64,000 bases of DNA from NCBI RefSeq assembly GCF_000255295.1, contig NC_017030.1, positions 3,596,001 to 3,660,000 of the forward strand, given 5' to 3'. Positions 1-64,000 of the stretch are shown one piece after another. The DNA comes from Corallococcus coralloides DSM 2259 (GTDB lineage Bacteria; Myxococcota; Myxococcia; Myxococcales; Myxococcaceae). The position numbers and the translations under genes are program-made. The first letter of the stretch is position 1. Every line of letters starts with the position of its first letter. Below the pieces are notes generated by a model. That model saw only the letters and a list, made by a program, of their open reading frames with translations, was not told the origin of the DNA and did not search any database.

Positions 1-1970
1 GCGTTGGGGAGCAGGTCGGTGTAGCTCCCGCTGCCCTTCTGGACGGCACCGCCCACCGCCGTGGTGGAGACCTCGGTGTGCGTGCCCACCACGCGGACGC
101 CGACGACGCCGTCCACCGGCACGCTGCCGACCTTGAACTCATAGCGGCCCTGCCCGTACCCGGCGTAGGTCTGCTCGCTCGCATCGAAGATGCGCAGCCG
201 CTCCGGGTCGCCCGGGTTGAAGCCCTGGATGGCGCGCAGCTGCTCCACGTTGTTGCGGATGCTGTCATACGTCGGCACCAGCCACGTGCGCGTCCCCTGG
301 ACGTCGCCGGCGCCGCGGAAGCCGCCGCGGAACATATGGAGGTCCACCGGCATCTCGGAGAGCGGCGTCCCGGCCGCCAGGCCGCAGGGCGCGCCGGGGT
401 TGCCGCCGTCATCGTCGGCGCAGTAGCGCTGACCATTCTCCTGGTAGGCGTCGCGCGTCGTGGCCCGGAGTCCGAACTCAATCGTCGGGACGAAGGACAC
501 GCCCGTCTTCAGGTCGGCGTCCGCGCGGGCCTGCCAGTCGTCGCCCGCCGCGACATAGGACCGGTCGAAGAAGCCGACGTAGCGGTAGTTGGCGGGGTCC
601 GACAGGTCGAAGTCCCGCACCGCGAACTCCATGCCGCCGGGCCCCCGCGGCACGTCGAAGTTGACGTCGAAGGTGGGGGAGGAGGCGAACTCCTGGTCGA
701 AGCTGTAGAGCGACAGGTCGAACCGGCTGTTGGTCCTCGCGACATCGGCCACGACGCGCAGCGGCCCCGCTTCGTAGATGCCACCGACGGCGAGCTGGAG
801 GGTGTCCGTCTCGCGTTTGGTGGCGCCCTGGAACATGAACGGCCGGGCGGCGTTCTCCACCGTCATGCTCTGCGCCTGGTCCGTCGTGCCCGGACGCAGC
901 GCCACGTTGCTGTAGCGGGCGCCGTCGCCCCACAGCCGCATCTCCAGCTGACGGTCGGAGACGCTGTCGCGGTACCCCTGCCAGAGTCCGTCGACATAGA
1001 ACTCGAGCGCGTCATTCGGCTTCCACTGCACCGAGCCGTTGATGGACGGCCGCTCGCGCTGGCCCCCGCCGTAGAAGAGGCCGACCACGTCCGGAGAGCG
1101 GAACGGCTCGCCCGTGGCGGCGGCCGTGCCGGGATTGATGAAGCCGGTGTTCCAGCGCGCGGAGTCCAGGTAGTTGAGGCGGGTATAGGAGAGATTGACC
1201 AGCGCGCCCAGCTCGCCCGCCCCGGTCTTCCAGCGGTCGGTGATGAGCAGGTTGGCGTTCGGATCCCCCCGGCCGGACTGGTTGGCGTAGGCGCCCCGCA
1301 CGGAGCCGGAGACCTCGAAGCCGTCGAAGTCGAACGGCCGGCGTGAGCGCACGTCGATGAGGCCCGCGAGGCCGCCCTCGACCTGCTTGGCCGTCGTGCT
1401 CTTGTAGACCTCCAGCGCCGCGATGCCGCCTGACGGGAAGTCGGCCAGGGCGACGCTGCGCGTCTCGGCGGTGAAGATTTCACGGCCGTTGTAGGTCGTC
1501 GTGAGGTCGGGCAGGCCGCGCACCAGCACCTGGCCGTTCGCCTCGCCGCGGGCGCGGTCCACCTGGACGCCCGGGATGCGCGCCGCCGTCTCGGAGACAG
1601 TCACGTCCGGCAGCTTGCCGATGTCCTGCGCCACCACCGTGTCGACAATCTGGTCGGAGTTGCGCTTGACGGTCTGCGCCTGCTGCATGCTGCGCTGCAG
1701 GCCGACGACGACGATCTCCTCGCTGAACTCGTCGGCGCCGACGTCGTAGGGCTCGGTGGCTTCGGCGTACGTGCCCGTGTCCGCCTGCGGTGGGGGTGCC
1801 TGCACCACCGTCCCTGCGTCTGGCGCCGTCCCTGCGTCAGGGGCGGACGGCGTGTTCTCCGCGGTCCGCAGGGGCGCATCCGTCTGGGCTGCCCGGGCTC
1901 CAGAGGGGGCGGTGGAAAGCATCACTAGCGCGAGGGAGGTCGGACAAAGAAGAAGCGTCTTCAAGCGCAT
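1..1970 (-). CDS. TonB-dependent outer-membrane receptor, N-terminal 656 codons (runs off the window)
   Basis: This frame starts at an ATG at 1970 and stays open to base 1, so the barrel C-terminus lies outside the window. Residues 1-23 (MRLKTLLLCPTSLALVMLST...) look like a signal peptide. A linker rich in Ala, Pro and Asp follows, then a TonB-box-like stretch EEIVVVG, then a plug domain with DIGKLPDVTVSETAARIPG and VLVRGLP. This plug pattern is typical of the Xanthomonas/Caulobacter-type receptors (TIGR01782-like) that often import sugars or oligosaccharides. An AGGAG lies 9 bases before the start. It is divergent from galM and the sugar ABC operon, so a role in carrying the same substrate across the outer membrane is likely but inferred. 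The family call is firm; the substrate is not. Confidence 0.88.
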   Translation of the reverse strand, partial: MRLKTLLLCPTSLALVMLSTAPSGARAAQTDAPLRTAENTPSAPDAGTAPDAGTVVQAPPPQADTGTYAEATEPYDVGADEFSEEIVVVGLQRSMQQAQTVKRNSDQIVDTVVAQDIGKLPDVTVSETAARIPGVQVDRARGEANGQVLVRGLPDLTTTYNGREIFTAETRSVALADFPSGGIAALEVYKSTTAKQVEGGLAGLIDVRSRRPFDFDGFEVSGSVRGAYANQSGRGDPNANLLITDRWKTGAGELGALVNLSYTRLNYLDSARWNTGFINPGTAAATGEPFRSPDVVGLFYGGGQRERPSINGSVQWKPNDALEFYVDGLWQGYRDSVSDRQLEMRLWGDGARYSNVALRPGTTDQAQSMTVENAARPFMFQGATKRETDTLQLAVGGIYEAGPLRVVADVARTNSRFDLSLYSFDQEFASSPTFDVNFDVPRGPGGMEFAVRDFDLSDPANYRYVGFFDRSYVAAGDDWQARADADLKTGVSFVPTIEFGLRATTRDAYQENGQRYCADDDGGNPGAPCGLAAGTPLSEMPVDLHMFRGGFRGAGDVQGTRTWLVPTYDSIRNNVEQLRAIQGFNPGDPERLRIFDASEQTYAGYGQGRYEFKVGSVPVDGVVGVRVVGTHTEVSTTAVGGAVQKGSGSYTDLLPN

Positions 1971-2299
1971 CCAGTGCACTCCTAAAATTTCATGCATTCC
2001 AGGTTTGTTCGGTTGGCATCTGCCTTAGGGGCTGGAGGGTGTCAAGGCGAGTTATCAATGTCTCGCGGCGCCCCTGGCCCCAGGAGAAACAAGACTCCCT
2101 GCGTCAAAGAACCGCTCCCGGCACGCGGTGACAGGTGTTGCAACCGGGGCTCCTGTTGGACCCGGGTCCACTTGTATGTGTTTCGGAGGGTTCCGGGGGC
2201 CGAGCACGGATTCGCCTGGGGCGGGTTTTCCAGCTCTTGCTTCCGGCACGAGATCGCCTGACGTAGTCTCGCGCGCCCATCTTCATTGCAGGAGGCCGC
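1971..2299. other. Divergent intergenic region between the TonB receptor and galM
   Basis: About 330 bases with no convincing gene. On the minus strand a perfect TTGACA lies at 2045-2040, pointing to the receptor gene, but no good -10 hexamer sits at the proper distance. An AGGAGG at 2290-2295 serves galM. A perfect palindrome is listed separately. It is the obvious place for shared control of receptor and operon. Confidence 0.5.
2157..2170. promoter_or_regulatory. 14-bp perfect palindrome, operator candidate
   Basis: TGGACCCGGGTCCA reads the same on both strands and lies between the divergent TonB receptor and galM, about 130 bases before the galM start. A symmetric site here would suit a dimeric sugar-responsive repressor, but no regulator gene is in the window and GC-rich DNA gives such palindromes by chance. 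Confidence 0.25.
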
Positions 2300-3364
2300 G
2301 TGGAGCGGAGTTCCTTCGGTACGGCCCCGGGCGGACAGCCCGTGGATGTCTATACCCTCACCAACCGGCAGGGGATGGAGGCGCGCGTCACCAACTACGG
2401 CGGCATCATCCTCAGCCTGCGCGTGCCGGACCGGGACGGCCGCTTCGACGACGTGGTGCTGGGCTACGACGCGCTGGCGGACTACGTGGCGGAGTCCCCG
2501 TACTTCGGCGCGCTCGTCGGCCGCTATGGCAACCGCATCGCCCGGGGCCGCTTCACGCTCGACGGCCGGCAGTACACGCTGGCGACGAACAACGGGGTGA
2601 ACCACCTGCACGGCGGGCTCAAGGGCTTCGACAAGGTGGTGTGGGCGGCGGCGCCCTTCGAGAACGACCAGGGCATGGGCCTGGTCCTCACCTACGTCAG
2701 TCCCGACGGCGAGGAGGGCTATCCGGGGACGCTGACGGTGCGGGTGACGTACACGCTGACCGCCGACAACGCGCTCGTCTTCGACTACCACGCCACCACG
2801 GACAGGCCCACGCCGGTCAACCTCACGCAGCACAGCTACTTCAACCTCGCGGGCGACGGGCGGCGCGACATCCTGGACCATGTCGTCACGTTCCACGCGG
2901 ACCGCTTCGTCCCGATTGACGCGACGTCCATCCCGCTGGGGCCGCTGCGCGACGTGACGGGCACGCCGTTCGACTTCCGGCGGCCCACGGCCATCGGCGC
3001 GCGCATCCAGCAGGACGACGAGCAGCTGCGCAACGGGCTTGGCTATGACCACAGCCTCGTGCTCGACAAGGGCGGCCAGCCCGGCGCGCTGACGCTGGCC
3101 GCGCACGTCCTGGAGCCCACCACCGGCCGGGTGATGGAGGTCCACACCACGGAGCCGGGCATGCAGTTCTATTCCGGCAACTTCCTCAACGGCACGCTGA
3201 AGGGGAAGCGGGGCGCCGTCTACCACCACCGCTTCGGCTTCGCGCTGGAGACCCAGCACCTGCCAGACTCGCCGAACCAGCCGGACTTCCCCTCCACCCT
3301 CCTGCGCCCCGGCGACCAGTACCGCTCGCGCACCGTCTACCGCTTCTCCGTTGCTGGCGCGTGA
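2300..3364 (+). CDS. galM: Aldose 1-epimerase (galactose mutarotase)
   Basis: This enzyme interconverts the alpha and beta anomers of galactose or glucose, feeding galactokinase in the cytoplasm. The 354-residue length fits the family. Diagnostic pieces are VTNYGGIILSLRVPD near the N-terminus, GRYGNRIARGRFTLDG, NHLHGGLKGFDKVVW, the QHSYFNLAG active-site region with its conserved His, and PGMQFYSGNFL near the C-terminus with the Glu of the preceding TTEPG as likely catalytic base. The GTG start is chosen because AGGAGG lies five bases upstream. It is the first gene of a co-directional run with galK and a sugar ABC importer. No signal peptide is seen, so it should be cytoplasmic. Confidence 0.93.
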   Translation: MERSSFGTAPGGQPVDVYTLTNRQGMEARVTNYGGIILSLRVPDRDGRFDDVVLGYDALADYVAESPYFGALVGRYGNRIARGRFTLDGRQYTLATNNGVNHLHGGLKGFDKVVWAAAPFENDQGMGLVLTYVSPDGEEGYPGTLTVRVTYTLTADNALVFDYHATTDRPTPVNLTQHSYFNLAGDGRRDILDHVVTFHADRFVPIDATSIPLGPLRDVTGTPFDFRRPTAIGARIQQDDEQLRNGLGYDHSLVLDKGGQPGALTLAAHVLEPTTGRVMEVHTTEPGMQFYSGNFLNGTLKGKRGAVYHHRFGFALETQHLPDSPNQPDFPSTLLRPGDQYRSRTVYRFSVAGA

Positions 3365-3397
3365 GCTCCGCTGTACCCCACCTTGGTGAACACTTCG

Positions 3398-4534
3398 ATG
3401 ACGCTTCGCGAACAGGTCGAGCAGGACTTCCACCGGCGCTTCGGCGCGGCCCCCACCGCCGTCGTGCGGGCCCCGGGCCGCGTCAACCTCATCGGTGAGC
3501 ACACCGACTACAACGACGGCTTCGTGCTCCCCATCGCCATCGACCGCGAGGTGTGGATCGCCTTGCGCCCGCGCGAGGACCGCCGCGTCGTCGTCCACTC
3601 GCTCGACTACAGCGCGTCCCTGTCCTTCGAAATCGGGCCGCTGTCGCGCGTCGGCACGGAGTGGGGCGAATACCTCAAGGGGGTCGCCTGGGCGCTGCGG
3701 GAGGCCGGCCACACGCTGACGGGCTGGGAAGGGGTGATGGGCGGGAACGTGCCGCGCGGCGCGGGGCTCTCCTCGTCCGCCGCCGTGGAGCTGGCCACGC
3801 AGCGCGCCTTCGCCACCGTGAGCGGCCTGCCATGGCAGCCTGCCGCCATGGCGCTGCTCGGCCAGCGCGTGGAGAACCAGTGGATGGGCCTCCACACCGG
3901 CATCATGGACCAGATGATCGTCGCGGGCGGCCGCGAGGGCCACGCGCTGCTCATCGATTGCCGCGACCTGTCGCTCCAGCCCGTGCCCCTCCCCACGGGC
4001 GCCGTGGTCGTCGTGCTCGACACGGGGACTCGCCGGGGGCTGGTGGACTCCGCCTACAACGAGCGCCGGAGCCAGTGCGAGGCCGCCGCGCGCTTCTTCG
4101 GCGTCAAGGCGCTGCGGGATGTGGACGCGGAGACCTTCTCGAAGCGGGAGCAGGAGCTGGACCCGCTGGTGCGCCGCCGCGCGCGGCACGTCATCACGGA
4201 GAACGACCGCACCGTGCAGGCCGCCGAGGCGATGCGCGCCGGAGACCTCACGCGGCTGGGCCGGTTGATGGACGCAAGCCATGACAGCCTGCGCGACGAC
4301 TTCGAGGTCACCAACGAAGCGCTCAACACCATCGTCCTGCTGGCACGGGCGGAGCCGGGCTGCTTCGGAGCCCGGATGACGGGCGCGGGCTTCGGCGGCT
4401 GCGCGGTGGCCCTCGTCGCCCCCGGTCAGGCGGAAGCGTTCGTCCAGGGCGTCCACGCGAAGTACACGCAGGCCACGGGGAACACCCCGCAGTGCTACGT
4501 GTGCCGGGCCGCGGAGGGGACGAGCGTCGCGTGA
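3398..4534 (+). CDS. galK: Galactokinase
   Basis: GHMP-family kinase that phosphorylates alpha-D-galactose to galactose 1-phosphate with ATP. The galactokinase signature GRVNLIGEHTDYNDGFVLP is near residue 30, the ATP-binding GHMP motif GAGLSSSAAVELA is mid-protein, and the C-terminal GHMP motif GARMTGAGFGGCAVAL is present. The catalytic Asp sits in HTGIMDQM. Length is 378 residues, normal for GalK. Start choice is uncertain: in-frame TTG (3383) and GTG (3386) codons precede the ATG used here and none has a clear Shine-Dalgarno; ATG gives the usual short N-terminus before GRVN. It follows galM by about 30 bases, so the two are probably co-transcribed. Confidence 0.94.
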   Translation: MTLREQVEQDFHRRFGAAPTAVVRAPGRVNLIGEHTDYNDGFVLPIAIDREVWIALRPREDRRVVVHSLDYSASLSFEIGPLSRVGTEWGEYLKGVAWALREAGHTLTGWEGVMGGNVPRGAGLSSSAAVELATQRAFATVSGLPWQPAAMALLGQRVENQWMGLHTGIMDQMIVAGGREGHALLIDCRDLSLQPVPLPTGAVVVVLDTGTRRGLVDSAYNERRSQCEAAARFFGVKALRDVDAETFSKREQELDPLVRRRARHVITENDRTVQAAEAMRAGDLTRLGRLMDASHDSLRDDFEVTNEALNTIVLLARAEPGCFGARMTGAGFGGCAVALVAPGQAEAFVQGVHAKYTQATGNTPQCYVCRAAEGTSVA

Positions 4535-4611
4535 CGTGTCCCCGGGTGGAGTCCTGAGTCCCTCTTGTCAGTCCAGCGTCGGGGCGCTTGCCGCCTCCAG
4601 GAATGTGAACG

Positions 4612-5709
4612 ATGGCGGATGTGCTGCTTCGGGATGTGCGGAAGCAATATGGCTCCCAGGCGGTGATTCATGGTGTCTCGCTCGAGCTGAGACACCGCGA
4701 GTTCATCGTCTTCGTCGGCCCCTCGGGGTGCGGCAAGTCCACGCTGCTGCGGATGATCGCCGGCCTGGAGCAGGTGAGTGGCGGTGAGATTTCCATCGGC
4801 GGGCGTCGGGTCAACGACACGCCGGCGGGTGACCGCGGCATCGCCATGGTCTTCCAGAACTACGCCCTCTATCCGCACATGACGGCGGCCGACAACATGG
4901 CCTTTGGCCTGCGCAACATCGGCACGCCGCGCGCTGAAATCGATGAGCGCGTGGCGACCGCCGCGAAGACGCTGCAGATCGAACACCTGCTCAACCGCCG
5001 CCCCGCGCAGATGTCCGGCGGCCAGCGCCAGAGAATCGCCATCGGCCGCGCCATTGTCCGCCGGCCCGACGTCTTCCTCTTCGACGAGCCGCTCTCCAAC
5101 CTGGACGCGGCGCTGCGGGTGCAGATGCGCGTGGAGTTGGTGCAGCTCCACCAGCGGCTGGAGGCCACCTCCATCTACGTCACCCATGACCAGGTCGAGG
5201 CGATGACCATGGCGGACCGCATCGTCGTCTTCCGCGACGGGCGCATCGAGCAGGTGGGCACGCCGCTGGAGGTCTACCGGTCGCCCGCGAACACCTTCGT
5301 CGCCGGCTTCATGGGCGCCCCCAAGATGAACCTGCTCCAGGCGCGGGTGGTGGCCGTCAGCCCTGGCCAGGTGGAGGTCGCCCTGCCGGGCGGCCGGGCC
5401 CGGCTCGCGGCGGAGGGCCGCACACTGGCGGCGGGCGCGCCCGTCACCTTTGGCGTCCGCCCCGAGCACGTCCGGCCGACGTCGGGGGAGGGCATCTTCC
5501 GGGGACAGGCGCGGGCCATCGAGCGGCTGGGGCGTGAGACGCTGCTGCACGTGGTGGGGACGGACGGGGCCACGCTCATCGCCACCGACACGGGCGACAG
5601 CGCTGTCCGCCTTGGCGACACGGTGTCACTTGCGATTGAGCCCGGCCATGGCCGGCTCTTTGGCGCGGATGGAATGGCCCTGCCGCCCGCCACCGCGAGC
5701 GCCGCATGA
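4612..5709 (+). CDS. Sugar ABC importer ATP-binding subunit (MalK/UgpC type)
   Basis: ATPase of a CUT1-type carbohydrate importer. Walker A GPSGCGKST is at residues 36-44, the Q-loop in FQNYALYPHM, the ABC signature MSGGQRQRIAIGRA about residue 134, Walker B VFLFDEPLSNLDAA and the switch His in YVTHDQVEAMTMADR. A C-terminal TOBE/OB region of about 120 residues, as in MalK and UgpC, follows (VTFGVRPEHV). Its last codon overlaps the next ORF by four bases (ATGA), indicating coupling to the permease. The length of 365 residues is normal. Substrate cannot be read from the ATPase; the galM/galK neighbours suggest a galactose-containing sugar or glycerol-type CUT1 ligand. Confidence 0.94.
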   Translation: MADVLLRDVRKQYGSQAVIHGVSLELRHREFIVFVGPSGCGKSTLLRMIAGLEQVSGGEISIGGRRVNDTPAGDRGIAMVFQNYALYPHMTAADNMAFGLRNIGTPRAEIDERVATAAKTLQIEHLLNRRPAQMSGGQRQRIAIGRAIVRRPDVFLFDEPLSNLDAALRVQMRVELVQLHQRLEATSIYVTHDQVEAMTMADRIVVFRDGRIEQVGTPLEVYRSPANTFVAGFMGAPKMNLLQARVVAVSPGQVEVALPGGRARLAAEGRTLAAGAPVTFGVRPEHVRPTSGEGIFRGQARAIERLGRETLLHVVGTDGATLIATDTGDSAVRLGDTVSLAIEPGHGRLFGADGMALPPATASAA

Positions 5710-6641
5710 GCGTCCAGGCCACGAGTGTCACCCCGGCCCAGGCCCCGGAGGCCGCCTCGCGCAGCGGAGGGCTTGCGCGCCATCGCAACGCCGTTGCCGG
5801 CTATGCCTTCCTGGCGCCCTTCCTCCTGTTCTACGCCGTCTTCCTGCTCTATCCCTTCGCGCTGGGCCTGTGGATGAGCCTGCACGACTGGGAGATCGTC
5901 GGGGACTTTCGCGAGTACATCGGCTTCTTGAACTACGCGGAGCTGTGGGACGACCCGTACTTCTGGGACGCCCTCAAGCGCACCCTGCAGTTCGCCGCCA
6001 TGACGGCTCCGGCCGCGACGTTGCTGGGACTCATCCTGGCCCTGGCGCTCCAGAAGCCGTTGCGCATCTACGCCGCGCTGCGGGCCGTCTTCTTCGCCTC
6101 CAACATCTTCTCCGTCACCGTCGTCACCCTGGTGTGGGCCATGGTGCTCAACCCCGACCGCGGCCTCATCGCCAACGGCCTGCGCGCGGTGGGCCTTGAG
6201 CCCATCGCCTTCCTGGCCGACAAGGACTGGGCCATGCCAGCGCTGATGGTGACCTCCCTGTGGTGGACCGCCGGCCTCCCGATGGCGCTCTTCCTTGCCG
6301 GCCTCCAGCAGATCCCCCCGGAGGTCTACGAGGCGGCCCGGCTGGACAAGGCCTCGCGGTGGGCGGTGCTGCGGCACATCACGCTTCCGGCGCTCGCGCG
6401 CACCACGCTGCTCGTGGTGGTGCTCCAGACGGTGATGCACCTCCAGGTGTTCGGCCAGCCGCTGCTGATGACGCGCGGCGGGCCCGCCAACTCCACCCGG
6501 CCGCTGGTGCAGCTCATCTACGAGACGAGCTTCCGCGACTGGCGCTCCGGCTACGCGTCCGCCATCTCCACGGTGCTGTTCGTCCTGATGTTCGGCGTGG
6601 CGCTGCTGCAGTTCCGCCTGTCGCGGCAGGAAGGGGAGTGA
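5706..6641 (+). CDS. Sugar ABC importer permease (MalF/UgpA type)
   Basis: Inner-membrane permease, 311 residues, with about six hydrophobic segments; the first is GYAFLAPFLLFYAVFLLYPF. The cytoplasmic EAA loop that docks on the ATPase is seen as EVYEAARLDKASRWAVLRHI followed by TLPALARTT. The ATG overlaps the stop of the ATPase gene. A second permease follows four bases after the stop. This pairing of two different permeases is the standard CUT1 layout. Confidence 0.93.
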   Translation: MSVQATSVTPAQAPEAASRSGGLARHRNAVAGYAFLAPFLLFYAVFLLYPFALGLWMSLHDWEIVGDFREYIGFLNYAELWDDPYFWDALKRTLQFAAMTAPAATLLGLILALALQKPLRIYAALRAVFFASNIFSVTVVTLVWAMVLNPDRGLIANGLRAVGLEPIAFLADKDWAMPALMVTSLWWTAGLPMALFLAGLQQIPPEVYEAARLDKASRWAVLRHITLPALARTTLLVVVLQTVMHLQVFGQPLLMTRGGPANSTRPLVQLIYETSFRDWRSGYASAISTVLFVLMFGVALLQFRLSRQEGE

Positions 6642-6645
6642 CGCG

Positions 6646-7470
6646 ATGAACCGGACCCTGACGGACCGCCTCATCCTCGCCCTGGTGGTGGTCGCCGCCT
6701 TCGTGTGGATGATGCCGATGCTGTGGGTGTTGACCCTGTCGCTCAAGCCCAACGAGGAGCTGGTGCGCTCCACGAACGGCATCATCCCCTGGCCGCGCAC
6801 CCTGGAGCACTTCGCCACGTTGCTGCGGGTATCCCTGACGCCGCGCTGGCTGCTCAACAGCGTGGTGGTCGCCCTGGGCATGACGGCGGCCACGCTGCTG
6901 CTGTCGTCGCTCGCCGGCTACGCGTTCGCCCGCATCGACTTCCCTGGACGCCGCGCCGTCTTCCTGCTGGTGATGGCCGGGCTCATGGTGCCCGAGCAGG
7001 CCATCCTCGTGCCCCTGCACGCCATGTTCGCGGACTGGGAGCTGCACAACACGTACTTCTCCCTCATCGCCCCCCGCCTGGCCGGGCCGATGGGCGTGTT
7101 CCTGATGACGCAGTTCTTCAAGGCGGTTCCCCGCGAATTGGAGGAGGCCGCGGAGCTCGACAACGCCGGCCGCTTCAAGATCTTCTGGTCGGTGATGTTG
7201 CCGCTGTCGCGCCCCGCGCTGACGACGTTGGGCATCTTCACCTTCCTGTTCGCCTGGAATGACTTCCTCTGGCCCGTCGTCACCGCGACGCAGCCGGAGA
7301 TGTACACGCTCAGCGTCGGGCTTGGCTCGCTGCAGGGCAACTTCGCGATGTCGGAGGGGCTCGGGTTCCTGATGGCGTCGGCCGTGTTCGCCAGCGCCCC
7401 CATGCTCATCCTCTACATCGTGTTCCAACGCTACATCGTGCAAGGCATTGCCATCACTGGCGGCAAGTAG
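6646..7470 (+). CDS. Sugar ABC importer permease (MalG/UgpE type)
   Basis: Second transmembrane subunit of the importer, 274 residues, with six predicted helices starting at residues 8-26. The EAA loop is clear as ELEEAAELDNAGRFKIFWSV followed by MLPLSRPAL. The C-terminal YIVQGIAITGGK (YIVQG, then a GAVKG-like ending) is typical of this subunit family. A GGGGAG ribosome site lies just before the ATG. It is located between the first permease and the binding-protein gene, all on one strand with gaps under 20 bases. Confidence 0.93.
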   Translation: MNRTLTDRLILALVVVAAFVWMMPMLWVLTLSLKPNEELVRSTNGIIPWPRTLEHFATLLRVSLTPRWLLNSVVVALGMTAATLLLSSLAGYAFARIDFPGRRAVFLLVMAGLMVPEQAILVPLHAMFADWELHNTYFSLIAPRLAGPMGVFLMTQFFKAVPRELEEAAELDNAGRFKIFWSVMLPLSRPALTTLGIFTFLFAWNDFLWPVVTATQPEMYTLSVGLGSLQGNFAMSEGLGFLMASAVFASAPMLILYIVFQRYIVQGIAITGGK

Positions 7471-7488
7471 CCGAATGGAGCCTCGCCC

Positions 7489-8811
7489 ATGAAGATGAAG
7501 ACGCTCCTGCCGGCACTGCTGCTGGCCGCGATGCTCGGTACCACCTCCGCGCGGGCCGGGACGGAGATCACCCTGTTCCGCTTCTTTGGCGGGTGCAGCG
7601 ACGCGTACGCCCACGTCACGGACGTGTCGAAGGCGGTGGGCGAGTGCGGCATCGTCCAGGTGCTGACCAACAAGTTCAACGCGGAGAACACGGACGGCAT
7701 CACCGTCAAGACGCAGTCGGTGGAGTGGGGCGTCTACTACGACCGGCTGAGCGCCAACGTCGCGGGCCGCACCCCGCCGGACATCGCCGTCATGCACCGC
7801 AGCGTCCTGCCGAACTACCAGGTGCGCAACCTCCTGCTGCCGCTGGGCAAGGACTTCGCGGCGGCGGGCATCGACGTCGCGGACTTCGTGCCGGCGGCAC
7901 GCGAGGGCGTCACCGCCAACGGCGAGGTCTGGGCCCTGCCGTTCGACCTCCACTCCCTGCTGTGGCACGTCAACGCCGACCTGTTCATCCGGGCGGGGCT
8001 CGTGGACGAGCAGGGCCAGCCGAAGCTGCCCCGAAGCCCCGCCGAGCTGATGCAACACGCCGCGACGATGAAGGCGAAGACAGGCAAGTCCTACTTCGCC
8101 ATCCCCTCCGGTGCGGACCCGATGCCCTCCTGGCAGTACCTCACCTGGGTCTGGCAGCAGGGCGGCAACATCGTGGACGCGCAGAAGAAAGAGGCGCTGC
8201 TGGAGTCGAAGGAGAGCCGGGAGGCGCTGCGCCTGCTCGACGCGCTCTACGCGGCGGGCTTCGCCAATCCCCAACACGACTACGCCTCCGCGCAGCAGGC
8301 CTTCCTCGCCGGAGAGGCGGCGGTGCTGGTGAACGGCACCTGGGGCGTGGACACGTACGCGGCCCAGGCCGCGACGGGGAAGTCAGGCCTCAAGAACTAT
8401 GTCGTGCGTGACATGCCCTCCCTCTACGGCAGGGACGCCGTCTGGTCCGACAGCCACACGTGGGTCATGCCGAAGCAGCCGAAGCCGGATGCCGCGAAGC
8501 AGAAGGCGGCGCTCACCTTCCTGAAGTTCCTCAACGACAACAGCCTCCAGTGGGCCCGGACGGGGCACCTGCCGGTGCGCGTCTCTGTGCTGCAGAGCGC
8601 GCAGATGCGAGCCCTGCCGCACCGGGCGGAGTACACGCGCACCGCCACCATCGCCACGGCGCTGCCGCCCATCCAGTACCAGCGCGCTTTGGGAGATCTG
8701 CTGGTCAACGAGCTGAACTCCACCTGGCTGGTCCAGAAGGATCCGGACAAGGCCCTGGCGGATTCCCAGCGGGCGGCCGCGAGCATCCTGCGCCGCTCCC
8801 GACGCAGATAG
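7489..8811 (+). CDS. Extracellular solute-binding protein of the sugar ABC importer
   Basis: Periplasmic sugar-binding protein, family 1 (MalE/UgpB-like), 440 residues. The N-terminus MKMKTLLPALLLAAMLGT ending in ARA-G is a good Sec signal peptide with no lipobox. Family features include TEITLFRFFGG, PPDIAVMH, EVWALPFDLHSLLWHVNADL with the usual domestic hinge segment, and FLAGEAAVLVNGTWGV. Two cysteines near the N-terminus of the mature protein (in GGCSD and GECGI) may form a disulfide. Being downstream of both permeases and upstream of two GH43-like genes, it should deliver the glycan fragment to the permeases. Ligand unknown. Confidence 0.93.
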   Translation: MKMKTLLPALLLAAMLGTTSARAGTEITLFRFFGGCSDAYAHVTDVSKAVGECGIVQVLTNKFNAENTDGITVKTQSVEWGVYYDRLSANVAGRTPPDIAVMHRSVLPNYQVRNLLLPLGKDFAAAGIDVADFVPAAREGVTANGEVWALPFDLHSLLWHVNADLFIRAGLVDEQGQPKLPRSPAELMQHAATMKAKTGKSYFAIPSGADPMPSWQYLTWVWQQGGNIVDAQKKEALLESKESREALRLLDALYAAGFANPQHDYASAQQAFLAGEAAVLVNGTWGVDTYAAQAATGKSGLKNYVVRDMPSLYGRDAVWSDSHTWVMPKQPKPDAAKQKAALTFLKFLNDNSLQWARTGHLPVRVSVLQSAQMRALPHRAEYTRTATIATALPPIQYQRALGDLLVNELNSTWLVQKDPDKALADSQRAAASILRRSRRR

Positions 8812-8856
8812 CTCCCTTCTCTTGTTCCCTTGCCTCCACTCGCATCACACGCCCCT

Positions 8857-10035
8857 ATGACTTCTTCCGTTCCTCCGCCGGACGCGACGCGCACGCTGGC
8901 GGACACCGTCGCGAACCTGCCGCGGGTTCCCGAGCCGCTCCTCGACGAGACGATGCCCGACCCCTTCGTGCTGCGATTGACGGCGGCGAGCCCCGGGGGC
9001 GCGCGCACCGCCGGCCTCTGGCTGATGGCCACCACCAATGATCAGCCGTTCGCCTTCCGGCTGTATCGCTTTGACGGCAGCCGCTGGGTGCCTCACCTGA
9101 AGGATGGCAGGCATTGCGCCCTCTTCCCCGAAGGGCGGATCCCCGCGTGGTGGAACGCCGGCGAGTTGGATCCGCTCTCGCCTGGCTTGCCCCGGGACCT
9201 CGTCGTGGCCCGCTGGGCCCCTGAAATCGACGTGCGCCACGGGCTCCTCACGCTGCACTACACCGCGAGGGACCGCGCCGGCATCCTTCGCTCCGCCTAC
9301 GCCACGGCCACCGCCATCGACGGTGAGTGGACGGACCATGGCTTCCTCGACATCAACGTTCGCGTGAAGGACCTGGCGCCCGGCTACCCGGGCGGGCCCG
9401 CCGGTGAGAACCCGGTGGTGGGGATGATTGACGGCCATGTGGCCGCGGCCGTCGACGCGCAAGGGACGGAGCGGACGTTCCTGCTCACCAAGGTGGACGG
9501 CAACGGGCTGCAGTGGACGGACCCGGTGACGGGGCAGCGCCACAAGGCGCCCACGCCCATCCTGTCGCACGAGTTCCGGCAGGAGTCCGATGGCCGCATC
9601 ACGCTCCTGGGCCCGGCGAAGGTCCTGCTCACCAATGGCCCGCATCACGACGGCCTGATTGAAGGCCAGTTCGTGGTGCATGAGAACGGTCCGTCCTACC
9701 TCGTCTACAGCGCGGGCTTCTTCGGCAACGCCGAGTACCGCACGTACATCGCGAAGCTGGACCTGCTGGCGCACGAGGTGCGGGACGAGCGGCTCCTCAT
9801 CGACAGCCAGAGCCCGGCGCTCGGGGGGCGATGGAATGGCCCGGGTCACCCCTCGTTCGTCCGGGTGGGCGAGGGCCTCCACGCGATGTACCTGCACGTG
9901 TGGCGCAACGGCACCGACTATTCCAAGGACGGGGACCAGCGCAGGGCCATCCAGCTCCATGTCGCCTTCCGGGACCTGGAGGGCCGCCCGTGTGAGCCGT
10001 TCCTCGTGGAAGAGCGTTTCTCCACCCCGGCCTGA
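8857..10035 (+). CDS. GH43-like five-bladed propeller protein, no signal peptide
   Basis: A 392-residue protein that starts at ATG 8857 (an in-frame TTG at 8830 is less likely). The sequence shows the glycoside hydrolase family 43 pattern: MPDPFVLRL as candidate general-base Asp region, VVARWAPEIDVRHGLLTLHY matching the WAPD block, GLIEGQFVVHENGPSYLVYS matching the block that holds the general-acid Glu, and GPGHPSFVRVG matching the late GH-S/F-V block. No signal peptide is seen, so it should work in the cytoplasm on an imported oligosaccharide. Family-43 members cleave arabinosides, xylosides or galactans; which bond is attacked here is unknown. It sits between the binding protein and a secreted GH43 paralogue. 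Confidence 0.72.
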   Translation: MTSSVPPPDATRTLADTVANLPRVPEPLLDETMPDPFVLRLTAASPGGARTAGLWLMATTNDQPFAFRLYRFDGSRWVPHLKDGRHCALFPEGRIPAWWNAGELDPLSPGLPRDLVVARWAPEIDVRHGLLTLHYTARDRAGILRSAYATATAIDGEWTDHGFLDINVRVKDLAPGYPGGPAGENPVVGMIDGHVAAAVDAQGTERTFLLTKVDGNGLQWTDPVTGQRHKAPTPILSHEFRQESDGRITLLGPAKVLLTNGPHHDGLIEGQFVVHENGPSYLVYSAGFFGNAEYRTYIAKLDLLAHEVRDERLLIDSQSPALGGRWNGPGHPSFVRVGEGLHAMYLHVWRNGTDYSKDGDQRRAIQLHVAFRDLEGRPCEPFLVEERFSTPA

Positions 10036-10047
10036 CGAGAGCATCGG

Positions 10048-11127
10048 ATGCCACTGCTGCCACTCCTGCTCCTCGGCGCCGGCCTGACGGCCGCGACCTA
10101 TGCCAACCCCGTCTTCGACGAGGACTTCCCGGACCCCACCGTCCTCGACGCGGGCGGTGGGTGGTACTACGCCTACGCGACGCAGGGCACCGTCGCGGAC
10201 AAGGTGCAGAACGTCCAGGTGGCCCGCACGCGCGATCTCGTGAAGTGGGAGCGCGTGGGCGACGCGATGCCCGTGAAGCCCCGGTGGGCCTCGACGACGC
10301 AGATGTTCTGGGCGCCGGATGTCCACCGTCGCGGGCGCAGCTTCTTCCTGTACTTCTCCGCCACCCTGGACCCCGAGCGTGCGGCGAGCTTCAAGAAGGA
10401 ACGGGGCGCGGTGGACAGCCCGGAGGATGTCTTCTGCCTGGGCGTCGCCACGTCGTCCAAGCCCGAGGGCCCGTTCCGCGACAGCGGGCGGCCGCTCGTG
10501 TGCGGGCTGTCCTTCGTCAACATCGACCCGATGGCCTTCGATGACGCGCGCACGGGGCGCAAGTACCTCTACTGGGGTTCGGGCTTCCAACCCATCCGCG
10601 TGCAGGAGCTGGCGGCGGACGGGCTGTCCTTCAAGAAGGGGAGCGCTCCCACGGAGCTGGTGCGCGCGGACAAGGCCGTCCCGTTCCAGACCCTGGTCGA
10701 AGGCGCGTGGGTCGTCCAGCGCGACGGCTACTACTACCTCTTCTATTCGGGCGAGAACTGCTGCCACGGCCCGCTGCAGGAGGTGAAGTACGCCGCCCTG
10801 GTGGCGCGCTCCCGCACGCCCACCGGACCCTTCGAGACGCTGGCGCAGGCGACAGGCGCGCCCGACAGCGCCGTGCTGCGCCGGAGCGACGCGTGGATTG
10901 CACCGGGCCACAACTCCGTCTTCACCGACCGCTCGGGGCAGGACTGGATTGCCTATCACGCCATCGACGTCCGGCGTCCCTACGTCGAGGAGGTCATCGG
11001 CAAGGACCGCTCGGTGCGCCGCCCGATGTTGATGGACCGGCTCACGTGGAAGGACGGATGGCCGCGCGTCGAGGGCGGGATGCCCTCGGCGGGCGCCGTG
11101 GCCGCGCCGTCGCTGACCGGCAAGTGA
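10048..11127 (+). CDS. Secreted glycoside hydrolase family 43 protein
   Basis: A 359-residue family-43 hydrolase. Residues 1-20 (MPLLPLLLLGAGLTAATYA) form a signal peptide, so it acts in the periplasm or outside. ANPVFDEDFPDPTVLD holds the general-base Asp, QMFWAPDVHRRGRSFFLYFS is the second block, VNIDPMAFDD holds the pKa-tuning Asp and VEGAWVVQRDGYYYLFYSG holds the general-acid Glu; GHNSVF follows. The set of catalytic residues is complete. It begins 12 bases after the previous gene. The likely job is trimming side chains such as arabinose or galactose from a plant or bacterial glycan before import; the exact substrate is not readable. Confidence 0.86.
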   Translation: MPLLPLLLLGAGLTAATYANPVFDEDFPDPTVLDAGGGWYYAYATQGTVADKVQNVQVARTRDLVKWERVGDAMPVKPRWASTTQMFWAPDVHRRGRSFFLYFSATLDPERAASFKKERGAVDSPEDVFCLGVATSSKPEGPFRDSGRPLVCGLSFVNIDPMAFDDARTGRKYLYWGSGFQPIRVQELAADGLSFKKGSAPTELVRADKAVPFQTLVEGAWVVQRDGYYYLFYSGENCCHGPLQEVKYAALVARSRTPTGPFETLAQATGAPDSAVLRRSDAWIAPGHNSVFTDRSGQDWIAYHAIDVRRPYVEEVIGKDRSVRRPMLMDRLTWKDGWPRVEGGMPSAGAVAAPSLTGK

Positions 11128-11153
11128 GCATCCCCCCGCCTGGGAGAAGGAAC

Positions 11154-11990
11154 ATGAGCACCGTGCACGCACCGCAAGAAACCCACGAGCCGGCCGACCT
11201 CCTGCGCGGCCTCTACGGCGACGGCATCATCGGGCTGAAGGGCGCCTTCCCACGCGACTGGGCGGCGCGGATGAGCGAGGACATCGAGACGCTCTTCGCC
11301 GAGGCCCGGCAGGTCCCCGGCGGTGCGCTGCCTCGCGGGCCGCAGCGCTGGTACGTGGAGGTGCACCCGGAGCGCATCCGAGGCTTCGTCGACATCGTCA
11401 CCCACCCGTGGTTCGTCGCCGTCTGTGAGGCGGTGCTCGGGCCCGACTATCGCATCGTCGAGGTGGGCTTCGACGTTCCCTTCCCGGGCGCGGCCGACCA
11501 GCCCTGGCACCGCGACTTCGCCGCGCCAGAGGCCACGACGAAGGGCCGTCGCCTCAACTCGCTGGCCTTCAACCTGACCGCCGTGGACACGATCCCGGAG
11601 ATGGGGCCGTTCGAGGTCGCGCCCGGAACGCAGTGGGATGAATTCGAGGGCTGCGCCAGGGGCATGTTCCCGCCTCGCGAGCTCTGGCCGCGCTACATCG
11701 CCCGCGCGGTTCAGAAGCTTCCGCGCATGGGCGACATCTCCGCCCGCTCCGCCCTGACGATCCACCGGGGCACCGCCAACCGCTCGGACCAGTCGCGTCC
11801 GGTGCTGGTGGTTGGAGTGGATGCGCCGGACGCGACGAACGCCAACCACCATGACCTGCAGGTGACGCGGCGCTACCTGGAGGCCCTGCCACCCCGCGTC
11901 AGCGAGCACCTCACCTGCCGCGTGGTCGATGCGCTCGCGCCGGTGGTGCAGCATCACACCATCGAAGGGCTGCTGAAGCCCGCGTACTGA
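11154..11990 (+). CDS. Phytanoyl-CoA dioxygenase-like Fe(II)/2-oxoglutarate enzyme
   Basis: A 278-residue member of the PhyH family. It carries the metal-binding HxD in QPWHRDFAAP, the distal His in SALTIHRGTANRS, and an Arg ten residues later (SRPVLVVGV) suited to 2-oxoglutarate. GPFEVAPGTQWDEFE is the usual loop between the iron ligands. An AGAAGG ribosome site lies just before the ATG. It is encoded inside the sugar operon, 26 bases after the GH43 gene. Substrates of this family range from lipids to ectoine, sugars and antibiotics, so a hydroxylation of the imported sugar or an unrelated job are both open. Confidence 0.8.
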   Translation: MSTVHAPQETHEPADLLRGLYGDGIIGLKGAFPRDWAARMSEDIETLFAEARQVPGGALPRGPQRWYVEVHPERIRGFVDIVTHPWFVAVCEAVLGPDYRIVEVGFDVPFPGAADQPWHRDFAAPEATTKGRRLNSLAFNLTAVDTIPEMGPFEVAPGTQWDEFEGCARGMFPPRELWPRYIARAVQKLPRMGDISARSALTIHRGTANRSDQSRPVLVVGVDAPDATNANHHDLQVTRRYLEALPPRVSEHLTCRVVDALAPVVQHHTIEGLLKPAY

Positions 11991-12042
11991 CCCGGCCCCT
12001 GGGGACCATGCGTTTCGGTGAAGGGCGCTCTATCCTCCGCGC

Positions 12043-13182
12043 GTGAAAACCCAGACCCCGGATGTGGATGGAGAACTTGATGACCCCCGGCTCGCGCGTG
12101 ACGGCTTCGACGCGGCCAGCTTCCGGGCGCTGCTCGCCCGCTACCAGCGCGGGGAGTTGACGGAGTCCCAGTCCCTGGCGGGCCCCCTCGAACCGCCACG
12201 GCCGGGGGATGTCCAGCCGCTGCCGGGCGAGGGCACCCCTGCCCACGAAGCCTGCCGTGCGGTGGGGGAGCAGGCCTTCCGCGAGGGCGCGGTGGCCGCC
12301 CTGGTGGTGGCCGGTGGAGCGGGGACACGTTTTGGCGGGGTCGTGAAGGGGCTGGTCCCCGTCCTGGGGGAGCACACCTTCCTGGACCTCAAGCTCGCCG
12401 AGGCGCGCCGGTTGGGCGAGCGGCTGGGCCGCCCGGTGCCGGTGGCGGTGATGACCTCCTTTCTCACGCACGAGGCCATCGCCGCGCACCTGGAAGCCCG
12501 GGGGCTGGGGCGGGACGTGTTCCTCTTCCGGCAGCAGATGCTTCCCCGGCTCACGCCGGAGGGCGCCTTGTTCCGGGAGGCGGATGGGCAGCTGTCCTTT
12601 GCCCCTTCTGGCCACGGGGACGTGTTCCGCGCCCTGCGCGAGAGCGGGGTGGGGCAGACGCTGCGCCAGCGCGGTGTGCGCTGCATGTACTTCTCCAACG
12701 TGGACAACCTGGCGGCGACGCTCGACCCGGTCGTCATCGGGATGCACCTGCAACGGGGCTGCGACATGACGGTGGAGGTGACGCCGCGGGCCAACCCCAG
12801 TGGCGCGCTGGACGCGGGCGCCGCGCCGGTGCGCGTGGGCGGCCAGCTCCAGCTCGTGGAGAAGGTGGACCCCACGCAACATGCCTTCATCTCCACCAAC
12901 AACATCACCTTCCAATTGGAGGCCATGCTGAACGAAGCGCTGCCCATTCCCTACCGGGTGGTGCCCAAGAAGGTGGACGGCGCGCCCGTCCTCCAGTTCG
13001 AGCAGGTGACGGCGGAGGCCAGCAGCCTCACCCGACCGGATGGCCAGCCGCTCCTGTCGGTCGCCTTCATCGAGGTGGGGCGCACGGACCCCGCGACGAG
13101 CCGCTTCGAACCGGTGAAGGCCCCGGATGACCTTCCCCGGGTGGTGGAGCGCCTGCGGTCGCGGCTGGTGGCCCTGCGTTAG
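12043..13182 (+). CDS. UDP-sugar pyrophosphorylase-like protein (UDPGP family)
   Basis: A 379-residue nucleotidyltransferase of the eukaryote-type UDPGP family (UAP/UGP), not bacterial GalU. The nucleotide-binding loop is [20 protein letters not shown], followed by [35 protein letters not shown] (the GHGD motif) and [19 protein letters not shown] holding the metal-binding Asp of the N-V-D-N motif. It would make a UDP-sugar from UTP and a sugar 1-phosphate. As last gene of a galM-galK-importer run that lacks galT, it may convert galactose 1-phosphate directly. The GTG start is the first good one; no strong ribosome site is seen. Confidence 0.82.
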
Positions 13183-13200
13183 GGCCTGCGCGCGTCACCA

Positions 13201-13223
13201 CTGCCCGAGGACGTCCCGGGCAG
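13201..13223. terminator. Hairpin between convergent genes
   Basis: CTGCCCG at 13201-13207 pairs with CGGGCAG at 13217-13223 across a nine-base loop. It lies between the convergent pyrophosphorylase-like gene and the LVIVD lipoprotein gene. There is no T-run, so intrinsic termination is uncertain. Confidence 0.35.
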
Positions 13224-13268
13224 GTGTGGAGGCAGGCTTGAGGGGGCTGGCGTATCTGACAGTCCCGC

Positions 13269-14927
13269 TCACTCCTCCTTGAGGATGAGCAGGCCCCGGT
13301 TCGTGTCCACCACGTAGATGAACCCGTCCCCCGGCACGCGGATGCCAATGGCATTCGAGAAGAACTCGGAGCCTGTCCGGAGCGGCGGGGTGTTCTGGTA
13401 CGTGTTGAAGTACGCCACCTCGCGCGGCCGGGGCGGCACGGACACGTCCAGCACGCGCACGCCCTCCTGGTAGTACGCGATGTAGAGCTTCGTGCCCACC
13501 AGCACCATGTTGTGGATGGAGTACTCGGGGCGCAGCGCGTACCGGCCGATGAGCCGCATGTTCGCGGGGTCGGTGACGTCCAGCACGCGCAGGTGCGCGT
13601 TCAACTGCTCACCGCCCTCGAACGCGATGGTGCGTCCCGCGAAGGTGCCCACTGCGTTCGCGTGGCTGAACGCGTCGCCGTAGGCGTAGCGCCCCAGCTC
13701 CCGGACGCGCATCGGGTCACTCACGTCGAAGGCGATGTAACCGTCGGTGGTGTGGTTGACGTAGAGGGTGTCGCCGTACGCGAAGGCGTCGTGCACGCCC
13801 CCGAAGCTCTCGTCCGGAACCGAGATGCGCTCCAGCAGCTGCGGAGAAAGCGCCGAGCTCACGTCGAACATGAGCGTCTGGCTGGAGGACGATGGCGCCA
13901 TGCCGTAGAGCCGGCCTCCGCGCACGTGCACGGTGTGCACGTTGAGGGCGCCGCCGGGCAGCGCGCGCACGTACTGCGGATCCGCCGGGTTCGTGATGTC
14001 GTAGACGATGACGCCGGAGTCGCCGCTGGCGATGTAGAGCGCGTTGTCCTTCGCCCAGGCACCATTCCAGTAGGTATCCCCCTCCAGCTGGATTCGCTTC
14101 TTGAGCACCGGGTGGGCGGGGTCCTTCACGTCATAGACAGCCAGGCCTCCGTCCCCGGTGTTGTCGCCGATGGCCACCACGTACGCGTGGCCCTTCGTGA
14201 CGTAGATGTCCACCGGGAAGGCCAGTGGGACGGCGGACTCGGAGACGAGCTTCAGGCCCGAGGCCTCCCCCTCGCCCCGTCCCCATCCGGGCCGCAGCGC
14301 CGTGAAGCTGCCCTTGAGCATCACCCGTCCCTCGGGAGTGCACTGCGCGAAGCAACCGTTGACGCGGTCCGGCTCCGGCCGCGAGCAGCCGGCGAAGATG
14401 AGGTGCCGGAAGGAAGGGGTGGGGAACTTCCGCAGGAACTGGGTCCCGAAGAAGAACTCCCCGTCCCCTACGTCCTGGAAGAGCAGCGGGGTGCCATCGC
14501 TCTGGCCCACGCCACCATCCGAAGGCAGCCGCAGCGTGAAACCGATTTGATAGGGACTGGTGGTGGCCAGATGGCGCACCTCGTACGCGCCCGAAGCCCC
14601 CAGTCCGTCGAGCGCCCCGGATGGGCACATGGACCGGTCGAACAGGGCCGGGTCCGAGCACGAAGCGAGGGTGGTGCCTGGCTCGGGCGTGAAGGTGCAG
14701 TCCGAGTACGGCTCCTGCTCCACCACGTCCCCCGGGTCCTCCAGCGTCTCCGCGCCGCCGTCCCAGACCTCGCCCGCGTCGGGAGCGCCCGCGTCGTCGG
14801 TGCCCGCGTCGGGAGTACCGCTGTCCACCGGAGGCGGCGGCGTCCCGGCGTCATCGCCGGAGGAAGAGGGGCAGCCACCCAGGACCAGGGAGGCGGTGAG
14901 CAACAGCCAACGGGAGGGAAGGGCCAT
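13269..14927 (-). CDS. LVIVD-repeat lipoprotein (beta-propeller)
   Basis: A 552-residue lipoprotein. The N-terminus MALPSRWLLLTASLVLGGC is a lipobox signal peptide with Cys19 as lipid site; an in-frame ATG five codons earlier is possible. A Pro/Asp/Ala linker rich in DAG triplets follows, typical of surface proteins of myxobacteria. At least five LVIVD-type repeats are visible: VYDVKDPAHPVLKKRIQL, VYDITNPADPQYVRALP, AFDVSDPMRVRELGRY, VLDVTDPANMRLIGRY and VLDVSVPPRPREVAYF. Such repeats build a propeller on the cell surface; no enzyme function is known. It is convergent with the sugar operon and divergent from the beta-helix lipoprotein gene. Confidence 0.83.
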   Translation of the reverse strand: MALPSRWLLLTASLVLGGCPSSSGDDAGTPPPPVDSGTPDAGTDDAGAPDAGEVWDGGAETLEDPGDVVEQEPYSDCTFTPEPGTTLASCSDPALFDRSMCPSGALDGLGASGAYEVRHLATTSPYQIGFTLRLPSDGGVGQSDGTPLLFQDVGDGEFFFGTQFLRKFPTPSFRHLIFAGCSRPEPDRVNGCFAQCTPEGRVMLKGSFTALRPGWGRGEGEASGLKLVSESAVPLAFPVDIYVTKGHAYVVAIGDNTGDGGLAVYDVKDPAHPVLKKRIQLEGDTYWNGAWAKDNALYIASGDSGVIVYDITNPADPQYVRALPGGALNVHTVHVRGGRLYGMAPSSSSQTLMFDVSSALSPQLLERISVPDESFGGVHDAFAYGDTLYVNHTTDGYIAFDVSDPMRVRELGRYAYGDAFSHANAVGTFAGRTIAFEGGEQLNAHLRVLDVTDPANMRLIGRYALRPEYSIHNMVLVGTKLYIAYYQEGVRVLDVSVPPRPREVAYFNTYQNTPPLRTGSEFFSNAIGIRVPGDGFIYVVDTNRGLLILKEE

Positions 14928-15088
14928 GGAATGGAAATCCATAACCAATCGATGTCTGGATTTTCCAGGGTCCCCGGAAAGCACTTGTCCCAGGCAACCA
15001 TCGGTTGACTCGACCGGGGCGTCTGGTGGCGAGGGCTGGGAATGCACGCGAATGTTGTATTTCTTTCAATGCCTGGACGGAAGGAATC

Positions 15089-16264
15089 ATGAACCCCAGT
15101 GTCCATTCTTCGAGACGCGCGCTTGGCGCTGTCTTCATGCTCACCCTGTCATGTCTTGCCACGAGCTGCGGAGGCGAAGTGTCGGAAGCGGAAGGTGACG
15201 AGGGCAGCCGGCGCGTGGGCCTCGCGACCTGCGACCGGCTCGCTACCAACGCGACGACGCTGGCAAGCCAATGGAGCGCGGCGACCGCGGGGCAGACGAT
15301 CTGCCTGGCCACTGGGAGCTACGGCACGTTCTCCGCGGGAGCAAAGCCCGGAGTGGTCACCGTCAAGCCCCAGAGCGGGGCTACCCCCATCCTGGCGCTC
15401 AGCTTCAACGGCGCGAACAACGTCCGCCTTGAAGGACTCACCATCACCTCGGCCGCGTTGCTGGGCTCCACCCGCAACGTGACGATCACCGGCAGCCGCT
15501 TCACGGGCGCTGCGATGATTGACGGGGTGGTCCAGTCCAACATCCTGTTCGACGGCAACACGCATCTGGACATCAACGCCCCCGCGGGCGCCCTGCCGGC
15601 ACGCATCCACTTGCCCTACAGCAGCGCGACACACTCCGGCGTCACCATCCAGAACTCGCGTTTCGAGGGGGGCGACGCGGACGGCATCCAGACCGGGGTG
15701 GGGGTCAACATCCTCAACAATCAGTTCAAGGAGATCCTGGAGAACGGCCCCAACCACACCGACGCGATCCAATTGCTCGGAGCTCCGGGCGCGGTGGTCC
15801 GAGGCAATTACTTCCTCAACTGCGCTTCGGGCATCGTCGCCTACGACGGCGTCGAGCGCGTGGTCATCGAGGACAACGTGCTGGATCTGCGCGGTCGCCC
15901 GTGGGCCATCGAACTCTACTCGGATGACGGTTCGATCATCCGCCACAATACGCTGCAGCACGGGGCGTGCTACTGGAACCTTCCCTGCGGGATCATCGAC
16001 ATCACTCGCAAGACGGCGGACGACGTCGGTCGGGGCACGGCGATCGTCGACAACGTGGCGACCGAAATCTCGGTGTCCAATGGCTCCACCGTGGCGGAGC
16101 GCCACCACAACCTCCTCCGGCAGGGTGCCCAGAGCGGCGAGCTGACCGGAGCCCCGGTGTTCATCGGGGGAGCCGCTCCCACGGACCGGTCCGGCTTCCG
16201 CCTGGCTCCGGGTTCGCTTGGAAAGGGCGTGGCCTCGGACGGCACGGACATCGGGGTGCGTTGA
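15089..16264 (+). CDS. Right-handed beta-helix lipoprotein
   Basis: A 391-residue protein starting at ATG 15089, four bases after GGAAGGA. The leader RALGAVFMLTLSCLATSCGG holds a lipobox. A parallel beta-helix pattern runs from about residue 60 to 350, with rungs such as NVRLEGLTITSAA, NVTITGSRFTG, HSGVTIQNSRFEGGDADGIQ, GVNILNNQF, GAVVRGNYFLNC and RVVIEDNVLDLRG. These folds are common in polysaccharide lyases and epimerases, but no catalytic set could be assigned. It ends six bases before the stop of a convergent Cys-rich protein gene. A surface or secreted glycan-binding or glycan-cutting role is plausible. Confidence 0.8.
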   Translation: MNPSVHSSRRALGAVFMLTLSCLATSCGGEVSEAEGDEGSRRVGLATCDRLATNATTLASQWSAATAGQTICLATGSYGTFSAGAKPGVVTVKPQSGATPILALSFNGANNVRLEGLTITSAALLGSTRNVTITGSRFTGAAMIDGVVQSNILFDGNTHLDINAPAGALPARIHLPYSSATHSGVTIQNSRFEGGDADGIQTGVGVNILNNQFKEILENGPNHTDAIQLLGAPGAVVRGNYFLNCASGIVAYDGVERVVIEDNVLDLRGRPWAIELYSDDGSIIRHNTLQHGACYWNLPCGIIDITRKTADDVGRGTAIVDNVATEISVSNGSTVAERHHNLLRQGAQSGELTGAPVFIGGAAPTDRSGFRLAPGSLGKGVASDGTDIGVR

Positions 16265-16269
16265 GGCCG

Positions 16270-16665
16270 CTACCCGCTGACAGCGGGCAGGTCGCACTCC
16301 CAGGTACCCTGGTACGAGCAGATGCAGTTGCTGGGCGTCTGCTCGTCCACGCAGCAGTCCGTCCAGACGTTGGGGCCCGTGTTGCAACGGGAGCCATGCA
16401 TGGACCAGCACGACCCGGCGGTGCAGGCGCCGCCGGTCGGGGGCGGGGGGCAGTATTGATAGACGCCGTCGCACTGCACGCTGGAGCCATCCACCGCGGA
16501 GCAGGAGGAGCCCTGACAGGAGAGCGTCCCTGTCTGGCAGGTCGTCGAACACGAGACGAGGGCCTCTGACTGCTGACCCCATTCCTCTGGGGACTCGTTG
16601 GCCGCCAGACCACCACAGGCCGTCAGACCGGCCAACATCGCGGACAGCATCAGGGAACGCTTCAT
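16270..16665 (-). CDS. Small cysteine-rich lipoprotein
   Basis: A 131-residue protein with lipoprotein leader MKRSLMLSAMLAGLTACGG. The mature part has about 19 cysteines in a pattern such as CSTTCQTGTLSCQGSSC and WTDCCVDEQTPSNCICSY, so it should be folded by disulfides outside the cytoplasm. An AAGGA lies eight bases before the start. It is not a family I can name; the doubled Cys next to Trp recalls the Cys-rich tail of the kelch lipoprotein further on. Confidence 0.7.
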   Translation of the reverse strand: MKRSLMLSAMLAGLTACGGLAANESPEEWGQQSEALVSCSTTCQTGTLSCQGSSCSAVDGSSVQCDGVYQYCPPPPTGGACTAGSCWSMHGSRCNTGPNVWTDCCVDEQTPSNCICSYQGTWECDLPAVSG

Positions 16666-16806
16666 CTACGGTCCTTGCAAGAGGAGTATGGAATTGAAGC
16701 ACGGCGCGTGCGGGAAGTCGACGAGCCGCGCGAGCCTTTGAGGCAACCGCTGCATCAGCTCACGTAGGATGAGTTCGAGTCCCTCGGGTTCCAATCCGCT
16801 CTCTTG

Positions 16807-17268
16807 TCAGCCCCTGCGCATGTCGAGGTGCGGGATGCCGTCCTCGTCGTAGATGTCGCTCACGGCCACGAAGCCGAAGCCCTCGTAGAAGCGCTGCAGG
16901 TAGGCCTGCGCCCCGATGCGCACGGGCGCGCCCGGAAAGCGCTCGGAGAGGAAGTGCAGGCCGCGCTCGACCAGGTCGCGGCCCTGCCGCTGCCCGCGCA
17001 GCGCTGGCGCGGTGACAACGCGGCCGAGGCTCGCCTCGGGGAACTTGAGGCCGGGCGGCAGCGCGCGCAGGTAGGCGCCCAACTGCCCGGTGCCCGGGAC
17101 GCCCCCGAGCAGGTGGAAGCACGCGGCGTCCAGGCCGTCCGCATCGAGATAGATGCTCTTCTGCTCCACGACGAAGACTTCGGAGCGCAGCGCGAGCAGC
17201 CGGTACAGCTCCTCGAGCGTGAGCTCATTGAAGCGCTTCCACTGCCAGTCGAGAGAAGAGGGGGCCAT
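16807..17268 (-). CDS. elaA: GNAT acetyltransferase, ElaA family
   Basis: A 153-residue N-acetyltransferase that matches ElaA along its length: WQWKRFNELTLEELYRLLAL, RSEVFVVEQKSIYLDADGLD, the acetyl-CoA loop RVVTAPALRGQRQGRDLV, IGAQAYLQRFYEGFGFVAVS and the ending YDEDGIPHLDMRRG. Its substrate is not known in the family. It stands alone between the Cys-rich lipoprotein and a small membrane protein on the other strand. Confidence 0.9.
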   Translation of the reverse strand: MAPSSLDWQWKRFNELTLEELYRLLALRSEVFVVEQKSIYLDADGLDAACFHLLGGVPGTGQLGAYLRALPPGLKFPEASLGRVVTAPALRGQRQGRDLVERGLHFLSERFPGAPVRIGAQAYLQRFYEGFGFVAVSDIYDEDGIPHLDMRRG

Positions 17269-17451
17269 GGTGTCCTGTTACCTTAGCGCCGCCGGCGCGA
17301 GCGGGCCACGCGGCGACGCGCTGCATGTCCGGCTGGCTGAGCAGTCATCACCACCTACGCCCTGCGCCTGCGCGCCTTCCGCGCCAGGCCATCGTGTCTG
17401 GGGTTCCGGTGGTTGATTCGATCTCCACCCAGCCTCCAACATGCGGGCACC

Positions 17452-17703
17452 ATGAGCTTCGAGGATCTGCTCGGCATCCTGGCGGGCTTCGTGGGACTCC
17501 CCGCCATCATCCTGTCCCTCCTCGCCCGCTCCCGCCGCGTGACCGTGCGGCTGGAGCAGCAGGGGCTGCTGGCGGACGCGCCGCACCACCACATGGCCGT
17601 GGGCGGGGGCCTCACCCATCAGCGCTTCCTGCTCGTGGCGGCATTGCTCGTGGGCTTCTCGCTCCTTGGCCTCCTCGTCGCGTTGCACTCCTACTTCACC
17701 TGA
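17452..17703 (+). CDS. Small membrane protein, two helices
   Basis: An 83-residue protein starting at ATG 17452. Two hydrophobic segments are clear: LLGILAGFVGLPAIILSLLA near the N-terminus and FLLVAALLVGFSLLGLLVAL near the C-terminus. The linker carries a His-rich stretch (APHHHMAVGG). No family recognised. It is divergent from elaA and convergent with the following lipoprotein gene. Confidence 0.6.
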   Translation: MSFEDLLGILAGFVGLPAIILSLLARSRRVTVRLEQQGLLADAPHHHMAVGGGLTHQRFLLVAALLVGFSLLGLLVALHSYFT

Positions 17704-17755
17704 GAGCAGCGCCACGAACCAGGGGGCAGTTGCCTGCGATAACAACTCCCTCCCC

Positions 17756-18583
17756 CTATTCCTGGGTGGCCGCCTGCGCGGGCTGATTGCCGCGCTTGGC
17801 CGCCTCGAGGATCTTCCGCAGGCGGGTCTGCGCGTCATCCTCGGGCTGGATGCCGGCCTGCTCCTCGATGCTGGCCATCTGCTTGCGGCGCCGCTCCTCC
17901 TGCAGTCCGGCCACGGCCTTGCGCGAGGGCAGGTTGGGACCGAGCTGTTCAAGGATGACCGTGCGGGTCTTCGTCGCGGCGTTCTTCACCACCTGGACGT
18001 TCTGGAGGATCGTTCCCTGCTCCTTCGCCTGCGACGCACCGGTTCCGTACGCGGACACGGCCTCACCGTGAAGCGTGAAGGCCTTGACCGAGGTCAGCTT
18101 TCCGCCGCTCGTCCCCACCGCGTCCTCGAGGAACACCCGCGGCAGGATCCACACGTCCGGCGAGAGCCCCTTGGCACGGGCCGCGTCGATGCGGTCCTCG
18201 GCCGAGGCGCCGGCTCGCGCCGCGCTGCCGGACAGCGCTCCCACCGGGACGACGTGCAGCCGCGAGTCGGTGGACAGCTCGCGCGGGAGCGATTCGTCCA
18301 ACTGCTTCCGGTCGAGGGACTTGGAGAGTTCCTCGGAGACGGTCGACTCGAACACGGCGACCTCGATGATGTCCTGGGCCGCGCGGCGAGGCGCTTCCGC
18401 GATGGCCTTGGCGTAGGCTTCCTTCTCACGCTCCGCGGCGTCGATGCGCTCCTGCTCCGCCGGGTCCGAGCTGGTCACGACCGTCTTGCCGTCAAGCCCC
18501 GTCTTGGTCGTGGTGACGACCATGCCGGCGCAGCCGGAAAGAGCCAAAGCAAGCAGGGACGCGATGCAGGCGCGCGAGGACAT
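17756..18583 (-). CDS. Lipoprotein of unknown function
   Basis: A 275-residue lipoprotein: leader MSSRACIASLLALALSGC with lipobox at Cys18. The mature region begins with a basic/acidic helical stretch (AAEREKEAYAKAIAEAPRRA), then an alpha/beta region with IIEVAVFESTVSEELSK and DVWILPRVFLEDAV that resembles the penicillin-binding-protein activator or CsgG-like curli-type fold only loosely. The C-terminal 60 residues are charged and helical. GGAG lies about ten bases before the start. No firm family. Confidence 0.65.
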   Translation of the reverse strand: MSSRACIASLLALALSGCAGMVVTTTKTGLDGKTVVTSSDPAEQERIDAAEREKEAYAKAIAEAPRRAAQDIIEVAVFESTVSEELSKSLDRKQLDESLPRELSTDSRLHVVPVGALSGSAARAGASAEDRIDAARAKGLSPDVWILPRVFLEDAVGTSGGKLTSVKAFTLHGEAVSAYGTGASQAKEQGTILQNVQVVKNAATKTRTVILEQLGPNLPSRKAVAGLQEERRRKQMASIEEQAGIQPEDDAQTRLRKILEAAKRGNQPAQAATQE

Positions 18584-18702
18584 GTGGACTCCGGGGCCGT
18601 GTGGCGGGCCGCTGCACGGTCCCGGGTTGAGCGTGAAGCAGGAGGCCGGGCTCCTGGGTTTGGATCCCGGCCGATGACTCAAGGAGGACACACGGCGGGT
18701 CA

Positions 18703-19098
18703 TCACAGTGCTCGCCGCGCATGCTCGCGGTCGTGGGTTGAGTCAAAGCGCTCGCGGGCCTTCTTGACGACGCCAATGTGGTCGATCGACCAGTTCCGGA
18801 TGGCGTCAACGATGCCGTAGAGAGAGCGGCCCAGCGGCGTCACCTCGTATTCCACAGTGACGGGGACGGTCGCGAAGACGCGGCGCTCGACAAGGCCATT
18901 CCGCTCGAGGCGGCGCAGCGTCTGGCCGAGCATCTTCTGCGTGATGCCTTCCACCTTGCGCTTCAGCGCATTGAAGCGCACCGGTCCGTCGGAGAGCGCG
19001 AGCAGGAGCAACACCGACCACTTGTCAGCGAGCTGGTCGAGCAGCTCACGCGTCGGGCACGTCGCGACGAAGGGGCCTCCCGGTTTGCGTGTGGCCAT
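18703..19098 (-). CDS. HxlR-family winged-helix regulator
   Basis: A 131-residue HxlR (DUF24) transcription factor. The typical start CPTRELLDQLADKWSVLLLL carries the conserved Cys that senses reactive electrophiles in this family, followed by the helix-turn-helix RFNALKRKVEGITQKMLGQT and the wing region PVTVEYEVTPLGRSLYGIVD. The start at 19098 follows GGAGGAAAC. It is divergent from an alpha/beta hydrolase gene, the usual regulator-target layout, with a palindrome between them. Confidence 0.9.
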   Translation of the reverse strand: MATRKPGGPFVATCPTRELLDQLADKWSVLLLLALSDGPVRFNALKRKVEGITQKMLGQTLRRLERNGLVERRVFATVPVTVEYEVTPLGRSLYGIVDAIRNWSIDHIGVVKKARERFDSTHDREHARRAL

Positions 19099-19149
19099 CG
19101 TGGTTTCCTCCAGGTGTCTTGGTCCCATCCAAGTACCCTGGACGCCTCC

Positions 19150-19168
19150 TGGTATCCTCTTGATACCA
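19150..19168. promoter_or_regulatory. Palindromic operator candidate for the HxlR regulator
   Basis: TGGTATC-CTCTT-GATACCA is a perfect seven-base inverted repeat with a five-base spacer, lying between the divergent HxlR and hydrolase starts, 28 bases before the hydrolase ATG. HxlR dimers bind such sites and often repress both genes. Confidence 0.55.
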
Positions 19169-19195
19169 TCCATCCCCAGGCACATGGTGGGTCCC

Positions 19196-20017
19196 ATGAA
19201 CGACTTCCAGCATGACGTCGTCGAGGCCAACGGGATCGCGATCCACGTCGCATCGGCCGGCAGGGGCCCGCCGCTCCTCTTCCTTCACGGCTTTCCGCAC
19301 ACCTGGTTCGTATGGAGGAACGTGATGCGAGCGCTCGCCAGCGAGCACCACGTCATCGCACCGGACCTCCGGGGGCTCGGAGCCACGACACGGGCGGCGT
19401 CGGGCTATGACCTCGACACGCTCGTCGCCGACGCGCTCGCCGTGCTCGACGCGCACACGAAGGAGCCCGCGGTCCTCATTGGCCTCGACCTCGGCGCGCC
19501 GATCGCGTTCCTCACCGCCTCGCGCCATCCCTCGCGTGTGAAGAAGCTCGTCGTCATGGAGGCGCTTCTCGGTGGGCTCCCCGGCGCGGAGACGTTCCGT
19601 CCGCCGTGGTGGTTTGCGTTCCACGCGATCCCTGGCATGCCGGAGGAGGTCATCTCGGGCCGCGAGGAGGCGTACCTCGACCACTTCTTCGCCATCGGCA
19701 CGAAGCGCGGCCTTCCCGCCGAGGCACGCGCCGCATTCCTCGAGGCATACCGTGGCCGGGACTCGCTCCGCTGCGCCTTCGCGCACTACCGCGCGCTCCC
19801 CGAAAACGCACAGCTGCTTGCGAAGGTCGAGCGCCTGACCGTCCCGACGCTCGCGATCGCCGGGGGCGTCGTCGGCGACGCACTCGCGCGTCAAATCGCG
19901 CCGCTGTGCGACCACCTCGAGACCGCGCGCCTCACCGACGCCGCGCACATCCTGCCCGAGGATCAACCCGCGGCGCTCGCGGCGCTCCTGCGAGGCTTCG
20001 CCCGGCCGCAGGGCTGA
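19196..20017 (+). CDS. Alpha/beta hydrolase (epoxide hydrolase/haloalkane dehalogenase-like)
   Basis: A 273-residue alpha/beta-fold enzyme. The oxyanion segment PLLFLHGFPHTWFVWRNVM, PDLRGLGATTRAASGYDLDT and the nucleophile elbow VLIGLDLGAPIAFLTA are present; the nucleophile in the elbow is Asp (GLDLG), as in epoxide hydrolases and dehalogenases, and the late His is in TDAAHILPED. Control by the divergent HxlR regulator fits a detoxifying role. ATG 19196 is used; ATG 19184 is in frame upstream. Confidence 0.85.
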   Translation: MNDFQHDVVEANGIAIHVASAGRGPPLLFLHGFPHTWFVWRNVMRALASEHHVIAPDLRGLGATTRAASGYDLDTLVADALAVLDAHTKEPAVLIGLDLGAPIAFLTASRHPSRVKKLVVMEALLGGLPGAETFRPPWWFAFHAIPGMPEEVISGREEAYLDHFFAIGTKRGLPAEARAAFLEAYRGRDSLRCAFAHYRALPENAQLLAKVERLTVPTLAIAGGVVGDALARQIAPLCDHLETARLTDAAHILPEDQPAALAALLRGFARPQG

Positions 20018-20078
20018 GCGTGCGGCCTGGATGCCCCGAAACCAGCCCGTTGTTCACGCACCAGGGAGGGGACATTGG

Positions 20079-20552
20079 ATGCGACTTGAACAACTCAAGT
20101 GGCTCATTGGCGCGCTAGGAGCCATTCTGGCGCCAACAGCCTTCACGAGCGCCACGAAAACCAGGATCTTCGCGGCGGATCTGATTGGTCTCTAGAAGCA
20201 CGGTGCCAGCAGCACGCTGTCCTGGGTGAACAGTTCCGGCGGATATGTGGGAAGCCAGAGCGTGGCCTACAGTGAGAGCTGGGATCTGCGCGCCGACATG
20301 ACCTACGACAGTCAGTTCGGTGGGGTGTCGTCGATTACTGGCCATGCGCAGCAGCAGAAAACCGGGACGTGGTCGCAGAGCGAATCGAAGATCATCATCT
20401 CACCCGGTGACGGGTCACGGGAGGAGGGATACTGGATCCTCTCGTTCGAGAACAAGCCGAACGGCTCGGTCCTGCCCCTCCTTCCCGATCGATTTGAGCT
20501 CGATGAAGGGAACTTCATCTACAAACAAGTGTGGACCCGGGCGAAGAAGTGA
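20079..20552 (+). pseudogene. Lipocalin-like gene interrupted by an amber codon
   Basis: One frame runs from ATG 20079 (after GGGAGGGG) to the stop at 20550-20552, broken only by TAG at 20193-20195. Before the stop the protein ends ...AADLIGL; after it comes KHGASSTLSWVNSSGG, and the later part has strand-rich text such as SESWDLRADMTYDSQF, QQKTGTWSQSESKIIISPG and GYWILSFENKP. The site of the stop corresponds to the Trp of a lipocalin G-x-W motif (LIGLW), so a TGG to TAG change is the simplest reading. A GTG at 20226 could restart the last 108 residues. Base composition is less GC-rich than the neighbours. A sequencing error or suppression is possible. Confidence 0.6.
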
Positions 20553-20761
20553 GGAGTGTCCGTCGGCATCGCTTCGGCGGTGCAGCTCCAGGAGCCGGGG
20601 CGGGGAGGGATGCGCGTCTCCTCACCCGGTCGTAGGCCTCCCGAGAGAGCAGGCGCAGGGGCAGGGCCCGCCGCCCTGCGGGTTTGCCCATCGCGGTGCA
20701 CCCTGGAGAACGACTGGAGGTGCATTCCATTCAGCCTGGGCTCTGCGGTAGATAGCCGCCC

Positions 20762-21070
20762 ATGCGCTCTCTCATCTGTGCTCTCGTCGTTCTCTCCACC
20801 GTTACCGGCTGTGCCACCGTCAGCAAGAAGCAGTATGCGGACCTCTCCGCGGGTGCCATTGGCTGCCCTGCCGAGGAGTTGGTGATTACCGGAGAGAAGA
20901 GCTCGTATGGCCTTGGCGAGATGGTGGCCCCCTGGAACGCTGAATGCCGTGGGCACCGCTTCATCTGCAGCGCCGCCGGCCAGACCGTGAGCTGCAAGGA
21001 GGAGCTGAAGGCAGTCGAAGCACCGTCGGCGACGCCGGCTGCCGCGCAAGCCGAAGAGGGGCCGCAGTAG
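20762..21070 (+). CDS. Small lipoprotein
   Basis: A 102-residue protein with leader MRSLICALVVLSTVTGCATV and lipobox Cys17. The mature part has four further cysteines in EIGCP-like (AIGCPAEEL), AECRGHRFIC and VSCKEEL positions, so two disulfides are likely; the C-terminus is Ala/Pro-rich. This Cys/Trp pattern (GHRFICS) is common in short myxobacterial lipoproteins, function unknown. Confidence 0.65.
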   Translation: MRSLICALVVLSTVTGCATVSKKQYADLSAGAIGCPAEELVITGEKSSYGLGEMVAPWNAECRGHRFICSAAGQTVSCKEELKAVEAPSATPAAAQAEEGPQ

Positions 21071-21214
21071 CGTCGTCCTTCGCCTTCCGCCGCCCCACGT
21101 CGGCTGGAAGAAGTGGCCGTCCACCAGCGGCTGCGCACTGCGGGGGCCTCCCAGGGACTACGGCGCGGCCCCTCAGGTGGAGGCCGCGCCGCGGGAAGGG
21201 TCCGGCAAGAGCCA

Positions 21215-21550
21215 TCAGTTCCTGGCAGGCTGAGAAGAAAACACGGTCTCCTGCCGCGACTCACCGCACGTCCGCGCCGAGGCATCATCGGAGGAGGACT
21301 GCGCCTCGCTCGTGTCCTCGTCCACATCCGACGGTTTGATTTTGCAGGTGAACGGGTTCTCCTGGCATCCGTACATGGACTCACCGCAGGTGGTATTCGG
21401 GTTCGAATAGGTCCAACAGGTGTCCTCGCACGTCACCCAGGAACAGCCGCAGATGTCTTCACAGGCCGGGGGTCTCGCCTGCGCGTCAGGCGCAAAGGCA
21501 GAGATAGAGAGGACAGCCAGAGCGACCAAGGACTTGCTCAATGCCTTCAT
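21215..21550 (-). CDS. Small secreted cysteine-rich protein
   Basis: A 111-residue protein. MKALSKSLVALAVLSISAF then APDAQA form a Sec signal peptide with no lipobox. Nine cysteines lie in the next 50 residues (CEDICGCSWVTCEDTCW and GCQENPFTC), followed by an acidic Ser/Asp-rich tail. AGGAG precedes the ATG at 21550; an upstream GTG at 21553 is in frame. Family not recognised. Confidence 0.6.
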   Translation of the reverse strand: MKALSKSLVALAVLSISAFAPDAQARPPACEDICGCSWVTCEDTCWTYSNPNTTCGESMYGCQENPFTCKIKPSDVDEDTSEAQSSSDDASARTCGESRQETVFSSQPARN

Positions 21551-21577
21551 CACTTCTCCTGTGTGAGTGAATCGAGC

Positions 21578-21880
21578 TCAAGCATCACATTGAGCTGTCA
21601 GGGTGTCCAGGCTTGCACGCCGCGTCATCCTCAGAGGCAATGATTGCTTTTGGGCGCTCAGCTCCGCCGCGGTGCCCGTCTCCGCCCGGAGCCAGGCCAG
21701 CTCCGGGGGCCGTGCGCCCGAGCTTTTGAAGACGCCCGCCCCGAGGAACACATCGGTGTCCAGGCGCTCGCCTTCCAGCATAAGCGCGCTGCTCAGCTGC
21801 CAGGCGCCAGGGACCGCCTCCACCACGCCCCCCGACGTCCGGCTTTCTTCTCCCGCCGGCCCGGCTCTTCCTGGCGTCAC
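21578..21880 (-). other. Possible gene relic
   Basis: An open frame whose middle (WQLSSALMLEGERLDTDVFL and PPELAWLRAETGTAAELSAQ) reads like real protein, while both ends do not. No ribosome site or family was found. It may be the remains of a longer gene or chance. Confidence 0.2.
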
Positions 21881-21899
21881 GCCGGGGGGCGTCCACGCG

Positions 21900-23240
21900 T
21901 CACTGCGGATCGACCTTCAGGACATGGACCAGGGAGTCACCGGTAATGCCCACCAGCCTGTCGCCCATGAAGGTCATGTGCCTGTAGATGGAAGCGCTGG
22001 CCACGACTCCGATATGCACACCGGCGTCATCGAGGATGACGAGGTCGGAATGGGTCAGGTCGCTTCCCCAGATCTCGCCGGGCCGATAGGCAATGCCCGC
22101 CGCGCGGTGCGCGCCCCGTTGCGTGAAGGGATTGATGAAGGTCCCCGCGATTCCCCCCGTCGCGAGGTCGACGCGCTCGATGGGCCCCTGGATGTAGCCC
22201 TTGCTCTGCAAGAGCAGGCTGCCTGTCCAGGCCAGGGATTCCGTCCCCTCCGTCGTCACGAAGGCCTGCTCATGAGCTCCCGTCACGGGGTTGATGCTGA
22301 TGAGCTGTCGGTTGTTGCTCCCGCCAAGGCTCACCCAGAGCGAGGACCCGTCCCAGGTCATGCCCGTGGGCACCCGGTAGTCCTCGAAGACAAACGTATT
22401 GAGCACCGCCAGGGTGACGGGGTCGCGCTGCACCAACGTGAGCGTGTCAGGATCGTAATAGCCCCCCACATCCTGCCGGTACAGGAACCAAAGCGCGCTG
22501 CCGTCGTAGGCCACTCCGAAGATCGGCCAGGCGCCCGCGAAGTTGCGCTCGAGGGTCAGCCGGTAGGAGCGGGTGAAGTTGGCTGCGTTGGCCCACTTGG
22601 GCGTCTGGACATGGAGGACATTGCTGCCAGCGAGCGTGCCATTCTCCCCGAGGACGAAGACGCGAAAGTAGAGGTGGGTGTCGGCCGAAAGGAGGAGGCC
22701 GCCACCGACATACCGGCCCATCAGCTGAGCGTCCGTCTGGGAGACCTCGGTTCCCACATGGACGAGGACGCCGTTCGTCTCGTCGAAGGCGGGCGAGTGG
22801 CTGGCGTAGACCTTGTACTCGCGGAACTTCCTGTCGTCGCTCTGCTCCCAGACGAGGTGAACACTCGACGTCGTCACCTCGCTCGGCGCGAGCATGCGCA
22901 CGGGCCTCGGCAGGCGGACACTCACCTCCTGGGGCTCCGTGCCCTTCTCCAGGGTCTGCTCGAACCGGGAGAACGTGTCGTCACCCGTCCCCAGCTGAAG
23001 CTCGAACTGGTGCTGCCCCTGGGAGAGCTCAAGGGTCAGTTCACCGGCGGAGTCCGTCCAGCCCGCCTCGACCCCGTTCAGCCTCACGGAGGCATTCACG
23101 ACGGGTTGCCCATCATCGTAGGCCGCACGGATGTGGGTTCGCTCGCTCGGAACCGCCGGCACCTCTGGCGACTCCGCCGGACTGCCGCAGGCCATCAATC
23201 CAGCCGTCAGCAAGAAGAGGAAAGGAGTCCAACGTGACAT
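21900..23240 (-). CDS. Lipoprotein with carboxypeptidase-regulatory-like, Fn3 and propeller-like parts
   Basis: A 446-residue lipoprotein: leader MSRWTPFLFLLTAGLMACG, lipobox Cys18. Residues about 35-90 form a small beta-sandwich-like unit (GQPVVNASVRLNGVEAGWTD). Residues 105-200 look like a fibronectin type III domain (VTTSSVHLVWEQSDDRKFRE and YFRVFVLGENGTLAGSNV). From 220 on there are repeated strands with GVAYDGSALWFLY, TGMTWDGSSLWVSLGG and GIAYRPGEIWGSD, a propeller of the SMP-30/NHL kind. It should be exposed on the cell surface, probably in binding. A G-rich ribosome site precedes the ATG. Confidence 0.75.
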   Translation of the reverse strand: MSRWTPFLFLLTAGLMACGSPAESPEVPAVPSERTHIRAAYDDGQPVVNASVRLNGVEAGWTDSAGELTLELSQGQHQFELQLGTGDDTFSRFEQTLEKGTEPQEVSVRLPRPVRMLAPSEVTTSSVHLVWEQSDDRKFREYKVYASHSPAFDETNGVLVHVGTEVSQTDAQLMGRYVGGGLLLSADTHLYFRVFVLGENGTLAGSNVLHVQTPKWANAANFTRSYRLTLERNFAGAWPIFGVAYDGSALWFLYRQDVGGYYDPDTLTLVQRDPVTLAVLNTFVFEDYRVPTGMTWDGSSLWVSLGGSNNRQLISINPVTGAHEQAFVTTEGTESLAWTGSLLLQSKGYIQGPIERVDLATGGIAGTFINPFTQRGAHRAAGIAYRPGEIWGSDLTHSDLVILDDAGVHIGVVASASIYRHMTFMGDRLVGITGDSLVHVLKVDPQ

Positions 23241-23492
23241 GAAGCCCCCCTGGTGAGGACGAAGCCCGGCCACTTCGTTGGGCCGATAGCCTACACCACT
23301 CAAGCGGCCCTACCACGTGTCCCGGAGTCCACTGCCCTGGCTTCAGTGCCCCTGAGTCACCGCCACGACGTTCTCGCCGCTTTCTCCCTTCTCGCGGGCC
23401 TGCGACTTCCCGGACTGCCTTGAGCGTGCGGAGGAATTCTGCCGTCGCCGTTCGGAGTTGACAGCCATCCGGCGCTGACGGAGCACGAGGGC

Positions 23493-23804
23493 ATGATCGA
23501 GCTCCCCGAGCGCGCCGCGATGCCGGACTACCAGCGGTACATCCACGACCTGGAGTCGCTGCACGGCTGGCTCCAGCAGGACCTGGTCCACAACTGCTTC
23601 CGGATGGGCGAGGAGGTGGGCGAGCTCTTCAAGGCGGTGCGCCAGTACGAAAAGCAGCCCTCCGAGGCGCGGGCTCGCGAGCACGTGGGAGAGGAGCTGG
23701 TGGACGTGCTCAACTACCTCCTGGCCATCGCCAACCGCGCGGGCGTGGACCTGGAGCAGGCCTTCCGGGAGAAGAACGCGCGCAACCAGCAGCGCACCTG
23801 GTGA
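23493..23804 (+). CDS. MazG-like nucleotide pyrophosphohydrolase
   Basis: A 103-residue all-alpha NTP pyrophosphohydrolase. The metal-binding pair of motifs is present as RMGEEVGELFKAV and GEELVDVLNYLLAIANRAGV, giving E-E-x-x-E and E-E-x-x-D, and the end EKNARNQQRTW resembles the usual KN-x-R-x-W finish. Such small MazG-type enzymes remove non-canonical nucleotides. ATG 23493 is used; ATG 23520 is in frame. Confidence 0.85.
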   Translation: MIELPERAAMPDYQRYIHDLESLHGWLQQDLVHNCFRMGEEVGELFKAVRQYEKQPSEARAREHVGEELVDVLNYLLAIANRAGVDLEQAFREKNARNQQRTW

Positions 23805-23814
23805 TGAAGCCCGC

Positions 23815-24128
23815 TCACGTCCGGCCCCGCACGAAGTCCACGAAGGCCTTGAGCACGGGCGGCAGGCGTCTGCGGCTCGGGGAGTAGAGGAAGAAGCCGG
23901 AGTAGGGCGGGCACCAGGACTCCAGCACTCGGACCCACCGTCCCTGGTCGAGCGCGGCCAGGTCCCGGAGCGTCTTCGAGGGCGGGTGCTTCGCGCAGTA
24001 CGCAGGCGTGGCGACGATGGCTGTCCTCAGTGGAATGGCCCCCTGTCCGCGGCCGCCGCCCGACGGAAGTTCAGGTGCCGGGCGATCTCCAGGAACACCG
24101 TCAGCTCACGGACGTCGTCGGCCTGCAT
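23815..24128 (-). pseudogene. LysR-type regulator with its middle deleted
   Basis: From ATG 24128 the protein begins like a LysR regulator, MQADDVRELTVFLEIARHLN then FRRAAA, but stops at 24027 after 33 residues. In another frame, from about 24018 to the stop at 23815, a typical LysR C-terminus follows: TAIVATPAYCAKHPPSKTL and VLKAFVDFVRGRT. About 200 residues expected between these parts are missing, so a deletion and frameshift destroyed the gene. The DNA-binding head cannot be complete. Confidence 0.8.
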
Positions 24129-24296
24129 GGAGGCTCCCTTTTCATTGTTGAGTCCCTCTCTGATGGGCCTGGGGCCACGCCCTCTTCGTTTCACGGCGTC
24201 TCGTGCGGCAGCATTTGGCCCGGTTTTCCCAGGACTCACATTGGGGCTAGCCTGGAGACTGAGAGGGCACCCGCTGATGAGTGACCGAAGGGGGAG

Positions 24297-24545
24297 ATGA
24301 TGGGCCGCTTTTCCTACGCGTCGATGCGGAAGAGGGAGGCAAAGGAGCAAGAGCGACAGAATCAACTGCGCCTTGCGCGCGAATCCGCGGAGGAGAGCAA
24401 GGCGCGGATCGAGGAGTTGAAGTCGACGCACAAGGCATGTAGCGCTCCTATCGATTGGCGAGCACTCGCGGCCAGTCTGCCTCCTGCGCCGGTGACCCCT
24501 ACCCACTGGGCGGAGCGTTCAGCCGACCGCCTAACGCGCCCATGA
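24297..24545 (+). CDS. Small charged coiled-coil protein, coupled to the next gene
   Basis: An 82-residue protein with a very charged helix (MRKREAKEQERQNQLRLARE, then SAEESKARIEELKS) and a Pro/Ala/Trp-rich end (IDWRALAASLPPAPVTPTHW). GGGGGAG directly precedes two tandem ATGs (24297 and 24300). Its TGA overlaps the ATG of the next gene by four bases (ATGA), so both are likely translated together. No family recognised; the end of the frame could also be a shortened version of a longer protein. Confidence 0.5.
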   Translation: MMGRFSYASMRKREAKEQERQNQLRLARESAEESKARIEELKSTHKACSAPIDWRALAASLPPAPVTPTHWAERSADRLTRP

Positions 24546-25699
24546 CAGACCAGCCAGACGTCTCGCCGCAACTGCTGCAAAAGAATGCAGAGCAGCTGGC
24601 GAAGCTCGAGCCTGACTGGAGCGAGCTAGGGCCTTGGAGGCAAATCGACTACCACTGCAGGTTTCCAGATGAGAGGCGATCTGAGGCTTTCTGCATCAAA
24701 GCGCAAAAGGCTGGATTTGAAACCAGAGCATTTATCAATGACGGCAGTGGCCATTGTGTCACGGCTTCTGTGAGGATTGAGCCTGCGGCCCTCAAGATAA
24801 CGCAACTGCAAGAACAGCTCATGTCATTCTTGGAGGACTCTGACGGTTATGAATGGTCTTGCGTGGATGGTTGGAGCTACCCGCCAAAGAAGCAAGTTCA
24901 TTTCTGGCCCTCTTCAGACAACGAGTACGCGGTTAAAGCTAGAGCGTCCGTGTTGTTCGGATCCGATTTGGTCGAGGATCCCTTAGAGACAAGAAGAGTT
25001 CCATTTCAGGCGTCCAGCCAGGCTCGCCCGGTCTTCAAGCTGGTACCTTCCGAGTTTCTGCGAAAGGCGCGGGCGATGCCGCCGGTGGACCCACAACCCA
25101 CGGCATCTGCGTTCGCACAATGGGTCTACTCCCTCTACGGTCGAGCCGAAGGCAGCGAAGACGACGTCGCTGACGGGAAGGCGGCAGAGCAAGACATATG
25201 GGAGCGGCGACGGGGGGCCGCGAGTTGCAACGACAATCGATTTTTGCGTGCAGCAGGTTGGCAGTGGTCCCTCATTCACAACGGTCTCGACCTACGTGAC
25301 CGCGACAGGGCCAACCACTTCCTGATTCCCGCTCTTCGGGTGAACGGCGAGCCGCTGCGGGCTTCACCGGACTTGATGTACGCCAGCGCCGACAAGTCCG
25401 AGGTCATGATCGTCGAAATCAAGTTCTCGCGACAGGCACTGCCCAAAAACCTCTGGCCCAATGTTTGGGCTCAGCTCTGGTGCTACGCGCAGCTTGAGAC
25501 GGTTCGCAGCGCGCGGAAGCTAACGGTCGTCGGTGAAGTATGGGGAGAGAAATGGACAAGGGGATACAGAGTTCGGGGTGGGCGTGAGCCGGGGAAGGCT
25601 CTCGTCTGCCTGCGAGCGCTGGTGCGGCGAGACCCGCGCGCTTCCTCTTATGATCGGTTCTTCCGCCAGCTATTCAATATTTACACAGGCAGTTGCTGA
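24542..25699 (+). CDS. RraB-like domain fused to a PD-(D/E)XK-like nuclease domain
   Basis: A 385-residue protein from ATG 24542. Residues about 30-110 resemble the RraB/ribonuclease-E-inhibitor fold (EAFCIKAQKAGFETRAFIND, then ITQLQEQLMSFLED and GYEWSCVDGWSY). Residues about 190-385 contain RFLRAAGWQWSLIHNGLDL, ASPDLMYASADKSEVMIVEI followed by KFSR, which fits a PD-(D/E)XK core with Asp in SPD and the E-x-K of VEIKF. The conserved WAQLWCYAQLETV helix follows. The first half is clearly poorer in GC than the window. No exact family could be named; a nuclease function is inference. It is coupled to the small protein before it. Confidence 0.6.
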   Translation: MTDQPDVSPQLLQKNAEQLAKLEPDWSELGPWRQIDYHCRFPDERRSEAFCIKAQKAGFETRAFINDGSGHCVTASVRIEPAALKITQLQEQLMSFLEDSDGYEWSCVDGWSYPPKKQVHFWPSSDNEYAVKARASVLFGSDLVEDPLETRRVPFQASSQARPVFKLVPSEFLRKARAMPPVDPQPTASAFAQWVYSLYGRAEGSEDDVADGKAAEQDIWERRRGAASCNDNRFLRAAGWQWSLIHNGLDLRDRDRANHFLIPALRVNGEPLRASPDLMYASADKSEVMIVEIKFSRQALPKNLWPNVWAQLWCYAQLETVRSARKLTVVGEVWGEKWTRGYRVRGGREPGKALVCLRALVRRDPRASSYDRFFRQLFNIYTGSC

Positions 25700-25798
25700 A
25701 TCGGCCGTCTGCAATCCATCCAATTCTACGTGCCGTGGTTGGGGCCGCTCGCGGAAACACCGACCGCGTGACGCGTTACGCGGAGTCTGCGGGGAAAA

Positions 25799-25824
25799 GC
25801 GAAGTGCCCCTCCCAGCACTTCGC
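25799..25824 (-). terminator. Rho-independent terminator for the small minus-strand gene
   Basis: GCGAAGTGC (25799-25807) pairs perfectly with GCACTTCGC (25816-25824) over an eight-base loop; on the minus strand the stem is followed by TTTTCCCC. It begins five bases after the stop of the 41-residue frame, supporting that gene. Confidence 0.6.
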
Positions 25825-25828
25825 CCGG

Positions 25829-25954
25829 CTACCGCTGGGCCTTGCTGCCCAGAGCCTTGAGCGCCGCAGTCAGCACGACGACTGCGACATCGCGCAGCAC
25901 CGGGCTGCGCGCCAAATCCTTGAACCACTCGGGCATGGTCTCCTCGTTGGCCAC
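25829..25954 (-). CDS. Possible small protein of 41 residues
   Basis: A GTG start at 25954 has GGAGG seven bases upstream and the frame ends directly at a good terminator. The protein begins VANEETMPEWFKDLARSP and has a hydrophobic stretch VLRDVAVVVLTAALKAL, then a basic end GSKAQR, like a short membrane-binding peptide. No family is known to me. ATG 25936 would give 35 residues. Too short to be certain from sequence alone. Confidence 0.4.
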   Translation of the reverse strand: MANEETMPEWFKDLARSPVLRDVAVVVLTAALKALGSKAQR

Positions 25955-26065
25955 CGTCGGTCCTCCGCCACGCTGCGGAGGACCCGGGAGGCGTCCGTCT
26001 GTGTCGCATTCGAACGAAGCCGCAGTTCTCAGAGGAGTTCCTCCGATTTCCGGCCCCTTCCCAGT

Positions 26066-26091
26066 TGTCCCCGACGGGATTCGAACCCGTG
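26066..26091 (-). repeat. 26-bp copy of the 3' end of tRNA-Glu (att-like)
   Basis: This stretch is identical to 35099-35124, which is the T-arm, acceptor strand and discriminator base of the intact tRNA-Glu gene, in the same orientation. The 5' half of a tRNA is absent. Such a 3' fragment is the classic trace of integration into a tRNA gene. Confidence 0.75.
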
Positions 26092-26214
26092 GAGGAGGGG
26101 TGCCCTAAACCCGCGACGGCACACGCCTTTCGAGAAATCGCGAGTGAATCGGGGCACGTCGAGCCCACGGGGCAGTTCCCGCCAGTCCCGGCTGTCACCC
26201 GGAGTCCCCTCCAG

Positions 26215-26236
26215 TTTTGGAGACATTTGGGAGACG
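26215..26236. repeat. GGAGAC double-box repeat, left copy
   Basis: TTTTGGAGACATTTGGGAGACG, itself two related ten-base boxes, resembles TTTAGGAGACGTTCTGGAGACG at 35008-35029 (18 of 22 identical). Both copies lie just inside the ends of the tRNA-fragment-flanked segment. Confidence 0.4.
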
Positions 26237-26284
26237 GGAGGAGCACGGGTCTCCAGAGAGGTTCGTGGGAGCCCAACGGTAGCG

Positions 26285-26725
26285 TGTGCCCTGGCGAGGT
26301 GCGGAGTGCTGACGCACGGGTTCGCGAGGGTGCGCTGCGAGAGTTGCAAGGACGAACTGCTCGTCGCCTTCTCTTGCAAGAGGCGAGGGGTGTGCCCCTC
26401 CTGTAACGCCATGCGGGCGCAGGTGACGGCGGCACACCTGGTGGAGCGGGTGCTGCCGCACGTGCCCTACCGGCAGTGGACGCTGTCCTTTCCGCACCGG
26501 GTGCAGGGGCCGCGGGGCGGGCAGGTCGGGGCCGTGTCGTTCATCCAGTTCTTCGGCTCGGCGTTGCAAGTGACGCCGCATTTCCACTCGCTGGTGCCGG
26601 ACGGCGTCTTCGTGCTGGGAGAGGGCTGCGTGCGCTTCGAGGCGTTGCCGCCGCCCACGCAAGGTGAGGTGGAGCGACTGCTGAGGGTGGTGCGTCTTGG
26701 GAGGACATGGTGTTGCCCACGATGA
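26285..26725 (+). pseudogene. Remnant of an IS91-family transposase
   Basis: The frame shows the zinc-binding head of IS91-type transposases, CGVLTHGFARVRCESC, AFSCKRRGVCPSCNAMR and VPYRQWTLSFPHRV, followed much too soon by the catalytic-region block GAVSFIQFFGSALQVTPHFH then SLVPDGVF, and then ends. The N-terminus, an internal piece and the Tyr-containing C-terminus are missing, so this is an inactive relic. Family assignment rests on the cysteine pattern and the HFH block. Confidence 0.75.
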
Positions 26726-26899
26726 GTGCGCACCTGGCCCCGGCGCGAGGGGCACCCCAGGCCGCGTGGTGTTGAGGCTTACGCCGCCCCAGCGCCAACA
26801 AGCCCAGGCTGCTGCCGCGCACCTCATGGGAGGGCGACCTGGGCAGGCGTGTCCCTCAAGGGGCTCAAGCGGCCTCTCAACCGACCGGGTGCGCTGCTC

Positions 26900-27157
26900 G
26901 AGCGGCCCCTGTCAGCGGCCCCTGTCAGCGACGGAGTCCAGGTCCTGGTCCGTGCGGGCTACCACGTCCTCAGCCTCAACTACCGGGGCTCCACGGGGTA
27001 TGGCGCGCGCTTCGAGCACTCGGGCGATGACGCATCACGCGCGCTCGCGAGCGCGGGCGCGTGGAGCATCTTCGATGGCGAGGGCCATCACATCCACCGC
27101 CTGCGCTCCTGGCCCCAGGTCCATGCGGCCACCGTGTCACTGCTGGATACGTTCTGA
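26900..27157 (+). pseudogene. Remnant of a prolyl-oligopeptidase-type (S9) peptidase
   Basis: Text such as VLVRAGYHVLSLNYRGSTGY matches the region upstream of the catalytic Ser in S9 peptidases and FDGEGHHIHRLRSWPQVHAA matches the region of the catalytic His at the C-terminus, but the piece with the nucleophile Ser (G-x-S-x-G) is missing. The gene is thus internally deleted and without a proper start. It ends 56 bases before the next gene. Confidence 0.65.
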
Positions 27158-27213
27158 GCCCGGATCGCGCTTCCGTGTCATGGAGTCATGCGCCCGGTGT
27201 ATTGTTCGTGCAT

Positions 27214-29049
27214 ATGCATTGGCACTTGCACCTGAAGCGCGCGGCCCTGCTGGCGGTGCTCTTCGCGGCGTCCGGGCTCACCGGAGTCGACGCGCACGCA
27301 CAACAATGTGGCCCCGAAGCACCTCCCCCCGCCGTCCCTCTCAATGACCAGATGAGCGGCACGCGGGTCTTGCGCCGCCTCGTCCTCGGTCTCACGGGGA
27401 CGACGCCCACCGTCGAGCAGTACGAGGCGATGGCGGCCGCGACCACGCCCGAGGCGCGGGAATCCATCCTGCGCTCCACGCTCGAGGCCGCGCTCGGCTC
27501 GCCGAAGTTCTACGAGCGGATGGTGAACTTCGGCCACGAGTGGCTCGCGGTGGGCGCATACACCACCGGCGCGGCGGGTGACGCCTACCAGGGCGACATG
27601 TCCGGCCACCTCTTCAAGTGCGACGCCAACACTGCGCACGCGGGCGCGTACTACGCCGTGCACGAGTTCGGCGATAAGGACCCGGCCAGGCAGTGCCTGG
27701 ACCAGGACGCCAACGGCGACCCCGCCGTGCCCGAGGTGCACCAGGTGGAGCCCTGGTGGGCGCCGGGCACCACCGTCACCGTGCTCGGCAAGGCCGGCTC
27801 CGACGTCACCCAGGTCACCGACAGCAAGGGCCAGCCGGTCGACTGCGGCCTCGCGACCGGCGGCTACTACGACCCCATGCTGCCCCCCGCGTGCGGCTGC
27901 GGCCCGAACCTGGTGTGGTGCAGCCCGCTCTACGGCCTCCATAGCAAGAGCAACTACGACTTCGGCATGCAGCGCCGGCACCCCTACGAGGAGCCCGCGC
28001 GCCTCTTCGCGCACCTCGCGTGGCACGACCGGCCGCTCTCGGACCTCATCCTCGGGAACTACTCGGTCGGCACCAACTGGCTGCGCGCGCTGTACGTGCG
28101 CTTCGGCCGGCAGATGGGCAACAGCGCGCTGGACAAGAACACCACGTGGTGGCGTCCCGACGCGGACACCGCGCCGCGCGACCCGCTGCACCCCACGCCG
28201 AATGATCCGCAGGCGTGGCGCGAGTTCGTGGTCGAGGACCTGGAGCCCTTCCACCTCGCGCTCACCCCGAACCGGGCGCGCTCCGGCAGCATCGACCGCA
28301 CCTACCGCTTCGACCCGCGCACCACGACCGACGCGCCCCAGGGCCTCCCCACCGCGGGCGTGCTCACCATGATCGGCTCACTGTCGTCCTTCCCGCGCGA
28401 GCGCGTCCGGGCCGCGCGCTTCCTCGAGATGTTCGCCTGCCAGAGCTTCTCGCCACCGCCCGCGGACGTGCACTTCCCGCCCCTGGAGGTGGACCCCGGC
28501 ACCGGCGGCACGTGCCTGCACTGCCACCGGACGCTCGACCCCGCGGCCATCTCCTTCAAGCGCTGGGACTTCAACCCGGCCCAGAGCTTCTACGTCCCGT
28601 GGCCCTTCATGCCGGGCGTGGGCCGCTACCGCATCACCAAGGAGTGGCTGTCCGGGCAGTACCCGTACACCGGCACCTCGCCGGGCTACCGCTGGAAGAA
28701 CGCGTTCGTCCCCAACACAATCCTCACGCCCGTCACCCCCGAGCAGGTGAAGGCCAACCCCGAGGCGGTGCTGCTCGACACGATGCCCGACACGTACACG
28801 CTGCTCGGCGAGCACGGCGACGGCACCATGGGCCCGCTCGGCTTCGGGAAGCTCGTCGTGCGCTCCGGCGAGTTCGACCGCTGCGTCGCGCGCAGGATGT
28901 ATTCGATGTTCATCGGCCGCGACCTGAACACGGCCACGGAGAAGGGCTTCATCGACAAGCTCGCGCGGGAGTTCGTCGCGGGCGACCGGAAGCTGAGACC
29001 CTTCATCCGATACCTCTTCGAACAGCCCGAGCTGCGGAGGGGCCTGTGA
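27214..29049 (+). CDS. Secreted DUF1592/DUF1588-type protein with CxxCH motif
   Basis: A 611-residue exported protein (leader HLKRAALLAVLFAASGLT ending near AHA-Q). It begins with a Planctomycete/myxobacterial-type block (RVLRRLVLGLTGTTPTVEQY) and later has the DUF1588-like region GGTCLHCHRTLDPAAISFKR with a single C-x-x-C-H, the covalent heme signature of c-type cytochromes, and a DUF1585-like end (FDRCVARRMYSMFIGRD). The start is uncertain: no ribosome site precedes ATG 27214 and in-frame GTGs lie upstream. It overlaps the following gene by one base. These proteins are usually encoded next to a DUF1552 or DUF1501 partner; their function is unknown. Confidence 0.72.
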   Translation: MHWHLHLKRAALLAVLFAASGLTGVDAHAQQCGPEAPPPAVPLNDQMSGTRVLRRLVLGLTGTTPTVEQYEAMAAATTPEARESILRSTLEAALGSPKFYERMVNFGHEWLAVGAYTTGAAGDAYQGDMSGHLFKCDANTAHAGAYYAVHEFGDKDPARQCLDQDANGDPAVPEVHQVEPWWAPGTTVTVLGKAGSDVTQVTDSKGQPVDCGLATGGYYDPMLPPACGCGPNLVWCSPLYGLHSKSNYDFGMQRRHPYEEPARLFAHLAWHDRPLSDLILGNYSVGTNWLRALYVRFGRQMGNSALDKNTTWWRPDADTAPRDPLHPTPNDPQAWREFVVEDLEPFHLALTPNRARSGSIDRTYRFDPRTTTDAPQGLPTAGVLTMIGSLSSFPRERVRAARFLEMFACQSFSPPPADVHFPPLEVDPGTGGTCLHCHRTLDPAAISFKRWDFNPAQSFYVPWPFMPGVGRYRITKEWLSGQYPYTGTSPGYRWKNAFVPNTILTPVTPEQVKANPEAVLLDTMPDTYTLLGEHGDGTMGPLGFGKLVVRSGEFDRCVARRMYSMFIGRDLNTATEKGFIDKLAREFVAGDRKLRPFIRYLFEQPELRRGL

Positions 29050-30095
29050 TGAACACGTTGCGTTCGACCCTGATGGGCGCGGCGCTGGCCGCGGTCGTGC
29101 TCCTCGCCGTGAGCTGCGACGGGAAGATCTGGGACGCTCCCGGTGACTCCGCGGAGGACCCGGGCGGCGACAGCTGCGCGGCCGTGAGCAAGAACGACGA
29201 GATCCGTCTCGCGCTCGCGCCCGCGTGCCAGGGCTGCCACCTCACCGGCAACAAGCCCTTCTTCGCCTCGCTCACCGCCTTCGAGAGCGGGCTCGTCTAC
29301 AACGAGAAGTACGTGAAGCGCGGCGACCCCGGGAACAGCATGCTCATCCAGCTGCTGAACGGCGTGGCCCCCGGCAGCTATCCCCAGATGCCGCCAGGGC
29401 AGCCGTACAACGAACTCGTCAGCAGCGGCCGCGTCACGCTGACCATCGCGCAGGTGGAGGACTGGATTCGGAACCTGCCGGCCACGCCCGCGCAACTGGA
29501 GGCCCCCGTTGCGGAGGAGTTCAGCGTCCGCCGGCTCACCGCCGAGGAGATGATCATCAGCCTGATGGATCAGCTCGGGCTCACCCTCGAGGACTTCGTC
29601 AGAACCACCGAGCCCAACTGGCGCGACATGCCGTACGTGGCGAACGGCGGCAAGTTCTTCATCTGGCCCGGGGACTGGGCCCCCGGCATCTCGGGCGAGT
29701 ACGTCTCCGACTCGCGCAGCGTCGAGCGCTTCGAGGCGCTCGGCGGCGGCAATTCGCTCCTGTACCGCAAGCGGGACGTGAGCTTCGGCCCGTCCGCCGC
29801 GCAGACGCTGGTGCAGATGTCCCAGGCGTGGTGCGCGCGCGCCGTGGACAAGAAGAACAACCCGGCGGTGCTGCGCTACGTGACGCTCGCCGACACCTCC
29901 AAGAGCAACCCGGACGCGGTGCAGAAGAACCTGCGCTCGCTCTCCCTGCGCATGCTCGGCCAGCCGCCCTCGGACGCGGAGGCCCAGGCGCTGTACGAGC
30001 AGGTCTACCTGCCGCTGGAGGCACAGAACACGCGCCTCGCCTGGATTGGCGTCTGCGCGGCGCTCATCCGTCACCCGATGTGGATCACCTACTGA
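29049..30095 (+). CDS. Lipoprotein with CxxCH cytochrome-like domain
   Basis: A 348-residue lipoprotein: leader LMGAALAAVVLLAVSC with lipobox Cys. The next 100 residues form a planctomycete-type cytochrome C-like unit with ALAPACQGCHLTG (C-x-x-C-H) and the distal NGVAPGSYPQMPPGQPYNE, where the Met can serve as the second heme ligand. The rest (LTAEEMIISLMDQLGLTLED, LRSLSLRMLGQPPSDAEAQA) is helical and akin to DUF1592-type regions. The ATG uses the A of the previous stop (TGATG). Heme attachment is predicted from the motif only. Confidence 0.75.
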   Translation: MNTLRSTLMGAALAAVVLLAVSCDGKIWDAPGDSAEDPGGDSCAAVSKNDEIRLALAPACQGCHLTGNKPFFASLTAFESGLVYNEKYVKRGDPGNSMLIQLLNGVAPGSYPQMPPGQPYNELVSSGRVTLTIAQVEDWIRNLPATPAQLEAPVAEEFSVRRLTAEEMIISLMDQLGLTLEDFVRTTEPNWRDMPYVANGGKFFIWPGDWAPGISGEYVSDSRSVERFEALGGGNSLLYRKRDVSFGPSAAQTLVQMSQAWCARAVDKKNNPAVLRYVTLADTSKSNPDAVQKNLRSLSLRMLGQPPSDAEAQALYEQVYLPLEAQNTRLAWIGVCAALIRHPMWITY

Positions 30096-30106
30096 GCGAG
30101 GACACC

Positions 30107-31687
30107 ATGCCGAACACCTCTCGTCGCACCCTGCTCAAGTGGGCCCTCGGCGCGGGACAGCTCGCGCTCCTCGATCGCGCGGGGCTCCTCGGTTCGAGCA
30201 CCGCGCACGCCGCGGACGTCGACGTCCCCTCGCGCCTCGTGGTGCTCTACATCCCCGGCGGCTACCGGCCGGCGTACTACTTCACCCCGATGGAGGACGC
30301 GGACATCCCGCTCTGCGTCCCCACGCCCTCCAACCACAGCGGCGAGCCCGTCTTCTTCCAGGCGAGCCAGCTGGTGAACCTCGCGCCTCCGAACGGCTCC
30401 TACAAGCCGCTGCGGACGTGGCAGTCGTGGAACCCCGCCGACCCGGCCGCGCGCGGCAACTACAGCCCGCTCATGTACGGCTACACGCACTTCGCGCTGG
30501 CGGATCAGCTCAGCGTGCTGCACGGCATCGACCAGGGCACCAACGACCACTCGAGCGCGTTCATCTCCTCGATGTGCGGTGTCGCCGGCGCGGACTACCG
30601 GGCGCCCGCCGTGCACTCGGTCATCGCGAACCACCTGTACGAGAAGTACCGCGAGAGCCGGCCGCTGCCCTTCGTCGTCGTCACCGGAGAGCGCGGCACG
30701 CCGGTGGGCATGGGGCTGCCCTCCCACGCCTCGCCCCTGCGCGTGCCGTCCATCGAGGCGCTCAAGCCGATGCTCTCGGCGAAGCCCTCGGACAACCCGT
30801 GGTGGACGGGGCTCGACGCGCGCACCGAGGCGCCCGAGCTGGACGTGCGCGGGAAGCCCACCGGGGGCACCCTGAAGACGACGGCCATCGAGCGCTTCTC
30901 GCTGACGCGCGCCCAGCAGCTCCTGGACCGCTCGACGGCGAAGGTGGACAACTACCTGGAGGGGTTGCACGGCTCGCTGTCGTCGGTGTCGCGCGTGCTC
31001 GCGACGGACGTCGTGTCCGTGCTGGAGAAGACCAAGGGCATCGAGATGATGACCTCGAACCGCCCCGCGTACCTGTCGAGCTACCTGTCCAACCAGTCGT
31101 TCACGTACACCTTCGGCCTCGCGAACTTCCACCTCACGGGGCTCGACTCGCGCATGGACATGGCGCTGCGCCTGCTCAAGGCGGACCTCTGCACCTCGGT
31201 GCACGTCTCGCTGCAGCAGGACTTCGACACGCACAGCGGCCTGGGCCATGGCTACAGCTGCGCGCACGGCCGCGGGATGATGGACAACGTCGCGCGCTTC
31301 CTCGGCGAGCTCAAGGCCGCGCCCGCGCCCGGCAAGCCCGGCAAGACGCTGCTCGACGACACGCTCGTGCTGGTGATGAGCGAGTTCGGCCGGAGCTGGG
31401 CCTCGCGGAGCAGCGACGGCAGCTACTACCTGCCGGACGATCACCACCCCTACACGTCCATCTGCTTCGCGGGCGGGAACGTGGCGGGGAACCGGCAGGT
31501 GGGCTCGTACACCACGCGCGGGCTCGGCGTCCCGGTGGACATCATCGAGGAGAACGGCCAGGCCTCGAAGCGCGTGCCCCGCTCCGCGGACGCGGTGACG
31601 ACCGCGCTGCGCATCCTGGGCATGGAGGCGCACGAGTTCTTCATCCCCGGCGGCTACGGCGAGGTCGTGGGGCTCCGGAAGGCGTAG
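30107..31687 (+). CDS. Tat-exported DUF1501/DUF1552-type protein
   Basis: A 526-residue protein whose start SRRTLLKWALGAGQLALLDR is a twin-arginine signal. The body has an alkaline-phosphatase-like flavour: LVVLYIPGGYRPAYYFTPME, LSVLHGIDQGTNDHSSAFIS, VHVSLQQDFDTHSGLGHGYS and LVLVMSEFGRSWASRSSDGS, giving the D-x-H and S-E-F-G-R elements found in DUF1501. It ends the operon with the two CxxCH proteins and is followed by a terminator. In planctomycetes and myxobacteria these three types recur side by side; the joint function is unknown. Confidence 0.8.
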   Translation: MPNTSRRTLLKWALGAGQLALLDRAGLLGSSTAHAADVDVPSRLVVLYIPGGYRPAYYFTPMEDADIPLCVPTPSNHSGEPVFFQASQLVNLAPPNGSYKPLRTWQSWNPADPAARGNYSPLMYGYTHFALADQLSVLHGIDQGTNDHSSAFISSMCGVAGADYRAPAVHSVIANHLYEKYRESRPLPFVVVTGERGTPVGMGLPSHASPLRVPSIEALKPMLSAKPSDNPWWTGLDARTEAPELDVRGKPTGGTLKTTAIERFSLTRAQQLLDRSTAKVDNYLEGLHGSLSSVSRVLATDVVSVLEKTKGIEMMTSNRPAYLSSYLSNQSFTYTFGLANFHLTGLDSRMDMALRLLKADLCTSVHVSLQQDFDTHSGLGHGYSCAHGRGMMDNVARFLGELKAAPAPGKPGKTLLDDTLVLVMSEFGRSWASRSSDGSYYLPDDHHPYTSICFAGGNVAGNRQVGSYTTRGLGVPVDIIEENGQASKRVPRSADAVTTALRILGMEAHEFFIPGGYGEVVGLRKA

Positions 31688-31708
31688 TCCCGACCGGGCG
31701 AGTGGATG

Positions 31709-31740
31709 GCCCAGGGGGCAGGGAAAGCGCCCTGGGCGTT
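31709..31740 (+). terminator. Terminator of the cytochrome-like operon
   Basis: GCCCAGGG (31709-31716) pairs with CCCTGGGC (31730-31737), and GTTATTTCC follows. It lies 22 bases past the stop of the DUF1501-type gene. The remaining 210 bases up to the kelch gene hold nothing I recognise. Confidence 0.5.
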
Positions 31741-31947
31741 ATTTCCGGTTGGTCCTGTTGCCCTGGGGTGCCCCTCCCAGCGCCGTTCCCCGGCGTTCAG
31801 GAGGAGGACGGCACCCCGCAGCAGGCAGGGCCTGGAGCGGCTGTGCCGCTACGGGGCGCGGGACATCGCCGTGCCGCCAGTGGCTCCAGGCCCGGGGTGA
31901 AGCGGCCCTACGCATCCGTGAGTGGGCCGGACTCGTCGGGCCCGTTG

Positions 31948-33375
31948 CTACTGCGCGACGCAGCCGGGCTGCGTGATGACGCAATTGCTGTTGGCCTCGC
32001 TGACACAGATGCTGTCCCAGGCCGAGTTGCAGCAGAACGGATCGATCGTGCACACCTTGTTCGCGCAGGTGCCGCAGCTATTGCTCAGCGCGGTGCCAGA
32101 CGTGCACACGTCATGGGAGCAGGATGCGGGAGCGCCCGTTCCACAGACGTTGTTGGTGCACGTCAACCCCGAGCCACAGGTGCCGCAGCTCAGCGTGCCG
32201 CCACAGCCGTTGGAAAGGGTGCCGCAGTTCTTGCCCTGCGCGGCGCACGTCGTCGGCGTGCACGGCGGAGGGGACAGGTCGAACTTCTCGATGCTGGCCA
32301 GCGGCACCATGGAGCCCGTGCTGCTGGTGCCCGTTCCTCCCAGGAACAGGACGCGGCCGTCCGGCAGCGCGACGGTGGGATGGCTCCTGCGCGACTGCGC
32401 GAGCGACCCCACCGTGCCCCAGGTGCCGGTGGTGGGCGTGTAGAGCTCCACCGTGGTGTTGTTGTAGGAGCCACCGGCCAGGACGATGGTGCCGTTGGGG
32501 CGCATGACTGACGGCGCGGAGAAGTGCTGGACCGCCGTGTTCCCGGTGTTCGTCCAGACGTTGGTGGCCGGGTCGTACGCCTCCGTCATCTGCTCGGTGC
32601 CGACGGCGAGCGCCTTCCCGTTGGAGAGCAGGTGGAGGGTGTGGTCACTGCGGGCGTAGTTCATCGACGCCACGACCGTCCAGGTGCCCGTGGAGGGCGT
32701 CCAGAGCTGGGCGAGGCTGGTGGTGGAGCCGCCGCCCGAAAGGAGCACGCGCCCATCCGCGAGCCGCACCGCGGAGTGGAAGCCCATCGCGGAGGGGAGC
32801 GAGCCCGTGGCGGTCCAGGTGTTCGCGACCGGATCGTAGATGTGCGCCGACGTGCCGCCCGACGCACCGCCCACGCCGCCCACTACCAGCACCCGCCCGT
32901 CCGAGAGCAGCGTGGCGCTGTGTCCGTAGCTGATGCGGGGCAGGGGGGCCACGGTGGTCCAGGTGTTCGTGGCGGGCTGATAGCGCTCGACCGAGGACAG
33001 GATGGCGCTCGGCCCGATGCCAGCCACGATGAGCACGCTGCCGTCCTGCAACAGCGTGGCGGTATGCGAGCGGCGCGCGAAGCTCAGCGAGGGACCGGCG
33101 CTCGACGTGGCGGTGGCCGGGTCATACAGCTCCGTGGTCGCGGTCTCCGTGGGAGTCCCGCCGCCCACCACCAGCACCTTGCCATTGGAGAGCAACGTGG
33201 CGGTGTGTTGATAACGCGCCGTCAGCAGGGAGCCAGCGGGATACACGGTGAGCGCGGAGGACTGGGACGCCTCGACGGCGGGTGCCTCCGTCTCCACGGG
33301 CTCGACTTCGGGGCTGCACGCGAGACAGAGAAACAGGGGAACAACAACCAATGCCTTCCAAGACGACAGGGACAT
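31948..33375 (-). CDS. Kelch-repeat lipoprotein with Cys-rich tail
   Basis: A 475-residue lipoprotein (leader MSLSSWKALVVVPLFLCLAC). Seven kelch-type repeats are seen, each with a core such as HTATLLSNGKVLVVGG, HTATLLQDGSVLIVAG, HSATLLSDGRVLVVGG, HSAVRLADGRVLLSGG and HPTVALPDGRVLFLGG, which suggests a seven-bladed propeller. The last 105 residues are Cys-rich (CGTLSNGCGGTLSCGTCGSG and PFCCNSAWDSICVSEA), a tail common in secreted myxobacterial proteins. AGGAG lies six bases before the ATG. Galactose-oxidase-type catalytic residues were not identified, so binding is more likely than catalysis. Confidence 0.85.
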   Translation of the reverse strand: MSLSSWKALVVVPLFLCLACSPEVEPVETEAPAVEASQSSALTVYPAGSLLTARYQHTATLLSNGKVLVVGGGTPTETATTELYDPATATSSAGPSLSFARRSHTATLLQDGSVLIVAGIGPSAILSSVERYQPATNTWTTVAPLPRISYGHSATLLSDGRVLVVGGVGGASGGTSAHIYDPVANTWTATGSLPSAMGFHSAVRLADGRVLLSGGGSTTSLAQLWTPSTGTWTVVASMNYARSDHTLHLLSNGKALAVGTEQMTEAYDPATNVWTNTGNTAVQHFSAPSVMRPNGTIVLAGGSYNNTTVELYTPTTGTWGTVGSLAQSRRSHPTVALPDGRVLFLGGTGTSSTGSMVPLASIEKFDLSPPPCTPTTCAAQGKNCGTLSNGCGGTLSCGTCGSGLTCTNNVCGTGAPASCSHDVCTSGTALSNSCGTCANKVCTIDPFCCNSAWDSICVSEANSNCVITQPGCVAQ

Positions 33376-33607
33376 GCGGTGCTCCTGGGGGGGAGCTCGC
33401 GAGCATTGCAGGGGTGTCTGACGCCAATGAAATCAATCCTTCTCCGGCCCGATGTTCTCCGAGATCACGAAGGCGTTTCCGGCCCGGGGCCGAGAGGGCA
33501 TGTCAGACCGGTGATGTGCAATCTCCGCGGCGGAGGCGAGCGGCTCTGGGGAAGGCGGACCCCTCTGACCCGCAGCGCCACGACATGAAACCTTGGAGGC
33601 TTGGGAC

Positions 33608-35011
33608 TTGGAAACCCCTGGACGCAGATTCGGAAGCGCCGTGGTCATCGGCGGCAGCATGGCGGGGCTCCTGAGCGCGCGGGTGCTCGCGGACCACTTC
33701 GACAAGGTGACGCTGGTGGAGCGGGATGTCCGGGGGGAGGGGCCCGCCGCGCGCAAAGGTGTTCCGCAAGGGCCGCACATCCACGTGCTGTTGGACACGG
33801 GCCGGCGCATCCTCGACAAGTACTTCCCGGACCTGTTCGAGCAACTCCAGGTCCAGGGCGCCGAACTCATCGACTCGAGTGGAGACCTCGCCTGGCACCA
33901 CTTCGGGGTGTGGAAGCTGCGCCGCACCAGCGGCATCCCCGGGCTGCTGTGCACCCGGCCCCTGCTCGAGTGGAACGTCCTGCGCCGGGTGAAGGCGCGG
34001 CCCAACGTCGCGGTGCGCGAGGGCTGCTCCATCGAAGGGCTCATCTCCGATGAGAAGGGCACGGGGCGCATCACGGGCGTCCGGGTCAAGACACCCCAGG
34101 GCGAGGAGTCGTGGGAGGCGGACCTCGTCGTGGATGCCAGTGGCCGGGGCTCGCGGATGCCTCAGTGGTTGGAGGCCATCGGCTACGCGCGCCCGGAGGA
34201 AGAGCAGGTCATCGTGGACCTTTCCTACACGACGTGCCTGCACGAGCCGCCGCCCCACTTCCAGAAGGAATGGAAGGCGCTCTTCCTCTATCCAAGTCCT
34301 CCCAAGGCCTGGCGCGCGGGTTTCATCTCACACGTGGAGGGAGGCCGGTGGCTCGTCACCCTCAATGGCTACTTCGGGGAGCACGCGCCCACCGAGTACG
34401 CGGGGTTCCTCGAGTACGCGCGCTCACTGACGCGTCCGGACCTGTACGAGTACCTGAAAGAGGCCACGCCGATAGGGCCCATCTCCCAGCACAAGGTGAA
34501 GGACTGCCGGTGGCGGCACTACGAGAAGCTGCCCCGCTTTCCCGAGGGGCTGGTCATCCTGGGAGACGCCGCGTGTGCCTTCAACCCCCTCTACGGGCAA
34601 GGCATGTCGGTGGCGGGGCTTGGCGCCGAGTTGCTGGACACCTGCCTTCGCGAGCAGGCCGAACGAGGCGAGCTATCGGGACTGGCGCAGCGCTTCCGCG
34701 AGCGGCTGCCTGAAGTCATCCGGCTCCCGTGGCTGTTGGGCACGGGCATGGACCTGCTGTATCCGCAGGCCGTCGGGAAGCGGCCCTTCGGGCTGGGCTT
34801 GCTGCATTGGTACATCCTGCGGCTGATGGAGCGCACGTCGACCGACGCACACGTCCATCGCCAGTTCTACCGGATACTGCACCTGCATGCGGGGCTGGAG
34901 GCGGTTCTCCAGCCCTCCGTGGCCTTGCCCGTGTTGGGCCACGGCGTCATGTCGCTCCTCCGCCCGCTCAAGCGGCTGGCGAATACCGAGACACGGCCTC
35001 CCCCTCTTTAG
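33608..35011 (+). CDS. FAD-dependent monooxygenase/geranylgeranyl-reductase-like protein
   Basis: A 467-residue flavoprotein. The N-terminal Rossmann loop is SAVVIGGSMAGLLSARVLAD, the middle has LVVDASGRGSRMPQWLEAIG (D-G/A-S-G-R type) and the second FAD motif is GLVILGDAACAFNPLYGQGM then SVAG, the G-D-A of class A flavin hydroxylases. TTG at 33608 is chosen as start since GGAGG lies eight bases before it; TTG 33593 is in frame. It resembles epoxidases and halogenase-like oxidoreductases of secondary metabolism (LasC-like), but no biosynthetic genes are beside it. Substrate unknown. Confidence 0.82.
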   Translation: METPGRRFGSAVVIGGSMAGLLSARVLADHFDKVTLVERDVRGEGPAARKGVPQGPHIHVLLDTGRRILDKYFPDLFEQLQVQGAELIDSSGDLAWHHFGVWKLRRTSGIPGLLCTRPLLEWNVLRRVKARPNVAVREGCSIEGLISDEKGTGRITGVRVKTPQGEESWEADLVVDASGRGSRMPQWLEAIGYARPEEEQVIVDLSYTTCLHEPPPHFQKEWKALFLYPSPPKAWRAGFISHVEGGRWLVTLNGYFGEHAPTEYAGFLEYARSLTRPDLYEYLKEATPIGPISQHKVKDCRWRHYEKLPRFPEGLVILGDAACAFNPLYGQGMSVAGLGAELLDTCLREQAERGELSGLAQRFRERLPEVIRLPWLLGTGMDLLYPQAVGKRPFGLGLLHWYILRLMERTSTDAHVHRQFYRILHLHAGLEAVLQPSVALPVLGHGVMSLLRPLKRLANTETRPPPL

Positions 35012-35029
35012 GAGACGTTCTGGAGACGC
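35008..35029. repeat. GGAGAC double-box repeat, right copy
   Basis: Counterpart of the copy at 26215-26236 (18 of 22 bases). It overlaps the stop codon of the flavoprotein gene and lies 70 bases from the tRNA-Glu end. Confidence 0.4.
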
Positions 35030-35040
35030 GAAGGAGCCCG

Positions 35041-35091
35041 AAAAACACCGAGGCCGGAAACCGCTGGGTCTCAGCGGCTTCCGGCCTCGGT
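35041..35091 (-). terminator. Strong terminator of the tRNA operon
   Basis: ACCGAGGCCGGAA (35047-35059) and CCGCTG (35061-35066) pair with CAGCGG (35072-35077) and TTCCGGCCTCGGT (35079-35091), broken by one A/C mismatch. On the minus strand GTTTTT follows. It is directly behind tRNA-Glu. Confidence 0.85.
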
Positions 35092-35098
35092 CCTTCAG

Positions 35099-35171
35099 TG
35101 TCCCCGACGGGATTCGAACCCGTGTTACCGGCTTGAAAGGCCAGCGTCCTGGGCCTCTAGACGACGGGGAC
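35099..35171 (-). tRNA. tRNA-Glu (anticodon TTC)
   Basis: 73 bases. The acceptor arms GTCCCCG and CGGGGAC pair fully, the anticodon arm CTGGC-CTTTCAA-GCCGG carries TTC, and the T-arm is ACGGG-TTCGAAT-CCCGT. Discriminator A; CCA is not encoded. It closely resembles E. coli tRNA-Glu. It lies 12 bases after tRNA-Lys. Confidence 0.96.
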
Positions 35172-35183
35172 GTCGTCACTGCT

Positions 35184-35256
<73 letters not shown>

Positions 35257-35445
35257 GCTATTCTTTTTTTGGCACCGGCTGCGGATCCGCCAGCGGCCCC
35301 GCGAGGCGCTTCCTACCAGCAGCGCCCGGGGAGTTCCACTGGCGATCGCAGGCGCCCCTTCCTGACACGCCCCGTCCCGACCCGCGGTGAACATCCGCCG
35401 GCCCGTCGCCCTCCACCCGTCAGCGTCCGGCGCTATACACGGGGC

Positions 35446-35985
35446 ATGTCCCAGGAAGCTCCCGAACCGCCCGACGACACCCCCGAGGACGAAGAGGCAG
35501 GGGAGCAGGCCCCGTTCCGCCGCTACCTCACCCGCGCGGGCGCCGAGCGCATGCACCGCGAGTTGCTCCAGCTCCTCAACGAGGCCCGCCCCAAGGTCAC
35601 CGCCGAGGTCTCCGCCGCCGCCGCCCAGGGCGACCGTTCAGAAAACGCCGAATACATCTACGGCAAGAAGCGCCTCCGGGAGATCGACCGGCGCATCCGC
35701 TTCCTCTCCAAGCGCCTGGACACCGCCACCATCGTCACCCCTTCCGAACAGGGCGACCGCTCGAAAGTCTACTTCGGCGCCACCGTTACCCTGGAGGACG
35801 AGGGCGGAATCCGCAGCACGTACCAGATTGTCGGTTCGGACGAGATCGACGCCTCCGGAGGCCGCATCAGCGTCGAGTCACCCATGGGCCGCGCGCTCCT
35901 TCGCAAGGCCCTGGGCGACACCGTGGAGGTGCGGCGCCCACGGGGTGAGATTGAACTCACCCTGGTGGACATCCGCTACGACTAG
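35446..35985 (+). CDS. greB: Transcript cleavage/elongation factor GreB
   Basis: A 179-residue Gre factor that helps paused RNA polymerase by cutting the backtracked RNA. After an acidic Pro/Glu-rich N-terminal extension of about 25 residues, the coiled coil carries the catalytic acidic tip in AAAQGDRSENAEYIYGKKRL, and REIDRRIRFLSKRLD closely follows GreB rather than GreA. The FKBP-like C-terminal domain has VYFGATVTLEDEGG and SPMGRALLRKALGD. It lies downstream of the divergent tRNA operon. Confidence 0.93.
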   Translation: MSQEAPEPPDDTPEDEEAGEQAPFRRYLTRAGAERMHRELLQLLNEARPKVTAEVSAAAAQGDRSENAEYIYGKKRLREIDRRIRFLSKRLDTATIVTPSEQGDRSKVYFGATVTLEDEGGIRSTYQIVGSDEIDASGGRISVESPMGRALLRKALGDTVEVRRPRGEIELTLVDIRYD

Positions 35986-35994
35986 GACGCTCCC

Positions 35995-36981
35995 ATGCCC
36001 CGGACGCCAGAGCTCAGCTCCCATGCTCGCCGCACCTATTCGCGCCTGAGCAGCGCGGACCTGGCCGCGTCCGCGGAGGAGTCCCTGTCCCTGGACGACC
36101 TGGGCCTGGAGTCCGGCGGTGACCGCGTGGGCCTGGCGTTCGGCACCTACAGCCAGGAGGGCCTGGAGCACGCCCTCCGGGCCTACGGCTTCGCGCAGCG
36201 CCTGGAGGAGCGGGTGGGCCCCGTCGACGTGCGCCTGTCCTGCCAGGATCCGTTCCAGCCGCGCATCACGGTCCTGAGCCGCCGCTACCACGCGGCCGTC
36301 GTGGACCTGTCCCTGCGTCAGGCCCTGGGCGCGGAGGTCGGCTTCACCCGCTCGGCCGCGGAGGCGCCGCTGCTCTACGTGGACAGCCTCCTGCTGCAGC
36401 ACCCGGGGCGCCCCTTCGATTGGAACCGTCCGCCGCTCCCGGGACAGCTCCATCCCGGACTCTCCCTGTCGCGCGACCTGATGGAGCTTCTGCACCTCAT
36501 GGCCCGCCGCATCGGCGCGGAAGGCGTGGCGCTGATGCCCGCGACCTTCTCCGCCGCGTGCGTCTACGAGCCACGCTTCACCTTCGTGGACGGCGCCGCG
36601 CAGGGACACTTCAGCGCGCTTCGCCGCGCGGGCCGCGGCTGGCCCCGCTGGCTCGTGGCGTGGGCGGTGGAGCTGGGCTGCATGCGGGACGCGCAGGGAC
36701 AGGCGGCCCTCTTCACGCCCACGCCGATGATCAGCCCCCTGTCGCGGCGGGTGGCCCGCCGGCTCGACACGAACGGTTGGCACAAGGCCTGGCGCTTCCA
36801 CGCGAAGCAGGTGCTGTCCCTGGACGAAGAGTCGCTGCAGGCGCGCTTCCCCTGGGCCCGAATGCCCCCCGGCCCCCCGCCCGAGAGGGTGGTGGAGGTG
36901 CTCGGGTATGATCCGCTGGCGCCCGCGTCTCCGTTCCAGGACGCTGGCGAGCCCGCGCTGCGCACGGCCGCGACGTCCTGA
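35995..36981 (+). CDS. Conserved hypothetical protein
   Basis: A 328-residue soluble protein with no signal peptide or membrane segment, nine bases after greB and so probably in its operon. Recognisable text includes GLAFGTYSQEGLEHALRAYG, QPRITVLSRRYHAAVVDLSL and ARRLDTNGWHKAWRFHAKQV. An acetyltransferase-like alpha/beta layout is possible but not proven. I do not recognise the family. Confidence 0.7.
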   Translation: MPRTPELSSHARRTYSRLSSADLAASAEESLSLDDLGLESGGDRVGLAFGTYSQEGLEHALRAYGFAQRLEERVGPVDVRLSCQDPFQPRITVLSRRYHAAVVDLSLRQALGAEVGFTRSAAEAPLLYVDSLLLQHPGRPFDWNRPPLPGQLHPGLSLSRDLMELLHLMARRIGAEGVALMPATFSAACVYEPRFTFVDGAAQGHFSALRRAGRGWPRWLVAWAVELGCMRDAQGQAALFTPTPMISPLSRRVARRLDTNGWHKAWRFHAKQVLSLDEESLQARFPWARMPPGPPPERVVEVLGYDPLAPASPFQDAGEPALRTAATS

Positions 36982-37084
36982 GGGCCGCTGTAGCGCCCTG
37001 TTCCGTCGGGAACGGCCGTGCTGTTTCGGACGGACCTTCGTGCTTTCAGACGGGAATGCGGCTGGTGGCCCCTCGTTCGGTGCC

Positions 37085-37090
37085 TATATT
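37085..37090 (+). promoter_or_regulatory. Possible -10 element for the PhoH gene
   Basis: TATATT lies 78 bases before the PhoH start in very GC-rich DNA. No good -35 hexamer is present 17 bases before, so this is weak. Confidence 0.25.
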
Positions 37091-37167
37091 GGAAGGCGTC
37101 GGTCCTCCACGGTCGTCGCTCGCCGTCAGCAATCGCACCCGAACCAGGTCAGGTCGCGAAGCCCACG

Positions 37168-38487
37168 ATGCGAAAGAACTTCATCCTCGACACGAACGTC
37201 CTCCTCCATGACCCCCGCAGCATCTACGGGTTCAAGGACAACAACGTCATCATCCCCATCTACGTCATCGAGGAGATCGATCAGTTCAAGCGCGATCTCT
37301 CCGAGCTGGGGCGCAACGCGCGACTGGTGGCGCGCTACCTGGACTCCTTCCGCGCTGAAGGCTCCCTGAAGGAGGGCGTCCCGCTGCCGCACGGCGGGAT
37401 GCTCCGCGTGGCCTTCACCGACCGTTCGCTGCCGTCCTCCATGGCGGACAGCAACCTGGTGGACAACCGCATCCTCGCGGTGGCCCTGGACCTGATGGAG
37501 ACCGAGCCGGAGACCCAGGCCGTCTTCATCACCAAGGACACCAACCTGCGCATCCGCGCCGACGCCCTGGGCCTGTCCGCCCAGGACTTCGACACCGAGC
37601 GCGTGGAGATCACCGACCTCTACACCGGCTTCACGGAGCTGCTCGTCCCCACGGAGATGGTGGATCAGCTCTACAAGCCCGGCGGCGAGGTGGAGGTGCC
37701 GGCCCAGGACCGGCTCTTCCCCAACCAGCTGGTGCTGCTCAAGGACGAACTCAACCCGTCCCACACCGCCATGGCCCGCTTCAACGGCGCCAAGGCGCGG
37801 CTCGTGCCGCTCGCGCGCAGCAGCAAGGAAGGCACCTGGGGCATCCGGCCGCGCAACATGGAGCAGGCCTTCTGCCTGGACCTGCTGCTCAATGACGAGA
37901 TCAAACTCGTGACGATTGTCGGCAAGGCGGGCACGGGCAAGACGCTGCTCGCCATCGCCGCGGGCCTGCAGAAGGTGACGGAGGAGGGGCTGTACCACAA
38001 GCTGCTGGTCAGCCGTCCCATCTTCCCCCTGGGCCGGGACATCGGCTACCTGCCCGGCAGCGTCGAGGAGAAGCTCAACCCCTGGATGCAGCCCATCTTC
38101 GACAACGTCGAGTTCCTCATGAACCTGAGCCGCGCGGACAAGAAGGCCGGGCGCGGCCACCATGAGCTCATCGACCTGGGGCTGATGGAGATCGAACCGC
38201 TCACGTACATCCGCGGGCGCAGCATCCCCAACCAGTTCATCATCGTGGACGAGGCGCAGAACCTCACCCCGCACGAGGTAAAAACAATCCTCACCCGCGT
38301 GGGCGACAACACGAAGATCATCCTCACCGGCGACCCGTTCCAGATCGACAACCCGTACGTGGACTCCACGAACAACGGGCTGGTGCACGTGGTCAACCGC
38401 TTCAAGAACGAGAAGATCGCCGGCCACATCACCATGGCCAAGGGCGAGCGCAGCATGCTGGCCGAGTTGGCGGCCAACCTGCTGTAG
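37168..38487 (+). CDS. PhoH-family ATPase with N-terminal PIN domain
   Basis: A 439-residue protein. Residues 1-140 form a PIN nuclease domain: NFILDTNVLLHDP with the first Asp, VIEEIDQFK, NRILAVALDLM and the later Asp in VFITKDTNLRIRA. From about residue 230 a PhoH ATPase domain follows with Walker A IVGKAGTGKTLLAIAAGL and Walker B FIIVDEAQNLTPHEVKTILT. The pair makes a YlaK-type PhoH2 protein, members of which act as RNA helicase and ribonuclease. A promoter-proximal GTG frame upstream (37018) is not used because it lacks PIN homology. Confidence 0.93.
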   Translation: MRKNFILDTNVLLHDPRSIYGFKDNNVIIPIYVIEEIDQFKRDLSELGRNARLVARYLDSFRAEGSLKEGVPLPHGGMLRVAFTDRSLPSSMADSNLVDNRILAVALDLMETEPETQAVFITKDTNLRIRADALGLSAQDFDTERVEITDLYTGFTELLVPTEMVDQLYKPGGEVEVPAQDRLFPNQLVLLKDELNPSHTAMARFNGAKARLVPLARSSKEGTWGIRPRNMEQAFCLDLLLNDEIKLVTIVGKAGTGKTLLAIAAGLQKVTEEGLYHKLLVSRPIFPLGRDIGYLPGSVEEKLNPWMQPIFDNVEFLMNLSRADKKAGRGHHELIDLGLMEIEPLTYIRGRSIPNQFIIVDEAQNLTPHEVKTILTRVGDNTKIILTGDPFQIDNPYVDSTNNGLVHVVNRFKNEKIAGHITMAKGERSMLAELAANLL

Positions 38488-38521
38488 AGCGCCGAAGGCC
38501 CGCGCCTGATAGAGACGTGTC

Positions 38522-38839
38522 ATGACCCAGGACGGCACCGACAAGCCCGACACCCCCGGCGAGGAGAAGAAGCCCCTCGTCGAGTACCCCTCCGTGTACG
38601 AGTACAAGGTGATGGGCAAGGCGACGGTCGAGGAGACGCCCGGCTTCGAGGAGCACGTGCGCTCGCTCTTCCGGCGGAAGCTGGGGTCGGAGGTCTCTCC
38701 GGACTCCATCCACGTGCAGCACAGCCGCAAGGGGAAGTTCGTGTCCCTGAGCGTGTCCGTGCTGCTGTTGTCCGAGGAGCAGCGCCGGGCCATCTACGCC
38801 GAGCTGCACCAGGATCCCCGCATCGTCTACTACCTGTGA
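38522..38839 (+). CDS. DUF493 (YbeD-like) protein
   Basis: A 105-residue protein. After an acidic start the DUF493 signature YPSVYEYKVMGKATVEETPG is seen, followed by VQHSRKGKFVSLSVSVLLLS and DPRIVYYL, an ACT-like ferredoxin fold. YbeD members in enterobacteria are linked to lipoate metabolism, but the role is not settled. It follows PhoH by 34 bases. Confidence 0.85.
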   Translation: MTQDGTDKPDTPGEEKKPLVEYPSVYEYKVMGKATVEETPGFEEHVRSLFRRKLGSEVSPDSIHVQHSRKGKFVSLSVSVLLLSEEQRRAIYAELHQDPRIVYYL

Positions 38840-38926
38840 GGCAGGCGGTGCGCGGGCGGATGCCCCAGGGCGCCCGGAGGCCGCCGGCGGCTGGAAGTCC
38901 GGCCGGGGTGCGTATATGAGGGTGGA

Positions 38927-39688
38927 ATGAGTCCCGCCGAGCACTTCCCGCTGTACCACCCGCCGGGGGCGCAGCGCGCGTTCGGATCCGACGACGCCAC
39001 GCGCCGCTTCGCCAAGGTGGCCCAGCTCGAGCAGGGCTCCCGCGTGCTGGTGCTCGGCTGTGGCCCGGAGGGCAGCGCCGCCGTGCTGCTGGCCCAGGAG
39101 CTCAAGTGCTCCGTGGTGGCCGTGGACACGGATGAGACCCTGGTGTCCCCCGTCCGCGAGCGCGTGCGCGCCCAGGGCCTGGCGGATCGCATTGAAGTCC
39201 GCCGCGTGGCGCCGGACGCGTTGGGCATGCTGGATGGTCCCTTCCACGGCATCCTCGTGCCGGGGCGCGTGCAGTACCCGCTGGACGTGTCGCTGCGCAC
39301 GTTCCGCCCGCTCCTGGGCAAGCGCGGCCGCGTGGGCTTCACCTTCCCGGCGCGCGTGGGCCGCTTCACGCCCAAGCCTGTGCTGGACTTCTGGGAGAAG
39401 CGCCTGGGCGCGCCGCTGCTCTTGCCGCGCGAGCTGCTCCAGGCGCTGGAGACCGCCGGCTTCGAGCCGGAGTCCGTGGAGTCGCTGCACGACACGGAGC
39501 TGGACGCGCTCTACAAGGACATGGAAGCGCACCTGCCGGAAGGCGCTGGGCCGGAGAGCGGCACCTTCCGCGAGGAGCTGGCCCTGCACCGCGAGCACAA
39601 CCAGCGGCCGGGCGTCAGCTACGCGTTCGCCGTGGGCCGTCGCAAGGAGCCGGGCGAAAAGCCCCCGGCGTCGCGCGACCGCGGCTGA
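38927..39688 (+). CDS. Class I SAM-dependent methyltransferase-like protein
   Basis: A 253-residue protein with the SAM-binding loop RVLVLGCGPEGSAAVLLAQE and acidic ribose-binding residue in SVVAVDTDETLVSPVRERV. DRIEVRRVAPDALGMLDGPF follows as motif II-like region. The C-terminal part (FWEKRLGAPLLLPRELLQAL) is less conserved. Substrate unknown. Confidence 0.8.
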   Translation: MSPAEHFPLYHPPGAQRAFGSDDATRRFAKVAQLEQGSRVLVLGCGPEGSAAVLLAQELKCSVVAVDTDETLVSPVRERVRAQGLADRIEVRRVAPDALGMLDGPFHGILVPGRVQYPLDVSLRTFRPLLGKRGRVGFTFPARVGRFTPKPVLDFWEKRLGAPLLLPRELLQALETAGFEPESVESLHDTELDALYKDMEAHLPEGAGPESGTFREELALHREHNQRPGVSYAFAVGRRKEPGEKPPASRDRG

Positions 39689-39754
39689 AGTCTTTCGGAG
39701 TCTTGATGCGTGGGGGCGGGCCCGGACTGCCTGGGCCCTTCAACCGCCAGGGGA

Positions 39755-40843
39755 CTACTGCACGCCGTTGAAGTCGAGCAGCTCGATGGACTCGGGCGCC
39801 ACGGACAGCGTGACCTGCTCGCGGTAGCCGGCCGCGTCGCCGCCGACCTGGAAGGGCATGGGGCGCGCGAAGCGGATGGTGACCTCGCGGGCGTGGAAGT
39901 CGTGCAGGCCTTCCGGAGCCCAGCGGCCGTTCCACAGGCGGGGGAGGTTGGCCAGCACCTGCGTGGGCGACACCTGGCCCAGACGCAGCTGCAGGAAGCC
40001 CCGGCGGTCATTCGCGTGGGGGAACATGCGGAAGCCGTAGCCGTAGAAGGGCATGGTGCCCGCGGCGGCCATCATCAGCTTGCCCCGGAAGAGCACCGCG
40101 CCCGGCGCCAGCGGCGCGCCCAGCGTCTGGCCCTCCGCGCCCAGGCGGTAGGCCTCGGACGGGCCGTTGACGACTTCGCACTCCACCAGCACGGAGCTGG
40201 TGAGGTAGTGCGGCACCGTCTTGAAGGCCACCGCGGAGAAGTAGCCGCCACCGCCGGACATGACCCGCTTGAACATGCCCTTGCCCAGCGACTCCTTCAC
40301 GGAGATGTAGTCGTTGAGCACCTTGCCATCCACGCCCAGGCCCGCGAAGGGCGCGCGCTGGCCGTCCACCTGCACCAGGTCCATGGTGCGCACGCTGGGG
40401 AACTCCGCCGCGCGGGCGCGCACCACGTCGTTGAGGATGCCGTCGCCCCGGGTGCTGGACGCGTTGACGAACGCCGCGATGCCGTTGCCCGTGCCCAGCT
40501 TGAGGATGCCGAAGCGCGGCGCGGCCTGGCCGGCGAACTTCCCGCGCGGGCCCACCTGCTGCAGCACCTCGTTGACGAAGCCCATGAAGGTGCCGTCGCC
40601 GCCGCCGGTGAAGACGGTGGGGTAGCCCCGCTCCAGCACCGTCTGCGCGATGCGCCGCGCGTCCAACGGCGAGCGCGACAGGAACAGGTCCTCTTCCGGC
40701 ACCACGTGCGACAGCAGCTTGACGACCCGGGCGTCCACCTTGCGGGCGTTCGCGTTCAGCAGCACCGCGACCTTCGGTTCGGCGGACGGCAGCGCCGCGG
40801 GCGAGCGGCGGAAGTCCGTGGAACGCAGGGGCTGAACCAGCAT
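39755..40843 (-). CDS. Diacylglycerol-kinase-family lipid kinase
   Basis: A 362-residue protein of the DgkB/YegS family, which phosphorylates lipids such as diacylglycerol with ATP. KVAVLLNANARKVDARVV opens the domain and TVFTGGGDGTFMGFVNEVLQ holds the GGGDGT catalytic loop; the C-terminal domain has VRTMDLVQVDGQRAPFAGLG and ending ESIELLDFNGVQ. ATG 40843 follows CTGGAG at proper distance; an in-frame start further upstream is less likely. It is convergent with the methyltransferase gene. Confidence 0.9.
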   Translation of the reverse strand: MLVQPLRSTDFRRSPAALPSAEPKVAVLLNANARKVDARVVKLLSHVVPEEDLFLSRSPLDARRIAQTVLERGYPTVFTGGGDGTFMGFVNEVLQQVGPRGKFAGQAAPRFGILKLGTGNGIAAFVNASSTRGDGILNDVVRARAAEFPSVRTMDLVQVDGQRAPFAGLGVDGKVLNDYISVKESLGKGMFKRVMSGGGGYFSAVAFKTVPHYLTSSVLVECEVVNGPSEAYRLGAEGQTLGAPLAPGAVLFRGKLMMAAAGTMPFYGYGFRMFPHANDRRGFLQLRLGQVSPTQVLANLPRLWNGRWAPEGLHDFHAREVTIRFARPMPFQVGGDAAGYREQVTLSVAPESIELLDFNGVQ

Positions 40844-41246
40844 GGACGACTCCAGAGGGGCGGGGAGCGGTATGACAGCGATGACGCGGTTTGGACTGTG
40901 CACTTTTCTCGCCAACCCCTGACGCGCGGCGTTAGCCGGGCACCCTGATGTGATTTCGAGGGGTTGAACGGTCCGCTGGTGTCCAAAATGCCCGCCCGGT
41001 TGCTACCGCGGGGTGACGGCAGTGTAGAGCGCGTTACGCACCCGTGGCGCGCGGATGGCGTTCTGGTGACGCAGCGCCTTCCTGGACTGCGCACTGCGCT
41101 ACGCAGCGGCCGTCATCACCTTTGCGCTGGGTGCCCGGGCCCATGGAAACCCACCCTCGCGTTTGACACGCCGGGGGGGGTGGTTACGTTGGGCTTACAT
41201 CGGGATTTCGCAGGAAAAACGCAGTCATTTCCAGAGGATGGGAACC
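40844..41246. other. Intergenic region before dnaK
   Basis: About 400 bases between the divergent lipid kinase and dnaK. It holds the dnaK promoter candidate near its right end; no gene, repeat or RNA structure was recognised in the rest. Confidence 0.5.
41163..41190 (+). promoter_or_regulatory. Sigma-70-like promoter for dnaK
   Basis: A perfect TTGACA (41163-41168) and TACGTT (41185-41190) are separated by 16 bases, ending 56 bases before the dnaK start. A heat-shock sigma-32 type -10 was not obvious. Confidence 0.5.
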
Positions 41247-43160
<1,914 letters not shown>

Positions 43161-43199
43161 CTCCGTGAGCCTCCCGCCCCGCGGCGGGGGCTGAAGTCC

Positions 43200-43245
43200 C
43201 AAGGGCCGGTGCTCCGACGAGGGGCGCCGGCCTTCTTCTTTTTTC
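43200..43245 (+). terminator. Terminator of dnaK
   Basis: AAGGGCCGGTGCTCC and GGGGCGCCGGCCTT form a long stem with small mismatches over a GACGA loop, followed by CTTCTTTTTT. It lies 40 bases after the dnaK stop. Confidence 0.85.
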
Positions 43246-43379
43246 CGAGGCGGTGGACGGGTGTGCCGGACGCGGGATGAGGGCCGGGAGCAACCCCGCG
43301 AATTCACGCGGATGCGCGTGGCGGAGGCACTGCAAGGGGCGGGTGGGTTCCTCGCAGTCCACTCCGAAGGTGTCCCGCC

Positions 43380-44237
43380 ATGTCCCGCATCGACTCCCTG
43401 CTGTCCGGCGTCCTCCCCGACCTCGCCGCGCCCGAAGGCGTAGCGCTTCCCCTGGCCCCGCGCTCGGAGGCGCCTTCACGGACGTCGGCCGCTCCGGCCA
43501 ACTCCGTGGAGGTGTTTCGGGGGACCGGCGCGCCGGCCACGGCTTCCGCGCGGGCACCGCAGGTGGCGCCCCGGGCGCGGGAGGGCAACGGCTTCGACTT
43601 CGGCGTGGGGGGCGCGTTCCCGCCGAAGCCCACGGGCTCCATCCAGGAGCAGCTGAAGCAGGGGGCGCGGCTTTTGGAGCAGACCCAGGCCGCCGCGTTC
43701 AGCGTGACGTTGGACAAGGGCGCCTCGATGGATGCCTACGCGCGCAAGCAGCTGGGGCACCTGGACCCGAGCCCGCCCATCGCGGGTGCTCCCACGGCGC
43801 TCACCGACTACACCAGCACCATTCCCGGTGTGTCCGCGAGGGACGCCTTCGAGGCCTTCGTCAGCAATCCGGAGCTGCTCTTCGGTGCGGCGGGCATCTC
43901 GCTGCGGCCGGCGGCGAGCGCGCTGACGGACGGGGCCCGGCTGTTCCTGGAGGAGCAGGGGCCGCCGCCGGTGTGGGCGCCCATCACCGTGAAGCTCAAC
44001 GAGACGGAGCGCGTCGTCCACATCACCACCCTGGACGGACACCCGCTGCGCGGCACCAACCAGTTCGTCTTCGACGACGACGGCAGCGGCGGCACGCGCA
44101 TCCGACAGTACTCGGCCTTCCAGGGCAGCTCCCCGGCGACGTCGGTAGGCATGGCGCTGATGGATCCTATTGAACGGCAGCACGACATCTGGCGCAGCGT
44201 GCACGGGCAACTGCATGAGATGCTCAAGCCGCGTTGA
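43380..44237 (+). CDS. Hypothetical protein
   Basis: A 285-residue protein without signal peptide or membrane segment. The first 80 residues are Ala/Pro-rich and probably disordered; the rest has a globular look (FEAFVSNPELLFGAAGISLR, WAPITVKLNETERVVHITTL, IERQHDIWRSVHGQLHEMLK). Family not recognised. It lies between dnaK and a DCC-family gene with gaps that do not suggest an operon with dnaK. Confidence 0.65.
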   Translation: MSRIDSLLSGVLPDLAAPEGVALPLAPRSEAPSRTSAAPANSVEVFRGTGAPATASARAPQVAPRAREGNGFDFGVGGAFPPKPTGSIQEQLKQGARLLEQTQAAAFSVTLDKGASMDAYARKQLGHLDPSPPIAGAPTALTDYTSTIPGVSARDAFEAFVSNPELLFGAAGISLRPAASALTDGARLFLEEQGPPPVWAPITVKLNETERVVHITTLDGHPLRGTNQFVFDDDGSGGTRIRQYSAFQGSSPATSVGMALMDPIERQHDIWRSVHGQLHEMLKPR

Positions 44238-44265
44238 CATACTGGGTGTAAGGGGGAGGTGACCC

Positions 44266-44673
44266 ATGACGACGCTCCAGACGACACCGCCGGGACATGA
44301 CGTGGTGCTCTACGACAGCCACTGCCGCGTCTGCAGCGGCGCCGCGCGAGAGATGCGCAAGCTGGTGGGCGGACAGGGCACGCAGCTGCTCTCGTTCCGC
44401 GACGAGGGCGTCCTGGACGCCTTCCCGGGGGTGAGCTTCGAGCGCTGTGAGAAGGCCATGCAGCTCATCCAGGCGGATGGCCGGGTCCTGGAGGGAGCGG
44501 AGGCCATTGTCCGCGCGCTGGGCCGGCGGCCGTTGGGGCGGCTGCTCTACGTGTACTACGTCCCCGGACTGCGGCAGCTGGCGGACGCGGTGTATGGGGT
44601 GGTGGCCCGCTACCGCTTCCGCATCGCGGGTCGCAACTGCCCCGACGGGGCCTGCGCGGTGCACTTCAAATAG
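44266..44673 (+). CDS. DCC-family thiol-disulfide oxidoreductase-like protein (DUF393)
   Basis: A 135-residue protein with the DCC motif VVLYDSHCRVCSGAAREMRK, i.e. D-x-x-C-x-x-C at the start of a thioredoxin-like fold, and GRVLEGAEAIVRALGRRP in the later part. A second Cys pair lies at the C-terminus (GRNCPDGACAVHF). The function is unproven in the family. Confidence 0.85.
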   Translation: MTTLQTTPPGHDVVLYDSHCRVCSGAAREMRKLVGGQGTQLLSFRDEGVLDAFPGVSFERCEKAMQLIQADGRVLEGAEAIVRALGRRPLGRLLYVYYVPGLRQLADAVYGVVARYRFRIAGRNCPDGACAVHFK

Positions 44674-44727
44674 GGGGAGGGGCGCGGGTAGCATGCGGCC
44701 TTCCCCGCATCCTCCTCTGGCCCCTTC

Positions 44728-47259
44728 GTGACTTCGCCTCCTCCCAACCTGCAGGCCGCCCAGTCCTTTCGCCGCTTCTTCGGGGAGCTGCGGGAGACGT
44801 ACCTGGAGCGGGAAACGCTGTTCACGCAGATTGAGCTGGCGCTGCTCTGCCGCGAGCACGTGCTGGTGGTGGGGCCGCCCGGGACGGCGAAGAGCGCGGT
44901 CGCCAGCGCTGTGCTGGGGCGCATCACGGACGAGGTGTCCGGGCTGCCGTCGCTGTTCTCCAAGCAGATCGCGGAGACGACGCTGCAGACGGACCTCATC
45001 GGTCCGGTGGATTTCAAGGTGCTCACGGAGACGGGGCGCACCGAGTACCTCACCGACGAGGGCATGCTGGGCGCGGTGCACGCGTTCCTGGACGAGGTCT
45101 TCGACGGCCGGGACATGCTGCTGCGCTCCATCCTCAACGTGATGTACGAGCGGGAGCTGAAGCACGGCCGCAAGGTGACGGCCGGCCGCACCGAGTGCGT
45201 GGTGATGACGAGCAACCGGTACCTCACGGAGGTGCTGGCGCGCTCGCCGGAGCTGCTCCTGGCGTTCGCGGACCGGTTGAGCTTCATCAGCTTCGTGCCC
45301 AAGGCCTTCGCCCGGCGGGAGAGCCGGGCCGCCATGCTGCACCGCTTCGTGCACGGGACGCGGCCGGACCTGCGCGCCACGCTGACGCTCCAGCAGTTGG
45401 ACCTGCTCCAGGACGCGGTGGCCCAGGTGAAGGTGCCCGGCCACGTGCTGGAGGGCGTGGAGATGCTCACGGACGCGCTGGAGCGTGCGCTCGTGGCGCA
45501 GGTGTCGAAGCTGCCGGACTACGTGCCCACGAAGTACTTCTCCCAGCGCTCGGTGGTGAAGGCGCTCTGGACGCTGAAGGCCGCGGTGGTGCGCGATCAG
45601 ATCTACCGCCGTCCGGACCGGCCGCTCGAAGCGACCGTCGAGGACCTGGACGCGCTGCGCTGGTTCTTCCTCCTGGGCGGTCCTCCCGCGGCGGAGGCGG
45701 ACGCGCTGCTCAAGGCGGCGGTGGACCCTCGCGAGCGGGCGCAGCTGGAGATCGTCCGGCTGGAGCAGCGCACCTTCGACGAGGTGCTGGGCAAGGTGCG
45801 GCAGGAGCTGGGCGGCGGCGTGGAGCGCGAGGCGACGACGCTCGCGGCCGCCGACGACGTGAACGCCGCGGAGGGCCTGAGCCGCAACTGGCAGGCGGGC
45901 GTGGTGTCCACCACCGCGCGCGGCGTGCTGGGCAAGCTGGTGCCCGGGCCTCGCCACGGCCAGAACCGGGCGCCGCTGCTGGTGGCGGCGCGGGCGCTGG
46001 TGGCGGCCCTGGAGCAGCGGCTGTCGCGGGGCATGGCGGCGGGGCAGGGGGAGGGGCGCGGCGGCGTGGCGTTGCTCATCGCCATCCGCGACGTCCTGGA
46101 GCTGAGCCGGGCGGTGCCGGAGCTGAAGCCGGGCTACCCCGCGCTGTGCGAGTCGGCCGCGCGGTTCCTGGAGCAGGCGCTGGAGATGAGCGCGTCCGCG
46201 GCGGAGGGGCTCGCGTTCGAGGACAGCGTCAAGATGGAGTGGCTGGTCGGGCTCGCGGAGAACCTGGAGGAGGAGCTGGGCGTGATGGGCTCGCTGGCGG
46301 CGATGCTCAGCGAGGCGGTGCCCTCCCTCCACGAGCGGCTGCGCCACGCGGACCGGAACACGCGCCGCCGGGTGGTGGCCGCGCTCCGGCGCCGGGTGTC
46401 GGCGGCGTTCCCCGCGCAGGCGCCCCGGGGCCGCAAGGATCCGCTGGACGCGCTGTCCGCGGACTCGCGGCGGCTCACCCAGTTGGAGAACGCCCTGACG
46501 GCGTTGGATCCGTCCCAGGCGGGGTTGAAGCAGGAACTGCTCCGGCCGCTGAGCGTGGCGTACGCGCGCGAGGTGCTGGGGGCGACCCCGTTCGAGCGCA
46601 TCGAGCAGTACGGCCGCGCGGTGCAGGCGGTGGCGGAGAACCTGCGGCGCGAGGGCGTGACGGCGGAGCCGGTGCTCGCCGAGTGCCGCGACCTGATGGA
46701 GAACCGCCTCCGGGAGCATGCCCGCGTGCTGTCTCGCGAGGTGGCCAGCCCGCCTCCGGCCCCCAACGCCGTGCTCAACGGCGACGCGTACACCTACTAC
46801 CGGGGCGAGCTGTCCGCGCAGGCCCCCGACGGCGAGCTGACCGCGCTCGTGGGCCTGGACGGACAGCTGATGGCGGCGCGTCCCCCGTCCGCGTCCGCGT
46901 TCCTCTCCGACACGGTCCGCGCGGCCGTGGCCGAGGCGGAGCTGTCCTTCCTCCTGTCGCGCATCAAGTACCTGCGCAGCTGGCTGACCCAGCTGCTGTC
47001 CGCGCTGCCCGCCCCCGAGGCGCTCAACGGCCGTGCCGACGCGGAGCGCACCTTCGAGCGGCTGGTGCGCAGCCGCTTCCCCCAGCTCGCGCTCAAGGAG
47101 GGCGAGCTGGTGCGGCTCAAGGCCACGCTGGGCATGCTGGAGACGCTCCCGGGCGAGCTGGGAGAGAGCGCGCGCAAGCTGTCCACCCAGCTGCGCGGCA
47201 TCGACGAGGACTTCGGACGCTTCAGCCGTCAGGTGCTGGAGCGGCGGACCGCGCCGTGA
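44728..47259 (+). CDS. MoxR/RavA-like AAA+ ATPase
   Basis: An 843-residue protein. An N-terminal MoxR-type AAA+ module has Walker A VVGPPGTAKSAVASAVLGRI (residues 49-56 core), FSKQIAETTLQTDLIGPVDF, Walker B with AVHAFLDEVFDGRDMLLRSI, sensor 1 VVMTSNRYLTEVL and the lid with RFVHGTRPDL. About 500 further helical residues follow, longer than usual MoxR proteins and like RavA, which also carries a helical extension. GTG start at 44728. It directly precedes a VWA protein gene, the standard partner of MoxR ATPases; together they are thought to act as chaperone-like systems on cofactor or membrane proteins. Confidence 0.88.
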   Translation: MTSPPPNLQAAQSFRRFFGELRETYLERETLFTQIELALLCREHVLVVGPPGTAKSAVASAVLGRITDEVSGLPSLFSKQIAETTLQTDLIGPVDFKVLTETGRTEYLTDEGMLGAVHAFLDEVFDGRDMLLRSILNVMYERELKHGRKVTAGRTECVVMTSNRYLTEVLARSPELLLAFADRLSFISFVPKAFARRESRAAMLHRFVHGTRPDLRATLTLQQLDLLQDAVAQVKVPGHVLEGVEMLTDALERALVAQVSKLPDYVPTKYFSQRSVVKALWTLKAAVVRDQIYRRPDRPLEATVEDLDALRWFFLLGGPPAAEADALLKAAVDPRERAQLEIVRLEQRTFDEVLGKVRQELGGGVEREATTLAAADDVNAAEGLSRNWQAGVVSTTARGVLGKLVPGPRHGQNRAPLLVAARALVAALEQRLSRGMAAGQGEGRGGVALLIAIRDVLELSRAVPELKPGYPALCESAARFLEQALEMSASAAEGLAFEDSVKMEWLVGLAENLEEELGVMGSLAAMLSEAVPSLHERLRHADRNTRRRVVAALRRRVSAAFPAQAPRGRKDPLDALSADSRRLTQLENALTALDPSQAGLKQELLRPLSVAYAREVLGATPFERIEQYGRAVQAVAENLRREGVTAEPVLAECRDLMENRLREHARVLSREVASPPPAPNAVLNGDAYTYYRGELSAQAPDGELTALVGLDGQLMAARPPSASAFLSDTVRAAVAEAELSFLLSRIKYLRSWLTQLLSALPAPEALNGRADAERTFERLVRSRFPQLALKEGELVRLKATLGMLETLPGELGESARKLSTQLRGIDEDFGRFSRQVLERRTAP

Positions 47260-47294
47260 GCGCGGGGGCCCTGTCCGGAAGGCGGCGCTGAGAC

Positions 47295-49577
47295 GTGCTG
47301 GCGCGTCGGCTCACTCCCCTGCGGCAGCGCCTGGATGCGCTCCGCCAGCCCGTGGCGGCCCGTGGTGGCGCGTGGTCCTGGCCCTTCGGCCGCAAGCTGA
47401 AGGGACCGGAAGACCTGGGCCTGCCGGTGCTCGTGGCGCTCGACCGCGAGCTGGATCGCGTGGGCATCCACACCGCCGCGGATGCCCGGCTGCTGCTCGC
47501 GCTGGGCACCCAGCGGGGCAGGGCGGGGGCGCTCGCGCAGGGGCTCGCGACGCGCGCGAACCAGGCCCTGGAGGAGTACGAGGAGTGCCTGCGCCTGGTG
47601 GAGAAGGCGCACCGCTCCGGGGAGATGCCTTCGGGGGCCCTCACCGCGCTGGACCGCGGCTTCGTGCGGCTGGCCCGCGCGGTGAAGGTGGCGGATCTCT
47701 TCAGCCGTCCGTTGGAGGCCCAGGGCGGTGAGGACGCGCCGTTCGAGATCTTCGAACGCCCGCCTGGGACGACCCGGGAGCGGCCGCCGGCCAACGCGCG
47801 CCTGGCCGTCGCGGAGTTGCTGGCCGCTCGCGCGCGGGACAACGTCATCGACCTGGTGCAGAAGCGGCGCGACCTGGACCTGGCCCACGAGATGCTGCTG
47901 CGCCTGGGCACCACGGACGCGGACCGCGCGCGGAGCATGGCGCTGCGCACCGACGTGGCGGAGGCGCGCGAGCGGGTGCGCGAGGTTCCCCCCACGCGCT
48001 CCCTGGAGGCGCTGGTGCGCGGTGTGCGGGAGACCGCCCAGAAGGATCCCCGGGGCGCCTACCGTTCGTTGCAGGGCCTCTACGAGCGCGCCATCGAAGC
48101 AGGGGACGCGGAGCTGGCCTCGGCGGCGCGGCGCGCGCTGACGCCGCTGCTTCCCCCCGAGTCCCGGCTGACGCGGATGGTGGAGGACGCGGAGGCGGGC
48201 ACGCGGCTCCAGTGGCTGGGGGAGGCGGATGCCGAGGCGGACTCCGGACGCGAAGCGGAAGACGCGCCGGACGAGCAGCTCGCGGACCTGGCGTTCTCCC
48301 TGAAGCCGGAACAGCTGGCCACGTTCGACCTGGCGGCGGGGTGCGCGCGCTTCTTCGACGTGGAGGACGCGCTGTCGGAGGAGATCGTCGAGAAGGACGC
48401 CGCCGCCGCGCGGGCCGTCCCGCGTCAGGTGCCCTATCCGACGCAGACGATGTCGTTCGCCACGACGGGCAGCCTGGATGAGGTCCACCACTTCGTCATC
48501 ACGGACCCTCGGCGCCTGCTCCAGGACCTCGCGGGGCACCGGCAGCTCGTGCGCACGTACCTGGACGACGCGCCGCCCCCCAAGCCGCGCAAGGTGAAGC
48601 GCACCGCCGTGCGCGTCTACGTCTGTGACGCCTCCGGCTCCATGCACGGCGCGCGGGCGCGCTTCCGTGACGCGCTCATCATCGCGGAGCTGAACAACCT
48701 GCGCGTGAAGGCGCGGCGCGGAGAGAACTTCGACCCGCTCTACTTCAGCTTCTTCAACGACGTGCCCACGGAGCTGGCCCGCGTGGACACCGCCGCGGAG
48801 GCGACCCGGCAGATTGAAAAGCTCTTCCGGGACTCGCCCGCGGAAGGGCAGACGGACATCTCCCTGGCCCTGCTGTCCGCCTTCGACTCCATCCGCGCCG
48901 CGCAGGGGCGCGACCCGTACCTCGCGCGCGCCACGGTGGTGCTCATCACCGACGGCGAGGACCGCGTGGACCTGGACCTCATCCGCCGCACGCGCGCGCC
49001 CATGGGCGCCCTGGACATCGCGTTGAGCTTCATCTCGCTGGGCGAGGAGAACCCGGACCTCAAGTCCCTGGTGCTGGAGCAGCGCGCCGCCGGAGGCCGC
49101 GCCTTCTACCACCCGCTCTCCGACGAGGAGATCCGCTGGGCGCGCACGGAGTTCGACACGCCCTGGCGCACGCTCCTGCCTCGCGACGTGCCGGCCTCGC
49201 TGGAAGCCCTGGAGGCCCTGGCCCCGCACCTGGACGCGCTGGAGGCGGTGGCGGCGGGCCGCGCTCCCGGGGCGGGCGTGGCCGTGGAGGCCTCCTTCGA
49301 CGCGCTCTTCCCAGCCGCGCCCGCGGCGTCCCCCGTGCCGGAGGCGCCCGGCGCGGAGCTCGTGGCGCGGGTGATGGACATCCTGGAGGCGGTGGGCGAG
49401 GCCGCGTCGCTCGCCTCCACGGACCGGCGCGCGACGGAGAGCGTGGTGCTCCTGCAGCACCTGCTGTCCGTCTACGGACTCACGCCCGCGCGCTACCTGG
49501 CCGTGCTGTCCGGCGGCGGGCGTCCGGTGGCCGAGGCATTGGAACGGGTGCGGTTGCTCTGCCGCCCGTTCGGGTAG
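47295..49577 (+). CDS. VWA-domain protein, partner of the MoxR ATPase
   Basis: A 760-residue protein. The first 420 residues are mostly helical. A von Willebrand A domain follows with the MIDAS site YVCDASGSMHGARARF (Asp445, Ser447, Ser449), the later Thr in EGQTDISLALLSAFDS and the Asp in VVLITDGEDRVDLDLI. This layout, long helical part plus C-terminal VWA, equals the ViaA/CoxE-type partners of MoxR ATPases. The GTG start lies 36 bases after the MoxR stop. No signal peptide, so cytoplasmic. Confidence 0.87.
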   Translation: MLARRLTPLRQRLDALRQPVAARGGAWSWPFGRKLKGPEDLGLPVLVALDRELDRVGIHTAADARLLLALGTQRGRAGALAQGLATRANQALEEYEECLRLVEKAHRSGEMPSGALTALDRGFVRLARAVKVADLFSRPLEAQGGEDAPFEIFERPPGTTRERPPANARLAVAELLAARARDNVIDLVQKRRDLDLAHEMLLRLGTTDADRARSMALRTDVAEARERVREVPPTRSLEALVRGVRETAQKDPRGAYRSLQGLYERAIEAGDAELASAARRALTPLLPPESRLTRMVEDAEAGTRLQWLGEADAEADSGREAEDAPDEQLADLAFSLKPEQLATFDLAAGCARFFDVEDALSEEIVEKDAAAARAVPRQVPYPTQTMSFATTGSLDEVHHFVITDPRRLLQDLAGHRQLVRTYLDDAPPPKPRKVKRTAVRVYVCDASGSMHGARARFRDALIIAELNNLRVKARRGENFDPLYFSFFNDVPTELARVDTAAEATRQIEKLFRDSPAEGQTDISLALLSAFDSIRAAQGRDPYLARATVVLITDGEDRVDLDLIRRTRAPMGALDIALSFISLGEENPDLKSLVLEQRAAGGRAFYHPLSDEEIRWARTEFDTPWRTLLPRDVPASLEALEALAPHLDALEAVAAGRAPGAGVAVEASFDALFPAAPAASPVPEAPGAELVARVMDILEAVGEAASLASTDRRATESVVLLQHLLSVYGLTPARYLAVLSGGGRPVAEALERVRLLCRPFG

Positions 49578-49594
49578 GCTTCAAGGCACGCGCC

Positions 49595-50164
49595 ATGTTC
49601 GGCTTCCTCAAACGCAAGAAGACACCCGCGGCGCCCGTGGACCCGTTGGCCACGTTCGACCGGCTCATCGAGGACCTGGAGCGCCAGGCGGCCGAGGTGC
49701 GCAAGTCCGCCGCCACGCTGCTGGCCCTCAAGGGCGAGCTCTCCCGCGGAGTGACGCGCTACACGGCCCGCCTGGGCGACATCGCCGGACGGCGCCAGAC
49801 GGCGCATGACCGGGGGGACGCGAAGGGCGTGGGCGTGCTGGAGCGCGACCGCGTGCAGACCGAGCGCCTGCTGGAATCCACGCGGGAGTCGCTGCGGCGC
49901 GCGGAGCGGGACTCGGAGCTGCTGCTCGGCGCGGCAGGCGAGCTGGGCGAGCGCGTGGCGGACCTGCGCATCGAGCGGGAGAGCGCATCCGCGCGCATGG
50001 CCGCGGGCGGCGTCGTCACGGAAGCGCTGCGCGAGCAGGTGGAGCGCTTCGACCGGGTGATGGCGCTGGACGCGGCTCGCGACGAGGTGGAGAAGGCGCA
50101 CGCCCTGGCGGACATCTACCGCGAGGAGCACCAGCCCCACTCCGCGCCCGAGCGCGTGAAGTAG
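49595..50164 (+). CDS. PspA-like coiled-coil protein
   Basis: A 189-residue protein beginning MFGFLKRKK, then one long helical, strongly charged body (LATFDRLIEDLERQAAEVRK, LLESTRESLRRAERDSELLL, LREQVERFDRVMALDAARDE). The short hydrophobic-basic N-terminus and coiled coil recall PspA/IM30 membrane-remodelling proteins, though it is shorter and no firm family match can be claimed. It is 17 bases after the VWA gene and thus in the same operon. Confidence 0.6.
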   Translation: MFGFLKRKKTPAAPVDPLATFDRLIEDLERQAAEVRKSAATLLALKGELSRGVTRYTARLGDIAGRRQTAHDRGDAKGVGVLERDRVQTERLLESTRESLRRAERDSELLLGAAGELGERVADLRIERESASARMAAGGVVTEALREQVERFDRVMALDAARDEVEKAHALADIYREEHQPHSAPERVK

Positions 50165-50178
50165 GGCAGGGCGCTTCT

Positions 50179-51060
50179 TCAGGTCCGCCGCGCCGTCTGG
50201 TGCAGCTCCAGCACGATGTTGCCGCCCTTGAAGAGCCGCACCGCGCCGGACGTCTGGCTCACCGTGAGAGCGATGCAGTGCGTGGAGGACGTGATGCCCG
50301 CGGAGGCCGCGTGGCGCGCTCCCAGGCCCAGGGGAATCTTCACCGTGTCGTCGTTGGCGGACAGGTAGCGGCCCGCGGACAGCACCACGCCGTCCTCGCG
50401 GATGACGAACGCGCCGTCCAGCACGGAGAAGTTCTTGATGGCGTCGCGGATCTTCGGGTCGAGCACGTTGCGCTCGGACTCCGACAGGCCCTGGAACGGG
50501 TTGATGGTGAGCTGCCGGCTCTTCTCCAGCACGCTCGTGTGGTCACCAATCGTGATGATGGTCCCGATGGGGTGGCCCTCGAAGCCCTCCTGGCCAATCT
50601 GCAGCGCCAGCTGGATGAGCGCGTCCACCACCTGCGAGTTGAACTCCTCGCCCAGCTTCACGCCCTCGATGGCCAGCCGGTCGTCCAGCGACCCGCCGAT
50701 GCGCATCTGCATCAGCGTGTCCGGCGCGCGGCCCACCTTGCCCGTCATGCAGAGCACCAGGTCGCCTTCCTTGAACGCGCCCTGGGACAGCGCGGACACG
50801 AGCGCCACCTTCACTCGCTCCGTGCGCGAGTAGTCGTACGCGGGGATGACGAGCGCGCTCAGCTTCTTGCGCAGGAGCTCCTGCGCCAGCGGCTCCAACG
50901 TCACCGCGTACACCAGCTTCTTGCGCGCGGGCTTACCCCGGAGGTCCTCCGGCGCAATGGGCGTGTCGCAGATGTAGAGGAAGTGGTCGACCTCGCTCTT
51001 GGCGGCCAGGGAGAGCGCCGAGCGCAAGAATTCCCGATCGAACTTCGTGTTGTCGCTCAA
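50179..51060 (-). CDS. Diadenylate-cyclase-domain (DisA_N) protein
   Basis: A 293-residue protein. The C-terminal half is a DisA_N domain that makes cyclic di-AMP from two ATP: the DGA motif in VLDGAFVIREDGVVLSAGRY (Asp215) and the region IPLGLGARHAASAGITSS followed by LTVSQTSGAVRLF. The usual R-H-R is R-H-A here (249-251). Residues 1-130 form an alpha/beta domain (KLVYAVTLEPLAQELLRKKL, ALVIPAYDYSRTERVKVALV) like the pyruvate-kinase-C-like head of archaeal DacZ. It has no membrane segment, unlike CdaA. It is convergent with the MoxR operon and divergent from the DksA-type gene. Confidence 0.83.
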   Translation of the reverse strand: MSDNTKFDREFLRSALSLAAKSEVDHFLYICDTPIAPEDLRGKPARKKLVYAVTLEPLAQELLRKKLSALVIPAYDYSRTERVKVALVSALSQGAFKEGDLVLCMTGKVGRAPDTLMQMRIGGSLDDRLAIEGVKLGEEFNSQVVDALIQLALQIGQEGFEGHPIGTIITIGDHTSVLEKSRQLTINPFQGLSESERNVLDPKIRDAIKNFSVLDGAFVIREDGVVLSAGRYLSANDDTVKIPLGLGARHAASAGITSSTHCIALTVSQTSGAVRLFKGGNIVLELHQTARRT

Positions 51061-51099
51061 GGCGCCCCTCGTGCACCCTTCGTTTTAGAGCAGGTCAGC

Positions 51100-51127
51100 T
51101 TGACACTGGCAGCTGCATGAATAAAGC
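51100..51127 (+). promoter_or_regulatory. Promoter candidate for the DksA-type gene
   Basis: TTGACA (51100-51105) is perfect; TAAAGC (51122-51127) sits 16 bases later as a poor -10. It lies in the divergent gap shared with the cyclase gene. Confidence 0.4.
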
Positions 51128-51186
51128 TTTCGGGCCCTTTTTTTCGGGGGCAGGCCCCCTCTACCCGTCCAACGGAGCCGCAGGCT

Positions 51187-51549
51187 GTGAACCAGAAAGA
51201 TCTCAAGCGTTACAAGAAGATGCTCGAGGACAGCAAAGCGAGCCTGCTCGAAAGCGCGAAGAAGACCCTGGTGGAGGAATCGTCCTTCGACACGGACGAC
51301 CTGCCTGACGAAATCGACCAGGCCGCCTCCGAGTACACCCAGTCCATGGTCTTCCGTCTTCGGGACCGCGAGAAGTTCCTCCTGCAGAAGATCGACGGCG
51401 CCCTCAAGCGCGTGGAGGACGGCACCTTCGGCATCTGCGAGCGCTGCGAGGAGGACATCTCCCCCAAGCGCCTGGATGCACGTCCGGTGACGACGCTCTG
51501 CATCCGCTGCAAGGAAGAGCAGGAGAAGAAGGAGAAGTCCTACGGCTGA
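51187..51549 (+). CDS. TraR/DksA-type C4 zinc-finger regulator
   Basis: A 120-residue protein. A coiled coil (KRYKKMLEDSKASLLESAKK and FRLRDREKFLLQKIDGALKR) carries an acidic tip with DTDDLPDEID, as needed to reach the RNA polymerase active site, and a zinc finger FGICERCEEDISPKRLDARP with TTLCIRCKEEQ (C-x2-C-x17-C-x2-C). It would tune transcription initiation together with ppGpp. GTG start. The gene for rel lies 4 kb downstream. Confidence 0.92.
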   Translation: MNQKDLKRYKKMLEDSKASLLESAKKTLVEESSFDTDDLPDEIDQAASEYTQSMVFRLRDREKFLLQKIDGALKRVEDGTFGICERCEEDISPKRLDARPVTTLCIRCKEEQEKKEKSYG

Positions 51550-51566
51550 GGCCGTGTGACTTCACC

Positions 51567-51593
51567 GGGCCGCACGGTGCTCCCGTGCGGTCC
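51567..51593. terminator. Hairpin between convergent genes
   Basis: GGGCCGCACGG (51567-51577) pairs with CCGTGCGGTCC (51583-51593) with one G-T pair over TGCTC. It lies between the convergent DksA-type and FHA genes. No T-run. Confidence 0.5.
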
Positions 51594-51620
51594 GTGCTGC
51601 TCCAGCGAAGGACCGTCGCT

Positions 51621-52388
51621 TCAGGCCGCCGCGGGCTGGATCTCCACCCGCAGCAGCTGACGGCCGATGAGGAAGTGATCGCCGTTGTCGACGAAGGTCG
51701 GTCCCGCCAGGCGGATGAAGGTGCCGTTGGACGAGCCCACGTCGCGCACCATCAGCCGGTCCCCCCTGACTTGTAGCAGCGCATGCCGCCCGGACACGAA
51801 GCCGTCCGTGGGGAAGGCGATGTCGCCCTGCTCACGACCCAGCAGGTTGTCGCCGTCCTTGAGCGGGAAGGCCGCGCCGCGCAGGCCGCCCTCCAGCAGT
51901 TGGATGAGCCGCAGCCGGTAGCCGGGATCCGGCGAACCCCACACCTGCGTGCCTCCGGGCCCCAGCGCCGCGGCGGGGATGGGCTCCAGCACCATGCGCT
52001 GACGGCCCAGGCGCAGCTCGCCGCCGGCGGGCAGCTCGCGCTCGTTGCGCAGGCGCACGAAGACGCCGTTGGCGCCGCCCACGTCTTCAATGGCGAGGCG
52101 GGCGCCGGAGAAGAAGAAGCGCGCCTGCACGGGCATGATGAACGGGTCGTCGTTGAGCGCGATGTCCGCCTGCTGGCCGCAGGTGAGGGTGTCGCGCTGC
52201 ATGCGCACGAGCGCCTCAGGGCCGCCGTCCGCGCGCACCACGCGGATGGACACCTGGGGGCGCGACGAGATGTGCGCCACGGCCATCACCATGGTCCCGG
52301 AGCGCAGCGCCGAGCCGCAAGCTCGGCAGACAGTGGCATCCCGGGAATTCTCGGTGTCACAGCGGGGGCAATAGTCCACGGCGTCCAT
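51621..52388 (-). CDS. Zinc-ribbon protein with two FHA domains
   Basis: A 255-residue protein. The start YCPRCDTENSRDATVCRACG is a zinc ribbon (C-x2-C...C-x2-C). Two forkhead-associated domains follow: a weaker one about residues 45-125 (LNDDPFIMPVQARFFFSGAR, EDVGGANGVFVRL) and a canonical one about 160-250 (LLGREQGDIAFPTDGFVSGR then HALLQV, VRDVGSSNGTFIRL). FHA domains bind phospho-threonine peptides. AAGGGA lies eight bases before ATG 52388. It is divergent from the kinase gene, a probable partner. Confidence 0.9.
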   Translation of the reverse strand: MDAVDYCPRCDTENSRDATVCRACGSALRSGTMVMAVAHISSRPQVSIRVVRADGGPEALVRMQRDTLTCGQQADIALNDDPFIMPVQARFFFSGARLAIEDVGGANGVFVRLRNERELPAGGELRLGRQRMVLEPIPAAALGPGGTQVWGSPDPGYRLRLIQLLEGGLRGAAFPLKDGDNLLGREQGDIAFPTDGFVSGRHALLQVRGDRLMVRDVGSSNGTFIRLAGPTFVDNGDHFLIGRQLLRVEIQPAAA

Positions 52389-52500
52389 GCGAGCGTCCCT
52401 TCTAGCAGGCCCGCGCCGCGTTGGGGGGCCCGACAGCGCACGGCTTGCTCCCCACCCGAGGGGCATGGTGAAGTCCCGGCCCCACTGACTGGACGCTGAC

Positions 52501-54177
52501 GTGTACTGCCCTTCCTGCGGCGCCGACGCCGAAGATTCCTCCCGTTACTGCCCCGCCTGCGGCGCGACGCTCCTGCGCACGGCGGACGGCGGCGACGAAT
52601 ACGTGGGCAAGACGATTGCCTCCAAGTACCGGGTGGAAGCCCTCATCGGCGAGGGCGGCATGGGCAAGGTGTACCGCGCCCGTCAGCTCGCGCTGGACAA
52701 GATGGTGGTGCTGAAGGTGCTGCGCCACACGCTGCTGTCGGACGAGCGCACCGTGGCGCGCTTCCAGCGCGAGGCCAAGGCCGCCAGCCGGTTGAACCAC
52801 CCCAACTCCATTAGCGTGCTGGACTTCGGTCAGGCGGACGACGGCGCGCTCTTCATCGCGATGGAGTACGTGGCCGGGCAGGACCTGCATCAGATCCTCA
52901 GCCGCGAGTGGCCGCTGGGCGAGGCGCGCGTGGTGCGCATCGCCCTGCAGATTCTGAGCGCGCTGTCGGACGCGCACGGCGCGGGCGTCATCCACCGGGA
53001 CCTGAAGCCCGAGAACATCATGGTGGAGCAGCGCCGCAACGAGCCGGACTTCGTGAAGGTGCTGGACTTCGGCATCGCGAAGATCACCGACTCGCAGGAC
53101 GAGGGCCCGGCCCTCACGCGCGCGGGCTTCGTGTGCGGCACCCCCGAGTACATGTCGCCCGAGCAGGCGCGGGGCGCGGTGCTGGACCATCGCTCGGACC
53201 TGTACGCGGTGGGCGTCATCCTCTACCAGCTGATGACGGGCCTGCTGCCCTTCGAGTCCGACTCGGCGGTGGGCTTCGCCACCAAGCACCTCACCGAGGA
53301 GCCGCCGCCGCCCACGCGCCGCCGTCCGGACGCGCGCATCTCTCCGGGAATGGAGCGGCTGATCCTCCGCGTCCTGTCCAAGGACCCGGATGACCGGCCG
53401 GCCAACGCCGCGGCCTTCAAGGCGGAGCTGCTCGCGGTCGACAAGGAGCGCCGTCGCGGAGGGGCCGCCGCCAACGACACGGGCGGTCGCCGTCCCCAGG
53501 CCTCCGGCGTGCTGGCTCCCATCCCTCGCAAGTCACAGGCCGCGCACAACGCCGCGCGCAACAACACGGCCTGGAACGACGTGACGGTGGAAGCCACCGT
53601 GCAGGGCCTGCCCCACTCGCGCACGCCGATCTCCGAAGAGGCCACGCTCGCGCCCGAGGGCACGCAGACCTCCGTGGTCGCGCCCGCCTCCGGTGGCGGC
53701 GAGGGCATCATCCTCTTCTTCAAGGCGCTCACCACCGTGCTGGTGCTGGGGGCGGTGGGCTTCTTCGTCTACTACTTCGGCATTGGGGCGGGCAGCGGCT
53801 CCGAGGGGAACCAGTACGTGGCGCCGCCCAACGCGCCCCGGCTGCTCACCTCCGGTTCGGATCAGCCGGACTACCTGCGGCAGATCCCCAGCAACGCGCG
53901 CAACGTGGACAAGGCGCGCAAGCTGACGCAGGACGGCGACCGCGACGTGATGGCCGGGGAGCTGGTGCGCGCGACCTCCAGCTACAAGGAAGCCTTCAAC
54001 TTCAACCCGGAAGCGGAGCTGGCCCTCAAGCTGGGGGAGCTGTACTGGCAGCGCGACAACACGGACGAGGCCCGCGGCTGGTGGGTGCGCCACCTGACCG
54101 ACATGCCCGACTCGCGTGCGCGTGCGTACATCGAGGTCCGGCTCGGCAGCCCGGTGGCGCGTCCCTCGTCGCCCTGA
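52501..54177 (+). CDS. Eukaryote-type Ser/Thr protein kinase with zinc ribbon and membrane segment
   Basis: A 558-residue kinase. Residues 1-25 are a zinc ribbon (YCPSCGADAEDSSRYCPACG). The kinase domain spans about 35-300: glycine loop EALIGEGGMGKVYRARQL, Lys in MVVLKVLRHT, catalytic loop GVIHRDLKPENIMVEQ, DFG in VLDFGIAKITD and APE-like GTPEYMSPEQARGAVLDHRS. After a linker rich in Arg and Thr comes one transmembrane helix (LTTVLVLGAVGFFVYYFGIG, about 410-430) and a C-terminal TPR-like part outside the cytoplasm (ALKLGELYWQRDNTDEARGW). GTG start. FHA genes on both sides face it. Confidence 0.93.
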   Translation: MYCPSCGADAEDSSRYCPACGATLLRTADGGDEYVGKTIASKYRVEALIGEGGMGKVYRARQLALDKMVVLKVLRHTLLSDERTVARFQREAKAASRLNHPNSISVLDFGQADDGALFIAMEYVAGQDLHQILSREWPLGEARVVRIALQILSALSDAHGAGVIHRDLKPENIMVEQRRNEPDFVKVLDFGIAKITDSQDEGPALTRAGFVCGTPEYMSPEQARGAVLDHRSDLYAVGVILYQLMTGLLPFESDSAVGFATKHLTEEPPPPTRRRPDARISPGMERLILRVLSKDPDDRPANAAAFKAELLAVDKERRRGGAAANDTGGRRPQASGVLAPIPRKSQAAHNAARNNTAWNDVTVEATVQGLPHSRTPISEEATLAPEGTQTSVVAPASGGGEGIILFFKALTTVLVLGAVGFFVYYFGIGAGSGSEGNQYVAPPNAPRLLTSGSDQPDYLRQIPSNARNVDKARKLTQDGDRDVMAGELVRATSSYKEAFNFNPEAELALKLGELYWQRDNTDEARGWWVRHLTDMPDSRARAYIEVRLGSPVARPSSP

Positions 54178-54235
54178 GTGCCGGTAGCGACCGGCCCGGC
54201 CCGTCCCGGCTCGGTGCTGCGCGGGCCGCTTCCCG

Positions 54236-55420
54236 TCAGCCCAGCGTCTCCACCTGCATGACGTGCTGGCCCAGGCGGACGCGGTCGCCCGGACGCAGCT
54301 GCCGCTCCGTCGCGGGCGGGATGCGCACGAAGGTGCCCAGGCCTCCGGAGAGGTCGCGCAGCATCGCGCCTGTCGCCGTGGGGCTCAGCTCGCAGTGCCG
54401 ACCGGCGAGTCCTTCATCGTTCGGGTACGCGAGGTCGCAGTGGGCCTGTCCGATGGTGAGCAGTGCCGCGGCCGTCACCACCGCGCGGCCCGCCCTGCCA
54501 CCCATGTGCACCTCCTCCACGCCGTACAGCGCCTGGCCGAGCGGCACGGGCGAGCCATACGGGGTGGGGCGGCCCGCCACGGGCGCGGGGGCCTCCACGC
54601 GGCCGGTGAAGCGGAACAGCCGCTGGCCGGCGCTGAAGAGGGCGCGCGGCGCCAGGGGCTCCGTGCCGGCGAAGGTGACGTAGACGCCCGACGCGCTCGA
54701 CTCGTCGCGCACGAAGAGGGCGCCGTCCTTCACGAGGAAGGTGGCGTGCAGCGGCGACACGAAGACGTCGTCCGGGAAGAGGATGGCGCCGCGCTGGCGG
54801 CCCACCACGCAGCCCGTCACCGGGAGCTTGTAGCGCTGGCCGCGCGTCGTCCCGGCGATCACCGCCAGTCCGAAGCGCGACGCCACCGGCGCGGGACGGG
54901 CCGTGGCACCCGTCGTCGTGGGAGGCGCGCCTGCCGGAACCGGAGCCGTGGCTCCCGTCCCGCCGCGAGGGGGCAGGGCGTTGTCCGGCACGGGCGGGGG
55001 CGGGCGGGTGTTCGCGGGCGGCAAGGCCGGCCCGTAGCCCGCGCGGGGAGGCGGCGGCGTCCCGGCGGCCGGCGACGCGGCCCGGCGGGCCTCCACCATC
55101 AGCCCCTGGGCGGCGGTGGGCGGCGGGGTGCGCGCGGAGGGCTTGAGCCCGGGCGGCACCGCGCTGGGGGGCAGGGGCGGCGCGGGCGGCGTGGTGGGTT
55201 CGCCCGGGCGGGGGAAGCTCGCGACGGCGGCGGGGCGGCCGGGGCCCGCGACAGGGGGCGGCGTCGCCGGCCGGGGCGGGGTCGTGGCCGCCGGACGGGG
55301 GGCCGGAGCGGCCTCCTCCATCGCCTGGCCGCACAGCACGCAGGTGGCCGAGCGTGGCGGGTTGAAGCCGTCACAATTCGGGCAGACCACCGGGAGCGCG
55401 GACAGCAGAAGCTGAGACAT
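54236..55420 (-). CDS. Zinc-ribbon protein with FHA domains and Pro-rich linker
   Basis: A 394-residue protein. The start LPVVCPNCDGFNPPRSATCV then LCGQ is a zinc ribbon. A linker of about 130 residues is almost only Pro, Ala and Thr. One FHA domain lies about residues 185-270 (VVGRQRGAILFPDDVFVSPL then HATFLV, FVRDESSASGVYVTF) and a second about 300-390 (AGRHCELSPTATGAMLRDLS then GGLGTFVRI). It should bind phosphorylated partners, perhaps of the convergent kinase. Strongly biased codons explain the long open frame on the other strand. Confidence 0.88.
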   Translation of the reverse strand: MSQLLLSALPVVCPNCDGFNPPRSATCVLCGQAMEEAAPAPRPAATTPPRPATPPPVAGPGRPAAVASFPRPGEPTTPPAPPLPPSAVPPGLKPSARTPPPTAAQGLMVEARRAASPAAGTPPPPRAGYGPALPPANTRPPPPVPDNALPPRGGTGATAPVPAGAPPTTTGATARPAPVASRFGLAVIAGTTRGQRYKLPVTGCVVGRQRGAILFPDDVFVSPLHATFLVKDGALFVRDESSASGVYVTFAGTEPLAPRALFSAGQRLFRFTGRVEAPAPVAGRPTPYGSPVPLGQALYGVEEVHMGGRAGRAVVTAAALLTIGQAHCDLAYPNDEGLAGRHCELSPTATGAMLRDLSGGLGTFVRIPPATERQLRPGDRVRLGQHVMQVETLG

Positions 55421-55579
55421 GGGCAGAGGGCCAATCTAGGGGGGCGTGAAACGCCGGGTCAACGAAAGCCTCGGACCAATATCCAAGGCGCCCGGGCCTC
55501 CAGGACCCGGCGGGGCACGCGATGTTCCAGGGTAACGTTGCCCCTGCTGTTTGAGGCAGTTACGATTGTCACCGCCTCG

Positions 55580-57799
55580 ATGATTCGCCTGAACGACATC
55601 CTGCAGCGGGTTGCGTCGTACCACCCGGACCCCGACCTGGACATCATCAAGAAGGCGTACGTCTACTCGGCCAAGGTCCATCAAGGGCAGCTCCGCAAGT
55701 CGGGAGAGCCCTACCTCATCCACCCGCTGGAGGTGGCGGGCATCCTGGCGGAGCTGAAGCTGGACGAAGCGTCCATCGTCACCGGCCTGCTCCACGACAC
55801 CATCGAGGACACGCTCGCCACGGCGGAGGAGCTCACGGAGCTCTTCGGCCCGGAGGTCGCCCAGCTGGTGGACGGCGTGACGAAGCTGTCCAAGTTCTCC
55901 GCGTCCGCGACGCTCTCCCAGGAGGAGAAGCAGGCGGAGAACTTCCGCAAGATGATCATCGCGATGGCGCAGGACATCCGCGTCATCCTCGTGAAGCTGG
56001 CGGACCGCACGCACAACATGCGGACGCTGGATCACATGTCGGAAGAGAAGCAGGCCCGCATCGGACAGGAGACGCTGGACATCTACGCGCCCCTGGCCAA
56101 CCGGCTGGGCATCTCCTGGATCAAGACGGAGCTGGAGGACCTGTCCTTCCGCTACGTGAAGCCCCAGGAGTTCTTCGCGCTGGAGGAGCAGCTCAACAAG
56201 CGCAAGAAGGAGCGCGAGGCGTACATCGAGGACACCTGCGACCTGATGCGCGCGAAGCTCCAGGAGCGCGGCCTCAAGGGCGACGTCAGCGGGCGCTTCA
56301 AGCACGTCTACAGCATCTGGAAGAAGATCAAGTCGCAGGGTATCGACTTCGATCAGATCCACGACATCATCGCGTTCCGCATCATCGCGCCGTCGGTGCC
56401 CTCCTGCTACGAGGCGCTGGGCATGGTGCACCAGATGTGGAAGCCGGTGCCCGGGCGCTTCAAGGACTTCATCGCCATCCCGAAGCCCAACATGTACCAG
56501 TCCCTGCACACCACGGTGATTGGTCCGTTGAGCGAGCGCGTGGAGGTGCAGATCCGCACCGCGGAGATGCACAAGATCGCGGAAGAGGGCATCGCCGCGC
56601 ACTGGGCCTACAAGGAAGGCCGCGCGCCCATCTCCAAGGACGACGAGAAGTTCGCCTGGCTGCGCCAGCTGATGGAGTGGCAGCAGGACCTCAAGGACCC
56701 CAAGGAGTTCCTGGAGACGGTGAAGGTCGACCTCTTCACCGACGAAGTCTTCGTCTTCACGCCCAAGGGCGACGTGCGCAGCCTGCCGCGCGGCGCGACG
56801 CCGGTGGACTTCGCGTACGCCATCCACTCGGACGTGGGCGGCCGGTGCGTGGGCGCCAAGGTGAACGGGAAGATTGTTCCCCTGCGCTACAAGCTGAAGA
56901 ACGGCGACACGGTGGAGGTGCTCACCAGCCCGCAGGCGCACCCGTCCAAGGACTGGCTCACCTTCGTCAAGACGAGCCGCGCGCAGCAGCGCATCCGCGG
57001 CTTCATCAAGCAGCAGCAGCGCGACAAGAGCCTGCAGCTGGGCCGTGAATTGGTGGAGCGCGAGTTCAAGCGCTTCCAGCTCAACTTCAACAAGCTGGTG
57101 CGCTCCGGCGAGGTGAAGAAGGTCGCCGAGGAGCTGGGCTTCCGCGTCGAGGACGACATGCTGGTCGCCATCGGCTACGGCAAGGTGACGCCGCAGCAGC
57201 TGGTGCAGCGAATCGTGCCGCAGGAGAAGCTGGCGCAGGCGGAGCCGCCTCCGCGGCCCACGGACGGCGGTGGGACGGGCAACGGCTCCGGGGCGAACGC
57301 CTCCATGCTGCCGGGCCTGTCGCGCATGACGGACCTGGCCAAGCGGCTGGTGGGGCGCAACAGCCGCAGCGGCGTCCAGATTGGCGGCGTGGACGACGTG
57401 CTGGTGCGCTTCGGGCGCTGTTGCAACCCCGTTCCCGGGGACCCCATCGCGGGGTTCATCACCCGGGGGCGGGGTGTGACGGTGCACACGGTGGGGTGTG
57501 AGAAGGCCCTGGCCACGGACCCCGAGCGGCGCGTGGACGTGTCCTGGGACGTGAAGGGCGACTTCAAGCGGCCCGTCACGCTGCGCGTGCTGACGGCGGA
57601 CCGGCCGGGCCTGCTGGCGGACATCACCAACACGTTCTCCAAGAAGAGCGTCAACATCTCCCAGGCGAACTGCCGGGCCACCGGCGACGACCGGGCCGTC
57701 AATACCTTCGAGGTCACCATCTCCGACCTCAAGCAGCTGACGGACCTGATGCGCTCCATCGAGCGGTTGACGGGCGTCTACTCGGTCGAGCGAATCTAG
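55580..57799 (+). CDS. rel: Bifunctional (p)ppGpp synthetase/hydrolase
   Basis: A 739-residue RelA/SpoT homologue controlling the stringent response. The HD hydrolase domain is intact (VTGLLHDTIEDTLATAEEL, His72-Asp73), so it can degrade ppGpp. The synthetase domain has FKHVYSIWKKIKSQGIDFDQ, RFKDFIAIPKPNMYQSLHTT and EVQIRTAEMHKIAEEGIAAH then W. TGS (VFVFTPKGDVRSLPRGATPV), a zinc-finger-like VRFGRCCNPVPGDPIAGFIT and an ACT domain at the end (LRVLTADRPGLLADITNTFS) follow. ATG 55580 gives the usual start; longer frames upstream are antisense to the FHA gene. Confidence 0.95.
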   Translation: MIRLNDILQRVASYHPDPDLDIIKKAYVYSAKVHQGQLRKSGEPYLIHPLEVAGILAELKLDEASIVTGLLHDTIEDTLATAEELTELFGPEVAQLVDGVTKLSKFSASATLSQEEKQAENFRKMIIAMAQDIRVILVKLADRTHNMRTLDHMSEEKQARIGQETLDIYAPLANRLGISWIKTELEDLSFRYVKPQEFFALEEQLNKRKKEREAYIEDTCDLMRAKLQERGLKGDVSGRFKHVYSIWKKIKSQGIDFDQIHDIIAFRIIAPSVPSCYEALGMVHQMWKPVPGRFKDFIAIPKPNMYQSLHTTVIGPLSERVEVQIRTAEMHKIAEEGIAAHWAYKEGRAPISKDDEKFAWLRQLMEWQQDLKDPKEFLETVKVDLFTDEVFVFTPKGDVRSLPRGATPVDFAYAIHSDVGGRCVGAKVNGKIVPLRYKLKNGDTVEVLTSPQAHPSKDWLTFVKTSRAQQRIRGFIKQQQRDKSLQLGRELVEREFKRFQLNFNKLVRSGEVKKVAEELGFRVEDDMLVAIGYGKVTPQQLVQRIVPQEKLAQAEPPPRPTDGGGTGNGSGANASMLPGLSRMTDLAKRLVGRNSRSGVQIGGVDDVLVRFGRCCNPVPGDPIAGFITRGRGVTVHTVGCEKALATDPERRVDVSWDVKGDFKRPVTLRVLTADRPGLLADITNTFSKKSVNISQANCRATGDDRAVNTFEVTISDLKQLTDLMRSIERLTGVYSVERI

Positions 57800-57878
57800 C
57801 CCTGTCCTGTGCTACAGCCCGCGGCGGACCCGCGGCCCCCGTCCTCTTTGGGGGCCGCCTCAACGCGAGGTGTGCTGC

Positions 57879-58265
57879 ATGGCGCGCAAGGCAATCCACT
57901 CCGACGACGCCCCCAAGGCGATTGGCCCCTACTCTCAGGCCGTGCAGGTGGACGCCGGGAAGATGACGTTCCTGTCCGGCCAGATTCCCCTGGACCCGAA
58001 GACGATGGAGCTGGTCCCCGGTGACGTCGTCGCGCAGGCCGAGCAGGTGATGAAGAACCTGCAGGCCGTGCTCGCCGCCAGCGGCCTGGACTTCAGCCAC
58101 GTCGTGCGCTGCACCATCTTCCTCACCAACCTGGGTGACTTCGCCAAGGTGAACGAGGTGTACGCCCGCGCCTTCTCCGGCTCGCCGCCGGCCCGCGCCA
58201 CCGTGCAGGTGTCCGCGTTGCCGCGCGGCTCCCAGGTGGAGATCGACGCCATCGCCATCTCCTGA
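57879..58265 (+). CDS. ridA: RidA-family enamine/imine deaminase
   Basis: A 128-residue trimeric YjgF/RidA protein that hydrolyses reactive 2-aminoacrylate and similar imines. AIGPYSQAVQVDAGKMTFLS, SGQIPLDP, the conserved Arg in VVRCTIFLTNLGDFAKVNEV and the Pro-Arg-Ala in SPPARATVQVSALPRGSQVE then IDAIA are all present. It follows rel by 79 bases. Confidence 0.95.
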   Translation: MARKAIHSDDAPKAIGPYSQAVQVDAGKMTFLSGQIPLDPKTMELVPGDVVAQAEQVMKNLQAVLAASGLDFSHVVRCTIFLTNLGDFAKVNEVYARAFSGSPPARATVQVSALPRGSQVEIDAIAIS

Positions 58266-58299
58266 AGAAGCCGCACCCCGGCCAGTCGCTGGAAACACG

Positions 58300-58336
58300 A
58301 AGGCCGCCGGTTCCCGCTGTGGGAGCCGACGGCCTT
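58300..58336. terminator. Long hairpin between convergent ridA and the DsbA-type gene
   Basis: AAGGCCGCCGGTTCCC and GGGAGCCGACGGCCTT form a 16-pair stem with few mismatches over a GCTGT loop. It fits a two-way terminator, although T-runs are short. Confidence 0.6.
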
Positions 58337-58359
58337 GGTGCTTCAGGAGCGGGGGAGGG

Positions 58360-60339
58360 CTACTTCGCTTCCGCCGCCATCGCCACGCCGGCCTTCTTCA
58401 GCTCCTCGTCGATGACCTTCTTGAAGGCATCGAAGGGCTGCGCACCGACCAGCGTGCGGCCGTTGATGAAGAACGTCGGGGTGCCGTTGGCGCCCTTGGC
58501 GGAGCCGTCCGCCATGTCCGCCTCGATCTGCTTGTCGTACTTGCCCGAGTCCAGGTCCGTCTTGAACTTGTTCACGTTCAGGCCGATTTCCTGGGCGTAC
58601 TTCTCCAGGCTGGCGCGGTCCAGGGCGCGCTGGTTGGCGAAGAGCTTGTCGTGCATCTCCCAGAACTTGCCCTGCTCGTTCGCGGCCATGGAGGCCACGG
58701 CGGCGAGCTTCGCGTTCTGGTGGAAGGGCAGGGGCTGGTGCTTGAAGGCGAACTTGACCTTGCCCTTGTAGGCCTTCTCCACCTGCTCGATGGTCGGCAC
58801 GGCGCGGCTGCAGAAGGGGCACTCGAAGTCGGACCAGGCGACGATGGTGACGGGCGCGTTCTTCGGGCCGCGCACCGGGGCGTTGCCCACTTCCACCTTC
58901 TGCACGGCCGGCTCGGCGGGCGCCGCGGGGGCGGCCGGAGCGGCGTTCACGTTGTCCTGGTTCAGCTTGGCGTAGAGGTCCTCCGCCTTGGTGCCGGCGG
59001 CGAGCGCCTTGTCGGCCTTGGCGATCTCCTGGTCGATGAGGGGCTTGAAGGCCTCGAAGGGCTGCGCGCCGGAGAGGAAGCGGCCGTTGATGAAGAAGGC
59101 CGGGGTGCCGTTGGCGCCCACCGCGCTGCCCGCGGCGGAGTCCGCGTCCACCTTCGCGGAGATCTTGCTCGACTCCAGGGCGGCCTTGAACTTGTTCATG
59201 TCCAGGCCCAGCTCCTGGGCGTACTTCTCCAGGTCACCGCGCTCCAGGGCGCGCTGGTTGGCGAAGAGCTTGTCGTGCATCTCCCAGAACTTGCCCTGCT
59301 CGTGGGCGGCCATGGAGGCGACGGCCGCGATCTTCGCGTGCGAGTGCATGGGCAGCGGCTGGTGGCGGAACACCACGCGCACGTCCTTGCCGTAGGTCTC
59401 CTTGATCTTGTTGAGCGTCGGCACGGCGCGGCTGCAGAACGGGCACTCGAAGTCCGACCACTCGACGATGGTCACCTTCGCGGTGGCCGGGCCGAAGGAG
59501 GGGGAGTCCGCGGGGATCTCAATCTTCTTCGCGGCGGCGGGGGGCTCCGCCTGCTGCTGGGCGGCCTTGGCCGGGGCGCGCTCGACGCCCTTCTCGATGG
59601 TGCGCGCGTACACCTGCGACGGCGCGACGCCGCTCTTCACCAGGCCCTCGGCCTTGGCGAGCTCCTCGTCGATGAGGGCCTTGAAGTTGTCGATGGGCTG
59701 CGCGCCGGAGAGGAAGCGGCCGTTGATGAAGAAGGCCGGCGTGCCGCTGGCGCCCATCTGCTGGGCCAGGGCCTGATCCTTGTCGATGGTGGCGCCCAGG
59801 CGCTCATCCGCCATGTCCGCCTTCCACTTCGCCACGTCCAGGCCAATCTGCTTGGCGTAGCCCTCCAGGCTCTCCCCATCCAGCTTCTTGTTGTTGGCGA
59901 AGAGCAGGTTGTGCATGTCCCAGTACTTGCCCTGCTCACCGGCCGCGAGCGCCGCGAGCGCCGCGGGACGCGCGTGCGGGTGGAAGGACAGCGGGTTCTG
60001 GCGCATCACGACGCGCAGCTTGTTGCCGTAGTCCTTCTGGAGCTGCTCGACGGTGTTGTGCGCGCGGCTGCAGAACGGGCACTCGTAGTCGGAGAACTCC
60101 ACGATGGTGACGAGCGCGTTGACGCTGCCCTTCGTCGGGGCGCCGTCGACGGGCACCTTGAAGACGGTGGGGTCCACGGCGCGCGCGGGCTTGTTGGCCG
60201 CCTGCGCGGCGGGGGGCGTAGTGCCGGTGCTGGGCTTCGAGCCGGTGGCGGCACGGCCGCCAACGAACCCGAGCACCAGGCCGACCAGCAAGGCCACGAT
60301 GACATTGGGCTTCATGGGTTGGGAATGCTCCTGCGCCAT
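58360..60339 (-). CDS. Membrane-anchored protein with three tandem DsbA-like domains
   Basis: A 659-residue protein. An N-terminal helix (VIVALLVGLVLGFVGGRAAT) anchors it in the inner membrane, with the rest outside. Three homologous thioredoxin-like domains follow, each with an F-S-D/W-S-D-type strand and a CPFC active site: SDYECPFCSRAHN (Cys87/90), SDFECPFCSRAVPTLNKI (Cys299/302) and SDFECPFCSRAVPTIEQV (Cys507/510); each also has the cis-Pro loop GTPAFFINGRFLSG or GTPTFFINGRTLVG. Domains 2 and 3 are the most alike, also at DNA level. Ala/Pro linkers separate them. GGAG lies eight bases before ATG 60339. Single-domain DsbA is normal; three active sites in one chain are unusual. Confidence 0.9.
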   Translation of the reverse strand: MAQEHSQPMKPNVIVALLVGLVLGFVGGRAATGSKPSTGTTPPAAQAANKPARAVDPTVFKVPVDGAPTKGSVNALVTIVEFSDYECPFCSRAHNTVEQLQKDYGNKLRVVMRQNPLSFHPHARPAALAALAAGEQGKYWDMHNLLFANNKKLDGESLEGYAKQIGLDVAKWKADMADERLGATIDKDQALAQQMGASGTPAFFINGRFLSGAQPIDNFKALIDEELAKAEGLVKSGVAPSQVYARTIEKGVERAPAKAAQQQAEPPAAAKKIEIPADSPSFGPATAKVTIVEWSDFECPFCSRAVPTLNKIKETYGKDVRVVFRHQPLPMHSHAKIAAVASMAAHEQGKFWEMHDKLFANQRALERGDLEKYAQELGLDMNKFKAALESSKISAKVDADSAAGSAVGANGTPAFFINGRFLSGAQPFEAFKPLIDQEIAKADKALAAGTKAEDLYAKLNQDNVNAAPAAPAAPAEPAVQKVEVGNAPVRGPKNAPVTIVAWSDFECPFCSRAVPTIEQVEKAYKGKVKFAFKHQPLPFHQNAKLAAVASMAANEQGKFWEMHDKLFANQRALDRASLEKYAQEIGLNVNKFKTDLDSGKYDKQIEADMADGSAKGANGTPTFFINGRTLVGAQPFDAFKKVIDEELKKAGVAMAAEAK

Positions 60340-60559
60340 AGGTCCGACTCCGGGCCCCAAGCGGGTGTCTGGGTAGGGAAAGGGCGGGGTACTTAACAGA
60401 GGGAATTCCAGACACGCAAGCCGCGATGACCGCCTGCGTCCGCCCGATATCCAGAGGCCTCGAAGGGGCGGACAACGACGCTGGGGACACCAAAATTCCC
60501 TCTCAGCGCGCGTGTCGTGTCGCTTCGTCCGTTCGGGTTCCATGCCAGGATGCGCGGCC

Positions 60560-60790
60560 ATGGAAGCCGGTGTGCGCGTGGATACGTCCGGGGCCCTCTG
60601 CCCGGTGCCCATCCTGGAGATTGCCAAGGCGATGCGCCGCCTTGCGCCCGGGACGCTGGTGGAGCTCGTCTCCACCGACCGGGGGCTGGAGGCGGACCTG
60701 CCCGCGTGGTGCGACGCGACGGGCAACGAGCTCGTCCGCATGGAGCGCCGGGGCGCCCACTATGTGGGCTGGGTCCGCAAGGCGGGGTGA
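60560..60790 (+). CDS. tusA: TusA-type sulfur carrier protein
   Basis: A 76-residue sulfurtransferase-like protein. VDTSGALCPVPILEIAKAMR holds the conserved C-P-x-P with the sulfur-carrying Cys, and LVRMERRGAHYVGWVRK is the usual end. TusA hands sulfur to tRNA thiolation and to cofactor synthesis. The ATG 60560 is used; ATG 60542 is in frame and would add six residues. It ends 20 bases before the stop of the convergent ABC ATPase gene. Confidence 0.88.
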   Translation: MEAGVRVDTSGALCPVPILEIAKAMRRLAPGTLVELVSTDRGLEADLPAWCDATGNELVRMERRGAHYVGWVRKAG

Positions 60791-60809
60791 GCGTCCGTGG
60801 GGCGCGGGC

Positions 60810-61721
60810 CTACAGCAGCTGAAGGACGCGGTCCTCCAGGCGGCGGCCGCGGCTGACGCCGAGGATGAGCACCTGGTGCTGGAGGAGGTGGCCAACGGTG
60901 TGGCTGATGACCTCCTCGGCCTTGTGGGCCTGGCCGTCGAAGCGCACGCGCAGCACGTCCGTTCCCTCCATGCGTGCGTCGGTGACGCCGGGCAGGGAGG
61001 TGATTTCGGGGATGATGACGTCGCCCCGGGCAATCTGGACGCGGAACTCGGCGCCCTGGCCGGTGAGCTCCGACATGGTGCCGGCCTGGGCGAGCGAGCC
61101 CTTGTCGAGGATGGCGGCGGCGTCGCACAGCTCCTCCAGCTCCTGGAGGTTGTGGCTGGAGACGACCACCGTCTGCGTGCCCTTCATGTCCTTGATGACC
61201 TGACGCACCTGCGCGGCGATACGCGGATCCAGGCCGGCGGTGGGCTCGTCCAGGAGGACGAGCGGCGGGCGGCCCATCAGGGCCTGGGCCATGGCGGCGC
61301 GCTTGGCCATGCCGTGGCTGAGCGCCTGCGTCTGGACCTTCCAGGCCTCCATCAGGCCCACCTTCTCCAGGGCGCCGCGGGCCTCGTGCTCGGGCTGGGG
61401 CAGGTCCGACAGGCGGGCCCAGTACATGAGCAGCGCGCCCACCTCCCAGCCAGGGGGCAGCACCGCGTCCTGGGGCAGCGCGCCCACGCGGCCCTTGAGG
61501 GCGCCGGGCGCGGTGGGGGACACGCCCATCACCTGGAGCGAGCCCTCGGACGGGTAGAGGTAGCCGCACATCATGGAGAAGGTGGTCGTCTTACCGGCGC
61601 CGTTGGGGCCGATGAGCCCGAAGACGTCACCCTGCCGCACCTGGAGGCTCACCGCGTTGACGGCGACCTTGGGGCCGAAGCGCTTGGAGACGTTGTTCAG
61701 CTGGATGGCCAGGTCGCTCAC
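60810..61721 (-). CDS. ABC exporter ATP-binding protein
   Basis: A 303-residue ATPase of the DrrA/CcmA/NatA type. Walker A is GLIGPNGAGKTTTFSMMCGY, the signature is LSHGMAKRAAMAQALMGRPP, Walker B LVLLDEPTAGLDPRIAAQVR and the switch His is in VVVSSHNLQELEELCD. The signature has S-H-G-M instead of S-G-G-Q, a common variant in this family. Its start overlaps the stop of the permease gene by four bases. With the permease it forms an ABC-2 exporter; the cargo is not known. Confidence 0.92.
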   Translation of the reverse strand: MSDLAIQLNNVSKRFGPKVAVNAVSLQVRQGDVFGLIGPNGAGKTTTFSMMCGYLYPSEGSLQVMGVSPTAPGALKGRVGALPQDAVLPPGWEVGALLMYWARLSDLPQPEHEARGALEKVGLMEAWKVQTQALSHGMAKRAAMAQALMGRPPLVLLDEPTAGLDPRIAAQVRQVIKDMKGTQTVVVSSHNLQELEELCDAAAILDKGSLAQAGTMSELTGQGAEFRVQIARGDVIIPEITSLPGVTDARMEGTDVLRVRFDGQAHKAEEVISHTVGHLLQHQVLILGVSRGRRLEDRVLQLL

Positions 61722-62605
61722 AGGTCCCTCGCGCGCAGGACGCCGTAGGCGCCGAAGAGGAAGATGGCGGCGAAGGCCGCGTAGGCCGCGCCGCTCATGG
61801 CGAACTCGGCGAGCTTCGGGTGCAGCAGGTTGCCCGAGTAGTACGACGGGGACAGGTAGCGCAGGAAGCGCAGCACGTTCTCATCGCTCACGGCGCGTCC
61901 CACGGAGTCCATCAGCCAGAAGATGAAGAGCAGGATGAAGTTGAAGACGAGGCTCACCGCGGGGACGCGGAAGAGGCTGGAGCACAGGGTGGTGAGGGCG
62001 ACGTAGGCCAGCGAGAAGACGACGGTGGCGCTCCAGAACTTCAGGAGGTTGAGCACCAGCACCCCGAAGGCGAAGTCGTCGTTGATGATGCGCGCGTAGA
62101 TGAAGATGGCCAGGTCGATGATCAGCACCAGCCCCACCAGCAGCGTGGCCTGGGAGAGGAACTTGCCCAGGAGCACCGAGGAGCGGCGCGCACGCACCGT
62201 GAGGTAGCGCATGGAGCGCGGCCCCACCTCTCCGCTCACCTGGTCGAAGCCCATCAGGGCGATGTAGGCGGGGAGGAAGAAGAGGCTTATCTTGAAGACG
62301 ATGAGCACCACGATGGGCACCTGCGCCAGGGCCTCCATCATCGCGGCGTCATTGTTGGCGAGGAAGCCCAGGACCCCGCGGTGCATCTGCTCCGCGGCCT
62401 GCGTGGCGAACTCCGAGTCCCCACCGGAGCCGGCGAGCTTCTCGTTCAGCTGGGCTTGCAGGTCCCGGGTGACGAAGCCCACCACGAGCAGCACCAGCGC
62501 GGAGAACATGCTGTAGAGCCCGAGCAGCACGATGGCCCGGCCGCTCTTCATGGCCCGACGCAGCTCGGCTGCCCAGATCACCAATGTCTCTTTGAGTCCG
62601 TCCAA
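61718..62605 (-). CDS. ABC-2 type exporter permease
   Basis: A 295-residue membrane protein with six predicted helices, e.g. AIVLLGLYSMFSALVLLVVG, VVLIVFKISLFFLPAYIALM, LLVGLVLIIDLAIFIYARII, SLVFNFILLFIFWLMDSVGR and AYAAFAAIFLFGAYGVLRA. The segment FDQVSGEVGPRSMRYLTVRA is typical of ABC-2 permeases (E-x-x-G-T/S region). The TTG start at 62605 is uncertain; GTG 62581 is in frame. It is translationally coupled to the ATPase gene behind it. Confidence 0.88.
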   Translation of the reverse strand: MDGLKETLVIWAAELRRAMKSGRAIVLLGLYSMFSALVLLVVGFVTRDLQAQLNEKLAGSGGDSEFATQAAEQMHRGVLGFLANNDAAMMEALAQVPIVVLIVFKISLFFLPAYIALMGFDQVSGEVGPRSMRYLTVRARRSSVLLGKFLSQATLLVGLVLIIDLAIFIYARIINDDFAFGVLVLNLLKFWSATVVFSLAYVALTTLCSSLFRVPAVSLVFNFILLFIFWLMDSVGRAVSDENVLRFLRYLSPSYYSGNLLHPKLAEFAMSGAAYAAFAAIFLFGAYGVLRARDL

Positions 62606-62754
62606 GGTGCACAGGACCCTACTGGACCTCCAGGCACCTTCCCAGGTTTCTGGCGGACGAAGGCAGCAGTCGAGGAGGCAAGCCGTGGACAGCGCGCCCT
62701 CAGCGACTAGGATCCGGCGGCCTGCTCCCTGACCCCCAAGGAGAGCCCCGAAGC

Positions 62755-64000
62755 ATGACGATGCGCCGCCTCCTCGCCGCCCTGCCGCTGTTCCCCCTCA
62801 CGCTGCTCCTGGGCGCCTCCGCGCCCGGGCCGGACGCGAACACCGCGCCGTCACCCGCCGCCCCGTCGGATGCCCAGGCCCTGGCGCAGTCGGTGAGCGC
62901 CCTGGGAACGGACGCGGGGCCCGTGGGCGCCCGCGCGCTGGTGGAGAAGGTGGAGGCCGAGCAGCGCGCCCAGGCCGCTGCTTTGGACGCGGGGGCCGCC
63001 GAGAGCGTCGCGCAGGCTCCGGACTCCGGGACTGCCGGTGAAGCCGTGGCGGAGACTCCACCCGAGGACTCGCGCCCGGTGGATGCCCGCGCGCTGGCGG
63101 AGGCGCTGGCCGCGAAGGACGCCGCCGCGCTGGAGCCCGGGATGGTGCCGCCGATGCCGGTTCCCTCGCGGGAGAAGGCGCCGCCGTTCGGCAAGCTCCA
63201 GGGCCTGCCGCGCGCGCAGGACCTGGTGGCCCGCGCGAAGCTGGAGGGTAACAAGCTGGTGGTGAAGGGCGGCAAGAGCGCGCCGGATCAGGTGCTCACC
63301 ATCGACCCCGGCCTCCAGGCGTCGCTCACGAAGATCATGCAGAACTACCAGGTGCCCTACGGCGCCGCGGTGGTGCTGGAGCCCTCCACCGGCCGCGTCC
63401 TCGCGATGGCGGAGCACTCGGAGGCGAAGCCGGAATTGCGCGGGCTGCCCATCCGCGCGGTGTACCCGGCCGCGAGCATCTTCAAGATCGTCACCGGCAG
63501 CGCGCTCCTGGAGGCCGGCGTGTCGCCCGACACCGAGTCCTGCTTCCACGGCGGCAAGCGCCGCCTGAACGAGCGGCAGCTGGAGGACACCGAGCGCGAC
63601 GGCGCCTGCTATTCGCTGGCGCTGGCCATGGGCAAGAGCGCCAACGTCATCTTCGCCAAGCTGACCAGCAAGCACCTGACCGCGGACTCCCTCAAGCGCA
63701 TGGCGGCGCGCCTGCGCTTCAACCGTGAGATCCCCTTCGCCCAACCGCTGGACGTGTCGCTCGCGTACATCCCGGAGGACGGCTTCGCGCTCGCCAACAC
63801 CGGCGCGGGCTTCGGTGACGTGTACCTGTCCCCGCTGCACGGCGCGCTGCTGGCGTCCGTGGCCGCCAACGAGGGCCGCTGGGTGGACCCCGTGCTGGTG
63901 GAGCCGGAGCCCTTCATGCCCCTGCCAGAGCCGGAGCCCGTGCTCACGCCCACCGCCGCGCACGAGCTCACGCGGATGCTGGAGGAGACCGTCACCCACG
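62755..64000 (+). CDS. Penicillin-binding transpeptidase, N-terminal part (runs off the window)
   Basis: 415 codons from ATG 62755 (GGAGA upstream) are inside the window. The leader MTMRRLLAALPLFPLTLLL is a signal peptide or anchor. A long Ala/Asp/Glu-rich linker (to about residue 140) precedes the transpeptidase domain: YGAAVVLEPSTGRVLAMAE, the active-site Ser in YPAASIFKIVTGSALLEAG (S-x-x-K) and the second motif GKSANVIFAKL (S-x-N). DGFALANTGAGFGDVYLSPL follows as in class B PBPs. The third motif (K-T-G) lies past the window end, so activity cannot be judged. It would cross-link peptidoglycan in the periplasm. Confidence 0.88.
   Translation, partial: MTMRRLLAALPLFPLTLLLGASAPGPDANTAPSPAAPSDAQALAQSVSALGTDAGPVGARALVEKVEAEQRAQAAALDAGAAESVAQAPDSGTAGEAVAETPPEDSRPVDARALAEALAAKDAAALEPGMVPPMPVPSREKAPPFGKLQGLPRAQDLVARAKLEGNKLVVKGGKSAPDQVLTIDPGLQASLTKIMQNYQVPYGAAVVLEPSTGRVLAMAEHSEAKPELRGLPIRAVYPAASIFKIVTGSALLEAGVSPDTESCFHGGKRRLNERQLEDTERDGACYSLALAMGKSANVIFAKLTSKHLTADSLKRMAARLRFNREIPFAQPLDVSLAYIPEDGFALANTGAGFGDVYLSPLHGALLASVAANEGRWVDPVLVEPEPFMPLPEPEPVLTPTAAHELTRMLEETVTH

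Follow-up and report, generated by a model that had tools for sequence, protein, structure and literature searches.

An open reading frame derived from a broken SNIPE-operon gene overlaps a rare RraB-like/nuclease-like fusion gene in a myxobacterial genome

Two open reading frames (ORFs) that overlap by ATGA in a myxobacterial genome look like a coupled gene pair, and our analysis showed that the pair is an accident and that the fusion protein encoded by the larger gene is real and rare. The smaller ORF is the broken 5' fragment of a 325-aa gene, here called gene A, which was joined by recombination to an intact gene for a 385-aa protein. The window, by which we mean the whole 64,000-nt stretch of DNA that was analysed, comes from a 10.08 Mb single-contig genome. 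In our estimate, there is a probability of about 0.6 that the locus is a recombination junction between a gene A stub and a foreign RraB-nuclease gene, and that this gene arrived by horizontal transfer and encodes a nuclease for defence that carries an added RraB-like module.

Results

The locus and its variable surroundings

The earlier note had described two ORFs overlapping by ATGA, and both ORFs and the overlap are real. The small ORF (82 aa, positions 24297-24545) is a truncated gene A whose stop codon comes from the ATGA start of the next gene, and the larger gene (385 aa, positions 24542-25699) is intact and encodes a fusion of an RraB-like domain with a PD-(D/E)XK-like nuclease. Both lie on the plus strand, with the overlap at 24542-24545. 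The larger gene had also been said to be poorer in GC than its surroundings, and this was confirmed, since its GC content is 57.7% against 69.0% for the whole window, and its GC at codon position 3 is 64.9%, where the neighbouring MazG gene has 97.1%.

The MazG gene is on the left side of the locus, and the right-hand gene gave DUF1549/DUF1585 matches that were below the cut-offs of Pfam. The description of these surroundings as gene-decayed was correct, because they contain a probable LysR-family gene remnant and an IS91-type transposase relic. The LysR remnant (23815-24155, minus strand) consists of pieces that match L028 and L030, and the internal deletion proposed for it is supported by the two pieces 23815-23946 and 24053-24152, which match stretches of L028 about 680 bases apart; but its HTH_1 match (E 0.0046) is under the curated cut-off of Pfam, so the assignment to LysR is only probable. 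The IS91 relic (26285-26611, plus strand) was readily recovered, with matches to Zn_Tnp_IS91 (E 5.1e-16) and Y2_Tnp (E 9.9e-7). The tRNA fragment that had been reported in the same region did not hold up, as ARAGORN called no tRNA there, Rfam gave none at E ≤ 1, and what can be seen is a T-arm-like string near 26070-26095, by eye only. There was also no tRNA at 16 related loci, and the idea of a tRNA integration site has no support. The piece at 26066-26266 is present at the same locus in genome G059, where it adjoins 27070, so this piece is independent of the 385-aa gene.

Comparison within the genus showed how variable this place is. The matches to 23438-23830 and 27035-27700 abut in the same-genus genome G068, so the segment 23831-27034 (strand not applicable), approximately 3.2 kb, is extra in the source genome. 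Another genome of the genus (G070) has other sequence at this place, and in 15 other same-genus genomes none of the matches listed touches 24157-26044. Thus, the interval from the MazG gene to the DUF1549/DUF1585-like gene (23438-27700) is a variable insertion spot among same-genus genomes. The idea of a mobile-looking island is supported by this in an indirect way, through the absence of the segment in G068.

The N-terminal domain of the 385-aa protein is RraB-like

The N-terminal half of the larger protein had been compared with RraB, and this is well supported by Pfam and hhalign, with a top Foldseek hit that points the same way. Pfam RraB (PF06877) matched residues 15-111 (24584-24874, plus strand) with an E value of 8.5e-7 and 29.9 bits, over the curated cut-off of 23.3. 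In hhalign, residues 1-118 gave 95.2% against 11 RraB domains, which were chosen from 20 loci fetched, and 0.1% against a PDDEXK_1 control set. The top Foldseek hit of the full-length AlphaFold model, which is a poor model (mean pLDDT 42.5), was 1nxi (V. cholerae VC0424, E 5.3e-3), which we take to be an RraB structure. Searched by sequence against solved structures, the RraB part gave chance matches only (E 0.68 and up).

RraB domains were found in 29 of the 145 genomes of the order. Compared with RraB proper, a regulator of RNase E, the domain studied here is a weak member that differs in being fused to a nuclease-like domain and in having GYEW where a YDGW end is common in myxobacterial RraB domains. 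The fusion of RraB and nuclease was seen in the source genome only. The RraB family was not found in any of the nuclease members scanned, tblastn with RraB residues 1-115 found nothing at E ≤ 0.01 at the 8 other loci of the nuclease family, and among the titles listed on RraB, RNase E inhibition, polymorphic toxins or defence none concerned such a fusion. The N-terminal regions of the Caballeronia and pHG1 relatives of the nuclease (see below) can still be aligned with residues 116-150, so the RraB-like domain looks as if it had been added to a whole nuclease protein, with nothing obvious cut out of the nuclease.

The C-terminal domain belongs to a rare family

Residues 165-385 (25034-25696, plus strand) form the nuclease-like domain, which was delimited by its similarity to stand-alone proteins. 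It has 31-54% identity to four of these, from Caballeronia, Cupriavidus, Variovorax and Rhodoferax, and these similarities place the C-terminal part in a rare family of stand-alone proteins that has no name and comes mostly from Burkholderiales. One relative is that of Caballeronia pedi (L002). Five plasmid records, which stand for four replicons, contain others: pHG1 of C. necator is represented twice, Variovorax and Rhodoferax have one each, and C. oxalaticus has a degenerate piece. The pHG1 protein (WP_011154064.1) has 53.6% identity over residues 165-381 of the 385-aa protein; unlike the latter, it is 310 aa long and has no RraB match, and its gene is flanked by AbiJ-like genes on one side and a Gabija pair on the other. 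On the C. oxalaticus plasmid, the degenerate nuclease piece (L007:8001-8268) adjoins a 2285-aa ORF.

The family is rare in every sample. A relative was present in 3 of 399 genomes of the Burkholderiales sample and in 2 of 369 genomes of the class sample, with the genome of L002 itself counted in both. The phylum Myxococcota gave 1 of 195 genomes, which was the source genome, and within the order the nuclease gene was again found only there (0 in the 144 others of 145). The counts for order and phylum, the low GC and the absence of the segment in G068 are evidence for a foreign origin of the 385-aa gene. A phage origin was rejected, as there was no match in phage records, and pattern scans confirmed none in viral contigs.

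An alignment of 8 proteins, the 385-aa protein included, showed the putative catalytic residues E216, D277, E292, K294 and Q311 (25187-25474, plus strand). PD, ExK and QLW are kept in 8/8 of the proteins, and the helix-A glutamate (the E216 column) is kept in 7/8, with L014 having a glutamate two residues on. The motifs of Cas4/RecB-type nucleases are described as GxxxE ... PD ... ExK ... QxxxY, and the 385-aa protein has the same order as members of the PD-(D/E)XK type such as PDDEXK_1, Cas4, ACE1 and RecE. A crude motif pattern occurred in none of 20000 shuffles of the 385-aa protein, which is a weak control because the pattern was written after the sequence had been seen.

Profile and fold comparisons were much weaker. 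PDDEXK_1 matched 2 of 7 family members (best E 0.0022), with no match at E ≤ 1 in the 385-aa protein and P0003-P0005. The hhalign comparison with 11 PDDEXK_1 domains, chosen from 30 loci, gave a probability of approximately 1%, yet the alignment was in register at the core. The AlphaFold models were built with the 385-aa protein and L002 sequences only, and the C-terminal model had a mean pLDDT of 44.3. Its six top hits in Foldseek were chains of ACE1, which is of the Cas4 family, and of SSO0001, a Cas4, with non-significant E values of 0.022-0.055; there was no Foldseek hit at E ≤ 0.001 for either low-confidence model. VIA-align, with a poor model, gave Z ≤ 5.1 and mainly TDP2/DNase-I-like and sex-pheromone-precursor structures at the top. 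A search by sequence found no solved relative for the whole 385-aa protein or for the A3 profile.

The earlier note had proposed a PD-(D/E)XK core, and the E...PD...ExK...Q motif set is consistent with this; but the profile and fold matches are weak, so the superfamily call depends mainly on the motifs. What sets the protein apart from the Cas4/RecB type is that it has no significant profile match, that no CRISPR or recombination partner was seen, and that its family has its own conserved motifs, FxxWVYSLY and VGEVW. PADLOC had no family for the small ORF, the 385-aa protein or P0003-P0005; PADLOC and PHROGs had none for the fusion, and NCBIfam had only a chance-level one. Chance-level family hits were Erm55 (E 0.036) and DUF4129. 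In the libraries scanned, only the RraB part of the fusion protein was matched.

These data also allow us to weigh the explanation that the 385-aa gene is a dead or accidental chimera of an RraB piece and a nuclease with no function. We consider this unlikely, but it is the most serious of the competing explanations: the surroundings are decayed, the fusion occurs in one genome only, and the two halves of the gene differ in position-3 GC (57.7% and 68.8%), but all 385 codons are open, the catalytic set is intact, and the linker of residues 116-150 can still be aligned with the N-terminal part of the Caballeronia and pHG1 proteins.

Neighbours of the stand-alone relatives

The neighbourhoods of six relatives with flanks were viewed. 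On pHG1 (L004), two AbiJ-like genes are before the nuclease gene and GajA (E 5.5e-224) and GajB (E 2.5e-176) are after it. At L078, HsdM, HsdS and GmrSD_N are on one side of the nuclease relative and a Fic-like gene is on the other side, and at L006 there is a TIR gene near the relative. At L002, L005 and L077, no obvious defence neighbours were found by annotation or ORF reading; PADLOC was run on 10 neighbours picked by eye, none of which was at these three loci. Defence genes were thus present at 3 of the 6 loci, which is suggestive and is not a measured enrichment. The defence context proposed in the earlier note therefore has indirect support, from the SNIPE-operon fragment in front of the 385-aa gene and from these three loci. 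As regards the arrangement of the genes, L004:5754-12350 is a compact defence island with two AbiJ-like genes, the nuclease relative and GajA/GajB, and L078:721-11601 is a stretch with type I HsdM/HsdS, GmrSD_N, the nuclease relative and the Fic-like gene.

The same neighbourhoods bear on another explanation, in which the family serves the repair or maintenance of large plasmids and not defence, and the RraB-like domain regulates the nuclease or connects it with RNA metabolism. Plasmids do carry three full relatives and one fragment, in one case with topoisomerase genes as neighbours, but L077 is on a 4.47-Mb contig that is presumably chromosomal, half of the loci have defence genes beside them, and the distribution given above is very patchy, with the Caballeronia genome counted in both samples. 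We therefore regard plasmid maintenance as improbable.

The small ORF is a piece of gene A

The 82-aa protein was searched in the 145 genomes of the order, with E ≤ 0.1 taken as a match. Matches were found in 38 genomes, but only three of them were strong, namely the protein itself, G046 (93%, E 3.9e-43) and G075 (78%, E 2.8e-35), and the next-best match had an E value of 0.004 and 26% identity. G046 and G075 represent two other genera of the family, and in both of them gene A is complete with 325 aa; the identity of the small protein to their gene A products over residues 1-81 is 93% and 78%, respectively. The sequence of the small ORF is the start of this 325-aa protein, so the small ORF is not a gene of its own, and the small coiled-coil gene proposed in the earlier note is a 5' fragment of gene A.

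At the DNA level, the gene A fragment is on the plus strand at 24215-24538 and consists of a leader of approximately 80 bp and the first 81 codons, as determined by blastn to G046 (88.3% over 24215-24538) and G075 (78.8% over 24224-24534). The homology ends at 24538, 4 nt before the ATG of the 385-aa gene (24542), and the TGA of the small ORF comes from the incoming ATGACAG, which meant that the overlap is a recombination scar. By tblastn, neither the rest of gene A nor a SNIPE gene was found in the window, where the only other gene A match was at chance level (E 0.046). At E ≤ 0.001, an alignment of gene A found matches in 6 of the 145 genomes: two full-length copies, the stub studied here, and three short and weak matches (E 4.9e-4 to 8.5e-4) that were read as chance. 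Pfam matched gene A only at chance level, PADLOC gave no match for it, and the small ORF had chance-level family matches only. Relatives of the small ORF on plasmids were considered and rejected, as the two matches (E 0.2 and 0.5) were at chance level.

In G046 and G075, a SNIPE gene (scanned as 569 and 596 aa, respectively) comes directly after gene A, so both full-length copies of gene A among the 145 genomes adjoin SNIPE. These proteins have DUF4041 and T5orf172/MUG113 domains and match PADLOC PD-Lambda-1 at E 3e-106 and 4.5e-107. Gene A (325 aa) and SNIPE are at L075:8262-9236 and 6525-8252 and at L076:8033-9007 and 6218-8008, all on the minus strand. PD-Lambda-1 and SNIPE are taken by us to be one system. 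SNIPE is described as a membrane-bound nuclease that cuts phage DNA during injection (PMC13190303), and the domains given there agree with this assignment. PD-Lambda-1 matched 40 of the 145 genomes at E ≤ 0.001, and at this threshold there was no match to SNIPE in the source genome. The link of the locus to SNIPE/PD-Lambda-1 (DUF4041 + GIY-YIG, PADLOC PDLC03976) is thus the 5' fragment of its upstream gene A, and the locus differs from that system in that no SNIPE gene or remnant was found and in that the nuclease next to the fragment belongs to a different family.

The co-occurrence of a small partner with the nuclease was also examined at the loci of the relatives. A search for the small ORF at 8 nuclease loci gave nothing at E ≤ 0.01; six of these loci were informative (L007 is degenerate and L080 starts at a contig end). 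Homologues that lack the small partner are what the earlier note had named as refuting its proposal. At 4 of the 6 loci (L002, L004, L006 and L078), ORFs with lengths of 50-128 aa finish close to the start of the nuclease gene, and at L002 a 104-aa ORF overlaps it; these ORFs were counted mechanically and are putative genes at most, and they are unrelated to the small ORF, with no match to it. A genuine translationally coupled pair, whether toxin-antitoxin or regulator-nuclease, has in its favour the ATGA overlap, the same strand, the open frames, the codon usage (the frame of the small ORF is the best of six) and the ORFs just mentioned, but it is largely refuted and hardly credible, as the toxin-antitoxin-style partner suggested before is a piece of the first gene of a SNIPE operon that breaks off sharply in front of the nuclease gene, owes its coding look to gene A, and has no match at the 8 nuclease loci.

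Discussion

With the truncation, the junction, the relations to RraB and to the Burkholderiales stand-alone proteins, and the rarity established by the comparisons above, we consider it most likely that the 385-aa gene was acquired horizontally and that its product is a defence nuclease with an added RraB-like module, nuclease fold and function being inferred. The locus is a recombination junction inside the variable insertion between the MazG and DUF1549/DUF1585-like genes. Its left half is the leader and 81 codons of gene A, with the rest of gene A and all of SNIPE gone, and its right half is an intact, most likely foreign gene for the RraB-like/PD-(D/E)XK-like fusion. The incoming nuclease gene may have been joined to the stub of the SNIPE operon by illegitimate recombination or by a deletion, and it could now borrow the promoter of the gene A stub and perhaps also its translation.

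Going by its motifs, the C-terminal domain would be a Cas4/RecB-type DNase that depends on metal; it would cut incoming DNA and protect on its own against phages or plasmids. The RraB-like domain may be an added module for protein binding by which the nuclease is localised or restrained. A bolder version is a long shot at present: here the proteins would form an unrecognised family of stand-alone Cas4/RecB-like defence nucleases, the RraB-like domain would have been added in this myxobacterium as a docking or guard module that binds the RNA-degradation machinery of the host (RNase E), or a phage factor that attacks this machinery, and so positions or releases the DNase when a phage infects, and the gene would have captured the SNIPE promoter for its expression in a new host.

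The analysis corrects a tempting call of a gene pair, since the broken front end of a defence operon can mimic an ATGA-coupled partner. Gene A together with SNIPE in two myxobacterial genera is possibly a two-gene variant of SNIPE, a candidate that suggests an accessory gene in some SNIPE systems. The C-terminal domain points to a rare nuclease family that is unmatched in the libraries scanned and has, at 3 of 6 loci, Gabija and AbiJ, type I restriction-modification or TIR genes beside it. If the nuclease is active, its fusion to an RraB-like domain would be a testable link between the control of RNA decay and phage defence.
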